From positions 130,242 through 194,241 of the forward strand of contig PKXJ01000018.1 of assembly GCA_003132305.1 (NCBI GenBank): a stretch of 64,000 nucleotides of DNA, read 5' to 3'. This document shows, one piece after another, positions 1 to 64,000 of this stretch (positions are counted from its first letter, which is position 1; each line of letters begins with the position of its first letter). The DNA comes from Acidimicrobiaceae bacterium. Its GTDB lineage: Bacteria > Actinomycetota > Acidimicrobiia > Acidimicrobiales > RAAP-2. The position numbers were made by a program, and so were the translations under genes. The notes below the pieces were generated by a model. The model was not told where the DNA came from. It did no database searches and was given only the letters and a program-made list of their open reading frames with translations.

Positions 1-1
1 G

Positions 2-682
2 GGCGACACTCAGTCGCTCGCGAAACCCGCCAACGGCGTCGTGCACGACGTGGACAGTCCCGTCGACGGCGCCGGAGCGTTTCGCGTGGTGCGAGGAAAT
101 CTGGCCCCGGGCGGAGCGCTTATCAAACGTTCCTCGGCGACGCCGTCGCTGCTTAGGCACCGCGGACCCGCCTACGTCATTGAGAGCTTTGACGACATCG
201 CCGAACGCACCGGAGCGAACGCCGAATGTCCCGAGGACGCCGTGCTGGTCTTTGGCGGCGTGGGTCCCGTGGGCGGACCCGGCATGCCCGAGTGGGGCAT
301 GATCCCCATTCCCGAACCCCTCTTAGATCGTGGCGTCACCGACATGGTTCGCGTCACCGACGCGCGCATGAGCGGTACCAGTTTTGGGACGGTGTTCTTA
401 CACGTCGCGCCCGAAGGCGCGGTGGGCGGCGTCATCGGACTCGTGAGGGACGGTGACTTTATTCGCGTCGACGCCGACGCGGGCGTACTCGAACTTGAAG
501 TGAGCGAGGAAGAACTGGCGACGAGAACGCCATCGCCGATTCAGTCGGTGGACGCACGCGGGTACGTCGAGCTCTATCGTCGCCACGTTACCCAAGCGCC
601 CGAGGGCTGCGACTTCGATTTCTTGGTTCAACCCCGCGGCCACGCGCCGCGCCTCGTTGAGCCGGTAGTAGGAAGGTCTTGA
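2..682 (+). CDS. IlvD/Edd-family dehydratase (sugar-acid dehydratase or dihydroxy-acid dehydratase), C-terminal part, truncated by window start
   Basis: Reading frame open from base 2; motifs GGALIKRSSA, VFGGVGPVGGPGMPEWGMIPIP, TDARMSGTSFGTVFLHVAPEGAVGG typical of IlvD/Edd C-terminus. Confidence 0.9.
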   Translation, partial: GDTQSLAKPANGVVHDVDSPVDGAGAFRVVRGNLAPGGALIKRSSATPSLLRHRGPAYVIESFDDIAERTGANAECPEDAVLVFGGVGPVGGPGMPEWGMIPIPEPLLDRGVTDMVRVTDARMSGTSFGTVFLHVAPEGAVGGVIGLVRDGDFIRVDADAGVLELEVSEEELATRTPSPIQSVDARGYVELYRRHVTQAPEGCDFDFLVQPRGHAPRLVEPVVGRS

Positions 683-747
683 GAAGTGAAAGCTTCATGA
701 GAGTTGGAGTTCACCGTGAACTTCGAAAGATTAAGGGGAGAACAACC

Positions 748-2046
748 TTGAAACGGATACGATCCAGAGGAATCGGAGCGGCAGTGGCGGCTCTGATGCT
801 GGCGGGGACGTTTTACGCCGCCGGACCAGCCTCGGCCAGCTCCAAAACGACATTGACGCTTTGGCAGAACTACGGCACCGAACAAAACGCAGTGGCTACG
901 ACGAATCTCGTCAAGGCCTTCGAGAAGCTGAATCCGAACATCAGCATCAAGGTCGTCGCCCAACCGGGCACGAGTTACTTCCAGTTGCTCCAGTCGGCGG
1001 CGGTCTCGGGCAATGGACCGGACCTCGCGGTCATGTGGACGGGTATCTACGACCTTCAGTACTCGAGCTACCTCGTGAACCTGAAGGGCAACGTGCCGGC
1101 CGCGGACCTCGCGAAGATGGAGGGCCTGCAGTGGGAAGCGCCGAACTTTGACGCGTCCAAGGGTGCCTACGTCATGCCACTCGAAACGCAGTTCTATATC
1201 GGCTTCTACAACAAGAATCTCTTTGCCAAGGCGGGCATCAAGACCGTGCCCACGGACTGGACCCAGCTCTTGGCCGACTGCAAACTTCTCAAGGCCATCG
1301 GCGTTCAGCCCATGGTGTACGGCAACGGTGGACAGGCCATCAGTACGGAGTTCTACCCGTGGTACGACATGAGTTACCTGATGATTGGCGCTCACTCGTT
1401 ATCCAGCTGGAAGGGCCTCTACGACGGCGCCATTCCGTGGACGTCGACGACCAACGTGGCCCAGTTAAAGAAGTGGGCGACGCTACAAAAGGACGGCTAC
1501 ACCAACACCGACGTGTTGACCAACACCTCTAACATCCAACAGTTTGAGAAGGGTAAGGCGGCCATGATGGTCGACGGCACCTGGGACACCTTGCAGTACA
1601 CGAGCACGATGGGCACCAACGTCGCGGCTTTCGTACCGCCCTACTCGAACGCGCCGATTAAGGGCGTCGTGGAGTACCCCGGTGACGGTTTCTCGGTCAC
1701 GAAGTACTCGAAGAACAAGGTCGACGCCTTTAAATTCCTCGACTTTTTGACGACGACCCAGGCCGGCAACATCATCAACAAGGCTGGCCTCATCCCAGAC
1801 ATCAAGGGTTTGAGCACGACCAACCCGGTGAACCAGGAGATGTTGAACTTCGTCACGAAGGGCCACCTCACCGCGTACCCGATGATGGACAACTACATCC
1901 AGGTCAACGTCGGCAACGCCGCGGACAAGGTTCTGCCCGCGGTACTCGCGAACCAGCAGTCGCCGGTCTCCGCACTGCAGAACATGGCCCAAGCCTGGAA
2001 GCTCCTACCCACGGCACAGCGAAGTAAGAAGGGTTTCGCGGGCTAA
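748..2046 (+). CDS. ABC transporter extracellular solute-binding protein, family 1 (sugar)
   Basis: ORF 679..2046; signal peptide begins at TTG 748 (LKRIRSRGIGAAVAALMLAGTFYAAGPASA) with a GGGGAG RBS; SBP1-like sequence. Confidence 0.88.
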   Translation: MKRIRSRGIGAAVAALMLAGTFYAAGPASASSKTTLTLWQNYGTEQNAVATTNLVKAFEKLNPNISIKVVAQPGTSYFQLLQSAAVSGNGPDLAVMWTGIYDLQYSSYLVNLKGNVPAADLAKMEGLQWEAPNFDASKGAYVMPLETQFYIGFYNKNLFAKAGIKTVPTDWTQLLADCKLLKAIGVQPMVYGNGGQAISTEFYPWYDMSYLMIGAHSLSSWKGLYDGAIPWTSTTNVAQLKKWATLQKDGYTNTDVLTNTSNIQQFEKGKAAMMVDGTWDTLQYTSTMGTNVAAFVPPYSNAPIKGVVEYPGDGFSVTKYSKNKVDAFKFLDFLTTTQAGNIINKAGLIPDIKGLSTTNPVNQEMLNFVTKGHLTAYPMMDNYIQVNVGNAADKVLPAVLANQQSPVSALQNMAQAWKLLPTAQRSKKGFAG

Positions 2047-2144
2047 GAATTACCTTATGGCACGTCCCCACCTGATTCGAAGAGTCGAGCCGGGTGGGGA
2101 CGTCCATTTACTGTGAATGGAAATTGAGTGAACGACGTACCCAC

Positions 2145-3050
2145 ATGAGTGCCATCACCTCGAACGCGCCGCGCGTGCGGCGAATGACCCTGCGTCGGCG
2201 GCGCCAGCTCTCCGGGTTTCTCTTCGCGCTGCCCGCGATCGCGCTGGTGATCGGCTTCATCGGTGTGCCGATCGGCCAAGCGGTGTACTACTCCTTCACC
2301 CAGTGGAACGGATTGACCTCGACGTGGATCGGCCCGTCCACCTGGACCCAGGCCTTTCACAACTCCAACCTCTGGACGGCCCTAGAAAACAACGCGCTCC
2401 TACTCTTGGCGGTGCCCTTCGCACTGGGTCTGCCCCTCGGGATCGCCGTGCTCTTACACCAGCGCGTCGCGGGCTGGCGAATCTTTCGTTCGATCTACTT
2501 TCTGCCGACCGCCATCTCGTGGGTCGTGCTTGGGCTCGTGGCCGAGCGTTTCTTCGCCTATCAGGGGACGCTGAACTCGATCATCCACGCGCTGGGGTTC
2601 TCGCACGTCAACACCAACATGTTGGGCTACGAGTCGACGGCGCTCAGCGCGCTGGGCATCACGTTCGTCTTCACGATGATCGGGACCAACACCATGCTCT
2701 TTCTCACGGGTCTCGCCACGTTGGACCCGAGTCTCGAAGAGGCGGCGCGCATCGACGGAGCCGGTCGCTGGCGGATCTTTCGCAGTATCACCCTGCCCCA
2801 CCTGAGTCGCTTCATCCAATTGGCCTTCGTGATGACCGTGATCGCACTCTTCTCCGCACTCTTTAGTCTCATCTTCGTCATGACCGGTGGCGGACCGGGT
2901 TACGCCACCACCACGATGGAGTTCCTCATCTACCAGACGGGCTTCAACCAAGGTGACTTCGGCACCGCCGCCCTGTACGGCTTGATCTTGTTCGTCCTCA
3001 CCGGGATTGTGGGCGTCGTGCAACTTCGACTCATCGGATCAAACGAGTGA
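2145..3050 (+). CDS. ABC sugar transporter permease (MalF/UgpA-like)
   Basis: Polytopic; EEAARIDGAGRWRIFRSITLPHL EAA loop; likely start ATG 2145 inside ORF 2094..3050. Confidence 0.9.
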   Translation: MSAITSNAPRVRRMTLRRRRQLSGFLFALPAIALVIGFIGVPIGQAVYYSFTQWNGLTSTWIGPSTWTQAFHNSNLWTALENNALLLLAVPFALGLPLGIAVLLHQRVAGWRIFRSIYFLPTAISWVVLGLVAERFFAYQGTLNSIIHALGFSHVNTNMLGYESTALSALGITFVFTMIGTNTMLFLTGLATLDPSLEEAARIDGAGRWRIFRSITLPHLSRFIQLAFVMTVIALFSALFSLIFVMTGGGPGYATTTMEFLIYQTGFNQGDFGTAALYGLILFVLTGIVGVVQLRLIGSNE

Positions 3051-3922
3051 CCACGCTCATAACGCCGCCCCAAGAGTCCGACGACCGCGAGGCGCCGACG
3101 CCACCGTCGCGCAACACTCGGGCGAAGGTCGGACGTTGGGCCCTCTTCTTCGCCATGGTGGTGATCGCCGTCGTGATGCTCTACCCGTTCTGGGTGATGA
3201 TCATCACCAGCCTCAAATCCGAGGCACAGTTCCTCTCAGGCGGGGGCTTCTCGTGGCTCAGCTGGAAACATCTCTCGGCGACCATTCCGGTCGGCCAGGA
3301 GGTCCTCAGCTCCACCATTGTCTGTTCCGCGTCGATCCTCATTATCCTCGTGGTCGGCCTGCCGGCCGGCTTCGCCTTCGCCAAACTGCGCTTTCGCACC
3401 TCGACGGCGGTCTTTCTGGTGATCGTGAGCGCCATGATGGTTCCCCTGCAGGCCATCTTGATGCCCGAATTCGTCAACGTCACCAAACTCGGCCTGACCG
3501 GCGGCTACTTTGGCGCGATCCTGGTCTACGCCGCCCTCGGCACGCCGTTCTCGGTCTTTCTCTTTACCACGTACTTTCGCGGCGTTCCCGATGAGTTGAT
3601 CGAAGCGGGCATCGTCGACGGGCTTGGCTACTTCGGCGCCCTCTGGCGCCTCGTGGTGCCCATCGCGATTCCCGCCATCGCTACGGTGACCGTCCTGCAG
3701 TTCATCCAGATCTGGGACGACCTCCTGGTCGGTCTGCTCTTTATCCAGAACACCTCGGAACGGCCCATCACCGTGGGACTAGCGGTACTCGCCGCCGGTC
3801 GCACGACGTCGATCCCGGAACTGATGGCCGGCTCGTTCATCAGCGCCCTCCCGGCGATGATCGTGTACCTCGGGTTTCAGCGCTATCTCGTGAAGGGTCT
3901 CACGATGGGCATCGACCGATGA
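3047..3922 (+). CDS. ABC sugar transporter permease (MalG/UgpE-like)
   Basis: Overlaps the preceding gene by 4 bp; polytopic; DELIEAGIVDGLGYFGALWRLVVPIAIPAI EAA loop. Confidence 0.9.
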   Translation: MTTLITPPQESDDREAPTPPSRNTRAKVGRWALFFAMVVIAVVMLYPFWVMIITSLKSEAQFLSGGGFSWLSWKHLSATIPVGQEVLSSTIVCSASILIILVVGLPAGFAFAKLRFRTSTAVFLVIVSAMMVPLQAILMPEFVNVTKLGLTGGYFGAILVYAALGTPFSVFLFTTYFRGVPDELIEAGIVDGLGYFGALWRLVVPIAIPAIATVTVLQFIQIWDDLLVGLLFIQNTSERPITVGLAVLAAGRTTSIPELMAGSFISALPAMIVYLGFQRYLVKGLTMGIDR

Positions 3923-3959
3923 CCATTCACTTCCGGTCGCTTACGAGGAGTACCCGGTA

Positions 3960-5123
3960 ATGGCAGAGATTGACTTCGACGGCGTCACCAAGATTTTTGG
4001 TGTCGGTCCTCCGGCGGTGGACCACCTCTCGCTGCACGTCGACGACGGAGAGTTCATGGTGCTCGTGGGTCCCTCGGGCTGTGGCAAAACGACCGCGCTA
4101 CGAATGCTCGCTGGCTTAGAGGAGATCACCTCGGGCACGCTCAAGATCGGCAACGCGGTCGTCAACAACGTGCTACCCAAGGACCGCGACGTGGCGATGG
4201 TCTTTCAGAACTACGCGCTCTATCCCCACATGTCCGTCGCGGAGAATATCGGCTTCGCGCTGAAGATCCGTGGCGATTCCAAGAGTGAGATCAAGCGCAA
4301 AGTCGCCGAGGCCGCGTCCATCCTGCACCTCAGCGAGTACCTCGAGCGACGCCCCAAGGCACTCTCGGGGGGACAGCGTCAGCGAGTCGCGATGGGTCGA
4401 GCCATCGTGCGAAGTCCCCAGGCGTTCTTGATGGACGAGCCACTCTCGAACCTGGACGCGAAACTTCGCGTCGAGATGCGACTCGAAATCGCGCGCATTC
4501 AGCGACTCCTCGGCGTGGCGACGGTGTACGTCACGCACGACCAGGTCGAAGCGATGACCATGGGAGACCGCGTCGCGGTACTGCGTGACGGCCAGCTCCA
4601 ACAGGTGGACACGCCCCAGGATCTCTACGATCATCCGGTCAATGAGTTCGTGGCCGGATTTATGGGCTCACCCCCGATGAATCTCGTGCGCTGTCGCGTT
4701 CGCGCCGGCAACGACCGGATCGAAGTTGACTTCGGTGATCAGACCATCGAGCTGCCCTGGCACTACACGTCGTCGCACGAACTGCCCGCTTCGGGACTCG
4801 ACGTCGTCGTCGGGATCCGTCCCGAAGACGTCATCATCACCGACGCGTCGAGCCCGAACACCATCCAAACGCGGGTGGAACGTCGCGAGGCGTTGGGTGC
4901 GGAGATTCTGGTCCACCTCTCGCACGTGGACCCGAACACCGACCCGTCCGCCTACGCCGAGAACGCTCGCGCCGACATCTCGCGCAAGGCCTCGCTCGTC
5001 GCGAAGATGGGGCCTCGCGTCAAGATCACCGTCGGCGACGTGCTCTCGGTGCAGCTGTCACCCGAGCACGCGCACTTCTTCGACGCCGCGACGGGCGTGA
5101 CCCTGAGAAAGCGATCGCGGTGA
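3960..5123 (+). CDS. ABC transporter ATP-binding protein (MalK/UgpC/MsmK-like)
   Basis: Walker A GPSGCGKTT, signature LSGGQRQRVAMGRAIV, Walker B AFLMDEPLSNLD, TOBE-type C-terminus. Confidence 0.95.
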   Translation: MAEIDFDGVTKIFGVGPPAVDHLSLHVDDGEFMVLVGPSGCGKTTALRMLAGLEEITSGTLKIGNAVVNNVLPKDRDVAMVFQNYALYPHMSVAENIGFALKIRGDSKSEIKRKVAEAASILHLSEYLERRPKALSGGQRQRVAMGRAIVRSPQAFLMDEPLSNLDAKLRVEMRLEIARIQRLLGVATVYVTHDQVEAMTMGDRVAVLRDGQLQQVDTPQDLYDHPVNEFVAGFMGSPPMNLVRCRVRAGNDRIEVDFGDQTIELPWHYTSSHELPASGLDVVVGIRPEDVIITDASSPNTIQTRVERREALGAEILVHLSHVDPNTDPSAYAENARADISRKASLVAKMGPRVKITVGDVLSVQLSPEHAHFFDAATGVTLRKRSR

Positions 5124-5296
5124 CGAACCCGATCCCCGCACACTTTGATCGTCAGATCCTCGCGAGTGGTCTCGACCACGCAGAGGGCGTCTGCTGGGAT
5201 CCACGGCGTCGCGGTGCGGCGATCGCGTCGTCAGCGTTCGCCGGGCAGTCCGGTGTCGCGCTGTTCTACCCCTTCCAACAAAGTGAGATGACGTGA
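5120..5296 (+). pseudogene. 58-aa micro-ORF resembling N-terminus plus possible C-terminal tail of an SMP-30/gluconolactonase, internally collapsed
   Basis: GTG 5120 overlaps upstream TGA and its own TGA overlaps GTG 5293 of the next gene; MTNPIPAHFDRQILASGLDHAEGVCWDPRRRGAAIASSAFAGQSGVALFYPFQQSEMT; not in supplied ORF track. Confidence 0.55.
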
Positions 5297-6807
5297 CACG
5301 AGTTCTCAGTAGAAATCCCTCAACGGGCACCGAGCGCGAACTCAACGTGAACGAGACGACCCCCGACGAAGTGCTTCGTCTTTGCGACCGCGCGGCGTCG
5401 GTCGCGCTCGAGCACGCGGGGCGGCCCTTGTCGTGGCGCTCAGAGTTGTTGCGCACGATGGCTCATGAGCTCGAGAATGACGCCGGTAATTTGGTGACCC
5501 TCGCTCTCGAAGAGACCGCGCTCGGTCAGCCCCGACTCGAAGGCGAGTTACGCCGCACGGCCTTCCAACTGCGATTCTTCGGCGACGTCGTCGACGACGG
5601 GGCCTTTCTACTCGCCTCCATCGACCACGCGAGGGACTCACCGATGGGACCCCTACCCGACCTTCGACGAATGCGCGTGCCGCTGGGACCGGTCGGCGTC
5701 TTTGGCAGTTCGAACTTTCCCTTCGCCTTCTCCGTGCCCGGCGGCGACACCGCCTCGGCCCTCGCCGCGGGCTGTCCCGTGATCATCAAGGCCCACCCCG
5801 CGCACCCCGCCACTAGCCAGGCCTGTTTCGACGCGCTCGTTCGCGGCGCCCAGAAAGGGGGCGCTCCCGAAGGGCTGCTCGGCCTCGTCTTTGGATTTGA
5901 GGCCGGCGTCGCCCTCATCGACGCGCCCGCTCTGAAGGCGGTGGGATTCACCGGTTCCGTTCCGGCCGGTCGTGCTCTGTGGAGTCGCGCGAACGCGCGG
6001 CCGACGCCCATTCCATTCTTTGGCGAACTCGGATCGGCCAACCCCCTCGTCGTCACGTCGGCTGCCGCGAAAGAGCGCGGTCCCGAGATCGGTGCGGGTT
6101 TCGCGGGATCGATGACCCTAGGCGCTGGTCAGTTCTGCACCAAACCCGGACTGCTCTTTATTCCCCAGGACGCGAACGGCGACGCGCTGGTGACGTCGCT
6201 CGTCGAGGCCCTCAATGAACTCACGACGATGACGATGTTGACCGCGGACATCGCCGATCACTTTCGATCGGGTTCCGTGACGATCGCCGGCGTCGACGAC
6301 AACAGCCACCTCGTGGGCGATGGCCCTAATGGAGGAACGAGCGTGGGTCCCCAGCTCTTCGAAGTCCCCGCGGCGGTCTTTTCGGACCCGTCGTCTCGGG
6401 CGCTTCGAGAAGAGTGCTTCGGACCGCTCGCCATCGTCATTCGCTACCTCAATCGAGACGATCTGTCGAAAGCTCTGGCCAGTGCCGACGCCGCTCTCAC
6501 CTTCAGTGTCTTCACCTCGAACAACGACGATGACGCGGCGTGGCTCGTAGAACTCGGTCACACCAAGGCCGGACGCGTTATCGCGAACGGATTTCCCACC
6601 GGCGTAGGCGTGAGTTGGTCCATGCAACACGGCGGTCCGTGGCCGGCGACGACCAACTCGTCGGCGACCTCGGTCGGCGCGAGTGGCGTCGATCGATGGC
6701 TGCGCCCCGTCACCTACCAAGGTGTGCCCGAGGAACTCCTGCCCGAAGCTCTTCGTGACGCCAATCCACTGGCGGTGCCCCAACGCGTCGACGGCGTCCG
6801 GCGCTAG
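5293..6807 (+). CDS. Aldehyde dehydrogenase (NADP+), alpha-ketoglutaric semialdehyde dehydrogenase type
   Basis: FGSSNFPFAFSVPGGDTASALAAGCPVIIKAHPAHP and GAGQFCTKPGLLF motifs of the KGSADH subgroup. Confidence 0.88.
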   Translation: MTRVLSRNPSTGTERELNVNETTPDEVLRLCDRAASVALEHAGRPLSWRSELLRTMAHELENDAGNLVTLALEETALGQPRLEGELRRTAFQLRFFGDVVDDGAFLLASIDHARDSPMGPLPDLRRMRVPLGPVGVFGSSNFPFAFSVPGGDTASALAAGCPVIIKAHPAHPATSQACFDALVRGAQKGGAPEGLLGLVFGFEAGVALIDAPALKAVGFTGSVPAGRALWSRANARPTPIPFFGELGSANPLVVTSAAAKERGPEIGAGFAGSMTLGAGQFCTKPGLLFIPQDANGDALVTSLVEALNELTTMTMLTADIADHFRSGSVTIAGVDDNSHLVGDGPNGGTSVGPQLFEVPAAVFSDPSSRALREECFGPLAIVIRYLNRDDLSKALASADAALTFSVFTSNNDDDAAWLVELGHTKAGRVIANGFPTGVGVSWSMQHGGPWPATTNSSATSVGASGVDRWLRPVTYQGVPEELLPEALRDANPLAVPQRVDGVRR

Positions 6808-6810
6808 GCG

Positions 6811-7476
6811 TCAGCGGCGCGGCTGGGGTAGGGCCGCGCGAACTTCGTCGGCGCGACGACCCAACGTCTGAGTTCTCGCGAGCGCGTCGCGGGCACCGCA
6901 GCGCTCGAGCCAGTTCGCCAGCATCAAGTAGCCGTCTTGGGTGAGCACCGACTCGGGGTGAAACTGCACCCCTTCGAGATCCAACGAACGATGGCGAATA
7001 CCCATGACGAGCCCGTTCGACCTCGCGCTCACCTCGAGCTCGTCGGGTAGGCCCTCGTCGACGACGACGAGAGAGTGGTAGCGACCAACGACGAGAGGAT
7101 TCGCGACGTCTCGAAAGACGCCCCGACCGTCGTGTGTGACCAGACTCGCTCGCCCGTGCAAGAGTTCGGGCGCGACGAGCACCCTTCCGCCGAAGGCTTC
7201 GGCGAGCGCCTGGTGACCGAGACAGACACCCAACAGGGGCACGTCGGCCTCGCTGCAGTAACGAACGATCTCTAAACAGTTGCCCGCCGTGCTCGGATAT
7301 CCCGGTCCCGGTGAGATGAGCACACCGTCGGGGTGCATCCGCGCCACGTCGCTCGCGGCGACCTCGTCGTTTCGTCGCACCGTGACGAGGGCCCCGAGTT
7401 CGCCCAGGTACTGCACCAGGTTGTAGACGAACGAGTCGTAGTTGTCAACGACGAGAATCGAGGGGCTACCGGACAT
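6811..7476 (-). CDS. trpG: Anthranilate/aminodeoxychorismate synthase glutamine amidotransferase subunit
   Basis: ILVVDNYDSFVYNLVQYLGELGA, GVCLGHQALAEAFGG, GVQFHPESVLT; start ATG at 7476 (MSGSPS) preferred over 7485. Confidence 0.9.
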   Translation of the reverse strand: MSGSPSILVVDNYDSFVYNLVQYLGELGALVTVRRNDEVAASDVARMHPDGVLISPGPGYPSTAGNCLEIVRYCSEADVPLLGVCLGHQALAEAFGGRVLVAPELLHGRASLVTHDGRGVFRDVANPLVVGRYHSLVVVDEGLPDELEVSARSNGLVMGIRHRSLDLEGVQFHPESVLTQDGYLMLANWLERCGARDALARTQTLGRRADEVRAALPQPRR

Positions 7477-7516
7477 GTAGCGCAATACTACGGCGCCGAG
7501 TCACTATCCTTTCGCC

Positions 7517-9025
7517 ATGGAACCCCTCGAACTCGCGTCGTTCCTCGACCTCACGGCGCAAGGCTTCAACGTGGTGCCGCTGCACGTGACCCTGCAACTC
7601 GACCGCGAAACGCCCGTGTCGCTGTACCAACAACTCGGCGAGCGGGCCATCTTCCTCTTGGAGAGCGCGGCGCTCGGCGACGCGACCGGTCGATACTCGT
7701 TCATTGGTCTCGATCGTCGCTGGCGCCTCACGACGCGAGACACCCGCACGGTGCTCGACGACGGCGAGACGCGCGAAAGCGACCGCGAACCCTTAGACGA
7801 GCTACGCGCACTCCTAGCGCACTATCGAACGTACGTGACGAGTGATCTTCCCGATTTCATTGGCGGCGCGGTGGGATTCGTGACCTACGACTACGTACGT
7901 CGCCTCGAGCGACTGCCGGGCCGCACGGGCCCTCCCACCTGGCCCGACGTCGATTTCTCCTTTCCCGGCGCGGTGCTGATCTGTGACCACGTGCGTCACT
8001 CGACGACCGTCGTCGTTCTCGCCATCGTCGAGTCGAGCGATCCCGCCGAGGTCTACTCCGAGGCCCGTGGCCGTCTCGATGAACTGGTCACCACGCTGTT
8101 GGCCCCGTCGCCACGAGTTGATTCCAGCGCCGAGCGCCTGGTCGCGACCGCTCCTCAGAAGAGGTCCTCGATTGACATCCGAGCGATCGCCAAGGATCTT
8201 TCAAACTTCAGCGCCGCAGAGTACGAAGAGATCGTCGAGCGCGCCAAAGAGTACATCGTCGCCGGCGACGTCTTTCAAGTCGTCCCGAGCCAGCAGTTTC
8301 AACGCCCGAGTGACGTCAACCCGCTCACCTTGTACCGAGTCCTTCGCGCGCTGAACCCTTCGCCGTACATGTACCTCTTGGACTCGGGCGACCATCAAAT
8401 CGTCGGCGCCTCGCCGGAGATGTTGATGCGGGTGCACGAACGCGTCGTGAGTACTCGACCGATTGCCGGCACCAGACGGCGCGGTGACAGCGATGCCGAA
8501 GACCTCGCCCTCGAAGCCGAGATGCTGGTGGACGAGAAGGAGATCGCCGAGCACGTGATGCTCGTGGACCTCGGACGAAACGATATCGGCCGCGTCGCGA
8601 AGCCCGGAACCGTTCGCGTGGAACAACTGGCGCACGTCGAGCGCTTTTCTCACCTGATGCACCTCGTCAGTCACGTCGACGGCGAACTACAAGATGGCCT
8701 CGACGCCTTCGACGCCTTTAACGCGCTCTTTCCCGCGGGCACGTTGACCGGCGCGCCCAAGGTACGCGCCATGGAACTCATCGACGAGTTCGAGCCGGTC
8801 TACCGCGGGCCCTACGGGGGTGCCGTGGGCTACTTCTCGCTGTCGGGAAACGCTGACTTTGCGATCACCATTCGAACACTCTCGTTACGTGAAGGCGTCG
8901 CCACCGTGCAGGCCGGCGGCGGCGTCGTCGCCGACAGCCACGGCGACTTTGAGTACCAAGAGTGTCTCAACAAGGCCTCGGCTCCCCTGCTGGCTCTCGA
9001 AATCGCCGACGCGCTGGCTAACTGA
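7517..9025 (+). CDS. trpE: Anthranilate synthase component I
   Basis: Chorismate-binding signatures: VVPSQQF, SPSPEMLMR-like SPEMLMRV, RPIAGTRRRG, DLGRNDIGRV, GTLTGAPKVRAMELI, GGAVGYFSLSGN. Confidence 0.95.
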   Translation: MEPLELASFLDLTAQGFNVVPLHVTLQLDRETPVSLYQQLGERAIFLLESAALGDATGRYSFIGLDRRWRLTTRDTRTVLDDGETRESDREPLDELRALLAHYRTYVTSDLPDFIGGAVGFVTYDYVRRLERLPGRTGPPTWPDVDFSFPGAVLICDHVRHSTTVVVLAIVESSDPAEVYSEARGRLDELVTTLLAPSPRVDSSAERLVATAPQKRSSIDIRAIAKDLSNFSAAEYEEIVERAKEYIVAGDVFQVVPSQQFQRPSDVNPLTLYRVLRALNPSPYMYLLDSGDHQIVGASPEMLMRVHERVVSTRPIAGTRRRGDSDAEDLALEAEMLVDEKEIAEHVMLVDLGRNDIGRVAKPGTVRVEQLAHVERFSHLMHLVSHVDGELQDGLDAFDAFNALFPAGTLTGAPKVRAMELIDEFEPVYRGPYGGAVGYFSLSGNADFAITIRTLSLREGVATVQAGGGVVADSHGDFEYQECLNKASAPLLALEIADALAN

Positions 9026-9151
9026 GTCGGCCGAGTATCGCGTCAGAAAATGGACCACTCGCTGGGCCGAGGCACTCGGGTGTACGGCGACTTCGAGAAC
9101 TATTGCGTGTCGCTTCAGTTGTTCACGAGGTAGTGCGCCGCTTCCATTGGA

Positions 9152-9349
9152 CTATTTCGCACCGTGGCGTGAGCCTTTAGAAAGCCAAGACATGAGCTTC
9201 ATATTGACGGTCAGCGCCACCACCGCAATGGCGACCATCGCAACTTCGCCCAGGAACCCTCGCGGTACAACATTCTTTTGACGCTTTTGATTCGAGCTTG
9301 CCGGAGCTCGCGAAGAATCACGTTTCGCCGTCGACGAGTGTGTGGACAT
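9152..9349 (-). CDS. Small putative membrane protein (one hydrophobic segment)
   Basis: MSTHSSTAKRDSSRAPASSNQKRQKNVVPRGFLGEVAMVAIAVVALTVNMKLMSWLSKGSRHGAK; basic N-terminus plus one TM; isolated. Confidence 0.3.
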   Translation of the reverse strand: MSTHSSTAKRDSSRAPASSNQKRQKNVVPRGFLGEVAMVAIAVVALTVNMKLMSWLSKGSRHGAK

Positions 9350-9624
9350 ACAGTTCCTCCTTTAGTAATGAAGTCGTCGTGTCCGCACGGGCGACAATCG
9401 TCTAGATCGTCCGACCCGAACCTGGCGTCTTAAGAAAGAGGGAGAGTCCCTCCAGTACGACCACTTTAAAGGTCGGCTTTTGGTGTCGAGCCGGTTACGC
9501 TTTTCTTCAATGCCCTGCTGAGCGGCGACGTGTCCCTGGTGGGCGCCAGTCGAACGGCTTGCAGAACCCGGCGAAACTCGTCGACGCGTCTTCATCGAAG
9601 GCGTTCCTAGCCAAAGGAGAGCTC

Positions 9625-10020
9625 ATGGAGGATTCGGCGATTCCACAACTCTTTAGTCGCGCGCTGCACTGGGTCGGCGAACTTACCTCTCGAGCGAGTG
9701 CGGCCGTCGTCGTCGCCACGGTCCTCCTCATCTTTATTCTTGTTTCGGCTTTCAGTGGATTCCCCGGAAAATGGCAGATGGTGTTCTCCACGGTGGCCAG
9801 TTCGATCACGCTGGTCATGCTGTTCGTCATTCAACACACCCAAAGTCGCCAGCAGACGGTGCTGCAACTAAAGCTCGATGAGCTGATTCGAACGTCCCCA
9901 CAGGCCGATGACCTCCTGGTCCACTTAGAGGTGGCCGAGGACGCCGAACTGATTGAACGCGAAGAGAGCCAGGTCGCCCATCACGAGGCCCTACGAGAGC
10001 CCAACGGCGACGTGAAGTAG
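9625..10020 (+). CDS. Low-affinity iron permease-family small membrane protein
   Basis: Family-like pattern GKWQMVFSTVASSITLVMLFVIQHTQSRQQTVLQLKLDELIR; AAAGGAG RBS before ATG 9625. Confidence 0.75.
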   Translation: MEDSAIPQLFSRALHWVGELTSRASAAVVVATVLLIFILVSAFSGFPGKWQMVFSTVASSITLVMLFVIQHTQSRQQTVLQLKLDELIRTSPQADDLLVHLEVAEDAELIEREESQVAHHEALREPNGDVK

Positions 10021-10123
10021 CCTTTACGTCCCCGCACACTCTTCGAACACTCTTCGAACACTCGGCTACACACGAACGGTCGATTCACCGATTCACGATG
10101 ACGAGATCAGTGACGTCGACCTT

Positions 10124-10450
10124 TCAGAAATAGTCAACAAACCTGCTCTGACGGTTTATCGGAGCCTCAGGAAACTCTTCAGCCCTTTGACCGAGGTGCA
10201 GAGCAATCTCTTGAAGCGATGCGTCAAGTGCCTGAGCAGTTCGAATGAGCTGCTCTTTGAACATCGTCTGTCCACCCGCCACCATATTTTTGCCCGACGT
10301 GAACGTGAGATCATCCTCAATACGGTGAATCTGGCGCTCAATCGCTGCAAAAAGTTGGGCCGCTATCTGTATCAATCGTTCAACGTCATCGTGCAGTGGA
10401 CTGATCTCGAACTCACTGTCCACTAAGTGCATAGAGCGAGACTCGCTCAT
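10124..10450 (-). CDS. Hypothetical protein
   Basis: ORF 10124..10561; start at internal ATG 10450 (MSESRSMHLVD) preferred because upstream part overlaps the CsbD-like ORF. Confidence 0.45.
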   Translation of the reverse strand: MSESRSMHLVDSEFEISPLHDDVERLIQIAAQLFAAIERQIHRIEDDLTFTSGKNMVAGGQTMFKEQLIRTAQALDASLQEIALHLGQRAEEFPEAPINRQSRFVDYF

Positions 10451-10484
10451 CAAGAGAGCGACCGCGTCTGGACCATCGGGCGAC

Positions 10485-10661
10485 TCATCGCTTTCTAAAA
10501 GCATCCTTGACCTTCTCGCCCGCCTGTTTGAGGTCGCCAACCTTTTGGTCGTGCCGTCCATCCGCTTCGAGGTCCTTACTACCTACGGCGTTGCCGGTCG
10601 TTTCCTTTACTTTTCCCTTGGAGACCTGAAAAATATTCCGAACCTTATCCTTCATGGCCAT
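10485..10661 (-). CDS. CsbD-like stress protein (58 aa)
   Basis: Translated by hand: MAMKDKVRNIFQVSKGKVKETTGNAVGSKDLEADGRHDQKVGDLKQAGEKVKDAFRKR; KGKVKE and QAGEKVKDAF motifs; below track length cutoff. Confidence 0.85.
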   Translation of the reverse strand: MAMKDKVRNIFQVSKGKVKETTGNAVGSKDLEADGRHDQKVGDLKQAGEKVKDAFRKR

Positions 10662-10956
10662 AGTTGGCCTTCTTCCTTCTCTTAGAGAGGCCTCCGCCCC
10701 TGCGAAACTTCGAAACTTCCACTACTTACTGCCACATTCCTTCGCCGGGCGGTTTCGTAACATTTCGCGACGTCATCGAACGATCAAGAACACGATGACA
10801 ATTGCAAGAATATTTATGACTGTGCCGGCACGGCTGTAAAGCCTTCTCCTCCTTTCAAGATCTCTCGCCTCGACCAAGTCCAGGTCGAGAAGGTCTCGGA
10901 CGATGCGAAGACGGGTTGTCGCCCCTCACCGTGGCGCCCGGGACGAACGTCACTAC

Positions 10957-11223
10957 CTACCCCTTCGTCTCTTCGTGCAAAGAACTCGAGCGACCTTGAG
11001 GATCCACGACTTGGCGATCCATCGTGTGAGAACCCGCGCCGACACTACGTCGCGAGATGCCAAAGATAATTGACGACACGATGAACCCAGCGGCTCCGGC
11101 AATCATGAGAATGAGGCCTACGGTAGATAATCGAAAGCCGGTGCCTTGGTAGGTCACCGCCCAATACATAATTGCGCCAGCCGCCGCCGCGATAGCGCTG
11201 AGAACCATTCCTGGCAGACCCAT
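10957..11223 (-). CDS. Small two-TM membrane protein (DUF6458-like)
   Basis: MGLPGMVLSAIAAAAGAIMYWAVTYQGTGFRLSTVGLILMIAGAAGFIVSSIIFGISRRS; start ATG 11223. Confidence 0.6.
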   Translation of the reverse strand: MGLPGMVLSAIAAAAGAIMYWAVTYQGTGFRLSTVGLILMIAGAAGFIVSSIIFGISRRSVGAGSHTMDRQVVDPQGRSSSLHEETKG

Positions 11224-11503
11224 ATCATCCCTTCTTCTTACGGGCTCGACAGATGTCAAGCGAGAAGGATGCGAGGTCTGGACGTCCCAACTGGAGAGTA
11301 CCACCCCCTCGGTGTGCGTGGCGGAGACGTCGAGACTCGACGTACGACACTCCCGTCTCGAGGTACCGAGTCAATCGCCAGTGGACACCGAGGATAAGTT
11401 GATTGCGCGGGCCCACCCCACTTGGGGCGTCAAAAGAGGGCGCCCCCGAAGCAACGACTTTGCTTCTTGACCCATCGCCCGATCGCCCAGGGAGCGGTTT
11501 CGC

Positions 11504-12256
11504 TCAGGATTCAGTGTTCCTAGACGCGGACCTGGTCGGGTGGTTAAGGCTGCCCGGGTGGAGCGAACCTTCCACGATTCGCGTGGCCACCTCGGTGAGG
11601 CCCTCATTATGGTTGCGTGCGTACGCCCGGAGTCGAGCGAAAGCCTTATCCATGTCGCTACTCGTCGCTTGGCTAATTATCCCCTTCGCCTGTTCGATAA
11701 CGATTCGACTATTGAGGGCATTACTCAACTGTTCGTTTAGCGTGTGAGCGTCCAGGGACGAGCGGTGCTGAAGAATCGCGATAGTGGCAACGTCAGCCAG
11801 TCCCTGTACCACGACGACGTCGTCGACCTCGAGGGGTCCCTGCGTCGTTCGAAAGAGATTGAGCGCGCCAATCGTTCGTCCGCGAAGTCGCATTGGAAGA
11901 CTGTGCACCGAACGAAAGCCCTGATCGAGCGCTCGCGGCGTAAAGAGTGGCCATCGCCCATCGGCTTCACTCAGCGAGTAGTTGACGATGGCCTTACCGT
12001 CTCGAAAACAGTCCACGCAGGGGCCCTCATTGGCTTGAATCTGAAAGAGTTCGAGTACTCGCATCGACTCGCTGGAGGAGGCCACGAACTGCAGTTCCCC
12101 CCCGGGAGAGGCCAACATCACGCCAGCGGCGTCGACGTCGACGGCCTCGACGCAGCGATCGGTGAGGACCGTGAGAACGTCAATCACGTCATAGTGGTCC
12201 ACGAGATTGTCGGCGAGTTCGACGAGCGTTGCGATTAAGAGGGATTCTCTAGCCAT
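11504..12256 (-). CDS. GAF and ANTAR domain-containing regulator
   Basis: GAF region with NEGPCVDCFRDG; ANTAR region ALNSRIVIEQAKGIISQATSSDMDKAFARLRAYARNHNEGLTEVATRIVEG. Confidence 0.88.
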   Translation of the reverse strand: MARESLLIATLVELADNLVDHYDVIDVLTVLTDRCVEAVDVDAAGVMLASPGGELQFVASSSESMRVLELFQIQANEGPCVDCFRDGKAIVNYSLSEADGRWPLFTPRALDQGFRSVHSLPMRLRGRTIGALNLFRTTQGPLEVDDVVVVQGLADVATIAILQHRSSLDAHTLNEQLSNALNSRIVIEQAKGIISQATSSDMDKAFARLRAYARNHNEGLTEVATRIVEGSLHPGSLNHPTRSASRNTES

Positions 12257-12340
12257 TACTCCACCTGATCTCTATCCCTTCGATGACGACTAGTGACATC
12301 AACGGGTCTGGCTGGTCCAATCATTGGAATACTAGCCTTC

Positions 12341-13081
12341 TCAACAGTCATTTTTATCCATATCGTCTCGCCACGCCCCGGATTCGGGGTCGAAACGGAC
12401 CTCACGGTCTACGACACGCTGGGCCAGCACGGAAGGTGCGGTCTTGGTGGCAAAGGCATGAGCGCGAAGCGCCACGAGTGCGTCCCTCACCGAAAGCGAC
12501 GCTTGCACCGAGAGCATTCCCGCGGCCTGGTGAACCGAAAAATCGAGAGTTGACTGGCCGTCAAGTTCGCCGGCCAGAGCGTCGCCGGGCGCGCCCGCCT
12601 GCATCGTCAAAATGGCTCGTCCGATGACTGACGCCATCAAGTACGCGTCCGAAGTCTGCGTTTCACTGAGCGGTCCCGGCTCGTCACGAAACAAGCTCAG
12701 TGCGCCAAAACGGGCCGCGCCGATGCGAACGGGAAAGCCAAAGACCGCTCGCGCACCGGTGGCCGCCGCCTCGGGCGAGTACATCATCCAACGAGAACTC
12801 TCGGGTTCCATAAGATTCAACTCCTGATTGGCCACGCCGCTTCGACTCGCCTCATCACCAGGACCTTCTCCCAACATGATCTCGAGATCCATTAGTTCCT
12901 GGGCGACACGGTTGCTGGTACACCAAGGCGTTTTCTGATCCCCGGTTGACGACAGGGTGATACCGGCGCCACTGAGTTCGGTGATTTCCGCCGCGACCGA
13001 GCACAGCGACACACCGTGGGCAAGATCGCCCTCCTGTCGCACCATGAGCTCAAAGATGTCCACTAACCGATTAGCCACCAC
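12341..13081 (-). CDS. GAF and divergent ANTAR domain-containing regulator
   Basis: GAF region LGEGPGDEASRSG; C-terminal DFSVHQAAGMLSVQASLSVRDALVALRAHAFATKTAPSVLAQRVVD ANTAR-like. Confidence 0.85.
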   Translation of the reverse strand: MVANRLVDIFELMVRQEGDLAHGVSLCSVAAEITELSGAGITLSSTGDQKTPWCTSNRVAQELMDLEIMLGEGPGDEASRSGVANQELNLMEPESSRWMMYSPEAAATGARAVFGFPVRIGAARFGALSLFRDEPGPLSETQTSDAYLMASVIGRAILTMQAGAPGDALAGELDGQSTLDFSVHQAAGMLSVQASLSVRDALVALRAHAFATKTAPSVLAQRVVDREVRFDPESGAWRDDMDKNDC

Positions 13082-13545
13082 GTCGGACGTCCCGCGTCGT
13101 TTTTAGCATGATCCAGTTCGCAACGCCGATGGCACCATTGATGAGTCTCCTCGTCTCGCGACGACGCTCAACGGGGGCTGGATTCAGCGTTTTCTAATTT
13201 TTCAGTATCGAAGCAGAGTGCCATCCTAGTTCGCCTTGCTCCTGGTCGCCTCGACGCTCGCCACGGTGGTGTTCAAGTAGTGAAATACCTTTCTCGATTC
13301 GTAAATCGACGAATTCCTACTCATCACTCGACACTTTGCAAAGACCGTCGCGAGCGACGCCGACCGGCCTGAGGGTCAAGAAGTTCCAATCGGGGTGACA
13401 GTATTGACGTGACTAGCGGACACGTGGTTCACACGAATACGCTGGCTAGACCGCGACCTAGGAGTGTGGGGATGGCTCTTCTGACTTGCCCGGCAATCGT
13501 GCTGACGGCGCGTGCTCCCGTCGTTCACCGAACGACGTGGCGGCG

Positions 13546-14295
13546 ATGATGTCCCGAAACCGAAACGTCACGGCTTCTCGAAAGACGCCCAACCTTTTTT
13601 CAAGAAGTCTGTTCGCTCCGCTGCCTTCTCGTTACAATCTGCTCGCGGCACTCCTCTCTTTCGGTCAAGACCGCCGGTGGCGATCGGCCATGCTCGATCA
13701 CGTGGTGGGATCGGATCCCAAACTCATCTTGGACGTCGCCTGTGGACCTGGCGCCGTAACCAAAGCTCTCACCAAGCGCTCGTCCGCACGAATCGTGGGA
13801 CTTGATTTGAGCGAAGAGATGCTACGCCAAGGTCAGTCCAACGTGAGGGCATCGGGACTCACGGAACGGGTGTCGCTCGTTCTCGGTCGTGGCGAGCAAC
13901 TCCCCTTTGGCGACGCCACCTTCGACGGACTCACCTTCACCTATCTTCTTCGCTACGTCGAAGATCCCCAAGCGACCTTGGCCGAACTCGCCCGAGTGGT
14001 AAAGCCCGGCGGACCAATCGCGAGCCTCGAGTTCGGCGTGCCGACGTCGATCGGTTGGCGCGTCGCCTGGTGGTTCTACACCCGCGCAGTGTTGCCGGTT
14101 GCGGGCTACGTCACTGGCGGCCAGGGCTGGTGGGACGTCGGACGTTTCCTCGGGCCCAGCATCTCCTCTCACTACAAGAGTTATCCCCTGCACTGGATTC
14201 TGCGGGCGTGGGAGCACGCGGGCATCGAACACGTGGAGTATCGCTCGATGAGTTTGGGTGGAGGACTCGTGACGTGGGGGTACCGGTCAAAGTGA
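13546..14295 (+). CDS. Class I SAM-dependent methyltransferase, UbiE/MenG-like
   Basis: RYNLLAALLSFGQDRRWRSAMLDH, LDVACGPGAVTKAL, ARVVKPGGPIASLEFG. Confidence 0.82.
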   Translation: MMSRNRNVTASRKTPNLFSRSLFAPLPSRYNLLAALLSFGQDRRWRSAMLDHVVGSDPKLILDVACGPGAVTKALTKRSSARIVGLDLSEEMLRQGQSNVRASGLTERVSLVLGRGEQLPFGDATFDGLTFTYLLRYVEDPQATLAELARVVKPGGPIASLEFGVPTSIGWRVAWWFYTRAVLPVAGYVTGGQGWWDVGRFLGPSISSHYKSYPLHWILRAWEHAGIEHVEYRSMSLGGGLVTWGYRSK

Positions 14296-15065
14296 CGATC
14301 TTCAAATCTTCTCCCAAGAAAACGCCAGAGGTCGGCCCCGCCTTTTACGCACAGCCGACGTTCCTAATTCGGACGTCGCTGCGCGATTGGTGGACCTTGC
14401 TCCACCCGCCGTACACACTCTTGCATCTCTCTTTTGTGGTGATCGGCGCGTGCCTCGTCGGACCGGTGAACGCCGTTCGCCTGGCCTTCACCGTGCTGGC
14501 GTTCTTCTTGGCCGTCGGCGTTGGCGCGCACGCCCTCGACGAACTGCAAGGTCGACCCCTCGCCACGTCGATTCCCACGTGGCAACTCGTCACGGCTTCG
14601 TGTGTCGGATTGGGCGGCGCCGTCGCCCTGGGCGTCGTGGGACTCTTTCTAGTGAGCCCGTACCTCGCCATCTTCATTGCGGTGGGCGTCACCATTGCGC
14701 TGGCCTACAATCTCGAACTCTTCCACGGTCGACTCCACTCCGACGCCGTCTTTGCTCTGGGCTGGGGCGGGTTCCCCCTCCTCACCGCGTACTTTGCCCA
14801 ACACGCCAACATCACGATCCCGGCACTACTGGCCGCGGCGTTCGCGGCGTTCGTCTCACTGGCGCAGCGCGAACTGTCGTCGCCGGCGCGTGATATTCGC
14901 CGTCGGACCTCGTCCATCGACGGAGTTCAAGTACTCTTTGACGGCACCACGGTGCCCGTCACCAGTCAATCAATGCTCGCGCCTCTCGAACGGGCACTGC
15001 GCAATCTCTGTTGGGCCGCGTTCACTCTCGCGCTTTCCCTGATCTATCTTCGATTCCACCATTAG
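14292..15065 (+). CDS. Polytopic membrane protein, possibly UbiA-like prenyltransferase fold
   Basis: GTG 14292 overlaps methyltransferase stop; hydrophobic; AHALDELQGRPL and AYNLELFHGRLHSDAVFALGWGGFPLL resemble UbiA-type loops but canonical Asp-rich motifs are weak. Confidence 0.5.
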   Translation: MTIFKSSPKKTPEVGPAFYAQPTFLIRTSLRDWWTLLHPPYTLLHLSFVVIGACLVGPVNAVRLAFTVLAFFLAVGVGAHALDELQGRPLATSIPTWQLVTASCVGLGGAVALGVVGLFLVSPYLAIFIAVGVTIALAYNLELFHGRLHSDAVFALGWGGFPLLTAYFAQHANITIPALLAAAFAAFVSLAQRELSSPARDIRRRTSSIDGVQVLFDGTTVPVTSQSMLAPLERALRNLCWAAFTLALSLIYLRFHH

Positions 15066-15265
15066 GGAAGCTCCGTTTCGTCGGCGTGAATGGAGAATGG
15101 CTCGTGGACTCCTCTCGGGTGATTGGTAGTCAGCACGGATGGCTACGAGCAGCTCGACATCAACGTCAGGCCTCGACGTCGCGTCGGGCGGACACGACGA
15201 GAACGTGCAATCTAGGGCACTCTATGCTGGATTTGGAATGAAATGTCCAGAGAGGAGGTGACCAC

Positions 15266-16906
15266 GTGGTAACAGAAAGTGCCCAGGAGCGGTGGCGCCG
15301 CCTCTATGACGCCGCGTCGATTCGACCCGGAAAATTCGCCACCATGTCGGGCATTCCCCTGGCGCCGGTTTACGGTCCGAGCGACGCCGAGTTTCCAGGT
15401 CTCTACCCCTACACCCGAGGCGTGCACGCCTCGATGTACCGCACGAAGCTCTGGACGATGCGCATGTTCGCGGGCTTTGGCACCGCCAAGGACACCAACG
15501 CTCGCTTTCGAGAGATCATTCGCTCCGGGGGCACGGGGCTGTCGACGGCCTTCGACATGCCCACCCTCCTCGGTCTGGACTCGGACGACCCGATGTCCCT
15601 CGGTGAGGTGGGGCGTTGTGGCGTAGCGATCGACTCTCTGGCCGACGTCCGCGATCTCTTTGCCGGCATCGACCTCGGCACGATCACGACGTCCATGACG
15701 ATCAACTCCCCCGCGGCCGTGATGTTGGCCCTCTTTGTCGCCCAAGCCGAAGAGTCGGGGGTCGCGCGAGAACGTCTCGGTGGCACGTTGCAGAACGACA
15801 TCTTGAAGGAGTACCAAGCGCAAAAGGAGTTCGTCTTCCCCCCGCGTCAGTCCATGCGCCTCGTGCGCGACACCATTACCTTCACCGCCGCGGAGATGCC
15901 CAAGTGGAACTCCGTTTCGGTCTCGGGCTACCACATTCGAGAGGCCGGCTCTACGGCCGCCGAGGAACTGTCCTTCACCCTGGCGAACGGTTTTGCCTAC
16001 GTCGAACTCGCGGGTCAGGGGGGTCTCGGCGTCGACGCCGTCGCGCCGCGCCTGTCCTTCTTCTTTAACGCGCACATTGACTTCTTCGAAGAGATCGCCA
16101 AGTACCGCGCGGCGCGGCGCCTCTGGGCGAAGTGGATGAAAGAGCACTACAGCGCCACGGACGAGCGATCGTGGCAACTTCGCTTTCACACGCAAACGGC
16201 CGGCGTGTCGCTCACCGCCCAACAACCAGAAATCAATATCGCGCGCACCGCGATTGAAGCGCTGGCCGGCGTACTGGGGGGTACCCAATCACTGCACACG
16301 AACTCCATGGACGAAGCCCTCGCGCTGCCCTCGGAGAAGGCTGCGCGAATTGCCCTACGGACCCAACAGATCATCGCGCACGAGACCAACGTGACCAACG
16401 TCGCTGATCCCCTCGGCGGATCGTGGTTCATCGAAGAGTTGACCGACGAGATGGAACGCGAAGCCGAAGTCATCTTCGCGCAGATCAGCAAAATGGGCGA
16501 AGGTTCCATGCTCGAAGGCTGCATCCGGGGAATCGAAGAGAACTGGTTCCAAGGACGTATCGCCGATTCGGCCTACGAGCTCGAACGGTCGTTCAACTCT
16601 GGCGAGCGTGTCGTGGTGGGCGTGAACGAGTTCCTCGAAGGCAACGACGACAACGATCTGGAGACGCTGCGCATCTCGAACGAAGACGAGCGCAAGCAAC
16701 TCGCTCGCCTCAAGGAAGTTCGCCACGACCGCGACGACGAGCAGGTGCGTCGGGCGCTCGAGCGGCTGAGCCGCGAGGCGAGCGAACCCGACGTCAACCT
16801 CATGCCCGCTCTCATTGACGCGGCCAAGACGTACGCCACCGTCGGCGAGATGATGAAGGCTCTCGAGGGCGTCTTCGGGCGCCACGTCGAAGTTCCCTCA
16901 CTATGA
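15266..16906 (+). CDS. Coenzyme B12-dependent acyl-CoA mutase large subunit, isobutyryl-CoA mutase-like
   Basis: MutA/IcmA-type catalytic domain with no B12 domain; [56 protein letters not shown]. Confidence 0.9.
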
Positions 16907-17295
16907 GTGTGCGGGTCTTGGTAGCGAAAGTCGGCCTCGACGGTCACGATCGAGGCGTCAAGGTCGTCGCGCGCCTGTTGCGCGACGCCGGCATGGAAGT
17001 CGTCTACACCGGCCTCTTTCAAACCCCCGAGACCGTCGCGACGGCCGCCATCCAAGAAGACGTCGACGTGGTGGGACTCTCGATGCTGTCCGGCGCGCAC
17101 ATGACCCTCGCGCCACTGGTCGTAGAGGCCCTTCGTGAGCGCGGCTCGGATATCCCCGTCGTGCTCGGCGGCATTGTTCCGCCACACGACCTCGACGAAC
17201 TTAAAGACCTCGGCGTCGCCGCGGTCTTTGGCCCCGGCGCCAGCGCCGACGAGATCGTGAGCGCGATCACGGGCATTGTCGCAGCTTCTTCGTAA
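16903..17295 (+). CDS. Coenzyme B12-binding small subunit of acyl-CoA mutase
   Basis: [29 protein letters not shown] contains DxHxxG; 4-bp overlap with large subunit gene. Confidence 0.93.
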
Positions 17296-17330
17296 CTCTC
17301 GCCAGTGTCGGGCACCGAATCTAGGCTGAC

Positions 17331-17351
17331 GACAGTCCTCGGCGGACTGTC
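17331..17351. terminator. Hairpin between acyl-CoA mutase genes and mscL
   Basis: gacagtcc-tcggc-ggactgtc, perfect 8-bp arms. Confidence 0.45.
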
Positions 17352-17421
17352 ATCGGTTCACTCCTTCGCTCCAGCGCAGGGCACTGGCTAGAGTCAGGGC
17401 ACCCGTCGGATAGGAGACCTC

Positions 17422-17832
17422 ATGCTCAAGGGTTTTAAGAACTTCCTCATGCGAGGAGACCTCATCATCATCGCCGTCGGCCTGGTGGTAGCGCTCGCCT
17501 TCAGTACCCTCATTCAATCGTTTACCGGCAACCTCGTGTCGCCCTTGATCAACGCCATTGGCGGTAACGGCGCCAGTGGACCGGGACTGAGTTGGACGAT
17601 CAACGGACAGTTCATCTCCCTGGGTAACTTCATCTCGGCCATCATCAACTTCGTTATCTACATGGGCGTCATCTACTTCGTGCTCGTCGTTCCGTACCGT
17701 TCGTACATGGCGCGCCAAGGTACGCCGGTGTTCGGACCCCCGGCGGCCACCAAGACCTGCCCCGAGTGCCTCTCGGCCGATCTGCCCGCGGCGGCGACCA
17801 AGTGCGCGCACTGCACGAGCGTCGTGGCGTGA
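17422..17832 (+). CDS. mscL: Large-conductance mechanosensitive channel with C-terminal zinc ribbon
   Basis: MLKGFKNFLMRGDLIIIAVGLVVALAFSTLI typical MscL TM1; C-terminal CPEC-x11-CAHC. Confidence 0.92.
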   Translation: MLKGFKNFLMRGDLIIIAVGLVVALAFSTLIQSFTGNLVSPLINAIGGNGASGPGLSWTINGQFISLGNFISAIINFVIYMGVIYFVLVVPYRSYMARQGTPVFGPPAATKTCPECLSADLPAAATKCAHCTSVVA

Positions 17833-17992
17833 TCTCGAGAAGTGCCGGGCGCTGCGTCCAAGGGTGCCGATTGAACCGAGGAGGTCCCCCTGACGAGCGT
17901 CGTCGTAACTCTTGTTAACGACGGTGTGACGTACGTCAGTAACATTGCGGCACGGTGGTAAACGCCGCGACACGACGGTCATTGGAGGGTGC

Positions 17993-19318
17993 GTGATTCC
18001 CATTTTGACGAGTGCCGCGATGCGCGAGGCCGACGCCCAGGCGAGCGCCGTGCGCGGGGTCGACGCACTGGTGGAGTCCGCGGGCACGGCCGTCGCACTC
18101 CACGCCCAGCGACTGTTGCGCTCGTGTTATGGCAAACGCGTCGCCGTCGTCGTTGGTCCGGGGCTCAACGGGGCCGACGGACGCGTCGCGGCCACGTGGC
18201 TGAAGTCACGCGGCGCACGCGTCGACGTCGCGGAGTGGGACCACCTACCGGCCCAGCTTCACGGTTACGACCTCGTCGTTGACGCCGCCTTTGGTCTGGG
18301 CTGCACGCGCCCGTTCATCGCTCCCAAGGTGTCGCCCGGCACGCTGGTACTCGCCGTGGACCTTCCTTCGGGTGTGGACGCCGACTCGGGCGCAGTGCTC
18401 GGCGAACCGATGATCGCGAGCGCCACGCTCGCTCTCGGTGCCCTCAAGCCCGCACACTTGACGGGGCCGTCCGCCGAACTTATGGGTGCGCTGTACTTCG
18501 CCGGGCTTGGCATCGTGACCGCCTTCGACGACGGCCTACTCGACGATGTCGATCTCGCCTCGCTCATCACTGTTCACCGGAACGATAACAAGTGGGATCA
18601 CGCCCTCCAGGCTCTCGTCGGCTCGTCGCTGATGCCGGGGGCCGCCGAGTTGGTTCTTCGAGGCGCCCTCGCCGGGGGCGCGTCAATGATTCGCTTCGAG
18701 AGTCGAGGCTACGTGGCCTCTTCCGTCGAACTTCCGCCGGAGGTCGTTCACTCCGTCGATCCCAGGGTCGATCCCCGCTGTCGAGCGGTCGTCGCGGGTC
18801 CCGGTCTTGGACCCGACGCCTGGACGTGGTTGCGTGAACGCTTAGCCAAGGCTGGCTGCCCCGTCGTCCTCGACGCCGACGGGCTCGACCGGACGCTGCT
18901 TGACGAACTCGCTCCGCGCGACGGTTCATGGGTGCTCACGCCTCACGAAGGCGAGTTCGTCCGTCTCACTGGCCATCCCCTGGGACCGAACCGATTCGAT
19001 GACGTGCGAGAACTCGCTCGAGCAACCGGCTGCGTCGTGCTCTTAAAGGGTCCGACCACGGTGATCGCGAGTCCCTCGGGCGCGTTGCGGGTGGTGACGT
19101 CGGGAACGCCGACCTTGGCGACGGCGGGCACCGGCGACGTCTTGTCGGGACTGATCGCCGCGACCATCGCCCGAGGACACGATTCCTTCAACGCCGCAGC
19201 GCTAGCCGCGCACCTGCACGGTCGAGCGGGCGCCCGATTAGGGCCCTACGCCACCGCGTCAGACGTCGTCACCAAGGTTCGCGAGTTGCTGCGCGAAATA
19301 AGTCGCGTGGGATACTAG
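17993..19318 (+). CDS. nnr: Bifunctional NAD(P)H-hydrate epimerase/dehydratase
   Basis: N-terminal YjeF-like (ILTSAAMREADAQA) and C-terminal carbohydrate-kinase-like region (VLTPHEGEFVRLTG, LLKGPTTVIASP, GTPTLATAGTGDVLSGLIAA); GTG 17993 after GGAGGG. Confidence 0.9.
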   Translation: MIPILTSAAMREADAQASAVRGVDALVESAGTAVALHAQRLLRSCYGKRVAVVVGPGLNGADGRVAATWLKSRGARVDVAEWDHLPAQLHGYDLVVDAAFGLGCTRPFIAPKVSPGTLVLAVDLPSGVDADSGAVLGEPMIASATLALGALKPAHLTGPSAELMGALYFAGLGIVTAFDDGLLDDVDLASLITVHRNDNKWDHALQALVGSSLMPGAAELVLRGALAGGASMIRFESRGYVASSVELPPEVVHSVDPRVDPRCRAVVAGPGLGPDAWTWLRERLAKAGCPVVLDADGLDRTLLDELAPRDGSWVLTPHEGEFVRLTGHPLGPNRFDDVRELARATGCVVLLKGPTTVIASPSGALRVVTSGTPTLATAGTGDVLSGLIAATIARGHDSFNAAALAAHLHGRAGARLGPYATASDVVTKVRELLREISRVGY

Positions 19319-19419
19319 AAGAGTCGGCCTCCGCTCGAAACTCTCCGCCACGGTCGCCTTACGCGTTCGCTACGAGAGCGCGCCGTTGATGCGCTAAGAG
19401 AAGGCACGCCGAGAGCAAT

Positions 19420-19472
19420 GGTCACTGGTTAAGAGCCCCGGGTAAATTCTCCGGGGCTCTTAACCAGTGACC
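19420..19472. terminator. Bidirectional terminator-like hairpin between convergent genes
   Basis: Perfect 22-bp arms ggtcactggttaagagccccgg / ccggggctcttaaccagtgacc with 9-nt loop. Confidence 0.8.
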
Positions 19473-19480
19473 GCCGCCAA

Positions 19481-20830
19481 CTACTTCAGCCAGGACGGGA
19501 TCCCGGTGCTCACCTTCTTGGCCGCCACCACTGGTCCATTGGGCGTACTGTCCGTGGTGAAAATCTTGCCGGTTATTGCCTTCAGCGCAGTCGCGCTGGT
19601 CACGGTCGTGAGGAAGCCACCGTTCAAGCCTTGGTGATCAGTGGACGTGTAGCGCAGGGGCGTCAGCGACGGGGTCTGAGAGAACGTCGTCTTCGACAGG
19701 GTCTTGAGAAAGCTGGCACGCGTGAACGTCTTGCCGGCAGCCTTCAGCGCTTCCACGAAGGCCACACCCCAGCCAATGCCGTACTCCATGTTGCCGTCCA
19801 TCGTTGTGGTCGCGTTGAAGCCCGGGAACTGGGCCTTGTCCGCCGTCAGCACCTTTCGCATCCAGGGGATCCACGCGCTGCTGCTGCCCGGCACGGGCAG
19901 GAAACTAAAGGAGACCGCCCCGACCTCGGGGTCGGCGCTCAGTCCCTTCGCCGCCAGTGGCGCGAAGACCGTGGCTGGGTCCGAACCGACGCTCGAGATC
20001 ACCCAGTGCGGCGAGTAACCCAACTGCAAGGCGGCGCCGAGCGCCGCGTCCGTGGCCCCGGGAATGGTGTCGAGAACGACGACCGTGCACTTCTCCGTCT
20101 GGAATCGCGCCAAGTACGGCCCGAAGGACGCGCCTTGGGTCGTAACGAGGGCCGCGACACTGTAGAGTTGGGTGTCGGCGGGCGTGACGCCCCCGGCCAC
20201 CAAGCCGGCCAAGCCGTCGGTCCCAAAGTCGTCACCTTGTCCCAGGAAGCACACGTTGGCCGTGGGGTACGTCGCGCTGAGGTACTGGGCGAAGATCTTG
20301 CTCTCTTCGTTGTAACTGGGCTGCCAACCGTAGAGTCCGGGGTAGGTGGTGGTGTTGTTCCAGTCCCGCGAGCCCGAGTTGACGAAGAGCTGGGGAACGC
20401 CATTGGACTTGAGCAGTGAGCGCACCGAGTCCTGGGTGGGCGTGCCCAACGAACCCACGGTGGCAAAGACCGGCACCGAGAGCAGTGCGTGGGTCTGGCT
20501 TACCGTGCTCGGCGTGCCGGTGCAGCCGAAACCGGGTGTGCCGTAGCAGTCGTCCTTCAAGATGTACTTGATCTTGCGGTGGTTGACGCCACCCTTGCTG
20601 TTGACGTAATTAAAGACGGCGTTGGCCGCTTTGGCGACCTCGTTGTAGCCAGCGGCGGCGATGCCCGTGAGCGGCACCGTGGCCCCGATGGTGATCTGTT
20701 TAGCGGTGACACCCGGGGTATGCGTCGCCGCCCCCGCGCTCACGACGGAACTTCCGGCCATCACGAGTCCCGTGCACAGCAACAGCGCTGCGCCCGTAGT
20801 CCCGAATCGGCGCGCGTACGTCTTATTCAT
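19481..20830 (-). CDS. Branched-chain amino acid-type ABC transporter substrate-binding protein
   Basis: Signal peptide; ITIGATVPLTGIAAAGYNEVAKAANAVFNYVNSKGGVNHRKI; Peripla_BP_6-like; heads liv gene cluster. Confidence 0.9.
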   Translation of the reverse strand: MNKTYARRFGTTGAALLLCTGLVMAGSSVVSAGAATHTPGVTAKQITIGATVPLTGIAAAGYNEVAKAANAVFNYVNSKGGVNHRKIKYILKDDCYGTPGFGCTGTPSTVSQTHALLSVPVFATVGSLGTPTQDSVRSLLKSNGVPQLFVNSGSRDWNNTTTYPGLYGWQPSYNEESKIFAQYLSATYPTANVCFLGQGDDFGTDGLAGLVAGGVTPADTQLYSVAALVTTQGASFGPYLARFQTEKCTVVVLDTIPGATDAALGAALQLGYSPHWVISSVGSDPATVFAPLAAKGLSADPEVGAVSFSFLPVPGSSSAWIPWMRKVLTADKAQFPGFNATTTMDGNMEYGIGWGVAFVEALKAAGKTFTRASFLKTLSKTTFSQTPSLTPLRYTSTDHQGLNGGFLTTVTSATALKAITGKIFTTDSTPNGPVVAAKKVSTGIPSWLK

Positions 20831-20893
20831 GTCTTATCTCCCTAAAGTAATGCCTAACTGGTGAGCGTAGGTGGGCCAAAGAGTCAATGCAAG

Positions 20894-22096
20894 TCAGGTG
20901 GCGCTTCGAACACGTCGTTTGGCCCAAAGACGTCGAACGGCCCCGACGATACCCATCGGCGCGAAGAGCATCGTCAAAATAAGGAGTCCGCCAAAGATGA
21001 TGCCGGGCAACTGGCTGGCGAGGTTGCCCTGGGGGTTAATGCCCGTGTGCGCCGTGAACCACGAGATCACGTTCGTCGAATACGCGTAGATGAGTCCGCC
21101 GATCAACGCTCCGGGAATAGTTCCGATTCCCCCGATGACCACCAGGGACAAGATCGTGATCGAGAGGGCGAGTGAGTAGGTCGGGGGCGACACCGAATTG
21201 TTGATCAGTGTCCATAAGGCTCCGCCGAGGGCCGCGTAGGCCGACGACACCATGAAGGCGATGACCCGCGTGCGCGGCAGCGAGACGCCGACCAGTTCGG
21301 CGGCGACGTCGTTATCGCGAATCAGTCGCATGGCCCGTCCGGTGCGACTGGCAAAGAGGTTGGCCATGAAGAAGAACGCGACACCCGTCACGACAATCGT
21401 GATATCGGCGAGCCACATCGTGTTAACCGTGAGCAGCGAGGTCTGGGCGTTAAAGAGACTAGAGAGCCAGTTCGGCGGCGTCACCGCGGTGGGCAGTTGC
21501 AGGCCCGCGTCGCCACCGGTCCACGAAGAGAAGGAGTTCACGATCGCGGTGAAGGCCACCGCGAAGGCCAGCGTCATTCCCGCGAGATACGGACCGCGCA
21601 GTCGCGTGGCCGGAAGCCCCAAGAGCAGACCCACGAGGGCGCCGCTGACGACGGCGATCAGGAGCGTCACGACGATCGGCGTCGACGCGTGGTGATTCGC
21701 CCATATCGCTACGGCGAGCGCTCCGACACCCATGAACGCGCTGTTGCCCAGAGAGATCTGTCCCGACGCGCCCGTAAGGAACGAGAGCCCCAGCAGGACA
21801 ATTGACATGGCGGCGCCAATCGCCAGATTGAAGTTGGTGATGGACGAGAAGAAGTACGTGGCGAAGAGTGAGGCGTCGAGAACCACCACGGTCAGCGCCG
21901 CTCGCGCGAGCACCGGGTGGGCCTCTCGCAGGCCAGCGATCGTGAGCGTCGCGACACCAGTGATCGCCACCGCGAGGGCCACGCCGAGAGCCACGCCGTC
22001 ACGTACCGAGGAAGCGGTCAACGCCGTGACCACGACGGCGACCACTACGAGTCCGGCCGTGACGGCCACGCGGCGTCGCGCCAAGATCCACTGCAT
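20894..22096 (-). CDS. Branched-chain amino acid ABC transporter permease (LivM-like)
   Basis: Polytopic; GQISLGNSAFMGVGAL and AYAALGGALWTLI motifs. Confidence 0.9.
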   Translation of the reverse strand: MQWILARRRVAVTAGLVVVAVVVTALTASSVRDGVALGVALAVAITGVATLTIAGLREAHPVLARAALTVVVLDASLFATYFFSSITNFNLAIGAAMSIVLLGLSFLTGASGQISLGNSAFMGVGALAVAIWANHHASTPIVVTLLIAVVSGALVGLLLGLPATRLRGPYLAGMTLAFAVAFTAIVNSFSSWTGGDAGLQLPTAVTPPNWLSSLFNAQTSLLTVNTMWLADITIVVTGVAFFFMANLFASRTGRAMRLIRDNDVAAELVGVSLPRTRVIAFMVSSAYAALGGALWTLINNSVSPPTYSLALSITILSLVVIGGIGTIPGALIGGLIYAYSTNVISWFTAHTGINPQGNLASQLPGIIFGGLLILTMLFAPMGIVGAVRRLWAKRRVRSAT

Positions 22097-22998
22097 CAGA
22101 CTCGCCTCGCCGAGCTCTTGGTGAAGAGCCCGTTGGGGCGAACCATCAACGAGACGATGAGGATTATCAACGCCGTCAAGATGATGGCGTTCGAGTTCAC
22201 GTAGTCCCCCACGAACTGGAGAATGATGCCAATGGAGACGCCCGCGACGATCGCACCCACGGGACTGTCGAGGCCGCCCACCGCCGCCGCGATGAAACCG
22301 AACGCGAAGATCCCGTCCATCACCTGCGGGGTTAAGCCCGTGAAGAAGTTCGAGGCCACCAGCACGGTGCAGATCGTGCCCACGCCCGTCGAGAGAATCC
22401 AGCCGAGGGTGAGCATCCGTCCGACGCGTACCCCGAGCAGTCGCGAGACCTCGGGCGCCAGCGCCGAAGCCCGTAGCTGGAGTCCGAGTTTCGTGAAGCG
22501 AAAGAGTACGGCAATCAAGGTCATGACGACGAGCCCCGTCACGATTTCGTAGACACTGAAGGGCGAGAGCGAGACGGGCTTGCCGCCCAGCTGCCAGTCA
22601 ATGGGGGAAAAAGGATTGGGTATTCCTCGAGGCGTCGTCGACCAGATGGCGGCGGCGACGCCTTCGAGCACAATCAAGAAGCCGACCATCACCACGATCG
22701 GATTGATCTCGGGCTTGCCGTAGAGATGTCGAACCAGCACCCGTTCGGTCACCCCACCAACGGTGAATCCCGCCAGGATGGAGATGCCCACCAGGGGCCA
22801 GTAGCCCAGTTCGTGGGCGAACACCACCATGCCGACGTAGGCGGCGAACATGGGCATCGCGCCCTGGGCGAAGTTCAGTATGCGCGTCGAGCGCCAAACC
22901 AGTACCAGACTCAATGCCACCAGGCCGTAGATCACGCCGTTCGTGAGACCCGCCAAGATGTCCGAGATGATCCTCGACGTCAGGAACGCGTCCATCAC
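22096..22998 (-). CDS. Branched-chain amino acid ABC transporter permease (LivH-like)
   Basis: LTNGVIYGLVALSLVLVWRSTRILNFAQGAMPMF; overlaps adjacent genes. Confidence 0.92.
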   Translation of the reverse strand: MMDAFLTSRIISDILAGLTNGVIYGLVALSLVLVWRSTRILNFAQGAMPMFAAYVGMVVFAHELGYWPLVGISILAGFTVGGVTERVLVRHLYGKPEINPIVVMVGFLIVLEGVAAAIWSTTPRGIPNPFSPIDWQLGGKPVSLSPFSVYEIVTGLVVMTLIAVLFRFTKLGLQLRASALAPEVSRLLGVRVGRMLTLGWILSTGVGTICTVLVASNFFTGLTPQVMDGIFAFGFIAAAVGGLDSPVGAIVAGVSIGIILQFVGDYVNSNAIILTALIILIVSLMVRPNGLFTKSSARRV

Positions 22999-23702
22999 TC
23001 GACCTTGCCGAGGTAGTGCTCGCGCAGATCCTCGTCGGCGACGATGTTGGCCGCGGCGTCGTTGGCCACGACGCGCCCGAGGTAGAGGATGACGGCGTAG
23101 TCGGAGATTCGAAGGGCGGTCGTCGCGTTTTGTTCGACGAGTATCACGGTGAGGCTCTTCGACGCGCAGAGGTCGCGAATCGCGTGCATCAGTTGCGCCG
23201 TCACCAGCGGCGCCAGTCCGAGCGACGGCTCATCGAGCAAGAGAACCGTCGGCTGGGCGATAAGTGCGCGGGCCATGGCTAACATCTGACGCTCGCCGCC
23301 GGAGAGTTTGGCGGCGTGTTGCTTGCGTCGTTCGCCCAAGACCGGGAATCGTTCGTACTGTTCGTTGAGTCCATCGGACAGATTGACCTTGGCCATCATC
23401 GCGCCGAGGCGCAGGTTCTCCTCGACCGTGAACTCACTAATGACGCCACGGCCTTCGGGCACGTGGCCCACGCCGAGCCGCGCGATGTTCTCGGGTCTCT
23501 CGCGTACCAGGGAGTGCTCGTCGAGTGTGATGGTTCCCTTCACCGGCTCCTTCAGTCCACTGATCGTGCGCAGCAGCGTCGTTTTGCCCGCCCCATTGGC
23601 GCCGAGTACCGCGGTGATCATCCCGGTTTCGGCTCGAAACGAGACGCCACGCAGCGCCTGGACCGCTCCATAGGAGACCGAGAGCTCTTCGACCGCGATC
23701 AC
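22995..23702 (-). CDS. Branched-chain amino acid ABC transporter ATP-binding protein (LivF-like)
   Basis: GANGAGKTTLLRTISGL, LSGGERQMLAMARALI, LLLDEPSLGLAP. Confidence 0.95.
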   Translation of the reverse strand: MIAVEELSVSYGAVQALRGVSFRAETGMITAVLGANGAGKTTLLRTISGLKEPVKGTITLDEHSLVRERPENIARLGVGHVPEGRGVISEFTVEENLRLGAMMAKVNLSDGLNEQYERFPVLGERRKQHAAKLSGGERQMLAMARALIAQPTVLLLDEPSLGLAPLVTAQLMHAIRDLCASKSLTVILVEQNATTALRISDYAVILYLGRVVANDAAANIVADEDLREHYLGKVE

Positions 23703-24475
23703 TCGTCCACCCCGAGGTAGGCGGCGATCACCGCGTCATTGTCCCGGACTTCGCTGGGCGTACCCGAGGCGATCACATGACCGAAGTTCAGTACGACCAG
23801 CCGATCGACGAGCGGCATCACGAACTCCATGTCGTGCTCGACCAGCAGAACGCCCATCGTGGATCGCAGTTCAGAGATGAGTGCCGCGAAGTCCTCGAGT
23901 TCAGCTTCGTCGAGGCCCGACGCTGGCTCATCGAGCAAGAGCAGGGTCGGATCACACATCAGTGCTCGCGCCACCGAGACCTTCTTCGCGACGCCGTACG
24001 GGATCGCCGACGGTAGTCTCATCGCCATCTGGGCGATCCCCAGCCGTTCGAGCACCGCGAACGCGTCACGGCGCAGCGCTCGCTCGGATCGAACGCCACT
24101 CGGCAGCGACAAGAAGCCAGAAACGAATCCCCCGTTCGCTCGAACCTGGCCTCCCGCCATCACGTTTTCCAGCACCGTGCAGTGAGGGAACAGACCAACT
24201 CCCTGCAGCGTTCTAGCGACGCCGGCGCGAGCGAGCTGGTTGGGCTTTAGATTCGCGTGACCCTTATTGGGGAAGAGCACGCGTCCCTCGGAGGGCTTGA
24301 TGAAGCCGCAGGCCACGTTGAACGCGGTCGTCTTGCCCGCGCCGTTCGGGCCAATCATGCCCACGATCTCTCCCGAGGACACGGTGAACGAGACGTCGCT
24401 CAAGGCCCTAAGTCCCTCGAAGTGAACCGAGACGTGCTCTAGAGCAAGTGCCATGGATTCAGACGGTGGCGACAT
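23699..24475 (-). CDS. Branched-chain amino acid ABC transporter ATP-binding protein (LivG-like)
   Basis: GPNGAGKTTAFNVACGF, ARAGVARTLQGVGLFP, LLLDEPASGLDE. Confidence 0.94.
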   Translation of the reverse strand: MSPPSESMALALEHVSVHFEGLRALSDVSFTVSSGEIVGMIGPNGAGKTTAFNVACGFIKPSEGRVLFPNKGHANLKPNQLARAGVARTLQGVGLFPHCTVLENVMAGGQVRANGGFVSGFLSLPSGVRSERALRRDAFAVLERLGIAQMAMRLPSAIPYGVAKKVSVARALMCDPTLLLLDEPASGLDEAELEDFAALISELRSTMGVLLVEHDMEFVMPLVDRLVVLNFGHVIASGTPSEVRDNDAVIAAYLGVDE

Positions 24476-24768
24476 GGTGGTCCTAAAGTTACTGGGTTGC
24501 GGCGACGAGCGTAAGTCGTCCGCCTACGGTCCTCTCTCGCTCGCGGGCAAGCAGAATGACGCGACGCGACGAGTCTTCGGTCGTTAGTTGCAGCGTGGAA
24601 CACCGCATGAACATCGAAGGCTTCGTGAGAGATGAATCGCCAGGTGCTCTTGACGCTGGAAGTCGTTTCCAGCTGGAAGCCAGTGGCCGTCATCCACCGT
24701 TGACGGACCACCGAGATAGTTGCCATCCGCTGCTGGCGTCAAACCGGTGCCGCCGGACCATGACCGCA

Positions 24769-25536
24769 CTAGATAACTGGTGAGAGACCCCCGTCGATGC
24801 CCACGCCTACGCCGGTGATGTAACTGGCCCGCGGTGAGAGTAAAAACGTCGCGAGATCGGCGAACTCTTCGGCCTTTCCTACTCGACCGAGCGGAACCTT
24901 CGATCCCTTGGCCAGGTTCGCGTAGAACTCCGTCAACTCGGTGTTTGCATCCTTCGCCTGACGCACCCACTGACCCGACTCGATAAGACCGATCAAAATG
25001 GCGTTCACGCGCACGCCGCGCGGTCCTACTTCATTGGCCATGGCCTTGGTCAGCGCGAGCCCCGCCGATCGCGAGGCCGTCGTGGGTGTCGAGTTCGCCC
25101 CCGGGGAACGAGCCATGACCGCCAGCACGTTCACGATCGAACCGTTCGTCTCCTCCAGTGCGGGCAGCACGCGACGTGATACGTGCAGTGCGGAGATCAC
25201 CTTCAATTCGTAGTCCTCACGCCACGCCCCATCGTCGGAGTCGGCAATCGACGTGCCCGCGCTACGCCCGGCGTTGTTCACCGCCCCGTCGAGACCGCCA
25301 AAACGCGACAGTGTCTCGTCGACAAACTCGTCCAATTCAGTGGTGTTCGTGACGTCCGCTCGAAAGCACAAGGCGCCGGGACCTAACAGTTCTTGCGCTT
25401 GTGCGAGGCGCTCCGCGTCACGTCCACACACCGCGACGCGCGCTCCTTCTTCGACCAATCGGCGAGCCAGGCCGAGCCCCAGTCCGTCACTACCACCCGT
25501 GATGAGAAAGGCCCGATCACGTAGTTCCAAGTTCAC
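24769..25536 (-). CDS. Short-chain dehydrogenase/reductase
   Basis: ITGGSDGLGLGLARRLVEEG, NNAGRS, GVRVNAILIGLIES, C-terminal ITGVGVGIDGGLSPVI; catalytic Tyr position should be inspected. Confidence 0.85.
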   Translation of the reverse strand: MNLELRDRAFLITGGSDGLGLGLARRLVEEGARVAVCGRDAERLAQAQELLGPGALCFRADVTNTTELDEFVDETLSRFGGLDGAVNNAGRSAGTSIADSDDGAWREDYELKVISALHVSRRVLPALEETNGSIVNVLAVMARSPGANSTPTTASRSAGLALTKAMANEVGPRGVRVNAILIGLIESGQWVRQAKDANTELTEFYANLAKGSKVPLGRVGKAEEFADLATFLLSPRASYITGVGVGIDGGLSPVI

Positions 25537-25604
25537 GCGCTCATCCTTTGAACAGTTCCCACACGAACGATGTTGCGGCGAGGGCCGGCTTCAGCCTTCA
25601 TTGG

Positions 25605-25847
25605 TCACTGCAGGTAGTTCTCGACGACGCCTTCGGTTCGAACGGACGCTTGATTCGGGTCCTGGCCGGCGGTCCGACGAGCTCGGCGTTGGCGCAGTAG
25701 GTCGTAGGCCTGATCGAGTTCAACTTCAACCGCGCGAAGACGCTCGCGCTGCTCCTGGGCGAGCGGCTTGCCGTGGTGCGACTCCTCGAGCTCTTGCTCC
25801 TCGCTCGACAGCTTTTCGATTTGCTTCAGAATTGTGCCGTCGTCCAT
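25605..25847 (-). CDS. DUF2630-family small protein
   Basis: MDDGTILKQIEKLSSEEQELEESHHGKPLAQEQRERLRAVEVELDQAYDLLRQRRARRTAGQDPNQASVRTEGVVENYLQ. Confidence 0.85.
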   Translation of the reverse strand: MDDGTILKQIEKLSSEEQELEESHHGKPLAQEQRERLRAVEVELDQAYDLLRQRRARRTAGQDPNQASVRTEGVVENYLQ

Positions 25848-26141
25848 AACCCATCCCTTTCAACCAGAGCAGCCAGTGCTCGTTTCGCACCAGACTAGGC
25901 GCTGAACTTCGCCACTAGATACCGACGTTGTGCTTGGCAATGACCGGCGAATCGACGTCGCCCGTGACGACCGTCATCGCGACGAGAAGTGGGGCTAGAG
26001 ATCCGTGTGGCGAGTCCCTACCGGGCAGCAACATATTACGTACGTCACAAATAAACTTCTCCATCAACGACCCCCTCACCCGTCGCGATCACCCCACCGA
26101 GAAGATGTGTCGTACGTCGTTACAACCAGCGACGTCGCGAA

Positions 26142-27152
26142 CTATATTCCCGTGTGTTCCACCCTGACCGGGTTGGGATCGGGTACGTGGGGCATCAGCG
26201 CGTTGGGCGGAATGACGCCGAGGCGCCCGGCCTCAAAGTCTTCGAGCGCCTCCACAATCTCCGATCGCGTGTTCATTACGAAGGGACCGTAGTGCTCGAC
26301 GTGTTCACCAATGGGTTGTCCCCCAAGGACGAGAAGCTCGAAGTTGACGCTTCGCGAATCCTGGACGTCGTCGGCGCCCACGCGCAACCAATCACCGCGA
26401 CCGAAGGCCGCGAGGTTACCCACCTCGACCGGGCGCCGTTCACTGCCCACGTAGCCCGAGCCCGCCAACACGTAGACCAGCGCGTTGAACGTCGGGTCCC
26501 ACGGCAGATCCAGCTGGGCACCGGGAGCGACCGACACGTGCGTCATGGCCATGGGCGTGTGCGTCGAACCCGGTCCTTGGTAGCCCCCCACGTTGCCGGC
26601 GATGATTCGAGCGAGCGACTCCGCGTCGGGAGAGGACACAAAAACAACGTCCTCCGCCTCCAGGCCTTGGTAGGCGGGCGCGATCATTTTGTCCTTTGAC
26701 GGCAAATTCACCCAGAGCTGAATACCGTGAAAGAGGCCGCCGGACACGACGAGTTCCTCCGGCGGGGTCTCGATGTGCAGTATCCCCTTGCCGGCCGTCA
26801 TCCACTGCGTCGCGCCATTTTCAATGAGACCGCCGCCGCCGTGCGAGTCCTGGTGTTCGAACGTCCCGTCGATCATGTAGGTCACCGTTTCGAACCCCCG
26901 ATGCGGATGCCACGGCGTTCCCTTCGGCTCACCCGGCGCGTAGTCAACTTCGCCCATTTGATCCATGTGGACGAAGGGATCGAGGTCCTTCATGGAGAGT
27001 CCGGCGAAAGCCCGGCGCACGGGAAAACCCTCACCTTCGAGGCCCTGCGGCGCGGTCGTCACCGACTTCACGGACCGTTCGGTGTCGCCACCATGGTCAA
27101 TGGCGGCGAAGTGAGCAAGATCGGCCCACTTCTCAGGAGTAACGGCTGGCAT
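26142..27152 (-). CDS. Pirin family protein
   Basis: PHRGFETVTYMIDGTFEHQDSHGGGGLIENGATQWMTAGKGILHIETP pirin signature. Confidence 0.95.
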   Translation of the reverse strand: MPAVTPEKWADLAHFAAIDHGGDTERSVKSVTTAPQGLEGEGFPVRRAFAGLSMKDLDPFVHMDQMGEVDYAPGEPKGTPWHPHRGFETVTYMIDGTFEHQDSHGGGGLIENGATQWMTAGKGILHIETPPEELVVSGGLFHGIQLWVNLPSKDKMIAPAYQGLEAEDVVFVSSPDAESLARIIAGNVGGYQGPGSTHTPMAMTHVSVAPGAQLDLPWDPTFNALVYVLAGSGYVGSERRPVEVGNLAAFGRGDWLRVGADDVQDSRSVNFELLVLGGQPIGEHVEHYGPFVMNTRSEIVEALEDFEAGRLGVIPPNALMPHVPDPNPVRVEHTGI

Positions 27153-27709
27153 GAGGACCTCTCTTCACTAAAAATTAGAACACCACTTTATGCGGAATCT
27201 GAGTCAGCTAATCAGGAATGCTGCGGGCAATTGAGCCACTTTCGCCCGCAGCTCAATCGACGCGGGGCCCGCGGACTTCTCACGTCTCGTTCTGGGAGAA
27301 CTCGATCGACCGAGCGCCTCTTGACCGAGAACTTAAAACGAGATCGCCGTGGGGCCGTGACGAAATGTCACCACCCCCGGGTGAGGTGGTTTCCCTAGAT
27401 AAACCTTAGAAATCGAACAACAAACAGCACGGGGCCGTCTCGGCCGGAACGGGCGCGACCAGATGATGAACGCCTTTTCTAGGAATGTTGCGGTTTTTCG
27501 ACAGATTTAGATGCTCGTACTTCCATGAACGAGGCCGACCGCCCGTGAGAGCGCAACGAATTTTCTTCACTCACTGTTCCATTATGAAACTTCGTCGTTC
27601 ACCACGTCTTGAGTTTCCTCACAGACTTCTCACATTGCTCTCACAATCTGGCGCGAAAGACTAGAGGTTGTTCGAGAACATCTTGAATGAACTCAACGTA
27701 GGGAGAACC

Positions 27710-28876
27710 ATGCACACGGGAAGAATGAAAGTAGTGGGCCGATCCATTACCGCACTGGCCATTGGAGTGGCCCTAACGGTTGGCAGCGCAAGCCTCGCGT
27801 CCGCGTCGTCTCACCACGACAACGGCAACAAGAACCGCGACGTCGCTAGTGCCAAGGTGTCGCCATTCGACTACGCGAACATCGGCCGAGGCGGCTACGT
27901 CATGGCCGTCAACGCAACGTCGATGACGGTGGAGACGTGGAGTAACGTGATCACGAACTACACGCTTACGCCAACGACGAAATACACCGAAGGCAAGTCG
28001 CCGTCCACCTGGGCGTCACTGGTCGTGGGTGACCGCGTCAACGTGCAAACGTCCCCCTCCGACCCAACCACCGCCCTTTCAGTCAACATTGAGTTGGCCG
28101 AGTTGTTCGGCAGGGTCACGGCGCTGGGTACGGGCAGCATCACCATCATGGGTCCCCAGGGATTCAGTCGAACCATTGTCGTCGGCTTGACCACGACCTA
28201 CACCGCGGGCGGCGCGCCAGTAACGCTGGCTAGCGTCGCGGTGGGCTCGAAGATCTTCGCCCAGGGCACCATCGACGCCAACTCGACGTCGCTGGACGCG
28301 GTTTCCATCGAAATCGGCAACGCCGGCAACATGGAAACTATCCACGGTGTTGTCACGGGGTTCACGACGTCGTCGGTGACGGTGCTCAGTAAGGGCGCCA
28401 CCTCAACGACGTTCACGTTCACGACTACGACCACCTTTAAGGGTGATGGACTCACCCTTAGCGCGGCGGACTTGGCGATTGGTCAGAAGGTCGGCGTCGA
28501 AGTGAACAGCGCCGCCGCGACCACGGCACTGAACGTTCACATCGAACTGGCGCACTTGGAAGGCAAGGTAACGGCCGTCGTTGGTACTAGCTCCATCACG
28601 ATCTCCGGGCCGCAAGGCTTCGCCCGCACGGTTGACGTGAGTTCGACCACGACGTACTTCGAGCACGGTGTTGCGGTGACGTTTGCTGCCGTCGTAGTGG
28701 GAGCGCGTATTCGTGCCGTGGGCACAATTGCCGCTGACCAGACGTCGCTCAACGCAATCCGCGTAGTCATCCAGCACCCCCGAGTGGTAACACCCAAGCT
28801 GGAGCAAAAGGGTGGCCACGGCGATCACGGATCTGGTGGCGGAGGTTCATCGGGACGAGGTCACCACCGTAAGTAA
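27710..28876 (+). CDS. Secreted protein with repeated DUF5666-like modules
   Basis: Signal peptide; repeated IELA..GRVTA..SITI.GPQGF.RT....TTTY; Gly/His-rich C-terminus. Confidence 0.72.
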   Translation: MHTGRMKVVGRSITALAIGVALTVGSASLASASSHHDNGNKNRDVASAKVSPFDYANIGRGGYVMAVNATSMTVETWSNVITNYTLTPTTKYTEGKSPSTWASLVVGDRVNVQTSPSDPTTALSVNIELAELFGRVTALGTGSITIMGPQGFSRTIVVGLTTTYTAGGAPVTLASVAVGSKIFAQGTIDANSTSLDAVSIEIGNAGNMETIHGVVTGFTTSSVTVLSKGATSTTFTFTTTTTFKGDGLTLSAADLAIGQKVGVEVNSAAATTALNVHIELAHLEGKVTAVVGTSSITISGPQGFARTVDVSSTTTYFEHGVAVTFAAVVVGARIRAVGTIAADQTSLNAIRVVIQHPRVVTPKLEQKGGHGDHGSGGGGSSGRGHHRK

Positions 28877-28900
28877 GTAGTTTCCTTCAAAGTTTTCATT

Positions 28901-28952
28901 CAATCCAGCTGGCACCTGACCCTGAAATCGAGGTCGAGTGCCAGCTGGATTG
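28901..28952. terminator. Inverted repeat downstream of the DUF5666-like gene
   Basis: Perfect 15-bp arms caatccagctggcac / gtgccagctggattg, 22-nt loop, no strong U tract. Confidence 0.6.
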
Positions 28953-29115
28953 ACAATTCTCGGCAACATTTAGGACGACGGCGAGAAACTTGTCGGCATG
29001 ATTGTGACTTCAATCGCTCAGTTCGCCGCTCGCGGCCGGTAAGTTAGTAGGTGTAGGGGGCACCAACTCGTTGATGCTGAAGAGAGTCTGAGTTCCTAAT
29101 TGAAAGACGGATAAC

Positions 29116-29886
29116 TTGAGCACCGCCATCAGTTGGCTTTGCGATATGGACGGCGTCCTTATCAACGAAGGCCGCATGGTTCCCGGTGCCGATAAGTTCC
29201 TTGATCGGCTCCGCGCAACGGATCGATCGTTCCTCGTCCTCACGAATAACGCCCTCTTTACTCCACAAGAGCTCCGTGACAACCTGGCGTGGCACGGCGT
29301 CGACGTGCTCGAAGAGCAACTCTGGACCTCGGCGCTCGCCACCGCCCAGTTCGTTCACGATCAACGCCCCAAGGGTCGGGCCTTCGTGATTGGCGAGGCC
29401 AGTCTGCATGACGCCTTGAGGGACGTGGGCTACGCCGAAGACACCGTGAGTCCCGACTACGTGGTTCTCGGTGAGACCTGGAACTACTCCTTTGACGAAA
29501 TCACCATGGCCATACGACTCATCGACCAGGGGTGCTCCTTCGTCGTCACGAATCCAGAAACGTTTGGAACGTCACCGGACGGGCTGCTTCCGGGCTGCGG
29601 CGCGCTCGCGGCGCTCATTCACAGCACCACCGGCGTGAAGCCCTACTTCGTTGGCAAGCCCAACCCCGTCATGATCCGCGATGCCCTCAACATCCTGGGC
29701 GCCCACTCGAAGACAACGGTCATGATCGGCGATCGAATGGATACCGACATCATCGCCGGCGTCGAGGCCGGCGTCGAAACAATCCTGGTTCTCTCTGGCG
29801 TCACCCAGCGCGACGAGATCGAGCAGTATTCGTACCAACCGTCACGCGTCATCAACTCCGTCGCGGATCTCATCGACGAGCTGTAA
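29116..29886 (+). CDS. HAD-superfamily hydrolase, NagD-like
   Basis: LCDMDGVLINEG, LTNNALFTP, FVGKPNPVMIRDALNILG, MIGDRMDTDIIAGVEAG. Confidence 0.88.
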   Translation: MSTAISWLCDMDGVLINEGRMVPGADKFLDRLRATDRSFLVLTNNALFTPQELRDNLAWHGVDVLEEQLWTSALATAQFVHDQRPKGRAFVIGEASLHDALRDVGYAEDTVSPDYVVLGETWNYSFDEITMAIRLIDQGCSFVVTNPETFGTSPDGLLPGCGALAALIHSTTGVKPYFVGKPNPVMIRDALNILGAHSKTTVMIGDRMDTDIIAGVEAGVETILVLSGVTQRDEIEQYSYQPSRVINSVADLIDEL

Positions 29887-29939
29887 GCGTTGGGTCACCG
29901 TCGCGACTCGCGAAGGGCGCACCGACGCTCACCGCGTCG

Positions 29940-31394
29940 TTACATGCCGGTCTGTTGCAACGCCGCCAGGAACGACTCCGCCCAGTCGTAGACGTCTCGG
30001 CGATAGGTCTTTCGACGCATTCGCGACATCCGGTCTCGCGCTTCCTTCGGTCCGGCGTTCGCCGCCAGGCGAATCGCGTCCTTGATTCCCTCCAGGTCGT
30101 GGGGATTCACCATGAACGCACCACGAAGCTCCGCGGCGGCCCCGGCAAACTCACTCAACACAAGTCGACCCGTCAGATCCCGGCGGGTCATCACGTACTC
30201 CTTAGCCACCAGGTTCATGCCGTCGCGAAAGGGCGTCACGATCATGATGTCCGCCACCAAGTAGAGGGCCACGAGTTCGTCGAAGGGAAGATTCTGGTGG
30301 AGGTAGTGAATAACGGTCTTGCCGACCTGCCCGTACTCCCCATTCATCTCACTCACGGCCTGTTCGAGATTATGACGTTCGCGTTCGTAGTGAGCGTCGG
30401 TCTCTCGACTGGGAACCGCCACCTGGACCATGACGTGCTTGTCGGTGGAGAGAGAACCGTCCTCGAACAGTTCGGAAACCGCCTTGATTCGCTGTTGGAT
30501 GCCTTTGGTGTAGTCCAGACGGTCCACCCCGAGCAGGACCAGCTCGGGGTCGCCGAGATCTTTCCTGATTTCAACCGCTCGAGCGCGAATGGCGGGATCG
30601 TTCGCCAGCGTGATGATCTGTTCGCAGTCCACCGAGATGGGAAACGCTCCGACGCGAATGGTGCGGCCATTGAGATCAAGAACCGAGTCGGTGCCCGTGG
30701 CGGACGACTGGCGTCTCGCCATTCGCGAGAAGTTTGAGGCGGCCTGGGGAACCTGAAAACCAATGAGGTCCGCGCCGAGCAACCCGGTCAAGATCTCTCG
30801 CCGCCACGGTAACTGCATGAAGAGTTCTATCGGCGGGAACGGGATGTGCAGGAAAAACCCAATTCGCACGTCGGGTCGAAGCTGGCGCAGCATCTGTGGG
30901 ACGAGTTGGAGCTGATAGTCGTGAATCCACACCGTGCCACCGGGTGCGACGGACTCGGCGATCGCCGTGGCGTAACGCAGATTCACCTTGGTGTACGTCT
31001 GCCACCAGTGTCGGTGGAAGGTCGGCGCGCGAATGGCGTCGTGGTAGAGCGGCCACAACGTGGCGTTCGAGAAGCCGAGGTAGAAGTTCTCGTACTCCTC
31101 TTTCGTGATATCGACGGCCTTAAGACGAATTCCCTCGTAGGCGAGGGGCAACTCTTGGTGCTCGGAGGTGCCGGGCCATCCAATCCACAGTCCGTTTCGA
31201 TTCTGCAAGACCGCGGTCAGCGCCGAGACCAAACCCCCGGGACTGGGCTTCCATCCGTCGCCGCTACCGACCGAGGAGGGTTGCACGGGCAGACGGTTCG
31301 CCACGACGACCAAGTCCGCCTTGGCCGAATCGCGACCTGACACTCGCTCTTTCACCACGACCGGTTCCACTTGTTTGCTGGCTTGGTCCAACAT
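29940..31394 (-). CDS. otsA: Alpha,alpha-trehalose-phosphate synthase (GT20)
   Basis: VVANRLPVQPSS, WIHDYQLQLVPQMLRQLRPDVRIGFFLHIPFPPIELF, LGVDRLDYTKGIQQRIKA, TPFRDGMNLVAKEYV. Confidence 0.95.
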   Translation of the reverse strand: MLDQASKQVEPVVVKERVSGRDSAKADLVVVANRLPVQPSSVGSGDGWKPSPGGLVSALTAVLQNRNGLWIGWPGTSEHQELPLAYEGIRLKAVDITKEEYENFYLGFSNATLWPLYHDAIRAPTFHRHWWQTYTKVNLRYATAIAESVAPGGTVWIHDYQLQLVPQMLRQLRPDVRIGFFLHIPFPPIELFMQLPWRREILTGLLGADLIGFQVPQAASNFSRMARRQSSATGTDSVLDLNGRTIRVGAFPISVDCEQIITLANDPAIRARAVEIRKDLGDPELVLLGVDRLDYTKGIQQRIKAVSELFEDGSLSTDKHVMVQVAVPSRETDAHYERERHNLEQAVSEMNGEYGQVGKTVIHYLHQNLPFDELVALYLVADIMIVTPFRDGMNLVAKEYVMTRRDLTGRLVLSEFAGAAAELRGAFMVNPHDLEGIKDAIRLAANAGPKEARDRMSRMRRKTYRRDVYDWAESFLAALQQTGM

Positions 31395-31483
31395 GATTCG
31401 TTCCTGATCAAAAACCTAATGCCCTCAGCTGGCGTCGTGAGAGACCTGCAACGTTACTTGATAAGCGGAACTGCCCTAACTCA

Positions 31484-33571
31484 TCAAATTATCGTAGTGC
31501 TGCGATCATCTTTTCCGGCGGCGTTCCACCAGCTGGGTGAGCCGGCCGCGCCGGTCAACGTTTCACTGGCTCGCTGCTCGGCCTCAATGACGTGCAGCAC
31601 CGCGTTGATCAACGAAAGGTGCGTCAACGCTTGGGGGAAGTTACCCAGGTGCCGAGCCGTCTTGGGGTCGAGCTCTTCGCCAAAGAGCCCGAGCGCGCTC
31701 GAGGCCCCCACCAACTTCTCACAGTTGGTACGAGCCATCTCGAGCTCGCCTATTTCAACGAGCGCCGATACGAGCCAGAAAGAGCACACCGTGAAGCTCC
31801 CCTCATTCTCGCCGCCAATTCCGTCGTCGGTCGTTGACGTCCGGTAGCGATAGACGAACGGTCCGTCACTGAGTTCGTCCGCGATGGCGAGGACGGTCTT
31901 ACGAATTCGTTCGTCGTGGGCTCCGAGAAAGCCCACGAGCGGCAGCAACAAGAGTGACGCGTCGAGTTCATTCGAACCGTACGACTGCGTAAAGCATCCG
32001 CGCTCGTCGACGGCATTTTCGCACACGTCGGCGTGGATCTCTTGTGCCGCGTTCCACCAAAGATCGGCTCGGTCGCGTTCGCCGCGAAGTGCCGCCAGTC
32101 GGGCGCCGCGATCGGCGGCCACCCAGCACATGACCTTGGAGAACGTAAAGTGCTTCGGCTCGCCTCGTATCTCCCAGATACCTCGGTCGGGATCCTTCCA
32201 GCACTTCAGGGCCGTTTCGACCGCCTGCACCACGATTCGCCACGATCGTTCACTCAAGGAGTCCCTCGAACGCGTGTGTTCAAAGACACAGTCCACGATG
32301 GCGCCCAGGATGTCGAACTGCACTTGGTTGTAGGCCGCGTTGCCCACGCGCACGGGTCGACTGCCTCCGTAGCCCGTCAGGTGATCAAGCTCAATCTCGA
32401 CCGGAGCACCGGCGCCCTCGACCGGGTACAAGACCTGCAACGCGGCACGCATCCGCTTGCCCTTCATGACGTCGCTCTGGGGTTCGAGGACGTCGCCCAG
32501 AAACGCGAGGAAGTCGTCGGCCTCGGTGTCAAAACCGAGGGCGTGCAACGCGCGAAGGGTGAAGGCGGCGTCGCGAACCCACGTGTAGCGATAGTCCCAG
32601 TTACGTCCACCCCCGAGGTTCTCGGGCAGCGACGTCGTCGGCGCCGCTAACAGCGCGCCCGTCGGGGCGTAGGTCAGCCCCTTGAGCGTCAGCGCACTGC
32701 GCTGGAGGTACTCCCGCCACGGGTGGTCGGGGAAGCGCCCACCGTCTATCCAATCGCGCCAGAAGCGACTCGTCTCCGCTCGACAGGTATCGACTTCAGC
32801 TCGGCTCGACGGCGCCGGCGAATCGGTCCAACCGAGCACCACGAACGAAGTCTCACCCTCGGTCAGACGGTGACGAGCGCGCACCGCTCTACCCTCAATG
32901 CCAAATCTCATGTCACCGGCCAACGTGAGGTGCGGAAAGTCCGCGTTCGTGCTCTTCACGTGATCGTAGGAAGTACCCTCGTACTCCCACTCCACGTCCA
33001 CGCGGCCGTAGTCGAACGATGGTTCACAGTTGAGCAAGATATCGACGCTCCCGTGCAGGCACGTCGCCGTTCGCACGAGTACGTGCTTGGCGTCAAAGTC
33101 ACCAGGTGTTCGACGGTGGTGATCGGAACGCTCACCGGTTCGGTACCACGGCGCGACCGCCAGGAAGTCGTTGACGATCAACCAACCGCTGCGGGTCTGC
33201 CAGGTCGTCGCGAGCACCATGGTTCCGGGAACGTACTGACGGTGCGCGGGAACCGCACTGTCCACGGGCGCCAGTCGAAACGATCCGGCGGCCCGGTCCA
33301 AGATCGTGCCAAAGATGCTCGGATCGTGGGGCTTGGGAATACAGAACCACTCGATAGAACCGGTAGGCGCCACCAGGCAACTATTTTCACAGTCGGAGAG
33401 AAACGCGTAGTCCGCAATAGGCGGGAAGATCGTTTCGAGCGTCTCTTGGTTCGGAATGCCCGCCAGTCCCGACTCCCCTACTCGAGACGCGAAGAGGGGC
33501 TGGGGCCTTCGGGGCCATAGCCCAATTTGGTCGTCCAACGCTCTTGCTGCCTGTGACCGCTCACTCATCAC
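31484..33571 (-). CDS. Glycoside hydrolase family 15 protein (glucoamylase/trehalase-like)
   Basis: IADYAFLSDCENSCLVAPTGSIEWFCIP, GGGRNWDYRYTWVRDAAFTLRALHALG, IWEIRGEPKHFTFSKVMCWVAADRG. Confidence 0.92.
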   Translation of the reverse strand: MMSERSQAARALDDQIGLWPRRPQPLFASRVGESGLAGIPNQETLETIFPPIADYAFLSDCENSCLVAPTGSIEWFCIPKPHDPSIFGTILDRAAGSFRLAPVDSAVPAHRQYVPGTMVLATTWQTRSGWLIVNDFLAVAPWYRTGERSDHHRRTPGDFDAKHVLVRTATCLHGSVDILLNCEPSFDYGRVDVEWEYEGTSYDHVKSTNADFPHLTLAGDMRFGIEGRAVRARHRLTEGETSFVVLGWTDSPAPSSRAEVDTCRAETSRFWRDWIDGGRFPDHPWREYLQRSALTLKGLTYAPTGALLAAPTTSLPENLGGGRNWDYRYTWVRDAAFTLRALHALGFDTEADDFLAFLGDVLEPQSDVMKGKRMRAALQVLYPVEGAGAPVEIELDHLTGYGGSRPVRVGNAAYNQVQFDILGAIVDCVFEHTRSRDSLSERSWRIVVQAVETALKCWKDPDRGIWEIRGEPKHFTFSKVMCWVAADRGARLAALRGERDRADLWWNAAQEIHADVCENAVDERGCFTQSYGSNELDASLLLLPLVGFLGAHDERIRKTVLAIADELSDGPFVYRYRTSTTDDGIGGENEGSFTVCSFWLVSALVEIGELEMARTNCEKLVGASSALGLFGEELDPKTARHLGNFPQALTHLSLINAVLHVIEAEQRASETLTGAAGSPSWWNAAGKDDRSTTII

Positions 33572-33829
33572 GTAGCTACTCTTTTCCGTAAACTTATTGT
33601 CGCAACAACCGACGATCTGACTCTCGGCATCGTCAGTGACCCTTGATGGCTATTTTAGTTGCGAAGTACCGCAAACAGTGGGCAGACGACTCAGTATTTG
33701 AGATACTTCACGCGGCGACGCTGCTCGCGCTCGCGCGTTCGAACGTCGTCACGAGTGGAATCGTCAAGGTGAACCTTCTTCAGGGGCAAACTATCCTCAA
33801 GATGTAGTTTTCAACGCTCGGGAGACCCC

Positions 33830-34165
33830 ATGGACAATGCAACAGCAGCCGCGTTACTTCTTGCTGAACGAATGCGAGTGCAAGAACTGCTGGGTCAATC
33901 GTCCGACGCCGCCCTCGACGATCGAGCGGGCGCCAACGAACCAGGTGACATGAGTGATCCGGCCACGTCACTCACCTTGGAAGAACAAGAGGACGCGGTG
34001 AAGGCCAGCCTGCGCCTGCGCTTGTTGACCATCGAACGAGCAGAACAACGTCTGCGCGACGGAACTTACGGGCGCTCAGTACGAAGCGGACTGGCAATTC
34101 CCGACGAACGTCTCGAAGCCGACCCGGCCGCAGAGCTCACCGTTGAAGAAGCTCAAGAGATTTAA
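33830..34165 (+). CDS. DksA/TraR-like protein lacking the zinc-finger cysteines
   Basis: IERAEQRLRDGTYGRSVRSGLAIPDERLEADPAAELTVEEAQ aligns by eye to the DksA/TraR pattern GTYGxCxxCGxxIPxxRLExxPxAxxCxxCQ. Confidence 0.75.
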   Translation: MDNATAAALLLAERMRVQELLGQSSDAALDDRAGANEPGDMSDPATSLTLEEQEDAVKASLRLRLLTIERAEQRLRDGTYGRSVRSGLAIPDERLEADPAAELTVEEAQEI

Positions 34166-34195
34166 CGTGCCGCGCCGCCACGAGAAGGGGCCGAC

Positions 34196-35275
34196 ATGAA
34201 CGTTTGGCTTCGCGTCTTCGCGGGACTCTTCGGTCTGACCCTTCAGATCGTTGTTCTCGACGCGGCGATTCGCACCTTTCTGCTTCCGCGAGTTGCCAGT
34301 GTTCGACTCAGCCGCGTCGTGGCGAAAACGGTCGGCGCAGTCTTCAACCTGCTCGCGCGTTCCAGCAAGTCGTACCCGACGAGAGATCGAATCCTTTCGA
34401 TGTTCGCGTCCTTTGTCTTGTTGGCCTACCAGGCCACGTGGCTCGCCATGAGTTTGGTGGCCTTCGCGTTTGGCTTCGTCGCGGCCGGCGCGTCGAACTT
34501 TTCTCTCGCCTTTCAAATGTCGGGATCGTCGCTGTTCACGCTGGGCACGACCGCGGCGCACGGCGGTGCATTGACCGTTCTTCAGTTCGTCGAAGCGGGC
34601 GTGGGTCTCACGCTGTTGGCGCTGCTCATCTCCTTCATTCCAACGTTGTACAACGCCTTTCAACGGCGCGAGTACTCGGTCTCACGACTCTCCGTTCGCG
34701 CGGGCATCCCGGCCACGCCCTGGGGTGTGCTCGAGGTTGCTCAAAGTGTTGAGTCGTACGAACGACTGGACGAACTGTGGCGCGAGTGGGAGCAGTGGTT
34801 CATCGACGTCGGTGAAACCCACTCGACGCTCACCATCCTCAACTACTACCGCTCGCCGAGCGCCAATCAAACCTGGATTGGCTCGGCCGCCACGGTGCTC
34901 GACGCCGCCGCGATATTCAACGCCGCCGTCGACGCCAAACCGTCGCCCACGGCGGGCCTGTGCATCCGCTCGGGCTGGCTGACGCTGCGAAAGCTGGCCG
35001 ACTACTTCAAAGTTCCCTATCCGGTGCATCTGGACCGTACGGTGCCAATATCTATATCTCGAGAAGAGTTCGACCTGGTCCTACTGCGCCTCGAACGGGC
35101 GGGCCTGCCACTCCTCGCGGACCGCGAGGCGGCCTGGATCGACTTCACGGGCTGGCGGATGAACTACGACGCCATCATCGAAGCCTTCTACCAACTCTTC
35201 AACTGCCCGCGAACCGATTGGCGCAGCGCGTCCGTTCAGCCGCTCTTTGGACCGTCGAACAAACGTGGTGCGTAG
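34196..35275 (+). CDS. Membrane protein with ion-channel-like two-TM/P-loop region and soluble C-terminal domain
   Basis: Hydrophobic segments around AFQMSGSSLFTLGTTAAHGG followed by a TM and about 180-aa soluble region. Confidence 0.55.
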   Translation: MNVWLRVFAGLFGLTLQIVVLDAAIRTFLLPRVASVRLSRVVAKTVGAVFNLLARSSKSYPTRDRILSMFASFVLLAYQATWLAMSLVAFAFGFVAAGASNFSLAFQMSGSSLFTLGTTAAHGGALTVLQFVEAGVGLTLLALLISFIPTLYNAFQRREYSVSRLSVRAGIPATPWGVLEVAQSVESYERLDELWREWEQWFIDVGETHSTLTILNYYRSPSANQTWIGSAATVLDAAAIFNAAVDAKPSPTAGLCIRSGWLTLRKLADYFKVPYPVHLDRTVPISISREEFDLVLLRLERAGLPLLADREAAWIDFTGWRMNYDAIIEAFYQLFNCPRTDWRSASVQPLFGPSNKRGA

Positions 35276-35287
35276 ACGCTCAACCGC

Positions 35288-37126
35288 CTAGAAGTGCATG
35301 TACTCCGGCATGAAGTTGCCCAACGGGTTCGGTGCGAATCCAATGGAGCTCTTCAGGGTGTCCTTGATCTCAGAGACGGCCGTCGGGTTGGGCTCGTAGA
35401 GGACGGGCAGCTGCTGGGCTGCGAACTTGGCGTACGCGGTCAACTTGGCGGTCCCGTACGTGGTGGTGTTAATGAGCGTGTTCATGGTCGGATTGCTGTA
35501 ACCACCAGGGTTGAAGCCGCCCTTCGTCGTAAAGAGCGTCTCGCCCGACGGGTAGTAGTCCGGCGCGTAGATCCAGCCCGCACCCCACGAACAGATCTCG
35601 TAGAGCTGCTTGGCACTGGTGCAGTCGGCGATGACCTGATTGAAGGTAGTGGTGGCGGTGGTGAACTTGATACCAATGCTCGCCCAGTCCTCGACCTCGG
35701 CGTTGAAGGTGTCGTCAAACGACGGTGAACCACTCGACCACACGATCTTCAAGTTCAACGTGTAGCCCCTCGTGATGCCCGCACCACATTGGTTCGCGGC
35801 GGTACCGGGATCAGTGCACGTCTGTACGCCGTTGACAATCTTCCAACCGTGCGACGTCAAGAGCGCTTTCGCGCTCTTCAAGTTAAACGGGTAGGGATTG
35901 GTCACCGGCGCGCTGATCGACGAGGGCGTGTTCGGAGGTATGGGACTGTACGTCGGTACGCCGTAGCCCTTATCAACTTTCTTGATGATGCCGAGTTGGT
36001 CGACAGCGCCTTGGAGGGCCTGGCGAATATAGAGCTGGCCAATGGCGGCGGACTTGGCGTCCGCGGAACTGAAGTTAAAGGGTGCGTAGTTGAAACTCCA
36101 CGGACTTCCGGTGAGCAGCGTGTACTTGCTGGCAATTGGGCTCCAGTTGGCACCCACCGTTCCCGGAGAGGGCGCGGACGCGGTCAGGATCGTCGGGTCG
36201 AGATAGCCAATGTCGATTGATCCCGCCGAGAGTTGGTTCTGCTCGGCGACGGCAGAGGTGAAGGCCACTTCCTTGATGGAAGCCACCTGGGCCTTTTGCG
36301 GTCCCGAGTACTTCTTGTTGGGCTGAAAGGTCAAGTTTCCGAGACTGTCCATCGTCGTCAACTTCCAAGGACCGTCGTCACCGCTCTGCCACATGGTGTC
36401 GGTGTAGAGACCGACGTTGGCCGACTGCGCGTCGAGGTACTTTTCAACCTTCTTGCACGCCGAGTTCGTCGAACTCGCGCCGTAGACGCCAGTGGCGCAC
36501 GTGGAAGTTTGCGTGGCCGACACGAGGTCCCAAGAGTTGGGAAACGGTGTGATCTCGGACAGGTAGTTATAGAGGAGCCAGTTCGGGTTCACCGACGAAG
36601 TGAAGTTAATCGTGACCTTGTTACCACTACCCGACGCGTTCCTGACCTGATCAGGTATTCCGTAACCCGGGTTGTATCCCGCGTAGGCCGTCGGATCGGC
36701 CTTGTACATGTTGAGAAAGAACATGACGGACTGGGCGTCGACGGTCTGACCGTCGGCGAACTTCCAGCCCTTCATGGTAAACGTCACCGTCTTGTCGCCG
36801 TTCGTGAACTTCGGCGAGCTGGCCAGCGAGAGGTTTGGCACGTAAGCGACCGAGGAGGACAGACCAAACCAGTACAGAGGGCGGTACATCAACATTTGGA
36901 ACTGGTTCGTGTTGTCGACCGAAAAGTACTGACTGGCCATGTAGGGAAATATGTAGTTGGGATTCGCGCCCGCACCTTCAGCGAAGGTAATGGTCTGATG
37001 CTGGGTCGGGGGTGTCGACGTCGTCGATGGTGAGTTCGGCCCGGAAGCGACGCTCAGTCCGATGGCCACCGCGGCGATCACCACAACTACGGCTACCACT
37101 GTCCATATCATGTTCTTTCGCTGCAT
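35288..37126 (-). CDS. ABC transporter substrate-binding protein, family 5 (peptide/oligopeptide-type)
   Basis: MQRKNMIWTVVAVVVVIAAVAIGLSVASG N-terminus; YRPLYWFG, VTFTMKGWKFADGQTVDAQSVMFFLNM, IRQALQGAVDQ. Confidence 0.88.
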   Translation of the reverse strand: MQRKNMIWTVVAVVVVIAAVAIGLSVASGPNSPSTTSTPPTQHQTITFAEGAGANPNYIFPYMASQYFSVDNTNQFQMLMYRPLYWFGLSSSVAYVPNLSLASSPKFTNGDKTVTFTMKGWKFADGQTVDAQSVMFFLNMYKADPTAYAGYNPGYGIPDQVRNASGSGNKVTINFTSSVNPNWLLYNYLSEITPFPNSWDLVSATQTSTCATGVYGASSTNSACKKVEKYLDAQSANVGLYTDTMWQSGDDGPWKLTTMDSLGNLTFQPNKKYSGPQKAQVASIKEVAFTSAVAEQNQLSAGSIDIGYLDPTILTASAPSPGTVGANWSPIASKYTLLTGSPWSFNYAPFNFSSADAKSAAIGQLYIRQALQGAVDQLGIIKKVDKGYGVPTYSPIPPNTPSSISAPVTNPYPFNLKSAKALLTSHGWKIVNGVQTCTDPGTAANQCGAGITRGYTLNLKIVWSSGSPSFDDTFNAEVEDWASIGIKFTTATTTFNQVIADCTSAKQLYEICSWGAGWIYAPDYYPSGETLFTTKGGFNPGGYSNPTMNTLINTTTYGTAKLTAYAKFAAQQLPVLYEPNPTAVSEIKDTLKSSIGFAPNPLGNFMPEYMHF

Positions 37127-37461
37127 ACTGACTCCCTTGGCCACGGTTGGAGACTCCACTCATAGAGTGCATCACGGAACCGATGATTTAAAATCAACTT
37201 TAGGCGGCGATGAAACTAAGTTGTCGTCGGCGTCGCGAAACTCACCCTTTTCGCAACGCTGCATAAAGTGTCATCAAATAGTCACACTTCACTTTATGTT
37301 CGTTCGTACCAAGGGTTCGTACCAGTGAAGTCGTGTTCTCGCTTTTACTTTTCACTTTGTTCATACTTCTAAGTGAATTATGAGTTCCCACGTCGAAGTG
37401 AACGACGCACGCTGGTACGTCAATCCAGAAGTCGGACGCGTCGGCTGAGTAAATTATTTCA

Positions 37462-38685
37462 ATGCGACTAAGCGGCTGGGTCGGCGCCCTTAAGGAACGC
37501 AATTTTCTGCTCTTCTTCATTGGCCAATCAGCGTCGCAGGTCGGCAGCGGCATGGCGCCGGTCGCCATCACGTTCGCCGTGTTACAGCACGGGACGGCCA
37601 GCGACGTGGGCTACGTCGCGGCGGCCGGTCTCACGCCGGTCGTGATCTTTCTCCTCGTCGCGGGCGTCCTGGCCGATCGAATGAGTCGACGCGTGGTCAT
37701 GCTGGGATCCGACGCGCTTCGAGCGTTGGCGGAAACCGGACTAGGGATCTGGATCTTGACCCAACGTCCGCCCCTGTGGGGCTTCCTGGTACTCGCCGCG
37801 CTCGTCGGCGCGGGGCAGGCGTTCTTCAGTCCGGCCATGACCGGCATCGTTCCCCAGATAGTTTCCGAGGGCAATCTCCAACAGGCGAACGCGCTAACTG
37901 GTCTCTCGGGATCCGTCGGAGGAATTATCGGTCCGGCTATTGCCGGGGTCATCATTGCTGTCGCGAATCCTGGATGGGCGGTACTCATAGACGGACTTAG
38001 CTACGTCGCGAGCGTCGTCTCTCTGTACCTCATCAAGATTGACTGGCGAGCGAGCGAGGCACACGAGTCGTTTCTTCTCCAGCTTCGCCAGGGCTGGACG
38101 GAGTTTTGGGCACGGACGTGGCTCTGGGTCATCGTCGTCGAATTCTCGATCGTCAACATCCTCATCTTTGCCCCCACGTTCGTACTGGGGCCGGTCATCG
38201 TGAAGGAGTACCTCGGCGGAGCGACCGCCTGGGGACTCATTCTGGCCGCCGAGGGAGCGGGCGCCGTACTCGGAGGAATCCTCATGCTCAAGTGGCACGT
38301 GCCCAGGCCCCTCCTGGTCGCCACGATCAGCCCGATCGTCTGGGTGTGGCCACTGTTGGGACTGGCGTACCACGCGCCCGCCCCGTTCATTGCGCTGGGA
38401 ACGTTCGTCTCGGGCGTGGGCGTCTCGATATTCTCAACGCTCTGGATCACCACGATGCAGCGCGAAATACCTTCAGCGATTCTCTCTCGGGTTAGCGCGT
38501 ACGACTGGTTCGGATCACTCGTCTTCTTGCCGATCGGAATGGCGCTCATTGGTCCCATCGAGAAAGTGTTCGGATTCTCAACGACGATCGTGAGCTGCGC
38601 GGTACTACTGGTTGTCTTCATCGGCGCGACACTCACGGTTCCCTCCGTCGTTCAGATGAGAGCCGCCGCGAACGTCGACGAGTAG
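37462..38685 (+). CDS. MFS transporter
   Basis: Polytopic; NFLLFFIGQSASQVGSGMAPVAITFAVLQ, LADRMSRRVVMLGSDALRAL. Confidence 0.9.
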   Translation: MRLSGWVGALKERNFLLFFIGQSASQVGSGMAPVAITFAVLQHGTASDVGYVAAAGLTPVVIFLLVAGVLADRMSRRVVMLGSDALRALAETGLGIWILTQRPPLWGFLVLAALVGAGQAFFSPAMTGIVPQIVSEGNLQQANALTGLSGSVGGIIGPAIAGVIIAVANPGWAVLIDGLSYVASVVSLYLIKIDWRASEAHESFLLQLRQGWTEFWARTWLWVIVVEFSIVNILIFAPTFVLGPVIVKEYLGGATAWGLILAAEGAGAVLGGILMLKWHVPRPLLVATISPIVWVWPLLGLAYHAPAPFIALGTFVSGVGVSIFSTLWITTMQREIPSAILSRVSAYDWFGSLVFLPIGMALIGPIEKVFGFSTTIVSCAVLLVVFIGATLTVPSVVQMRAAANVDE

Positions 38686-38767
38686 CATCTCCTGATCCCA
38701 CAGCGTTCTTTCGCCGAGCATGCTTAAGATCCTGCGACCACTGAAGCGAAGTCTCGAGAACGAACCT

Positions 38768-39886
38768 CTACTTGGTCTTCGAGAAGGTGGACGGGGTCAC
38801 GAGGTCGGACGGTGAACCAATCCACTCGATCTGCACGCCCGAAGGCGTGGCGACGCGCGCGATCGACGAACGAATCGATCGAGAAAGAGCCAGCGCATCG
38901 TCACCGGACGTCCCCAAGGGGTTACTCCCGTGCTCGCCCAACACGACCGCGTACGTGGTGATGACCTTATTCATGATGTGATCTTGGACGGCCATAGCGT
39001 CACAGCCCCCGGCCGCGTTGGTGAAGCCCGACTTCACGCCGACGACGTTGCCTTCACCGACGAACGGCGTGTAAGACTGGACGACGCCAACCACCGGTAG
39101 AAAGACCTTCGCCAACGTGACAATGCCGCGAACCACCGGCTCACTCGTCATCAGATCGGCGGCGAGAGTCGCCTGGTCCTGGGCGGTGGAGAGGTCGCCA
39201 TTCTCAATGCCCGTGACGTCGACGTAGTGAGTGTGGCGCAGCCCTAGTGCACGGGCGTCTTGGTTCATTGCCGCGACGAACGTTGCTTCGTGCATGCCCG
39301 TGAGCGCCACCATCAGTTGCGCGTAATCGCCGGCCGAGTGAACGAGTACTCCGTTTAAGAGGATGCGTTCGCACAGCCTCATGCCTTCGACAATTGCGAC
39401 GCTCGATTGACCGGTCGCGACATCGTGGTCATAGATTCCGACGTCGCCCGTGCTCACCGTTAGGCACGGCCCGTTCTGTCCGGGGCCCAGTGGAAATCTG
39501 TGGAGCACCACCCAGGTCGTCATCATTTTCGTGAGACTCGCGATCGGCACGCGGGGTTGAAAAGGAGAGGCCGCGGTAACGGACAGTTGCGGTACGGCCA
39601 CCGCGGCGCTTCCCACGTTTGGCCACGACAGGCTCGGCCTCTTGGGAGTCGTCGTGGTGGTCGTGGTGGTTGGACTGGTGGTGGTGGTCGTGGGGATCGT
39701 GGTCGTGGTCGAAGTAGTGGTGGTCGTCGTCGTGGTCGAAGTAGTAGTAGTCGCCGTCGTGGTCGTGGTGGGGGGCGACGTCGCGATCGCGGGACTCGCC
39801 ACCAGGAACATTCCCGCTACAAAGCCGCAGATAACGGTCACGAGCAGCGGTATCCGGCGATTTCTCGAAAGAAGCGGCGGTCTCAC
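38768..39886 (-). CDS. D-alanyl-D-alanine carboxypeptidase-like (S11) with Thr-rich linker
   Basis: Signal/TM segment; SLTK, VHSAGDYAQLM, VKSGFTNAAGGC motifs; poly-Thr linker. Confidence 0.82.
   Translation of the reverse strand: MRPPLLSRNRRIPLLVTVICGFVAGMFLVASPAIATSPPTTTTTATTTTSTTTTTTTTSTTTTIPTTTTTSPTTTTTTTTPKRPSLSWPNVGSAAVAVPQLSVTAASPFQPRVPIASLTKMMTTWVVLHRFPLGPGQNGPCLTVSTGDVGIYDHDVATGQSSVAIVEGMRLCERILLNGVLVHSAGDYAQLMVALTGMHEATFVAAMNQDARALGLRHTHYVDVTGIENGDLSTAQDQATLAADLMTSEPVVRGIVTLAKVFLPVVGVVQSYTPFVGEGNVVGVKSGFTNAAGGCDAMAVQDHIMNKVITTYAVVLGEHGSNPLGTSGDDALALSRSIRSSIARVATPSGVQIEWIGSPSDLVTPSTFSKTK
39647..39778 (-). repeat. Low-complexity Thr-codon tract in the carboxypeptidase gene
   Basis: Thr codon run (about aa 37-80) seen as GGT/CGT/AGT-rich on + strand. 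Confidence 0.9.
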
Positions 39887-40077
39887 TTCCTCAATTTACC
39901 TTGTCCGATAGGCCGCCTCTTGGAGAGGACGACGCCTTACGCCAAGAAAATGAGAGCCACCATCCGGAAACATTAGGAATCGCCCGCCCGCGACGCCCGC
40001 GATGGCCACGAGCGACTGGTGCCAAAGACGAGCCACCGTAACGCAGAAGTAATCTGACGCCAAAGTAACCTTGACCT

Positions 40078-41022
40078 ATGAATTCGAAGAGCCCTTGGGT
40101 CCCCTACCTGATGGCGGCGAGCACGATCGCGCTAGGAACAATGACGATGACCACGGCCGCCCAAGCCGCAAATCATCGCACGAGCGCCGTTCCCTACTCA
40201 ATTCGACTCGAGGATCAGTTTCTCGCGACACTTCGATACCTGCCCGTCAGCTTCAAGCCAACGGTTCGCAAAACGACGACGACGACCACCACGACGACGA
40301 CCATCACCACGACGACGACGACGACTTCCACAACTACCACGACCTCAGTCAGTTCAACCACGACGCCGACGTCGACGACGACCACGACCTCAACTCCCAC
40401 AACTACTACGACAACGTTGCCGAAAGCAAAGCGTACGAATCCAACGAAACTGCAAAAAGGAAGGTTCGTGTGGCGATTCGACTCGTTGCCGGCAGCCTTT
40501 AGAGCTCAGTGGCGAGTGGGAACGAACAACGTGATCCTTGAAGGCGCCCTCATGCGGTTTCAATCCGTTCACGGCTTTGGCGTGACGGGACAAATGAGCG
40601 GTGCCAACTGGAAAGCTCTCACCGAAGCAGTCCTCAAGAATCAGAGAGATCCAATGAGTTACAACATGGTCTTGGTCAGCCAGACACTGCCCCAGAGGAT
40701 GAAACTCTACGAAAACGGCAGGGTGGCGTTGACCTCTCTGGTGAACACGGGCATAAGCGCTGCCCCGACGCAAAACGGAACGTTTCCGGTCTACGTGCGA
40801 TACACGACGACGACCATGTCGGGTACCTTGCCTGACGGTGCCTCGTACTCGGACTCGGGAATACCGTGGGTCTCGTACTTTAACGGAGGTGACGCGCTTC
40901 ACGGCTTTATCCGTTCCTCCTACGGCTACCCGCAAAGCTTGGGCTGCGTTGAGATGCCCTTCGCGAACGCGGCCAGCTTGTGGCCCCACACCCCCGTAGG
41001 CACTCTGGTGACCGTTCAATAG
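40078..41022 (+). CDS. L,D-transpeptidase (YkuD) with peptidoglycan-binding-like region and Thr-rich linker
   Basis: HGFIRSSYGYPQSLGCVEMPFANAASLWPHTPVGTLVTV; signal peptide; poly-Thr linker. Confidence 0.87.
   Translation: MNSKSPWVPYLMAASTIALGTMTMTTAAQAANHRTSAVPYSIRLEDQFLATLRYLPVSFKPTVRKTTTTTTTTTTITTTTTTTSTTTTTSVSSTTTPTSTTTTTSTPTTTTTTLPKAKRTNPTKLQKGRFVWRFDSLPAAFRAQWRVGTNNVILEGALMRFQSVHGFGVTGQMSGANWKALTEAVLKNQRDPMSYNMVLVSQTLPQRMKLYENGRVALTSLVNTGISAAPTQNGTFPVYVRYTTTTMSGTLPDGASYSDSGIPWVSYFNGGDALHGFIRSSYGYPQSLGCVEMPFANAASLWPHTPVGTLVTVQ
40273..40413 (+). repeat. Low-complexity Thr-codon tract in the L,D-transpeptidase gene
   Basis: ACG/ACC/ACT codon run (about aa 66-112). Confidence 0.9.
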
Positions 41023-41171
41023 ATTTAGATCCTCGATTCAGATCGACAGCAAGGTAAGGTGTTTCGTTGGTAAGTAAGACTCGATTGCGTAGGGGTGCGA
41101 CATCTCTGCGCGGTGTGGATCCTTGTCCGAGCAACCTGAGAAGGCGCACGGTCACGTGGCTGCAATGGGGC

Positions 41172-42353
41172 CTAGAAGGATGAAAAGCGCTCAAGGTACC
41201 TGCGGAAAAGAGGGTCGACCAGTTGCCACTCCCCAGCCTTTACCTGGACGGCGAGCCCGGCATTTCGTAGCGATTCCAGAGCGCGACCAACCTGCTTGGC
41301 GTCCAATTTCGCGCCGTACGGCGGCTCGGCGCGAGCGATGCGCTGGGCGATTGTCAGAGCATGTGCGCGCATCCCGCGAATGCGTACAATTTCGCTCTCG
41401 TGCGCTGGCTGCTCCGCGCCCATGGCGTAGTCAATGCCCTGGAAGACCTCCGTGGCGTCAACGGTGAATGTCCCCTTTTCGACCGCCGCGACGTGCGACT
41501 GTTGCGCGAGGAGCATGGTGGCGCGCGCCGCACCGCCGGAAGTCTCCAACAGGAGCGCCAGCGCTGCATCAGTGATCGAGGTCTTGTCAGCCTGATAGAA
41601 CTTACGAAGCCCGTCCACCCAGGCGTCGTTCGAGATTGGAGAGAGCGTGAAGAAACCGCCGAACTGGTACATCGCTCGGGTCTTCGAGGCAAAGAGCTCT
41701 CTCATCATGTGCTCGATAGAGCCCGCAAAGACGCAGGTGACGTGCGGAGAGCGCTGCAGGATCGCACGCATCTTCTTGGTTATCAAGTCGGGGTCGCCAA
41801 ATCGGTGACCGGCTGCCTCGATCTCTTGGAACTCGTCGAGGTACAGCACGATGGGACGTCCGTCCGCTACTGCCAGCTTTTCGAGAAGATTTAGGGAGTA
41901 GTCAAATTGGTCACTGGCGGTCTTCTGGCTTCGCAATGGCGTGAAGGCAAACTCGATGTCGGTGCCGAACTCATGCTTCAGTGTTGCCGACATCTGCGCC
42001 GCTTGACCGACCCGAATACTTGCTCGACGCAGAGCTGGAAGTACCTTCTTCACAGCAGGCCGGTTGGAAATGGCGCGTAGAGCGATGAGCTCGGCGAGTA
42101 CCGCCAGGGTTTCCACCGCGAAGAGGTCGACACTTACTACGTACGCCTTTTTCGTTCGCAACTGGGCAATCGCGGCGTCACACACGCTCGTCTTGCCGGT
42201 CCGCCTAGGACCCACAAGAATCTGGTGGTTGCCTGCGATCAACTGCGACACCAGTGAGGCGAGCTCGTCGGCACGCCCGATCAGCTGACTCGATTTGACC
42301 GGACCCTTGGTTGGGAACAGCTCGTGACTTGGTTTGCGGGTGTATGACGACAT
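41172..42353 (-). CDS. Archaeal-type (AAA/STAND-like) ATPase
   Basis: Walker A VGPRRTGKTS, Walker B VLYLDEFQEI, QLIGRADELASLVSQL N-terminus, C-terminal winged-helix-like region WQLVDPLFRRYL. Confidence 0.82.
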   Translation of the reverse strand: MSSYTRKPSHELFPTKGPVKSSQLIGRADELASLVSQLIAGNHQILVGPRRTGKTSVCDAAIAQLRTKKAYVVSVDLFAVETLAVLAELIALRAISNRPAVKKVLPALRRASIRVGQAAQMSATLKHEFGTDIEFAFTPLRSQKTASDQFDYSLNLLEKLAVADGRPIVLYLDEFQEIEAAGHRFGDPDLITKKMRAILQRSPHVTCVFAGSIEHMMRELFASKTRAMYQFGGFFTLSPISNDAWVDGLRKFYQADKTSITDAALALLLETSGGAARATMLLAQQSHVAAVEKGTFTVDATEVFQGIDYAMGAEQPAHESEIVRIRGMRAHALTIAQRIARAEPPYGAKLDAKQVGRALESLRNAGLAVQVKAGEWQLVDPLFRRYLERFSSF

Positions 42354-42390
42354 GTGTCATAGTATAGGACCAAAAGTGTCATAGTGACAC
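42354..42390 (-). promoter_or_regulatory. Operator-like repeats and putative leaderless promoter of the ATPase gene
   Basis: GTGTCATAGT at 42354 and 42376; inverted repeat GTGTCA-TAG-TGACAC 42376-42390; minus-strand TATACT 7 nt before ATG. Confidence 0.45.
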
Positions 42391-42527
42391 GATTAGCGCT
42401 GAAGACTAAACGCCCAAGTATGCCCGCAAACCGTGACATACCAACCAAAACCTCACCTTGCTGCCGTACTCATCCTCGACGGAGAGTTTTTGCCTCATCA
42501 TTGACAAATCAGCGGCGCACGACGTGA

Positions 42528-42671
42528 TCCGCACCGATTGACGCACGTTATTGGCACCGGGCCCACGCCGACGTCAACGCCGCGCGCAACATCCTTCGGG
42601 CCGGTAGAGCCCGGCAGGCACTGCCTACGTCGGTCGAATCTAGGCCACTACCCGGATCTATCACCGAGTAG
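42528..42671 (+). pseudogene. C-terminal remnant of an IS200/IS605-type TnpB (OrfB)
   Basis: Frame reads SAPIDARYWHRAHADVNAARNILRAGRARQALPTSVESRPLPGSITE*; HADVNAARNIL is the TnpB C-terminal RuvC signature; in-frame TGA upstream. Confidence 0.8.
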
Positions 42672-43448
42672 TTCCGCGAGGTCGGTGACGACGACGTCGG
42701 CGCCGTGGGCGCGAAGTTCGTCGGCGTACTCGTGAGTGTCCGCGGTGTCGTGATTGTCAACGCCGACCACCAATCCAAAGTGCCCAGCTCGTCCCGCTTC
42801 GACCCCGGCCAATGCGTCCTCGATGACCACTGCCTTAACGGGTTCGACCCCAAGCTCCTTCGCACCCTCCAGATAGCTGTCGGGCGCGGGCTTACCGGCC
42901 AAATGGCGTTCTTTGACGACGTAGCCGTCAATGAAAGCGTCGAAGAGATCGATGATGCCCGCCGCCTTGAGTGCGGCCTTGGTATTTTCACTGGCCGAGA
43001 CGACCGCGACCTTTATGCCGAGCGAGCGAAGCTCCTTCACGAGCGCCACGGCGCCGTCGAAGACGGCAACCCCTTTGATCTTCATGACCTGGAGGACGAG
43101 GTCGTTCTTGCGATTACCTAGGCCCTCGACGGTACGAGCGTCGGGCGAGTCCGAATCAGCGCCTTCGGGAAGTTTTATTCCCCTTGCGGCGAGAAAGTTA
43201 CGAACGCCGTCCTCTCGAGGCTCGCCGTCGACGTACTTTTCGTAGTCACCCTCCGCATCGAACGGCGCGTACGCTTTACCAGTGCGCTTTGTCTCTTCGA
43301 TGAGAAACGCGTCGAAAGCTTCCTTCCACGCCTCGGCGTGCACCGAAGCAGTCTTGGTCAGCACTCCGTCCATGTCGAAGAGCCAAGCGTCGTAGGCCTC
43401 GATGTTCACCGATGCGGGCGTCAGATCGCGCGCTGGCTTCTCACTCAC
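42648..43448 (-). CDS. Beta-phosphoglucomutase-like HAD hydrolase
   Basis: AWLFDMDGVLTKTASVHAEAWKEAFD, VVSASENTKAALKAAGI, KPAPDSYLEGAKELGVEPVKAVVIEDALAGVEAGRAG. Confidence 0.92.
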   Translation of the reverse strand: MSEKPARDLTPASVNIEAYDAWLFDMDGVLTKTASVHAEAWKEAFDAFLIEETKRTGKAYAPFDAEGDYEKYVDGEPREDGVRNFLAARGIKLPEGADSDSPDARTVEGLGNRKNDLVLQVMKIKGVAVFDGAVALVKELRSLGIKVAVVSASENTKAALKAAGIIDLFDAFIDGYVVKERHLAGKPAPDSYLEGAKELGVEPVKAVVIEDALAGVEAGRAGHFGLVVGVDNHDTADTHEYADELRAHGADVVVTDLAELLGDRSG

Positions 43449-43452
43449 GTCG

Positions 43453-45837
43453 TCACTCTTCGTATTCTTGCCAGGTGATAGCGCTACGGTGCACCGGCGC
43501 TCGTCCTTTGGGCTGACTGGGCGTGGCGATCGGCGTTGGCAGCACTTCGTTCTCGGTCGTGTCGCGCACCACGGGGTGATTCATCGACACGGAGATCGCC
43601 GTATCGAAGTGCGTCAGATCAAGGGGCGCACCTTCTTTCAGCGTGTACGTGGTGGTGGCTGGCGTCGTTTCGACCCGGAGACGTCGGCCACGAAACATCA
43701 CGTTGAACGCCAGTCGGGTGATGCCTTCGGGCAGCCGAGGAGCGAACTTGAGCGAGTCATTCCATTCGCGCAAGCCGCCTAGACCGGCGACCAGGGCAAT
43801 CCAGGTTCCGGCCAGCGAGGCCACGTGCAGACCATCACGAGTGTTGTGCTCGAGGTCGTCCAGGTCCATGAAGGCCGCTTCAGCCAGGTAGTCGTGGGCC
43901 AGGCCGAGATAGCCAACCTCGGCCGCCACGACCGCCTGGATGCAGGCCGACAACGACGAGTCGCGCACGGTGAGTCGTTCGTAGTATTCGAAGTTGAGCT
44001 TTTTCTGCTCGGCCGTGAAGGCGTCCCCTCGTAGGTACATCGCCATCACCAAGTCGGCCTGCTTAACAACTTGTTTGCGGTACAAGTCAAAGTACGGAAA
44101 GTGCAAGAGCAACGGGTACTCTTCTTTGCTCGTCCCAGCAAAGTCCCAGAGTTGGTGTTCCGTGAACCGTTCGGACTGAGAGTGGACACCAAGGATGTGA
44201 TCGAAGGGAATGACCACGCACTCGGCCGCACCTCGCCAGTCCGCAATCTCCTCGTCGTCGACGTTCAGTGGCCCGGCCGCTTCGGGGTTTCGTTCAACAA
44301 TGTCGGCGGCGGCTCGCAGATTCCGTTGGGCCATGAGGTTGGTGTAAATATTGTTGTCGGTGATCGCGCTGTACTCGTTGGGGCCCGTCACTCCGTCGAT
44401 TCGAAATCCCCCGTGAAGGTCGAAGTGACCGAGAGAGCGCCAGAGCCGGGCGGTGTGGACGAGTAGATCAAGAGCGACGTTGACTTCGAATGCTTCGTCG
44501 CCGGTGACGTGAAGGTACCGGATGACGGCGTCGGCAATGTCGGCGCCCACGTGAAACCCCGCCGTCCCCGCCGGCCAGTACGCCGAACACTCGGATCCCG
44601 TGATCGTGCGCCACGGGAACGCCGCCCCCTTCAAACCCAACAGGTTCGCCCGATGGAGCGCCAGCGAGAGCGTGTCGTAGCGCCACGAGAGAGCGTGGGC
44701 CGTGACTTCGGGCATCGTGTAACTAAACACCGTGAGGACGTAGCTCTCGGTATCCCAAAATGCGTGCCCGTCGTAGCCCGTGCCCGTCAATCCCTTGGCG
44801 GCGATGGCCCGGCGCTCACTTCGAGCTCCCGATTGGAGCACGTGAAACAGTGAGAAGCGTGCCGCCTGTTGGATCTCGTCATCGCCATCGATCTCAACGT
44901 CGGCCCGCTTCCAGAAATCGTCCAAGTACTCTCGTTGCTCACTGAGCAGACCGTCCCACCCGGTTTGGCGGGCCACGGTGAGCGCGGCGTCGACTTGGTC
45001 GCGCAGCGCCTCCTTGGATCGTTGCGCCGACCAACCGTAGGTGACGTACTTGACGATACGCAGACACTCCCCTGGTTCGAGCGCGACAGTCACCGTTACT
45101 CGACCGAGGTCGGCGAAACTCTCGGACGAAACTTGCGTACCGGACGGCCCCTCCACCAAGTGATCCATGGCCGCAGCCATCGTCAACTTGCTGTGCTTGG
45201 TGCGATGCACGAGTTCGGCCAAGGCCCCGTCGTTGGCGTGCATTCTCGAGCGCCACGGCGAGTTGAGCACTGACGAAACGCGCGGATCGCCAACCGCGGG
45301 AGGCGGCGACTCATTAGCGACCAGTTCAGACTGCACGACGAGGCGCACCGGGTCATCGATCGCTTCGACCTCGTAATAGATGGCCGCCACCGAGCGTTGA
45401 ACCAGCGACACGAGGCGCGTCGTGGTCACTCGAACTCTTCGATTGGACGGGGAGGTCCACTCGGCGCGACGATGCAGCACGCCAGCACGAAAATCGAGGA
45501 GGCGTTCGTGACTGTGCAGTTCGCCGTAGCGCACGTCGAACGGTTCGTCGTCGACGAGAAGACGAATCAGTTTGCCGTCGGTCACGTTGATCATGACTTG
45601 GTCACTGACGGGGTACCCGTAGCCCCCTTCGGCGTACGGAAGTGGTCGTACTTCGTGGACGCCGTTCAGATAAGAGCCAGTGAGACCGTTCGGATCTCCT
45701 TCATCGAGATTTCCGCGCCAACCAATATGCCCATTCGACAGCGCAAACAGCGACTCGCTTTGCGCCAAGATGTCGAGATCCAGTTCAGTTTCGCGCAGAC
45801 ACCAAGGTTCGACCGGGAAGGCCGGGTGATCAATCAT
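43453..45837 (-). CDS. Glycoside hydrolase family 65 (disaccharide phosphorylase/hydrolase)
   Basis: Long ORF; FWDTESYVLTVFSYTMPEVTAHALSWRYDTL, GVTGPNEYSAITDNNIYTNLMAQRNLR, KQADLVMAMYL. Confidence 0.94.
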   Translation of the reverse strand: MIDHPAFPVEPWCLRETELDLDILAQSESLFALSNGHIGWRGNLDEGDPNGLTGSYLNGVHEVRPLPYAEGGYGYPVSDQVMINVTDGKLIRLLVDDEPFDVRYGELHSHERLLDFRAGVLHRRAEWTSPSNRRVRVTTTRLVSLVQRSVAAIYYEVEAIDDPVRLVVQSELVANESPPPAVGDPRVSSVLNSPWRSRMHANDGALAELVHRTKHSKLTMAAAMDHLVEGPSGTQVSSESFADLGRVTVTVALEPGECLRIVKYVTYGWSAQRSKEALRDQVDAALTVARQTGWDGLLSEQREYLDDFWKRADVEIDGDDEIQQAARFSLFHVLQSGARSERRAIAAKGLTGTGYDGHAFWDTESYVLTVFSYTMPEVTAHALSWRYDTLSLALHRANLLGLKGAAFPWRTITGSECSAYWPAGTAGFHVGADIADAVIRYLHVTGDEAFEVNVALDLLVHTARLWRSLGHFDLHGGFRIDGVTGPNEYSAITDNNIYTNLMAQRNLRAAADIVERNPEAAGPLNVDDEEIADWRGAAECVVIPFDHILGVHSQSERFTEHQLWDFAGTSKEEYPLLLHFPYFDLYRKQVVKQADLVMAMYLRGDAFTAEQKKLNFEYYERLTVRDSSLSACIQAVVAAEVGYLGLAHDYLAEAAFMDLDDLEHNTRDGLHVASLAGTWIALVAGLGGLREWNDSLKFAPRLPEGITRLAFNVMFRGRRLRVETTPATTTYTLKEGAPLDLTHFDTAISVSMNHPVVRDTTENEVLPTPIATPSQPKGRAPVHRSAITWQEYEE

Positions 45838-46155
45838 GACGTGGCGTCAGCGCAAAGCTCGTCAAGCCACTCAAATTCCTTGAACCGCCGATCTGCGGAA
45901 GCTTCACCGGGTCCTCCAATAGTCTGGAGTTGACACCCGCGGGGACTTCGATCCTTCGAGATAGTGAAACGGGTTGGTACTCACTATTTTCCAAAAGCAA
46001 ACTTCCCGTCTCTTTGTAGAATGTGGCGCGACGACGTCTCGTTGGCGGCAGATCGTTCAAACCCGTAGGACCAGCCCACTGCGTGGTGAGCGAACTTCGT
46101 AACTCGAGATGGCAGGCGTGGCCTTTCGAGAGATCTCGCAACTCATCCGAAGTCG

Positions 46156-46482
46156 TTAGAGGGTGAATCCGCCTTCGGGCGGAGTCTCGCCCTCTTTAGC
46201 GGCTCCGGTGGCGGGCTCGACTGAATCCGTTGCGTCGAGGGGACCGCTTTCGGTCTCGAGCTTCGTCAACTCGGCTACCAGTCGATCAATCTCACTAGAA
46301 GTATCGCCAGTAGCGCTTCCCGAGCGTTGCGCGTACACGGCCGCGCCCAGGTCGCGCAACAGACCGTCCGCGCGACGTTTCGCTTGCACGTCACCGATCT
46401 TGGACTGTCCCGCCTTGCCCGCCTCTTGAGCTTTCTGAGCGAGTTGAGCCGCCTGTGCCTTCATTTTGTCCATCAGAGCCAT
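46156..46482 (-). CDS. Small Ala/Gln/Lys-rich helical hypothetical protein
   Basis: MALMDKMKAQAAQLAQKAQEAGKAGQSKIGDVQAKRRADGLLRDLGAAVYAQR..., co-directional with AIM24 gene. Confidence 0.65.
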   Translation of the reverse strand: MALMDKMKAQAAQLAQKAQEAGKAGQSKIGDVQAKRRADGLLRDLGAAVYAQRSGSATGDTSSEIDRLVAELTKLETESGPLDATDSVEPATGAAKEGETPPEGGFTL

Positions 46483-46500
46483 ACTTCACCTGCTTTCTAT

Positions 46501-47307
46501 CTAGAGTCGACCGAGGAGTCCCTGGCGCAATGGATTTGAATCACTCTGGTCCTGGTGCTCGTCATCTTCGAACTCGCGGTGCAACGTTGACTGAAGTATG
46601 ACAGGTCCGTCACCTGAAAGGGTTACGAGATTGATACCGGAACCACCAAAGGCCGCGGTCATGATGGTTTGCGCGTTCAAGGCACCCACGCGTTCAACGC
46701 TAAAGGCGACCGAATCCGCGAAAGCCACGACCGCCCCGCCGTGGACTTGAAGTTTCCCGCCGTAGTCGGAGGGATTGAGCTCGAGCAGACTGCCTCCACC
46801 ACCGAGTACTACGGTGCCGGTCCCGGTGAAGTGCTCGAATATGAAGCCATTGTGCGAACGACGACCGAGAGTGAATCCCGTGAAGTCGATGTCGTACTTG
46901 ACACTCGCCTCGGCGCAGATAAAGGCGCGGCTCTCCGCGCGCCAACCGGTCGTGCCGTCGAGTTCGATGACGTGTACTTGGCCGGGTACCTCACCGGCGA
47001 ATGATACGAGTCCCGATCCGCCCGATGGCTTGAACCACTGGAAGGCGAGACTCTGTCCCGCGAGGGCCCGTTTTCCCACCTCGGTCGCCGTCGCCACGAC
47101 TGATTTCAAAAACCCGCCGCTACTCTTCTTCGCTTCCTGGTTCGCCGCATCCGCTTCGCCACCCGGCACCGACAGGCGCGTCTCAATCGAGACGTTGGTG
47201 GTCTTCCAGCGGAATTTTGTCGCGTCCGCGAACATCGATTGATCGGCGTCAAGTTGGCAGGTTATATTCTGCGCAAACTCACCGCTTACTTTGCACGTAA
47301 TGGCCAT
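46501..47307 (-). CDS. AIM24 family protein
   Basis: GEVPGQVHVIELDGTTGWRAESRAFICAEASVKYDIDFTG, GTGTVVLGGGGSLLELNPSDYGGKLQVHGGAVVAF. Confidence 0.82.
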   Translation of the reverse strand: MAITCKVSGEFAQNITCQLDADQSMFADATKFRWKTTNVSIETRLSVPGGEADAANQEAKKSSGGFLKSVVATATEVGKRALAGQSLAFQWFKPSGGSGLVSFAGEVPGQVHVIELDGTTGWRAESRAFICAEASVKYDIDFTGFTLGRRSHNGFIFEHFTGTGTVVLGGGGSLLELNPSDYGGKLQVHGGAVVAFADSVAFSVERVGALNAQTIMTAAFGGSGINLVTLSGDGPVILQSTLHREFEDDEHQDQSDSNPLRQGLLGRL

Positions 47308-47441
47308 GTCTCACCTCGTCACCGCAGAATAGTCCGAAGCGTTGCTATCTTTCAAACGTAACTGGATGGAGGTTCGTGGCGTTTGTCGGAAGATCAACAC
47401 TGAACTCCTCCCGTGGTTCCACATCCCCCAAAGTAGAGTGC

Positions 47442-48515
47442 TCAGCCACAGCTCTGCGCGTACGCGGGAGTTCGCGGTTGTCGGGCTTGACCAGAGTTGG
47501 GATTAACCATCAAACACGATTCGTCAACCGCGACGAACTGGCTGGCGGGAATCTGCTTTAGCTGATCGACTTCGCTCGCCGACCATCGGGTGTCGGCCGT
47601 CCCTTGGAAGTACCAGTCGCTGCCGTTATCGGCCACGATCAGTCCGTACGTTTTCATCGTCTTGAGGACGGTTTGACAGAACGAAGTGCAGGTCGAAGCG
47701 GGCAGCGAAAACGATGAGTTCAGTCGAAAGCGAGCGCCCATGGGCGGGCAGTTGGTGTTGGACTGTCCCGCTTCGTGTCGGGCGGGCCAGAGGTAGGACT
47801 GCTGCGTGCACTGGGCCGTGAAACGAATCGCGTGATTCATCGCACTCGACGCGACTTCGTCGTAGTTGACGAGGCCCGCAAGAATCGGCAGACCCGCGGC
47901 GTCGGCCGAGGTGAAGCCGGCCGGTCGAAGCGCGTTCGAGTTAAGGTTCCAGATCGCCCCGGATCCCGCGTCGGATCGGCCCCTAGCTCGATAGTGCGTG
48001 TCGAACGTTTCGAAAAGCGTGCACGCGGCGGAAGTTGCTGATCTTGTGGGATCGACCATGATCGCGTGACGATCGGAGCCACCTTCGATGGGGGTATTCG
48101 CCGCGAGTGGGTAGGCACCCCGGTTGCTCTCCGAGGCGTAGAGAAACGTGATACGGGTGAAGGCCGTTCGCGCGGGAACGATAACCCAAGGGATCCCGTA
48201 GGGCTTCTTAGGGTTCGACGAAGGTCCGTAGTCCGGGTGCAGCAGCGTGGTCGACGCGCCCATAGAACTGAGCCAAGTCGCGCTGTTGGAATCGACCGGG
48301 AGTCCGGTGACTGGAGTGTTCCACACGTTGTCCGCTGGAAAGACGGGACACTTCGTTCGGGGCAACGTCGAGCTCGACGACGGCTCATCGTGATAAGACG
48401 CCGCGCTCGTGTGGCGGGTCAATGCCGAAGCGATGGGCGCGTTGAGGGCAGTCGTACCAATGAGCACCATCGCGCACGCGGCAACGACCACGCGCGGTGC
48501 GCTACGCGCGATCAT
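47442..48515 (-). CDS. Secreted hypothetical protein
   Basis: Signal peptide; KCPVFPADNVWNTPVTGLPVDSNS; Cys-containing exported protein. Confidence 0.75.
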   Translation of the reverse strand: MIARSAPRVVVAACAMVLIGTTALNAPIASALTRHTSAASYHDEPSSSSTLPRTKCPVFPADNVWNTPVTGLPVDSNSATWLSSMGASTTLLHPDYGPSSNPKKPYGIPWVIVPARTAFTRITFLYASESNRGAYPLAANTPIEGGSDRHAIMVDPTRSATSAACTLFETFDTHYRARGRSDAGSGAIWNLNSNALRPAGFTSADAAGLPILAGLVNYDEVASSAMNHAIRFTAQCTQQSYLWPARHEAGQSNTNCPPMGARFRLNSSFSLPASTCTSFCQTVLKTMKTYGLIVADNGSDWYFQGTADTRWSASEVDQLKQIPASQFVAVDESCLMVNPNSGQARQPRTPAYAQSCG

Positions 48516-48662
48516 CAGAGCGAGTCGGGTGAGAGGACGCCATCACGAGAAGGCGGACCGTTCGATCAGGGCCCGGAGTGGTTCGACGTACTCGCGCTCG
48601 GTACGCAGGTACGAGCCTCGGATCACGGTCCCCGCGCGGATGCGAAAATCATCGAGTCCCGC

Positions 48663-48697
48663 GTCCACGAACGCGGCGCATCGCCGCGTTCGTGGAC
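48663..48697. terminator. Strong hairpin
   Basis: Perfect 16-bp arms gtccacgaacgcggcg / cgccgcgttcgtggac with 3-nt loop. Confidence 0.6.
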
Positions 48698-48749
48698 ACA
48701 ATTTGACACGGCCACGACGTCGCCAAATCTCTTGGTCTAGCTTCAGGCT

Positions 48750-48971
48750 TCAATCGTCGTTGGGTTCACTCGAATCCGTGGCGCCATCGATCATTCGTCT
48801 CAAGTTCTTTAGGCGCCTTTTCTCGATCCGCGCGATATCGATTCGACTCTTCCTTTTCGAAAGTGCCACACTTTCTTCGAAGCTGCGATCCATCTCAATT
48901 TTCGAGTTCGCCCCATCGCTTTGGTCACCTTGAGCGTCATCAGTTTCGCCATCCAATGGCTCTGTGGGCAT
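48750..48971 (-). CDS. Small charged hypothetical protein
   Basis: MPTEPLDGETDDAQGDQSDGANSKIEMDRSFEESVALSKRKSRIDIARIEKRRLKNLRRMIDGATDSSEPNDD; hairpin just downstream. Confidence 0.45.
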   Translation of the reverse strand: MPTEPLDGETDDAQGDQSDGANSKIEMDRSFEESVALSKRKSRIDIARIEKRRLKNLRRMIDGATDSSEPNDD

Positions 48972-49260
48972 TACACGCTCCTCATTCAGTGAGTCCGTCA
49001 GTCGATAACTGAATGCTACGAGACAATTCCATCTATTTGCGTGAGGATTAATCCCCGGAAGAGATGTCCCCGGGCTTGGAAACTCAGGTTTCCCCTTGAT
49101 AACTGGAAAACGGCTTCCCGTAAGAATCCCCGGTCCACCGTTAGTCCAGCACCAATCGAACTGGAGATAGCAACGGCGAGACTACCTCGAGAACGGATCT
49201 CGTCGACCAGCGCTCGCGGCGCAGGTCGCTCGTCACCCAACGCGCCGCGAGTCGCGCGAA

Positions 49261-49566
49261 CTAGCTCCCGAGATGCTGGTGTGAGATCAATTCGATCCAC
49301 GTAACCTTCGAGGGCGGACCAGCAATCCCACCTTCGACCAGCGCTGAACTGAGGCGACTGCTCATAAACGCTTCCTGGTCTTTGGCCGAGTCCCACACTT
49401 CGGTCACCACGAAGTGACCGTCTTCTCGTAGGCCCGCCGCATGAGAGAGCATTCCCGCTGGCCAATCACCTTCACCGCTCTCCACGTCGATTCCGAGGAC
49501 CTTGTTGACCGCGTAGTACTCCTTCGCCGTCACTCCCTCGAACTCCAAGATCAATTCAGCAGCCAT
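49261..49566 (-). CDS. Small hypothetical protein, possibly antibiotic-biosynthesis-monooxygenase-like fold
   Basis: MAAELILEFEGVTAKEYYAVNKVLGID...HFVVTEVWDSAKDQEAFMSSRL; GGGGAGGG RBS before ATG 49566. Confidence 0.7.
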   Translation of the reverse strand: MAAELILEFEGVTAKEYYAVNKVLGIDVESGEGDWPAGMLSHAAGLREDGHFVVTEVWDSAKDQEAFMSSRLSSALVEGGIAGPPSKVTWIELISHQHLGS

Positions 49567-49808
49567 GACCCTCCCCTTTCCAGAGTGGTTGTGCCGTACG
49601 ACACAGTTGAAAGTGTGACACATCCTCGTCGATCGTGCCACCGAGATTTTCTGCACTTGCGGATCGTGCTGGTGAGTGGCAGCGTCAAGGAGAGACCTGA
49701 AAGAAGCGACCGGACGGCACCGGTGCGCGAACTCGTGGTCGCGAAGAATCCGGCCCGTCGTTCTACCCGGGCGAGGGCGTGTGTCTCAACCTTGAGAGAC
49801 ACTTGGCA

Positions 49809-51926
49809 CTAACAGTGCAACCTCGAAAGTGGCACGACGTGCATGCTCGATGACGAAGTGGCGTCGTTGGGGTAGATCGACTCGCTCCAGATCAGATCGG
49901 ACCGGTTCACGCGTAGAGGGCCCACGGTACTGGATGACGTGGATGACGTCGATGACGCGAAGATCCTTGGGACCTGGCACCACGACGTCGCGGCGGTGCC
50001 GAGGCGAAAAAGCTCCTGGCGTTGGCCCGACGGCGTCGTCACCGACGCGAAGATCGATCCGTCAGGAGCCAGCACCAAGGAGTTATCCATGGGGGCGTTG
50101 TCTGGTCCGTAGTTCATACCGGGAATCAAGGGCAGCGCGTAGTACGACCAGGTCGTACCGGAATTCGTCGATCGCAGTAGTGAGTACTGCGAGGACGGAT
50201 CGAGCAACAACAGATCGTGGTTCGACGTCACGGCGAGCTGTGGGGAGAAGCAACTGTTGACCGTCGTCACCCAGGACGACGTGGTCCACCGGACCCTCGA
50301 GGGCGCCGTCGCGTTCGACGGGCCCAGCAGGAGCGGCTGCATCGAGCCGTTCATGGCACAGTTGCCCCACTGATAGGGACCGAACGTCGCGCACGGTCCC
50401 GTGCTCGGACACCCGAGCGTCGTTGTCGACCAACTCGCACCGCCGTTGGAGGTGACTTCAGCGCGTACCAAGCCGTTGGAGGTTCCCGGTGGAGCATGGT
50501 GTCGGTTGGAGAAGTAACTGTTCGGCCCGGCAAAGAGTGCCAGCACACTGCGTCCTTCGGTTCTGAAGCCAGCGAAATCCTCTAACGAAGTGCCCAGCGG
50601 TGTGGGCACGGTACGCCAGACGGCTCCACTGTCAGTGGTGTAGAGACCCGCAATATAGACGGGTGGCGCGCCCAGGCCGGACGCGGTGTTAAATCCGGCG
50701 TAGACGGTGGCCCGGTATCGCTGATCGAGGAGCACGGTGGCGCACTGAGGATCCGCCGACGGAGAAGAAAAGATCTTGAGAACGGTTCCAGCCAACGCCG
50801 CCCGGACGCCCACGGTGGGAACCGTAATCTCTCTGGGTCCACCGGTGATGTCAAGGCCCGTCGTCTGGCACCAAGCGATGAGATTCGCGTTGCTCTCGGG
50901 GTTGACCGCGGACGGACCGGCCCACGTCGACGACAGAAGGCGAACGCGGCCCAGGTTGGCCCAGGTCTTGCTCTTCGAGACTCGCAAAATCTTGGGAGCC
51001 AGCACCACGTCGTAACCCCCGCTCTTTTGGGTTCGGTTATACGAGAGAGACTTGTACGTCCGATCCTTGTTCGCTGGCGCGACGGAGAGGTCGTAGCCGG
51101 AAGGTTGGCCGATAATCGACTGAAGGGGCACCCACCCGGTCACCTTCACTTCGTCGCCGACCGACGTCGCGGGGGCGCTTAGGCGCAACGTCTCACAGCG
51201 CAGCCCCCGCTCACACCTCGCGGGCTTGGGAGCGTCCAAGTGAATCGTGGTCCGCGCCTCGGCGGGGGTGTAGTCGCACCCCGAAATCGAGCCCAGGCAC
51301 TGGATGCCCACTTCGTAACGGCCGGACCGCAGCGGATGCACCGACACGCCGCTAGCGCTACTGACGAGCCACGCCGTATCGGGCACCACAAGTTTGGTGT
51401 GAAAGGTCGTAGATGATGACCAGTGAAGTTGTACGGACTCTTGAAGGCCCGTCCGACAGCCGTCCCAACAGAGATTGGCCAACGTTGTTTTCTGCGCCGG
51501 CGGTGTGCTCATGTAGCGGCCCGTCACCGACACCGTTTCTCCGGGCGTCGCCGTTCTTGGACGCAACGACAACGAGACGTCGCCGCTGGGGATTGGTGGT
51601 GAGATCGTCGTGGTGGGAGCACCAGACAGCTGTGCTGAGTTGATTAAGTACGTCTGCAGCGCGACCACGAGTGACGAACTGTTCAGGGCGGGTATGCGAA
51701 AACAACCCGTGATGTCGCCGTTGAAGGACTGTTGGACGAAGCCGTTACTCGATGGACACAGTGAACTTGGATCGACGCTCGCGTTAGGAGTGATTGTTCG
51801 CTTCGAGTGAGCGGACGCGGTGCCGCCCAGGGAAGAACCACAGCTCGCAAGAAGAATCGCCGCTACCGTGAGCACGACTCCACTCTGGATCACGGCCCTG
51901 GTTCGGAGCATTCTCAAGTCCGGCAT
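49809..51926 (-). CDS. Large secreted lipoprotein, BNR/sialidase-like pattern in C-terminal half
   Basis: Lipobox VAAILLASCGSS; repeats of type TSNGGASWSTTT and STNSGTTWSYYALP (Asp-box-like S-x-[ND]-x-G-x-x-W). Confidence 0.65.
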   Translation of the reverse strand: MPDLRMLRTRAVIQSGVVLTVAAILLASCGSSLGGTASAHSKRTITPNASVDPSSLCPSSNGFVQQSFNGDITGCFRIPALNSSSLVVALQTYLINSAQLSGAPTTTISPPIPSGDVSLSLRPRTATPGETVSVTGRYMSTPPAQKTTLANLCWDGCRTGLQESVQLHWSSSTTFHTKLVVPDTAWLVSSASGVSVHPLRSGRYEVGIQCLGSISGCDYTPAEARTTIHLDAPKPARCERGLRCETLRLSAPATSVGDEVKVTGWVPLQSIIGQPSGYDLSVAPANKDRTYKSLSYNRTQKSGGYDVVLAPKILRVSKSKTWANLGRVRLLSSTWAGPSAVNPESNANLIAWCQTTGLDITGGPREITVPTVGVRAALAGTVLKIFSSPSADPQCATVLLDQRYRATVYAGFNTASGLGAPPVYIAGLYTTDSGAVWRTVPTPLGTSLEDFAGFRTEGRSVLALFAGPNSYFSNRHHAPPGTSNGLVRAEVTSNGGASWSTTTLGCPSTGPCATFGPYQWGNCAMNGSMQPLLLGPSNATAPSRVRWTTSSWVTTVNSCFSPQLAVTSNHDLLLLDPSSQYSLLRSTNSGTTWSYYALPLIPGMNYGPDNAPMDNSLVLAPDGSIFASVTTPSGQRQELFRLGTAATSWCQVPRIFASSTSSTSSSTVGPLRVNRSDLIWSESIYPNDATSSSSMHVVPLSRLHC

Positions 51927-52254
51927 CGCGCAACTCCACGGGGTATCGGCCTCGCTGTTGGGGCTTCGCGCGAACTGCGAAACGACCCCAGTGAAGCTGG
52001 CGCCACGGGGCGCCACTGACTTCTCGCCCCGTCAACCACGTCGAACCACACCTTCATGAAACTACCTTGAAAGCGTGAAGAAGAGTTGCGCACGCACATC
52101 CGAGAGAGGTTCTCAAAATGGGGCGTCGGCGCTGTGTCGAGCTCTTCGTCATCGAGATCGTCCAAACGAGGAGTTACGCCGACGAGTCGGTTTCGACGGG
52201 CTCGAAGATTGGCCCGGAAACGCAGTCGGTACGCCGCGGGTGTAGAAACCTATA

Positions 52255-52509
52255 GTGAAAATAAAGTTGGACTTGCACGATATCTACAACCGAGGGGAAG
52301 AGCTCGATCGTGCGCTGCGAAATGTCATCGACGAGGCGATCGAGAAGAAGGCTCGGTTGGTGGAGATTATCCCCGGCAAGGGCAGCGGCCAGTTAAAGAA
52401 ACGAGTGCTGCGTTTCCTGGATCAGAAGGAGATCAAGGTTCTCTACCATCGCGTCGAGAAGGACTCGCACAACTACGGCCGGGTGTTCGTCCATTTCCGA
52501 CCGAAGTGA
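52255..52509 (+). CDS. Stand-alone Smr domain protein
   Basis: LDLHDIYNRGEELDRALRNVIDEAIEKKARLVEIIPGKGSGQLKKRVLRFL. Confidence 0.85.
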   Translation: MKIKLDLHDIYNRGEELDRALRNVIDEAIEKKARLVEIIPGKGSGQLKKRVLRFLDQKEIKVLYHRVEKDSHNYGRVFVHFRPK

Positions 52510-52520
52510 GATTCTGGTCT

Positions 52521-53633
52521 TCAACCGAGGGACTGGGGATCCACCCCGATGCCGCCGTAGGTACTGCTCTCGTACGCGGCCAGCGCCACGCGCAGAACGT
52601 GCGTCGCTTCCTCAGCTCCCCACCAGAGCGGGCCTTCACCGTGATGCAGCCAACGAAGCCAGTGACGACCGGAGTCGCGAAAGCTACTCGCCCAGTCGTC
52701 ATCGAGCGCGTGAAACGCGCGCGTCTCTCCGTCGAGGTAGATCTCGAGACTGGGCTGTTGAAGACCGCGACCGGTGCATCGATTCACGCGAGCAAATCCC
52801 CGTCGGCCCGTAACCTCCCAGCGTTCGTCGTTGGAGTAGTAGTCGGAGCGCAGGTACATGTCGACGGCGAGCGTGATATCCCACACGCCTCGGACTCCGT
52901 TGACGTGTTCCCAGAGGACCGTCGTCGGGGCGTCGATTTCGACACCCGGCACGACCGCGGTTGAGCCGACCCAGGCTCGCACTTCCCTGATGGGACCGAA
53001 GAGCCAAATCGCCGTGGAGAGCTTGTGCCAACCGTCGTCGAACAGCAAGGTGCCTCGCCCGAGTTGGGCTTGTTCGAACTGATGTTGGTACGTGTCGCCC
53101 GGCACCTCCCAACCACCGCGGCCGCTGGCGACCATCTTCAAGTGATACCCACTGATCGTGCCGAGCGCCCCGGAATCGACGACCTCCTTGAGTTTGCGTA
53201 ACGGCTCGTAAAAGAGGTAGTTCTCCATCACCCTAAGTTGGCGGTCGTTGGCGCGGGCCGCGTCCAATATCCGCTGGGCGCTGGGCAGGTCGATGGTCAT
53301 GGGCTTTTGCAGGTTGACGTGCCAGTGATTGTCCAGGCACTGGGTGACCCCCTCTTCGTGCAGGGCAATGGGCAGAAGTACTTCCACCGCGTCGACACCT
53401 AAACCACTCGAGGCCAACTCTTCGACCGATCGGAACGCGCGAGCCTCGGGCCAGTCGACTTGTCGTTGGGCCCGTCGTTCGTCGCTCGGGTCCACGATGG
53501 CCACCACGTGGACGTCGTCATTGTCGACGTAGCCACGCATATTGAGGTCGTAGATTCTGCCGAGACCAACAAATGCCGCGCGAACTGGGCGATCGAACGG
53601 CGTGAAACTCGTCGGTGGCGCACTTTCATTCAT
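52521..53633 (-). CDS. Gfo/Idh/MocA family oxidoreductase
   Basis: RAAFVGLGRIYDLNMRGYVDNDDVHVVAIVDPSDERRA, LQKPMTIDLPSAQRILDAA. Confidence 0.9.
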   Translation of the reverse strand: MNESAPPTSFTPFDRPVRAAFVGLGRIYDLNMRGYVDNDDVHVVAIVDPSDERRAQRQVDWPEARAFRSVEELASSGLGVDAVEVLLPIALHEEGVTQCLDNHWHVNLQKPMTIDLPSAQRILDAARANDRQLRVMENYLFYEPLRKLKEVVDSGALGTISGYHLKMVASGRGGWEVPGDTYQHQFEQAQLGRGTLLFDDGWHKLSTAIWLFGPIREVRAWVGSTAVVPGVEIDAPTTVLWEHVNGVRGVWDITLAVDMYLRSDYYSNDERWEVTGRRGFARVNRCTGRGLQQPSLEIYLDGETRAFHALDDDWASSFRDSGRHWLRWLHHGEGPLWWGAEEATHVLRVALAAYESSTYGGIGVDPQSLG

Positions 53634-53768
53634 GCCAAATAGTAATGGGCGTTTGCCGGTAGCGACTGGTAACAGTCAATGCCGGCATCATGTCGAAGCA
53701 CCGTGGCGCCCTCATCGAAGTTCGAGCACACCGACAACGTTCAGGTCCGTCAGCGTGAAGGGCGCAAT

Positions 53769-54704
53769 CTAGTCGTTGGGTGAAAAGCGTTGCGACGAGC
53801 GATGACGCCACTGTGCGTAGCGACCGTGTCCCTTCAGTAGTTGCGTCTCGGGAGTCACCTCGTGCATGGTCGTTACGAGCGCTGACGTGGAAAGACCGAG
53901 CGCGCCGAGAATCATCACGACGAGCGAGAGGACCTCCAGCGAAGCGAACAGCGGTCCCCCGTGGAGATTCTCACCGTAGAGAACGTGGCCAATGAAAATC
54001 GAGACAAACGGATTCACCAAAATGAGCGTCGACTGCGACGCGGCGAAGGGTCCCACTCGAAAGGCCGCCTGCATGATGAGAAAGGAACCGAGCCCGGTCA
54101 CGCACAGTGCGTACAACTGCCACGAGCTAAACAGTGCTCCCCATCCCATGACGAGGACGTTGGTCGTGGACTTCGTAATCGCCGAAAGGAGCGCGAAGCC
54201 GACGGACGCTCCGGCTCCCAGTAGCAGGGCTTGGCGCCAGGGGGGTCCGCGGCGCGCGAGGACCACGAAGAACGCCACGCAAAGTACGGTGACCAACGCC
54301 GCGACGAGCCAAAGATCGTTGGAGGGAACCTTCGAGCCCACCGTGGGCGCCGACAGAAACAAGAACGCACCCAGACCGACGGCGGTCGCGAACGCGGCGA
54401 CAAAGTCTCTGGGGCGCAGGGGCGTAGCGAACCAGAGCCACAGTATGAAGACCAGTATCACCAACTCACTCACCATCAGCGGCTGGACGACGTTCAGCGT
54501 GCCCAAGTGCAACGCGACCGCTTGGGACGCGTAACCCAGCGCCATAATGGCGAAACCAAGAATCCAAATCGGCCGACGCAACATATGGCGTACGAGACCC
54601 ATTGACGGACCGTTGGTTGGCGGCGCGTCCTCAACGCCGAGTCGCTGACAGATGCTGGCGATGGCGTTGGCGAACGCCGCGAGAAGGGCCAAACAGATAA
54701 CCAC
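53769..54704 (-). CDS. DMT-superfamily (EamA/NIPA-like) transporter
   Basis: About 9-10 TM; LLAAFANAIASICQRLGVEDAPP, internal repeat structure. Confidence 0.8.
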   Translation of the reverse strand: MVICLALLAAFANAIASICQRLGVEDAPPTNGPSMGLVRHMLRRPIWILGFAIMALGYASQAVALHLGTLNVVQPLMVSELVILVFILWLWFATPLRPRDFVAAFATAVGLGAFLFLSAPTVGSKVPSNDLWLVAALVTVLCVAFFVVLARRGPPWRQALLLGAGASVGFALLSAITKSTTNVLVMGWGALFSSWQLYALCVTGLGSFLIMQAAFRVGPFAASQSTLILVNPFVSIFIGHVLYGENLHGGPLFASLEVLSLVVMILGALGLSTSALVTTMHEVTPETQLLKGHGRYAQWRHRSSQRFSPND

Positions 54705-54894
54705 CGCCTGAGCCTACGGTCACTTTGGCTCTTCGACGCTGACGCCGTTCACGAGTGCAACAAAAGTTCAAGTCGCCCAAGGTGCCGATGTTGAAGGTCG
54801 GTCTCAATACACATTCAATGACCCGAGGAACTTCGTTCGTTGATGAGTTCTTCGCGCGACGACGTAGATTGAGAGCAACAGTCAAAGGAGAGTC

Positions 54895-56307
54895 GTGCCT
54901 TTTAACCTCGCGGAACTGTTGGAACAGCGTCACGGCGAAAACTTCCAACTCCATAACCAGTACCTCAACCCCCAGTTGACCAAGGTGGTCAAGACCCTCG
55001 GATTTGACCGCTTTTACGAGCGTGGTGAGGGTTGCTATCTCTACGACGACGAGGGCAAGCGCTACCTGGATATGTTGAGTGGTTTTGGCGTTTTCGCCCT
55101 CGGCCGAAGTCACCCGGTGATCAAAGACGCGCTGCGCCAAGCGATTGAAGCCGATCTGCCCAACATGGTCCAAATGGACTGTGCCCTCTTGCCGGGCCTG
55201 TTGGCCGAACAGTTAGTGACGCGCAGCCCCGACACAATCGAACGGGCGGTCTTTTGCAACTCCGGCGCCGAAGCCGTCGAAGTCGCGATCAAATTCGCCC
55301 GAGCGAGTACCGGTCGAGGGCGAATTTGCTACTTCGCTCACGCCTTTCACGGCCTCACGACGGGAGCGATGGCGCTCAACGGTTCCGCCGAGTTCAAGAC
55401 CGGCTTCGGCCCCCTGCTCCCGGGTGCCACGGAGATTCCCTTTGGCGATCTCGACACCTTAAAAGACGAGCTTCGCCGCGGCGACGTCGCCGCACTGATC
55501 GTGGAACCTATTCAGGGCAAGGGTGTGTACGAGCTCGACGGCGAACTCTGGCGCGAGATAGAGTCCGCGGTCCACCACGCGGGCGCGCTCTTCATTTGCG
55601 ACGAAGTACAGACGGGCCTCGGACGCACCGGCCGGTTTTACGCCTTCGAGCACTACGGCTTGAACCCCGACATCATCACCGTCTCCAAGGCTCTCTCGGG
55701 GGGCTACGTCCCGGTGGGCGCGATGCTCACGAGTGACAAAATCCTTCGCAAGGTCTACAGCTCCATGGACCGGGCCATGGTTCACTCGACGACTTTTAAG
55801 GGCAACCAGTTGGCCATGGTGGCCGGCCTCGCCACGTTGTCCGTCTTTGACGATGCACACATTGTCGAACACGCCGCGGCGATGGGCGACGTGTGGCGCC
55901 AACGGCTCGAAGAGCTCGCTGCTCGACACGAGTTCTTGCACGTCGTGCGCGGACGCGGACAGATGATCGGCGTGGTCTTTGGTCCGCCGACCTCGCGCGG
56001 GGCAAAGCGACGGTGGAGGACGGTCGAAGCCGCGCGTACGGCCATGTTTTCCCAGTCCCTGGTCGTGCCGTTATTTCACCGGTACGGAATATTGACCCAA
56101 GTCGCCGCCGACGGCGTCAACGTCATCAAGTTGTTACCACCCCTCATCGCCGGCGAGACTGAAATCGATCTCTTCGTCGACGCCCTGGACGAACTGCTAC
56201 GCGACGCCGAGAGCAGCAGTCGCTGGCTGAGGGAGTTTGGGGTCACTCTGGCCAAAGGCACCATGAAACGGACCCGATCGTCGGCCAACGCGAGAGCCAC
56301 GAGGTGA
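54895..56307 (+). CDS. Class III PLP-dependent aminotransferase
   Basis: FCNSGAEAVEVAIKFARA, FICDEVQTGLGRTGRFYAFEHYGLNPDIITVSKALSGGYVPVGAML. Confidence 0.93.
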   Translation: MPFNLAELLEQRHGENFQLHNQYLNPQLTKVVKTLGFDRFYERGEGCYLYDDEGKRYLDMLSGFGVFALGRSHPVIKDALRQAIEADLPNMVQMDCALLPGLLAEQLVTRSPDTIERAVFCNSGAEAVEVAIKFARASTGRGRICYFAHAFHGLTTGAMALNGSAEFKTGFGPLLPGATEIPFGDLDTLKDELRRGDVAALIVEPIQGKGVYELDGELWREIESAVHHAGALFICDEVQTGLGRTGRFYAFEHYGLNPDIITVSKALSGGYVPVGAMLTSDKILRKVYSSMDRAMVHSTTFKGNQLAMVAGLATLSVFDDAHIVEHAAAMGDVWRQRLEELAARHEFLHVVRGRGQMIGVVFGPPTSRGAKRRWRTVEAARTAMFSQSLVVPLFHRYGILTQVAADGVNVIKLLPPLIAGETEIDLFVDALDELLRDAESSSRWLREFGVTLAKGTMKRTRSSANARATR

Positions 56308-57374
56308 GCGGCAAGCTTCGTCGCGGCGACCGCGTCGTCGTCACGGGCGCCGCGGGCTTCATTGGCTCGGCCGTGACGCGCGCCCTGCTCCGTCGGGGTG
56401 TCCACGTCGTGGCCCTCTTAGAGCCGGGCGCCGCGACCTCGAATCTGGACGGCCATGACGTGGAACGACTCGACGTCGACATCACCAAGGCGCGGGGGTT
56501 GAACGAAGCTTTCGAAGGAGCGCGCTACTGCTTTCACCTCGCCGCGAAATTTGGATTTTGGCCCAAGGATCCGACGAGCTTCTACGGCGTCAACGTCGAG
56601 GGAAGTCGAAACGTCGTGCGCGCGGCCACGGCGGCCGGCGTAGAGCGAACCGTCTACACGTCAACCGTCGCCACTTTGGGTCTTTGGCAAACCAAGTCCG
56701 GACGACCTTCGAACGAAGATGACGTCGCCGATCTCTCGCACCTCTACGGAAACTACAAACAAACCAAGTACGTAGCCGAGCACGAAGTGCTGCGACTCGC
56801 TGCCGCGGGTGCGCCGCTGGTGCTCGTACTGCCCACGATGCCACACGGTCCCTTCGACCATCGTCCTACACCATCGGGGAAAGTCGTCCTCGATTATCTG
56901 AATGGGAGAATGCCTGGTTACGTCGACACGGCAATGAACGTTGCCCACGTCGACGACCTCGCCGAAGGCCACCTCTTGGCGCTCGAGAAGGGTTCGCAGG
57001 GGCGAAGCTACATCTGCGGCGGCGACAACATCACGATGGCCGAGATGCTCGAGATGCTGTCGAACGTGACCGGACTGCCCCCCGCCCAGCGACGCTTCCC
57101 ATCGATGTTTCCAATGATCGCCGGGCGTGCGTCGCAGTTCGTGGAAGGTGGACTTCTCCGTAAGGAACCGAGAGTTAGCCTCGAGGCCGCACAAATGGCG
57201 ACGACCACCATGACGTTCGACGATTCGAGAGCGCGAAGTGAACTCGGTTACCACTCACGCCCGGCGGTCTGGGCTCTTTACGAATCCGCCCAATGGTTCG
57301 TCGACCACGGTTACGTTAGGGCGGACCGCGTGAACATGGTGCGCTGGAACGAGCCCCAAAAGTACTCGGATTGA
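56304..57374 (+). CDS. NAD(P)-dependent epimerase/dehydratase (extended SDR)
   Basis: VVTGAAGFIGSAVTRALLRRG; HLYGNYKQTKYVAE YxxxK; 4-bp overlap with aminotransferase. Confidence 0.9.
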   Translation: MSGKLRRGDRVVVTGAAGFIGSAVTRALLRRGVHVVALLEPGAATSNLDGHDVERLDVDITKARGLNEAFEGARYCFHLAAKFGFWPKDPTSFYGVNVEGSRNVVRAATAAGVERTVYTSTVATLGLWQTKSGRPSNEDDVADLSHLYGNYKQTKYVAEHEVLRLAAAGAPLVLVLPTMPHGPFDHRPTPSGKVVLDYLNGRMPGYVDTAMNVAHVDDLAEGHLLALEKGSQGRSYICGGDNITMAEMLEMLSNVTGLPPAQRRFPSMFPMIAGRASQFVEGGLLRKEPRVSLEAAQMATTTMTFDDSRARSELGYHSRPAVWALYESAQWFVDHGYVRADRVNMVRWNEPQKYSD

Positions 57375-57642
57375 TTCCCTCGATTCATTTGACGGCGACA
57401 CTTCAATAACAGAGAATCCATACTCCCCTGCGCGTCGCTCACGACTTTGACTCTTGGCCCGTTGCCCGTCATCGACAAGCCCCTCTGATTCCAGGTACCT
57501 TCAAATGAGCGCTTACTAGGATGTGGCTCATCGCCAAGAGATCATCGTTTCATCCGCGAATCGCCACTGATTCCTTCATTCGAGTGCTGGAGGTTGCCGT
57601 CACTGCTTCTCAATACAGCTCGGCGCTCGAGGTCGGATCCCT

Positions 57643-58791
57643 ATGAGATTGGCTTCGCGCAAGACCCTAGAAAAGGGCAGAAGCTACTTCATTAGGACCA
57701 ACCTCAGTGTTCTCACGCTGGTCACGGTCCTGATCAGTCCGTTGCTACTGGCCGATCCTTCGGGCGCCAGTCAATCCCTCACTCCTCAACAGACCCAAAC
57801 GCCGCTCTTTGGGGTTGGCGTGGCGCGATGCACTTTCGTTGATCGCACCCGTGGCGTACTCAACTATTCGACGACGCCGCCTTCCATACTGACGAAATCT
57901 CGAACGCTCGTCACCGAGATTAGATATCCGACCCAGTTCGTGGCGGGAGGCCCGGTCCAAGCCAACGGGGCCAAACCCGTTCCGCGAAGTGGCGGCTATC
58001 CCCTGATCGTGTTCGCGCACGGCTACGACGTCACGCCCGACACGTACGCAGATCTGCTGAACGCGTGGGTTCGCGCGGGCTTCGTCGTGGCCTCGCCCTT
58101 CTTCCCCGACGAGAACAAGTTCGCCGTCGCGGCACAACGTGGGGCCAACACCGAGGACGATATCCGCAATGAGCCCGCGGACCTCACCTTCGTGACCCGT
58201 TCGGTTCTCAATGCGTCCGCCAATCAGTCGCCCGGTTGCGGCATCGTGAGTGGACTGATTGCAGCATCGGAACTTGGCCTCGCTGGACACTCCGACGGGG
58301 CGACGGCCGTCGGTCTTCTCGCTTACGCGCGCGGCGCCGATCCCCAGGGCGTGAGTTACGCCAGCTTGCGTGCAGGGCTCGACTATCGGGCCGTCGTCAT
58401 CATGTCGGCTGAGGAGGATCGGGCCCAAAGCTACGCAAGCGAGGCGAGCGACCCCGCGCTGTTAGTTATCCAGAGTGCCGCTGATCAATGTAACCCGATT
58501 CGAAATTCCGTGAAACTCTACGGCGATATTCATCAGTCCAACAAGTGGTTTCTCGAACTGCGTACCGCCCACCACCTCCCTCCGTTTGATGGCGCCGACG
58601 TGGCGGCCTTTCGAGTTGTCGCGGACTCGTCGACGCGCTTTTATCGGACATCTCTTCAAGGGGCGACCCCGGCGATCAGCCTCTTCCACTACGGGAATGA
58701 AAGTCCTCAAGTCGCTCGGATGTTTAGTGGCGGGAACGGTCCAAATTTGACCAACGCCCCGAACATTCCAGAGAGTTGTGGCCCAAATTAA
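57643..58791 (+). CDS. Secreted alpha/beta hydrolase
   Basis: LIVFAHGYDVTPDTYADLLNAWVRAGFVVASPFFPDE; GLAGHSDGATA nucleophile elbow. Confidence 0.8.
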   Translation: MRLASRKTLEKGRSYFIRTNLSVLTLVTVLISPLLLADPSGASQSLTPQQTQTPLFGVGVARCTFVDRTRGVLNYSTTPPSILTKSRTLVTEIRYPTQFVAGGPVQANGAKPVPRSGGYPLIVFAHGYDVTPDTYADLLNAWVRAGFVVASPFFPDENKFAVAAQRGANTEDDIRNEPADLTFVTRSVLNASANQSPGCGIVSGLIAASELGLAGHSDGATAVGLLAYARGADPQGVSYASLRAGLDYRAVVIMSAEEDRAQSYASEASDPALLVIQSAADQCNPIRNSVKLYGDIHQSNKWFLELRTAHHLPPFDGADVAAFRVVADSSTRFYRTSLQGATPAISLFHYGNESPQVARMFSGGNGPNLTNAPNIPESCGPN

Positions 58792-59134
58792 CAGTTGATC
58801 CGCATAACTCGAATGGTGGGCCCGTGTTCTGTTCAGTTACTGTCGCGCTTCCCCCATCACCAACCAAGTGTGGCGAAGGGGACTCCGACATATTCTCGAA
58901 GTACCAGACGGCTACGTTCGCTGGCGCAACCGTACTCACCTGGATTGAACGAAACCCCGTCGTCGCCGAAGTTGGTGTCGGGCTTCGACAACGTAGCGCA
59001 GTTGTTGGAACGATCGGACACGCGAAACAAGGGACTGCGCCAGAATTGCTGGACTCCTAACGTGGTGAGCATTCCACCCCGCGTTGCCGGACGTACACGA
59101 TGATGAGGACTTTCCGCCAGGCTGTCGCTAACAG

Positions 59135-59165
59135 TACTTGACAAAACTTTAACGTTGTGCAAGTA
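59135..59165 (+). promoter_or_regulatory. Promoter with palindromic operator of the TetR gene
   Basis: TACTTGaCA-N-TGtgCAAGTA inverted repeat overlapping TTGACA (59138) and 17-bp spaced AAGTAT (59161); ATG 8 nt later. Confidence 0.5.
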
Positions 59166-59174
59166 TCTCGAACA

Positions 59175-59819
59175 ATGACTAATAAAGCAGAGTCCACCGA
59201 CTGGCGCGAAGGCCGCCGACGTTCGGCTCACGACGCGATCATCGATGCTGCCTGGTCGCTGGTGAGCGATGAGGGTCTCGCTGGTCTGTCACTCCGGGAT
59301 CTGGCTCGTCGGGCCGGAATCACTGCGCCAACGGTGTACGCCTATTTCGACTCGAAGAACGCTATCTATGACGCAATGTTCGGCCGCGCGGCGACGGAGT
59401 TCGCCGAAAGAATGGCCGAGCCGTTCGAGTGCGATGACCCTCGCGAAATCCTCACGGCGAGTGCGAGAAGGTTTGCCCATTTCTGCACCAATTCTCCAGC
59501 GCGCTATCAGCTGTTGTTCCAACGCACGATTCCCGGATTTGAACCGTCACCCGAGTCCTACGCACCGGCGGTGCGTTCCTTGGCGCTCGCTCGGAGCAGG
59601 CTAGCCCTCAACGGGATCACCGAGGCGCGCCATGTCGACATGTGGACCGCACTGATAACCGGCCTGGTCGACCAACAGGTCTCCAACGATCCCGGAGGGG
59701 AACGCTGGACCCGTCTCATCGACGAATCGGTTGCTATGTTCCTCACCCACTGCCAGCCAATCCAGGCTTCGCGAAAGCGCCCGTCCCGTCCAACTCGAGC
59801 CAAAGGAATCCCGACATGA
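59175..59819 (+). CDS. TetR/AcrR family transcriptional regulator
   Basis: AAWSLVSDEGLAGLSLRDLARRAGITAPTVYAYFDSKNAIYDAMF HTH. Confidence 0.92.
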   Translation: MTNKAESTDWREGRRRSAHDAIIDAAWSLVSDEGLAGLSLRDLARRAGITAPTVYAYFDSKNAIYDAMFGRAATEFAERMAEPFECDDPREILTASARRFAHFCTNSPARYQLLFQRTIPGFEPSPESYAPAVRSLALARSRLALNGITEARHVDMWTALITGLVDQQVSNDPGGERWTRLIDESVAMFLTHCQPIQASRKRPSRPTRAKGIPT

Positions 59820-60577
59820 CGACCATCGAAATCACGACTATCGAGCCGTTGACGCATCTTGAGGCTATGCGCCTTCAAGCAGATGAATTGGAGTACACAC
59901 TCGCGTCGCTCCGATCTCTCGATGATGTAGCGTGGTCGGCCGCGACCGACTGCCCCGCCTGGGACCTGCGCGCAATGTACCAACACGTCCTCGGCGCCTG
60001 CGAAGCGGGCGCGTCCATGCGCGAGAACATCCACCAACTGCGTCGGGCTCGGGCCCACCGCAAGCAACAGGGCGGACCGCTCGAAGCCGCGCTGTCAACG
60101 GTGCAGGTGCGCGAGCGAATCGACCTCAGCCCCACCCAGATTGTCGAGCGACTCGCGACTATCGCGCCCAAGACTGTCCGGGGCCGCAAGCGCACACCAG
60201 CGCTCGTGCGCAATCACGCGAGGCTCGCCGTCGATGGGCCCGTGCACGAGACTTGGAAGTTTGGCTACCTCATCGACACCATCTATCTGCGCGACCTATG
60301 GATGCACCGCGTCGACATGTCCCGCGCCCTCAACCGGCCACTCGAACTCAGCCCAAACCACGATGGTCGCATCGTCGCCGACGTTGTCGCTGAATGGGCA
60401 CGCCGCCATGGCAAGCCCTTCGTGCTTGAACTCACTGGCCCTGTTGGTGGGACGTACTCGCTTGACCCCGACCTTCCCGGGGCTGAACACCTATCACTGG
60501 ACGCCGTCGAATTCTGCCGCACGCTCGCTGGCCGCGCACCCGCCGCCGGCCTGCTCACCACCGTCGTCCCCTTTTGA
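59816..60577 (+). CDS. Maleylpyruvate isomerase-type (mycothiol-dependent/DinB fold) protein
   Basis: ATGA overlap with TetR gene; WSAATDCPAWDLRAMYQHVLGACEAGAS, LRDLWMHRVDMSRALNRP. Confidence 0.8.
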   Translation: MTTIEITTIEPLTHLEAMRLQADELEYTLASLRSLDDVAWSAATDCPAWDLRAMYQHVLGACEAGASMRENIHQLRRARAHRKQQGGPLEAALSTVQVRERIDLSPTQIVERLATIAPKTVRGRKRTPALVRNHARLAVDGPVHETWKFGYLIDTIYLRDLWMHRVDMSRALNRPLELSPNHDGRIVADVVAEWARRHGKPFVLELTGPVGGTYSLDPDLPGAEHLSLDAVEFCRTLAGRAPAAGLLTTVVPF

Positions 60578-60611
60578 ACGAACACACGAACCCACACCAA
60601 GGAGAACAGCA

Positions 60612-61337
60612 ATGGATACACGCATCGACGAAGTCGCCAGCCGCATTTATCGATTCTCGACATTCGTCCCCGGCATCGGACCCACCGGCTTCACCTTCAA
60701 CCAGTACCTCATCGACGACGATGAGCCCCTGCTGTTCCACACCGGACCCCGATCCATGTTCCCGCTCTTGGCCGCAGCCATCTCTACGATTACCCCACTA
60801 GAGCGTCTGCGTTGGATCACCTTCGGCCACCTTGAGTCCGACGAGTGCGGCGCCATGAACGAGTTGCTCGCCGCCGCGCCCCACGCCGAAGTGGCCCACG
60901 GGGCTCTCGGGTGCATGGTGTCACTGAACGACTTGGCCGACCGTGCACCGGTGCCACTCGCCGACGGCCAAGTCATCGAGTTGGGAGAGCACCGCGTACG
61001 CCACATCGACACGCCACACGTCCCGCACGGTTGGGAGGCGCGGGTGCTGTATGAGGAAACGACCACGACGCTCTTGTGCGGCGATCTATTCACCCAACTC
61101 GGCGACCCGCCCGCCATCACGGCCGACGACATCGTCGAGCCGGCCACGCGGGCCGAAGACGTTTTCGGAGCGACGTGCCTGACACCACGAACGGGGCCCA
61201 CCATCCGAAAACTCGCCGACCTCGCCCCCACCACCTTGGCCGTGATGCACGGTTCATGCTTCACCGGCGACGGGGCTACGGCCCTGCTCGCACTCGCGGA
61301 CGAGTACGACGCTCGTCTTGCCCAAGCCATCGCCTAA
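60612..61337 (+). CDS. Stand-alone MBL-fold oxygen-binding diiron (flavodiiron/ODP-like) protein
   Basis: NQYLIDDDEPLLFHTGP, ITFGHLESDECGAMNELL (HxExD), DTPHVPHGW, LLCGDLFTQLGDPP, VMHGSCFTG; no flavodoxin domain. Confidence 0.8.
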   Translation: MDTRIDEVASRIYRFSTFVPGIGPTGFTFNQYLIDDDEPLLFHTGPRSMFPLLAAAISTITPLERLRWITFGHLESDECGAMNELLAAAPHAEVAHGALGCMVSLNDLADRAPVPLADGQVIELGEHRVRHIDTPHVPHGWEARVLYEETTTTLLCGDLFTQLGDPPAITADDIVEPATRAEDVFGATCLTPRTGPTIRKLADLAPTTLAVMHGSCFTGDGATALLALADEYDARLAQAIA

Positions 61338-61563
61338 TACGCGTCGCGACCGGACACATTCCCCCTGACCCGTAGGACACGGGACAACGCTACGGTCCGA
61401 GCGCGAAACCGTGCAAGCGTTCGATCAGTGTGAATGACCCGCTCGTGGAGTTGAGGTTGCAGTTCTGAAAATGCTCGGACCTTGGCGGACAGCTTTCAAA
61501 CCTTTCCCAACTCCTGGCGGAACTGATCAAGTGAGCCTTTCCTGGAATATCAGGTAGGTAACT

Positions 61564-62058
61564 CTAACTATTGGTAGAAGCACCAGGTGAACTGTGAGGC
61601 AGTAGGTGAAAAAGCGTGAGAGGGTCGAGGGGTGATTGTATAAATCCATACTTCTCATAAAAGGCCTTCACACCATCTTGTTTTGCGTGAACCAGAACCA
61701 CTCTCACGCCGACGCGTTCACTCACCTCAAACGCCTTCAACATAAAATGTTTGAGAAGTGCTGCGGCGAGACCTTGACCTTGGTAGTCGCTGTGCACGGC
61801 AAGTCGCGAAAGTAACACCGCTGGAAGAATCTCTGGTTGGTTACGTCTCATCGCCTTTGGGGCGGCTTCACGAACAACGGCCGCACTGGCTGAGGCGTAA
61901 TAGGCGACGACGATTTGACCGTCTAGGGCTACCCACGTTCGTGATGCCCCTGAAGCTTGATTCGATCGAGCGCGAGTCTTAATCCAGGTATCGAGGGCCT
62001 CGGATTCGCACCGGAAATGGTTAGCATCGTGATCCTCCGCGAGGAGTACGGGACCCAA
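61564..62058 (-). CDS. GNAT acetyltransferase, probable toxin (TacT/AtaT type)
   Basis: LSRLAVHSDYQGQGLAAALLKHFML, FYEKYGFIQSPLDPLTLFHLLP; directly downstream of DUF1778 gene; start likely TTG 62058. Confidence 0.87.
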   Translation of the reverse strand: MGPVLLAEDHDANHFRCESEALDTWIKTRARSNQASGASRTWVALDGQIVVAYYASASAAVVREAAPKAMRRNQPEILPAVLLSRLAVHSDYQGQGLAAALLKHFMLKAFEVSERVGVRVVLVHAKQDGVKAFYEKYGFIQSPLDPLTLFHLLPHSSPGASTNS

Positions 62059-62073
62059 AAGATTCAGGTTGAA

Positions 62074-62343
62074 CTACCGCTCAAGCACTGACGGAGAAGT
62101 GAGCAATTTCACCATCGCCGCGTTGAACGTCACTGGTCGAGAGAGCGCACTCTCAATTTCGCGCCATTCATCTTCATTCGCGACGAATGATCGCAGATCG
62201 GCCAGATCAGATTGGGCCGCACCTACGGCGTTGCGAAGCACATAATCGTTGGTCGACTCCCCACGAACCTCGGCGGCGCGACGAAGCACTAGGTCCTGCT
62301 CGGGAGTTAATCGGATACTTAATCGTTCAGTTTTTGTAGCCAT
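62074..62343 (-). CDS. DUF1778 ribbon-helix-helix antitoxin
   Basis: MATKTERLSIRLTPEQDLVLRRAAEVRGESTNDYVLRNAVGAAQ. Confidence 0.88.
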   Translation of the reverse strand: MATKTERLSIRLTPEQDLVLRRAAEVRGESTNDYVLRNAVGAAQSDLADLRSFVANEDEWREIESALSRPVTFNAAMVKLLTSPSVLER

Positions 62344-62462
62344 ACGTTCATTGTACACCAATTGACGTACACCAGAACTCCTCGCGGTCCTTCTAAAAAG
62401 GATTTCAATCCCTTCGCGGGACCCGGACCACGTATTAGTCCATCGCGGGGTCGAAGGCGTAT

Positions 62463-62872
62463 TCAACGGCGTTCGCGACGTCCATCCCGCGACCGGCGGC
62501 TTCTGCCATCCCCGTGGGCTGCGACGCCAATCCTCGCGGCACGATGGACTTCGTAGCCGACCAGGCCAGTAGAAGCCTCCGATGCTTCACCAGTGTGCAC
62601 ACCCATGCGGACCCGGAGTTGCTCACCCTTCGGCCAATCTTGGTCAGCGAGGGCTCGCTGCATCCAGACCGATGCGGCGACGCACGCGCTAGGTGAGGTA
62701 AAGGTCGCGAAGAACGAGTCACCCTGGGTTCCTCGCTCCCGACCGTCGTGAATCGCGAGGCCTTCCCTGATGACCCGATGGTGATCCTGGAGAACTTGCG
62801 CGTAGGCGTCAGATCTCAAGCGGTTTAATAGTGCAGTGGTCCCTCGATGTCAGTGCAAAGAAATGTCAGCAT
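62463..62872 (-). pseudogene. Class III adenylate/guanylate cyclase fragment with frameshift
   Basis: MLTFLCTDIEG in one frame (ATG 62872) then LLNRLRSDAYAQVLQDHHRVIREGLAIHDGRERGTQGDSFFATFTSPSACVAASVWMQRALADQDWPKGEQLRVRMGVHTGEASEASTGLVGYEVHRAARIG in another; domain then ends. Confidence 0.8.
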
Positions 62873-63380
62873 CGGTCTGCCCTGCATCTAGTTGACTCCG
62901 AGTTTCGCCAAGCAGAATCAGTTAAACGCTTGTGCCGTCTGGTTGTTCGATGAGCGTAGTTCAGGTTTGATCTCGCGCTCCGTCTATTAGACGACTCGTG
63001 GTGCACACGCACGGCGCCTTCTGGGAGTGCCGCGATCCCCATTTGGCAATCAAGCGATGGAAGTCTCCAAACTGCGAAAACGTTGCATTTCTGACAACGA
63101 TCCGTGGGCCGTACTGTGCGCCGTACCGGACTTGAACCTGACCCCTGGCGAGTCATGTCCTCGTAGGGAGTTCAGAGGCGTTCGCCAGCGTTCAATTCGT
63201 CCTCTCTGTGGGAAATATCGTCCGGCGAAGTTTGCCATCATTCAAGCCCGTTCAAAGTATTCGCAAGCGGAATAGCAGACATTCGATACGCGAATGACTA
63301 TTCACCTCGCGACGTCGCCGAAGAGCGAGGGTTCACGAAGGTGACGGGAAGCTGATACCAGCGCCGGCGCTTAGCGCTGT

Positions 63381-64000
63381 GTGTTACAGCCCATAAGTAT
63401 CGTCGAACGCGTGTACGCCTCTCGACAACAACTCAATGAGCGTCAACTGGAGGCCGCCTCATTTGGCGACGGGCCCCTCCGAGTCTTGGCGGGGCCCGGG
63501 ACTGGAAAAACGACCACGCTGAGCGCTCGGGTGGAGTTCCTTCTCGAGCGCGGCGCAGCGCCCGATCGAATACTTCTTTTGACCTTCACGCGCCGGTCCG
63601 CCCGCGACATCATTGGCCGCGTGCGTGCATTGCGGCGCGACGAACAAGTTCAAAGGGTCTCGGGCGGAACGTTCCACTCGGTGGCCCACCACACACTGCG
63701 ACGCCACCACGCCGCCGTTGGTTTGCCTGAGGGTTTTGGAGTTCTCGACCAGAGTGACAGCGCCGACCTGCTCGATCTGGTGCGAAGCGACCTCGGAATA
63801 CTGAGCGGCAAACGGAGACTCCCGAAGAAGGCCACGCTGGCTACCCTGTATTCGCGCACCGTTAATACCGGCGTTCCTCTGAGTGAGGTCATGAGCGACG
63901 TTACTCCCTGGTGCGCCGAGCACTGTGACGACGTCGCCTCACTCTTTCGGGCCTTCGTGATGAGAAAACAGTCACTTGGCTTGCTGGACTTTGACGACCT
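63381..64000 (+). CDS. UvrD/REP-family helicase, N-terminal part, truncated by window end
   Basis: LNERQLEAASFGDGPLRVLAGPGTGKTTTLSARVEFLLERGAAPDRILLLTFTRRSARDIIGRV; frame open to end, start GTG 63381 or 63411; not in supplied track. Confidence 0.88.
   Translation, partial: MLQPISIVERVYASRQQLNERQLEAASFGDGPLRVLAGPGTGKTTTLSARVEFLLERGAAPDRILLLTFTRRSARDIIGRVRALRRDEQVQRVSGGTFHSVAHHTLRRHHAAVGLPEGFGVLDQSDSADLLDLVRSDLGILSGKRRLPKKATLATLYSRTVNTGVPLSEVMSDVTPWCAEHCDDVASLFRAFVMRKQSLGLLDFDD

Follow-up and report, generated by a model that had tools for sequence, protein, structure and literature searches.

What might a TetR-family regulator, a protein of the MDMPI/DinB type, and a stand-alone ODP/flavodiiron-like MBL protein accomplish when they share one operon? 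The locus lies in a 64,000-nucleotide stretch of an Acidimicrobiaceae genome (hereafter, the window), where three same-strand genes encoding these proteins form a single operon (59175–61337, +; Table 1). The description of three co-directional genes in a reading made from the sequence only agrees with our coordinates, order, and strand, down to the 4-nt ATGA overlap of the TetR and MDMPI genes; TetR starts at the ATG at 59175. Genes for an HpnA-like epimerase and an alpha/beta hydrolase flank the trio, together with a GNAT/TacA-type pair on the opposite strand. The latter, directly 3′ of the trio, comprises a GNAT acetyltransferase (61564–62058) and a TacA1-type antitoxin (62074–62466; both −), probably a TacT/TacA-like toxin–antitoxin pair (61564–62466, −), and has a low GC3 of about 0.5. 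An adenylate/guanylate cyclase domain fragment (62463–62819, −; PF00211, under cut-off) overlaps the antitoxin ORF and looks like a truncated gene.

Table 1. Features of the operon, its promoter, and the mycothiol genes of the same genome
Feature	Position	Strand	Basis
−35 TTGACA of operon promoter	59138..59143	+	TTGAC in 13/14 aligned group-1 promoters, one TTGCC
Predicted TetR operator ACTTTAACGTTGTGCAAGTAT	59146..59166	+	Core dyad T..AC...GT..AA, between −35 and −10
−10-like AAGTAT, 17 nt past −35	59161..59166	+	Sequence; distance to ATG constant in aligned promoters
TetR-family regulator, 214 aa	59175..59819	+	PF00440, 1.3e-14; kept in trio loci
MDMPI/DinB-superfamily, mycothiol-S-transferase-like protein, 253 aa, predicted metal triad H57/D160/H164	59816..60577	+	PF11716, TIGR03083
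AAGGAG ribosome-binding site of ODP gene	60599..60604	+	Read from sequence
Stand-alone ODP/flavodiiron-like MBL-fold protein, 241 aa, H-x-E-x-D-E subfamily	60612..61337	+	PF19583
Divergent MshC-, MshA-, tandem MshB/Mca-like genes	G000:C6:16489-17595, C2:24680-25861, C11:35936-37566		All under curated cut-offs

The ODP-like protein and its MDMPI-type partner

The ODP protein scores 46.3 bits against PF19583 (ODP; cut-off 27.2), a profile matched by all 64 family members (64/64; E ≤ 0.01). The ligand motifs named in the sequence-only reading are all present—HLESD, within HLESDE (73–78), PHVPHGW (135–141), CGDLF (156–160), and MHGS (212–215)—and its claim that a flavodoxin domain is missing also stands: the profile search placed PF19583 alone in the 241 aa, with no flavodoxin-like FMN domain. 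Seven residues (H73, E75, D77, E78, H139, D158, and H213) are invariant in 81/81 homologues. Six of these occupy positions of the flavodiiron ligand set (H73, E75, D77, H139, D158, H213), and the seventh position, H84 of flavodiiron proteins (FDPs), is Glu throughout. In the HMMER alignment, H139, the second His of PHVPHGW, corresponds to the His ligand of the FDP "MLHW" motif, D158 to the FDP Asp, and H213 to the FDP C-terminal His. The E78–H139 and H139–D158 spacings are near those of D. gigas ROO, in what we take to be the residue numbering of that protein.

The replacement of the second His by Glu in HLESDE had been presented as a departure from the canonical motif. The change is real but not odd, Glu being invariant across the family: Glu78 is found in phylum relatives and persists to a 28%-identical plasmid relative (L086, HFESDECGG). 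Because it persists down to 28% identity, HxExDE defines a family, and in the aligned sequences H-x-E-[AS]-D-E-[CS]-G is its family-wide invariant signature. We rejected a broken or degenerate FDP as the explanation of Glu78 on account of this invariance. Foldseek matches include T. maritima FDP structures altered at the same position (H90N, H90A, and H90D); since the H90N and H90A variants reportedly kept activity, Glu78 alone is no argument for an inactive site.

The AlphaFold2 model of the ODP protein has a pLDDT of 93.1 (74–85 in the H136/H139 loop), and Foldseek fills its first 34 places with FDPs or ODPs. Whether the protein would lack diiron-site geometry, a point left to be checked by the sequence-only reading, can be answered to the extent that none of the FDP ligands varies and that the predicted fold is FDP-like. 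Where hydrolases have His, the protein has Glu75, the mark of FDP-type sites, and 43 columns are invariant in an alignment of 64 ODP-family sequences. The ODP protein probably carries an FDP-type dinuclear site without flavin.

The MDMPI protein matches MDMPI_N (PF11716) at 39 bits (cut-off 24.2) and TIGR03083 at 61.4 (cut-off 50), with MDMPI_C at 13 bits, under its threshold of 29.5. No convincing PDB relative was found by sequence at E ≤ 1; the AlphaFold2 model (pLDDT 94) is matched by fold only, best by 2nsg/2nsf at 16% identity (Foldseek). H57, D160, and H164, unchanged in 24/24 MDMPI homologues, are the predicted metal ligands by analogy: They agree with the site of M. tuberculosis mycothiol S-transferase, whose metal is held by two His and one Asp (review, PMC10950700). 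The genome has just one further match to the protein's profile, a weak one, so it is not rich in close paralogues of the MDMPI gene. Candidate mycothiol genes score 424 bits (MshC-like; cut-off 485), 374 (MshA-like; 462), and 172 (MshB-like; 224), and cysS scores lower than the MshC-like protein on the MshC profile. From these matches, the host genome likely makes mycothiol, and Acidimicrobiia may do so with divergent enzymes.

Conservation, spread, and neighbors of the trio

At least 259 homologues exist, and we compared 80 homologous loci from other genomes. In about 25 of the 80, ODP is directly preceded by homologues of TetR and MDMPI. At one end of the range are trios >80% identical, from Acidimicrobiaceae close to this one; at the other, the TetR/MDMPI partners of Ilumatobacter, Pseudonocardiales, and other Actinomycetes MAGs are about 40% identical. 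Soil and peat bacteria carry the trio by the dozen, in Acidimicrobiia and also in other actinobacteria; the sequence-only reading would have been contradicted by a trio confined to its own genome, whereas this one is conserved well outside it, in unrelated flanks. Flanking genes mostly differ even between the trio loci of close relatives; we rejected chance adjacency because the trio recurs in many genomes with non-shared flanks.

Among sampled genomes, matches were found in 14/99 of the genus, 44/395 of the class, and 15/397 of the phylum; by these counts the operon is accessory and patchy. The sequence-only reading had called the trio more C-rich than its flanks and taken this as a hint of separate acquisition. 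This is borne out in part: third-position C is 0.53 in the ODP gene, compared with a window mean of 0.42 ± 0.05, and 0.47 in the MDMPI gene, whereas TetR is ordinary (0.38), and the local GC skew (−0.154) is among the window's strongest. Separate acquisition is plausible from the patchiness, and composition backs it only weakly; presence in 14 of the 99 genomes of the genus is the better evidence of gain and loss.

On a tree of 142 ODP proteins, which includes near-identical twins of the same genomes, MDMPI adjoins ODP in 52 rows (near-duplicate genomes included). Twelve changes account for this adjacency, whereas none of 100 shuffles needed fewer than 33. Because it is present in several separated ODP clades, the MDMPI pairing has been kept or rebuilt repeatedly. 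The trio genes also stay together through rearrangement, since two loci show shuffled yet linked orders (ODP–TetR–MDMPI in L125; ODP–MDMPI in L129). A third arrangement, TetR–ODP without MDMPI between, is seen in L026, L027, L035, L049, L111, and L119, and alphaproteobacteria carry a different TetR, divergent from ODP (e.g., L054, L060, L071, L073, L076). No fusion of ODP with MDMPI or TetR was found.

Other partners are diverse. In a Myxococcales sister pair, the place of MDMPI is taken by a GST gene ahead of ODP (L055) or a MAPEG gene behind it (L053); at both loci the partner overlaps ODP by 4 nt and TetR is divergent. These two partners occur at one locus apiece. Further coupled or near partners are catabolic-type enzymes: an amidohydrolase (L071), an FAD monooxygenase (L057), and a KshA-type Rieske oxygenase (L045). 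Given the MDMPI, GST, MAPEG, and zeta GST neighbors, unrelated thiol-transferase folds occur beside the ODP family. About half of the fetched loci have ODP without MDMPI or GST nearby and with mixed neighbors, which argues that the ODP core reaction needs no thiol-transferase partner; no enzyme family recurs beside solo ODP genes, and TetR alone does. The claim of a thiol partner accordingly rests mainly on the actinobacterial trio, the neighbors at non-MDMPI loci being mixed.

Relatives were also seen on plasmids. On a Shinella plasmid (L172, 2663–5046), maiA (maleylacetoacetate isomerase, zeta GST) lies upstream of ODP and a TauE/SafE exporter downstream, and the same ODP–TauE/SafE segment occurs near insertion sequences on Shinella and Comamonas plasmids (L172; L171, 3501–5046). 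This context hints at sulfite or thiol chemistry; a persulfide-dioxygenase role, suggested by TauE/SafE beside ODP, is only a lead. The 28%-identical HxExDE relative (L086, 6001–7091) adjoins a PNPOx-family gene on the IncX3 plasmid NZ_CP032190.1, and relatives of its type are found on widespread enterobacterial conjugative plasmids. A 43%-identical relative on another conjugative plasmid (L085; pGES-GZ, K. pneumoniae) adjoins a DNA cytosine methyltransferase/NotI-family restriction gene pair and IS1071.

Promoters, operators, and TetR subtypes

The window's TetR matches TetR_N (PF00440) at 54.2 bits (cut-off 24). A generic promoter consensus scan did not flag the operon promoter, which was found by comparing 14 promoters with the window's TetR type (group 1). 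These promoters keep the 17-nt spacer and an AAGTAT-like −10. The half-site bases of the operator are unchanged in 14/14, and the sequence farther upstream has diverged; the TetR repressor probably sits on its own promoter at this predicted operator. With ≤3 mismatches allowed, the operator occurs once in the 2.9-Mb genome (reversed control, 0), and the regulator therefore looks local. Only 8 nt separate the 3′ end of AAGTAT from the TetR start codon, which makes a leaderless or almost leaderless transcript probable.

Two TetR subtypes are distinguished by their recognition helices—TAPTVY in group 1, the window's own, and RQPSLY in group 2—and this difference runs in step with a difference in operators. 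In group-2 promoters a palindrome resembling CTATCNNNGATAG, which is the classical tetO core, is present once or twice, and a candidate target of the group-2 TetR is CTATCAGTGATAG. Exact CTATCNNNGATAG occurs at 13 sites in 172 loci, 13/13 at promoters of TetR/ODP operons, where fewer than one would be expected by chance in about 1.2 Mb (our own base-composition estimate rather than a tool-computed value). tetO-like CTATCNNNGATAG palindromes were seen at the promoters of L011, L017, L021, L024, L032, L037, L108, L116, L118, and L125; at L125 the site precedes ODP, the first gene there. No efflux pump was found in the actinobacterial operons that have these palindromes beside a QPSLY-type TetR. 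By eye, the divergent TetR/ODP intergenic regions of alphaproteobacteria (L071, L076, L060) contain paired or repeated TACACATATATGTA-like dyads, a candidate third operator type.

Possible functions and comparison with known systems

The sequence-only reading proposed a redox, NO, or xenobiotic module with an oxygen/NO-binding domain. What survives from that proposal is a TetR-controlled module in which an FDP/ODP-type MBL protein is paired with a protein of thiol-transferase fold; the O2/NO-binding role is not borne out by an operon that has neither a flavodoxin domain nor a recognizable electron donor. The mycothiol-transferase, GST, and MAPEG contexts instead point, as far as gene neighborhoods can, to thiol-conjugate or xenobiotic chemistry. 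We tentatively favor, at somewhat below an even chance, a TetR-derepressed, mycothiol-linked detoxification operon: its transferase would make or isomerize a thiol adduct, and its dinuclear-site protein would oxidize or hydrolyze the adduct or its precursor. Weighing against this reading are the sub-threshold scores of the mycothiol genes and of MDMPI_C, the single loci behind GST and MAPEG, and the many ODP genes with no thiol-transferase neighbor. TetR would bind the conserved operator between −35 and −10 and keep the operon off until a small-molecule ligand released it. The MDMPI/DinB enzyme, with its characteristic fold and triad, would use its His/Asp/His metal to activate mycothiol, and might attach it to an electrophilic compound or isomerize that compound. 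The ODP-like protein, whose ligand set and fold are of FDP type with Glu for one His, could oxidize or hydrolyze that compound, or else its thiol conjugate. A broader proposition, which we consider rather doubtful, holds that the HxExDE MBL family are flavin-free dinuclear-iron enzymes acting on low-molecular-weight-thiol conjugates, convergently paired with the host's thiol transferase: DinB/MDMPI with mycothiol in actinobacteria, and GST or MAPEG with glutathione in Myxococcales.

Several other functions would fit parts of this evidence. Thiol esters are substrates of MBL hydrolases such as glyoxalase II, and GSTs and DinB transferases would be natural upstream enzymes for an MBL-fold hydrolase; the ODP protein might thus be a zinc, manganese, or iron hydrolase, for example a glyoxalase II-like thioester or lactone hydrolase working after the transferase. 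Against this fairly unlikely assignment stand the invariant Glu75, which replaces the second His of HxHxDH and marks diiron FDPs, and the Foldseek ranking of FDPs and ODPs above all hydrolases. The FDP ligand set and spacing, with D. gigas ROO (1e5d) as the top match in both sequence and fold, would suit a diiron O2/NO reductase, a scavenger served by an unlinked flavoprotein or rubredoxin donor, with MDMPI handling by-products; the PNPOx-family (FMN split-barrel) gene beside the L086 relative is a possible donor. The absence of a flavodoxin domain and an obvious electron donor makes such a reductase less likely, and we judge it improbable: Rubredoxin and flavin reductase are likewise missing from the trio and none of these recurs nearby, and TetR is, to our knowledge, not a usual NO/O2 regulator.

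Regulation or a mobile history might be all that links the three genes, whose products would then work in separate reactions. The patchy distribution and the common ODP-only and TetR–ODP-only loci would be in keeping with this, but MDMPI is repeatedly found paired with ODP, in clades that lie apart and in changed gene order, and we hold such a bare link to be quite unlikely. Least probable, in our judgment, is an O2, iron, or NO sensor that informs another protein. A stand-alone ODP-type domain serves as such a sensor in a spirochaete, T. denticola (PMC7666581); here, no chemoreceptor or kinase gene was found in the trio or among the commonest neighbor families of ODP loci, and TetR supplies sensing already. 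Invariant residues beyond the ligands, together with the repeated enzyme pairing, suggest catalysis.

The trio is built from folds and superfamilies that have been described before. This does not seem to hold for the family-wide HxExDE site, for the conserved trio and the two TetR/operator systems that go with it, or for the pairing with a thiol transferase; we found nothing on the HxExDE ODP family in the open literature, a coverage that takes in few subscription papers. A widespread family annotated merely as "MBL fold metallo-hydrolase" gains a defining signature, a recurrent partner type, and a regulator. If the favored detoxification reading is true, it would add a class of diiron enzymes that neither reduce O2/NO nor sense for chemotaxis, and would give mycothiol-type bacteria a detoxification pathway open to testing. 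The TetR/operator pairs can be used at once as reporter constructs for finding the inducing compound.

Known systems resemble the trio in part. Flavodiiron proteins (D. gigas ROO, 1e5d; T. maritima FDP, 1vme; E. coli FlRd) share the MBL core (TMq about 0.8) and the His-x-Glu-x-Asp, His, Asp, and His ligands at similar spacing, but they have the flavodoxin domain missing here, are about 18% identical, and carry a His after the Asp (H84/H90) that is invariantly Glu in the HxExDE family. The ODPs of T. maritima (6qwo) and T. denticola (6r9n) are likewise stand-alone ODP-family MBL domains of about 250 aa with "GD" ahead of the Asp ligand; they are 18–20% identical, 6qrq has HQDPDV in place of HxExDE, and the T. 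denticola protein is coupled to a chemoreceptor homologue (PMC7666581) rather than to TetR and MDMPI. Mycothiol-dependent maleylpyruvate isomerase (2nsf/2nsg) is the closest fold to the MDMPI protein, and mycothiol S-transferase of the DinB superfamily has two His and one Asp that match the invariant H57, D160, and H164; yet identity to 2nsf/2nsg is 16%, the C-terminal domain is under the Pfam cut-off, and the trio operon has no gentisate-pathway genes. The recognition helix of Tn10 TetR reads QPTLY. Group-2 relatives, with their QPSLY helix and operator core CTATCANTGATAG, resemble the Tn10-type TetR/tetO system, whereas their predicted target is the trio operon rather than an efflux pump, and the window's TetR belongs to the other group, with TAPTVY and a different operator.
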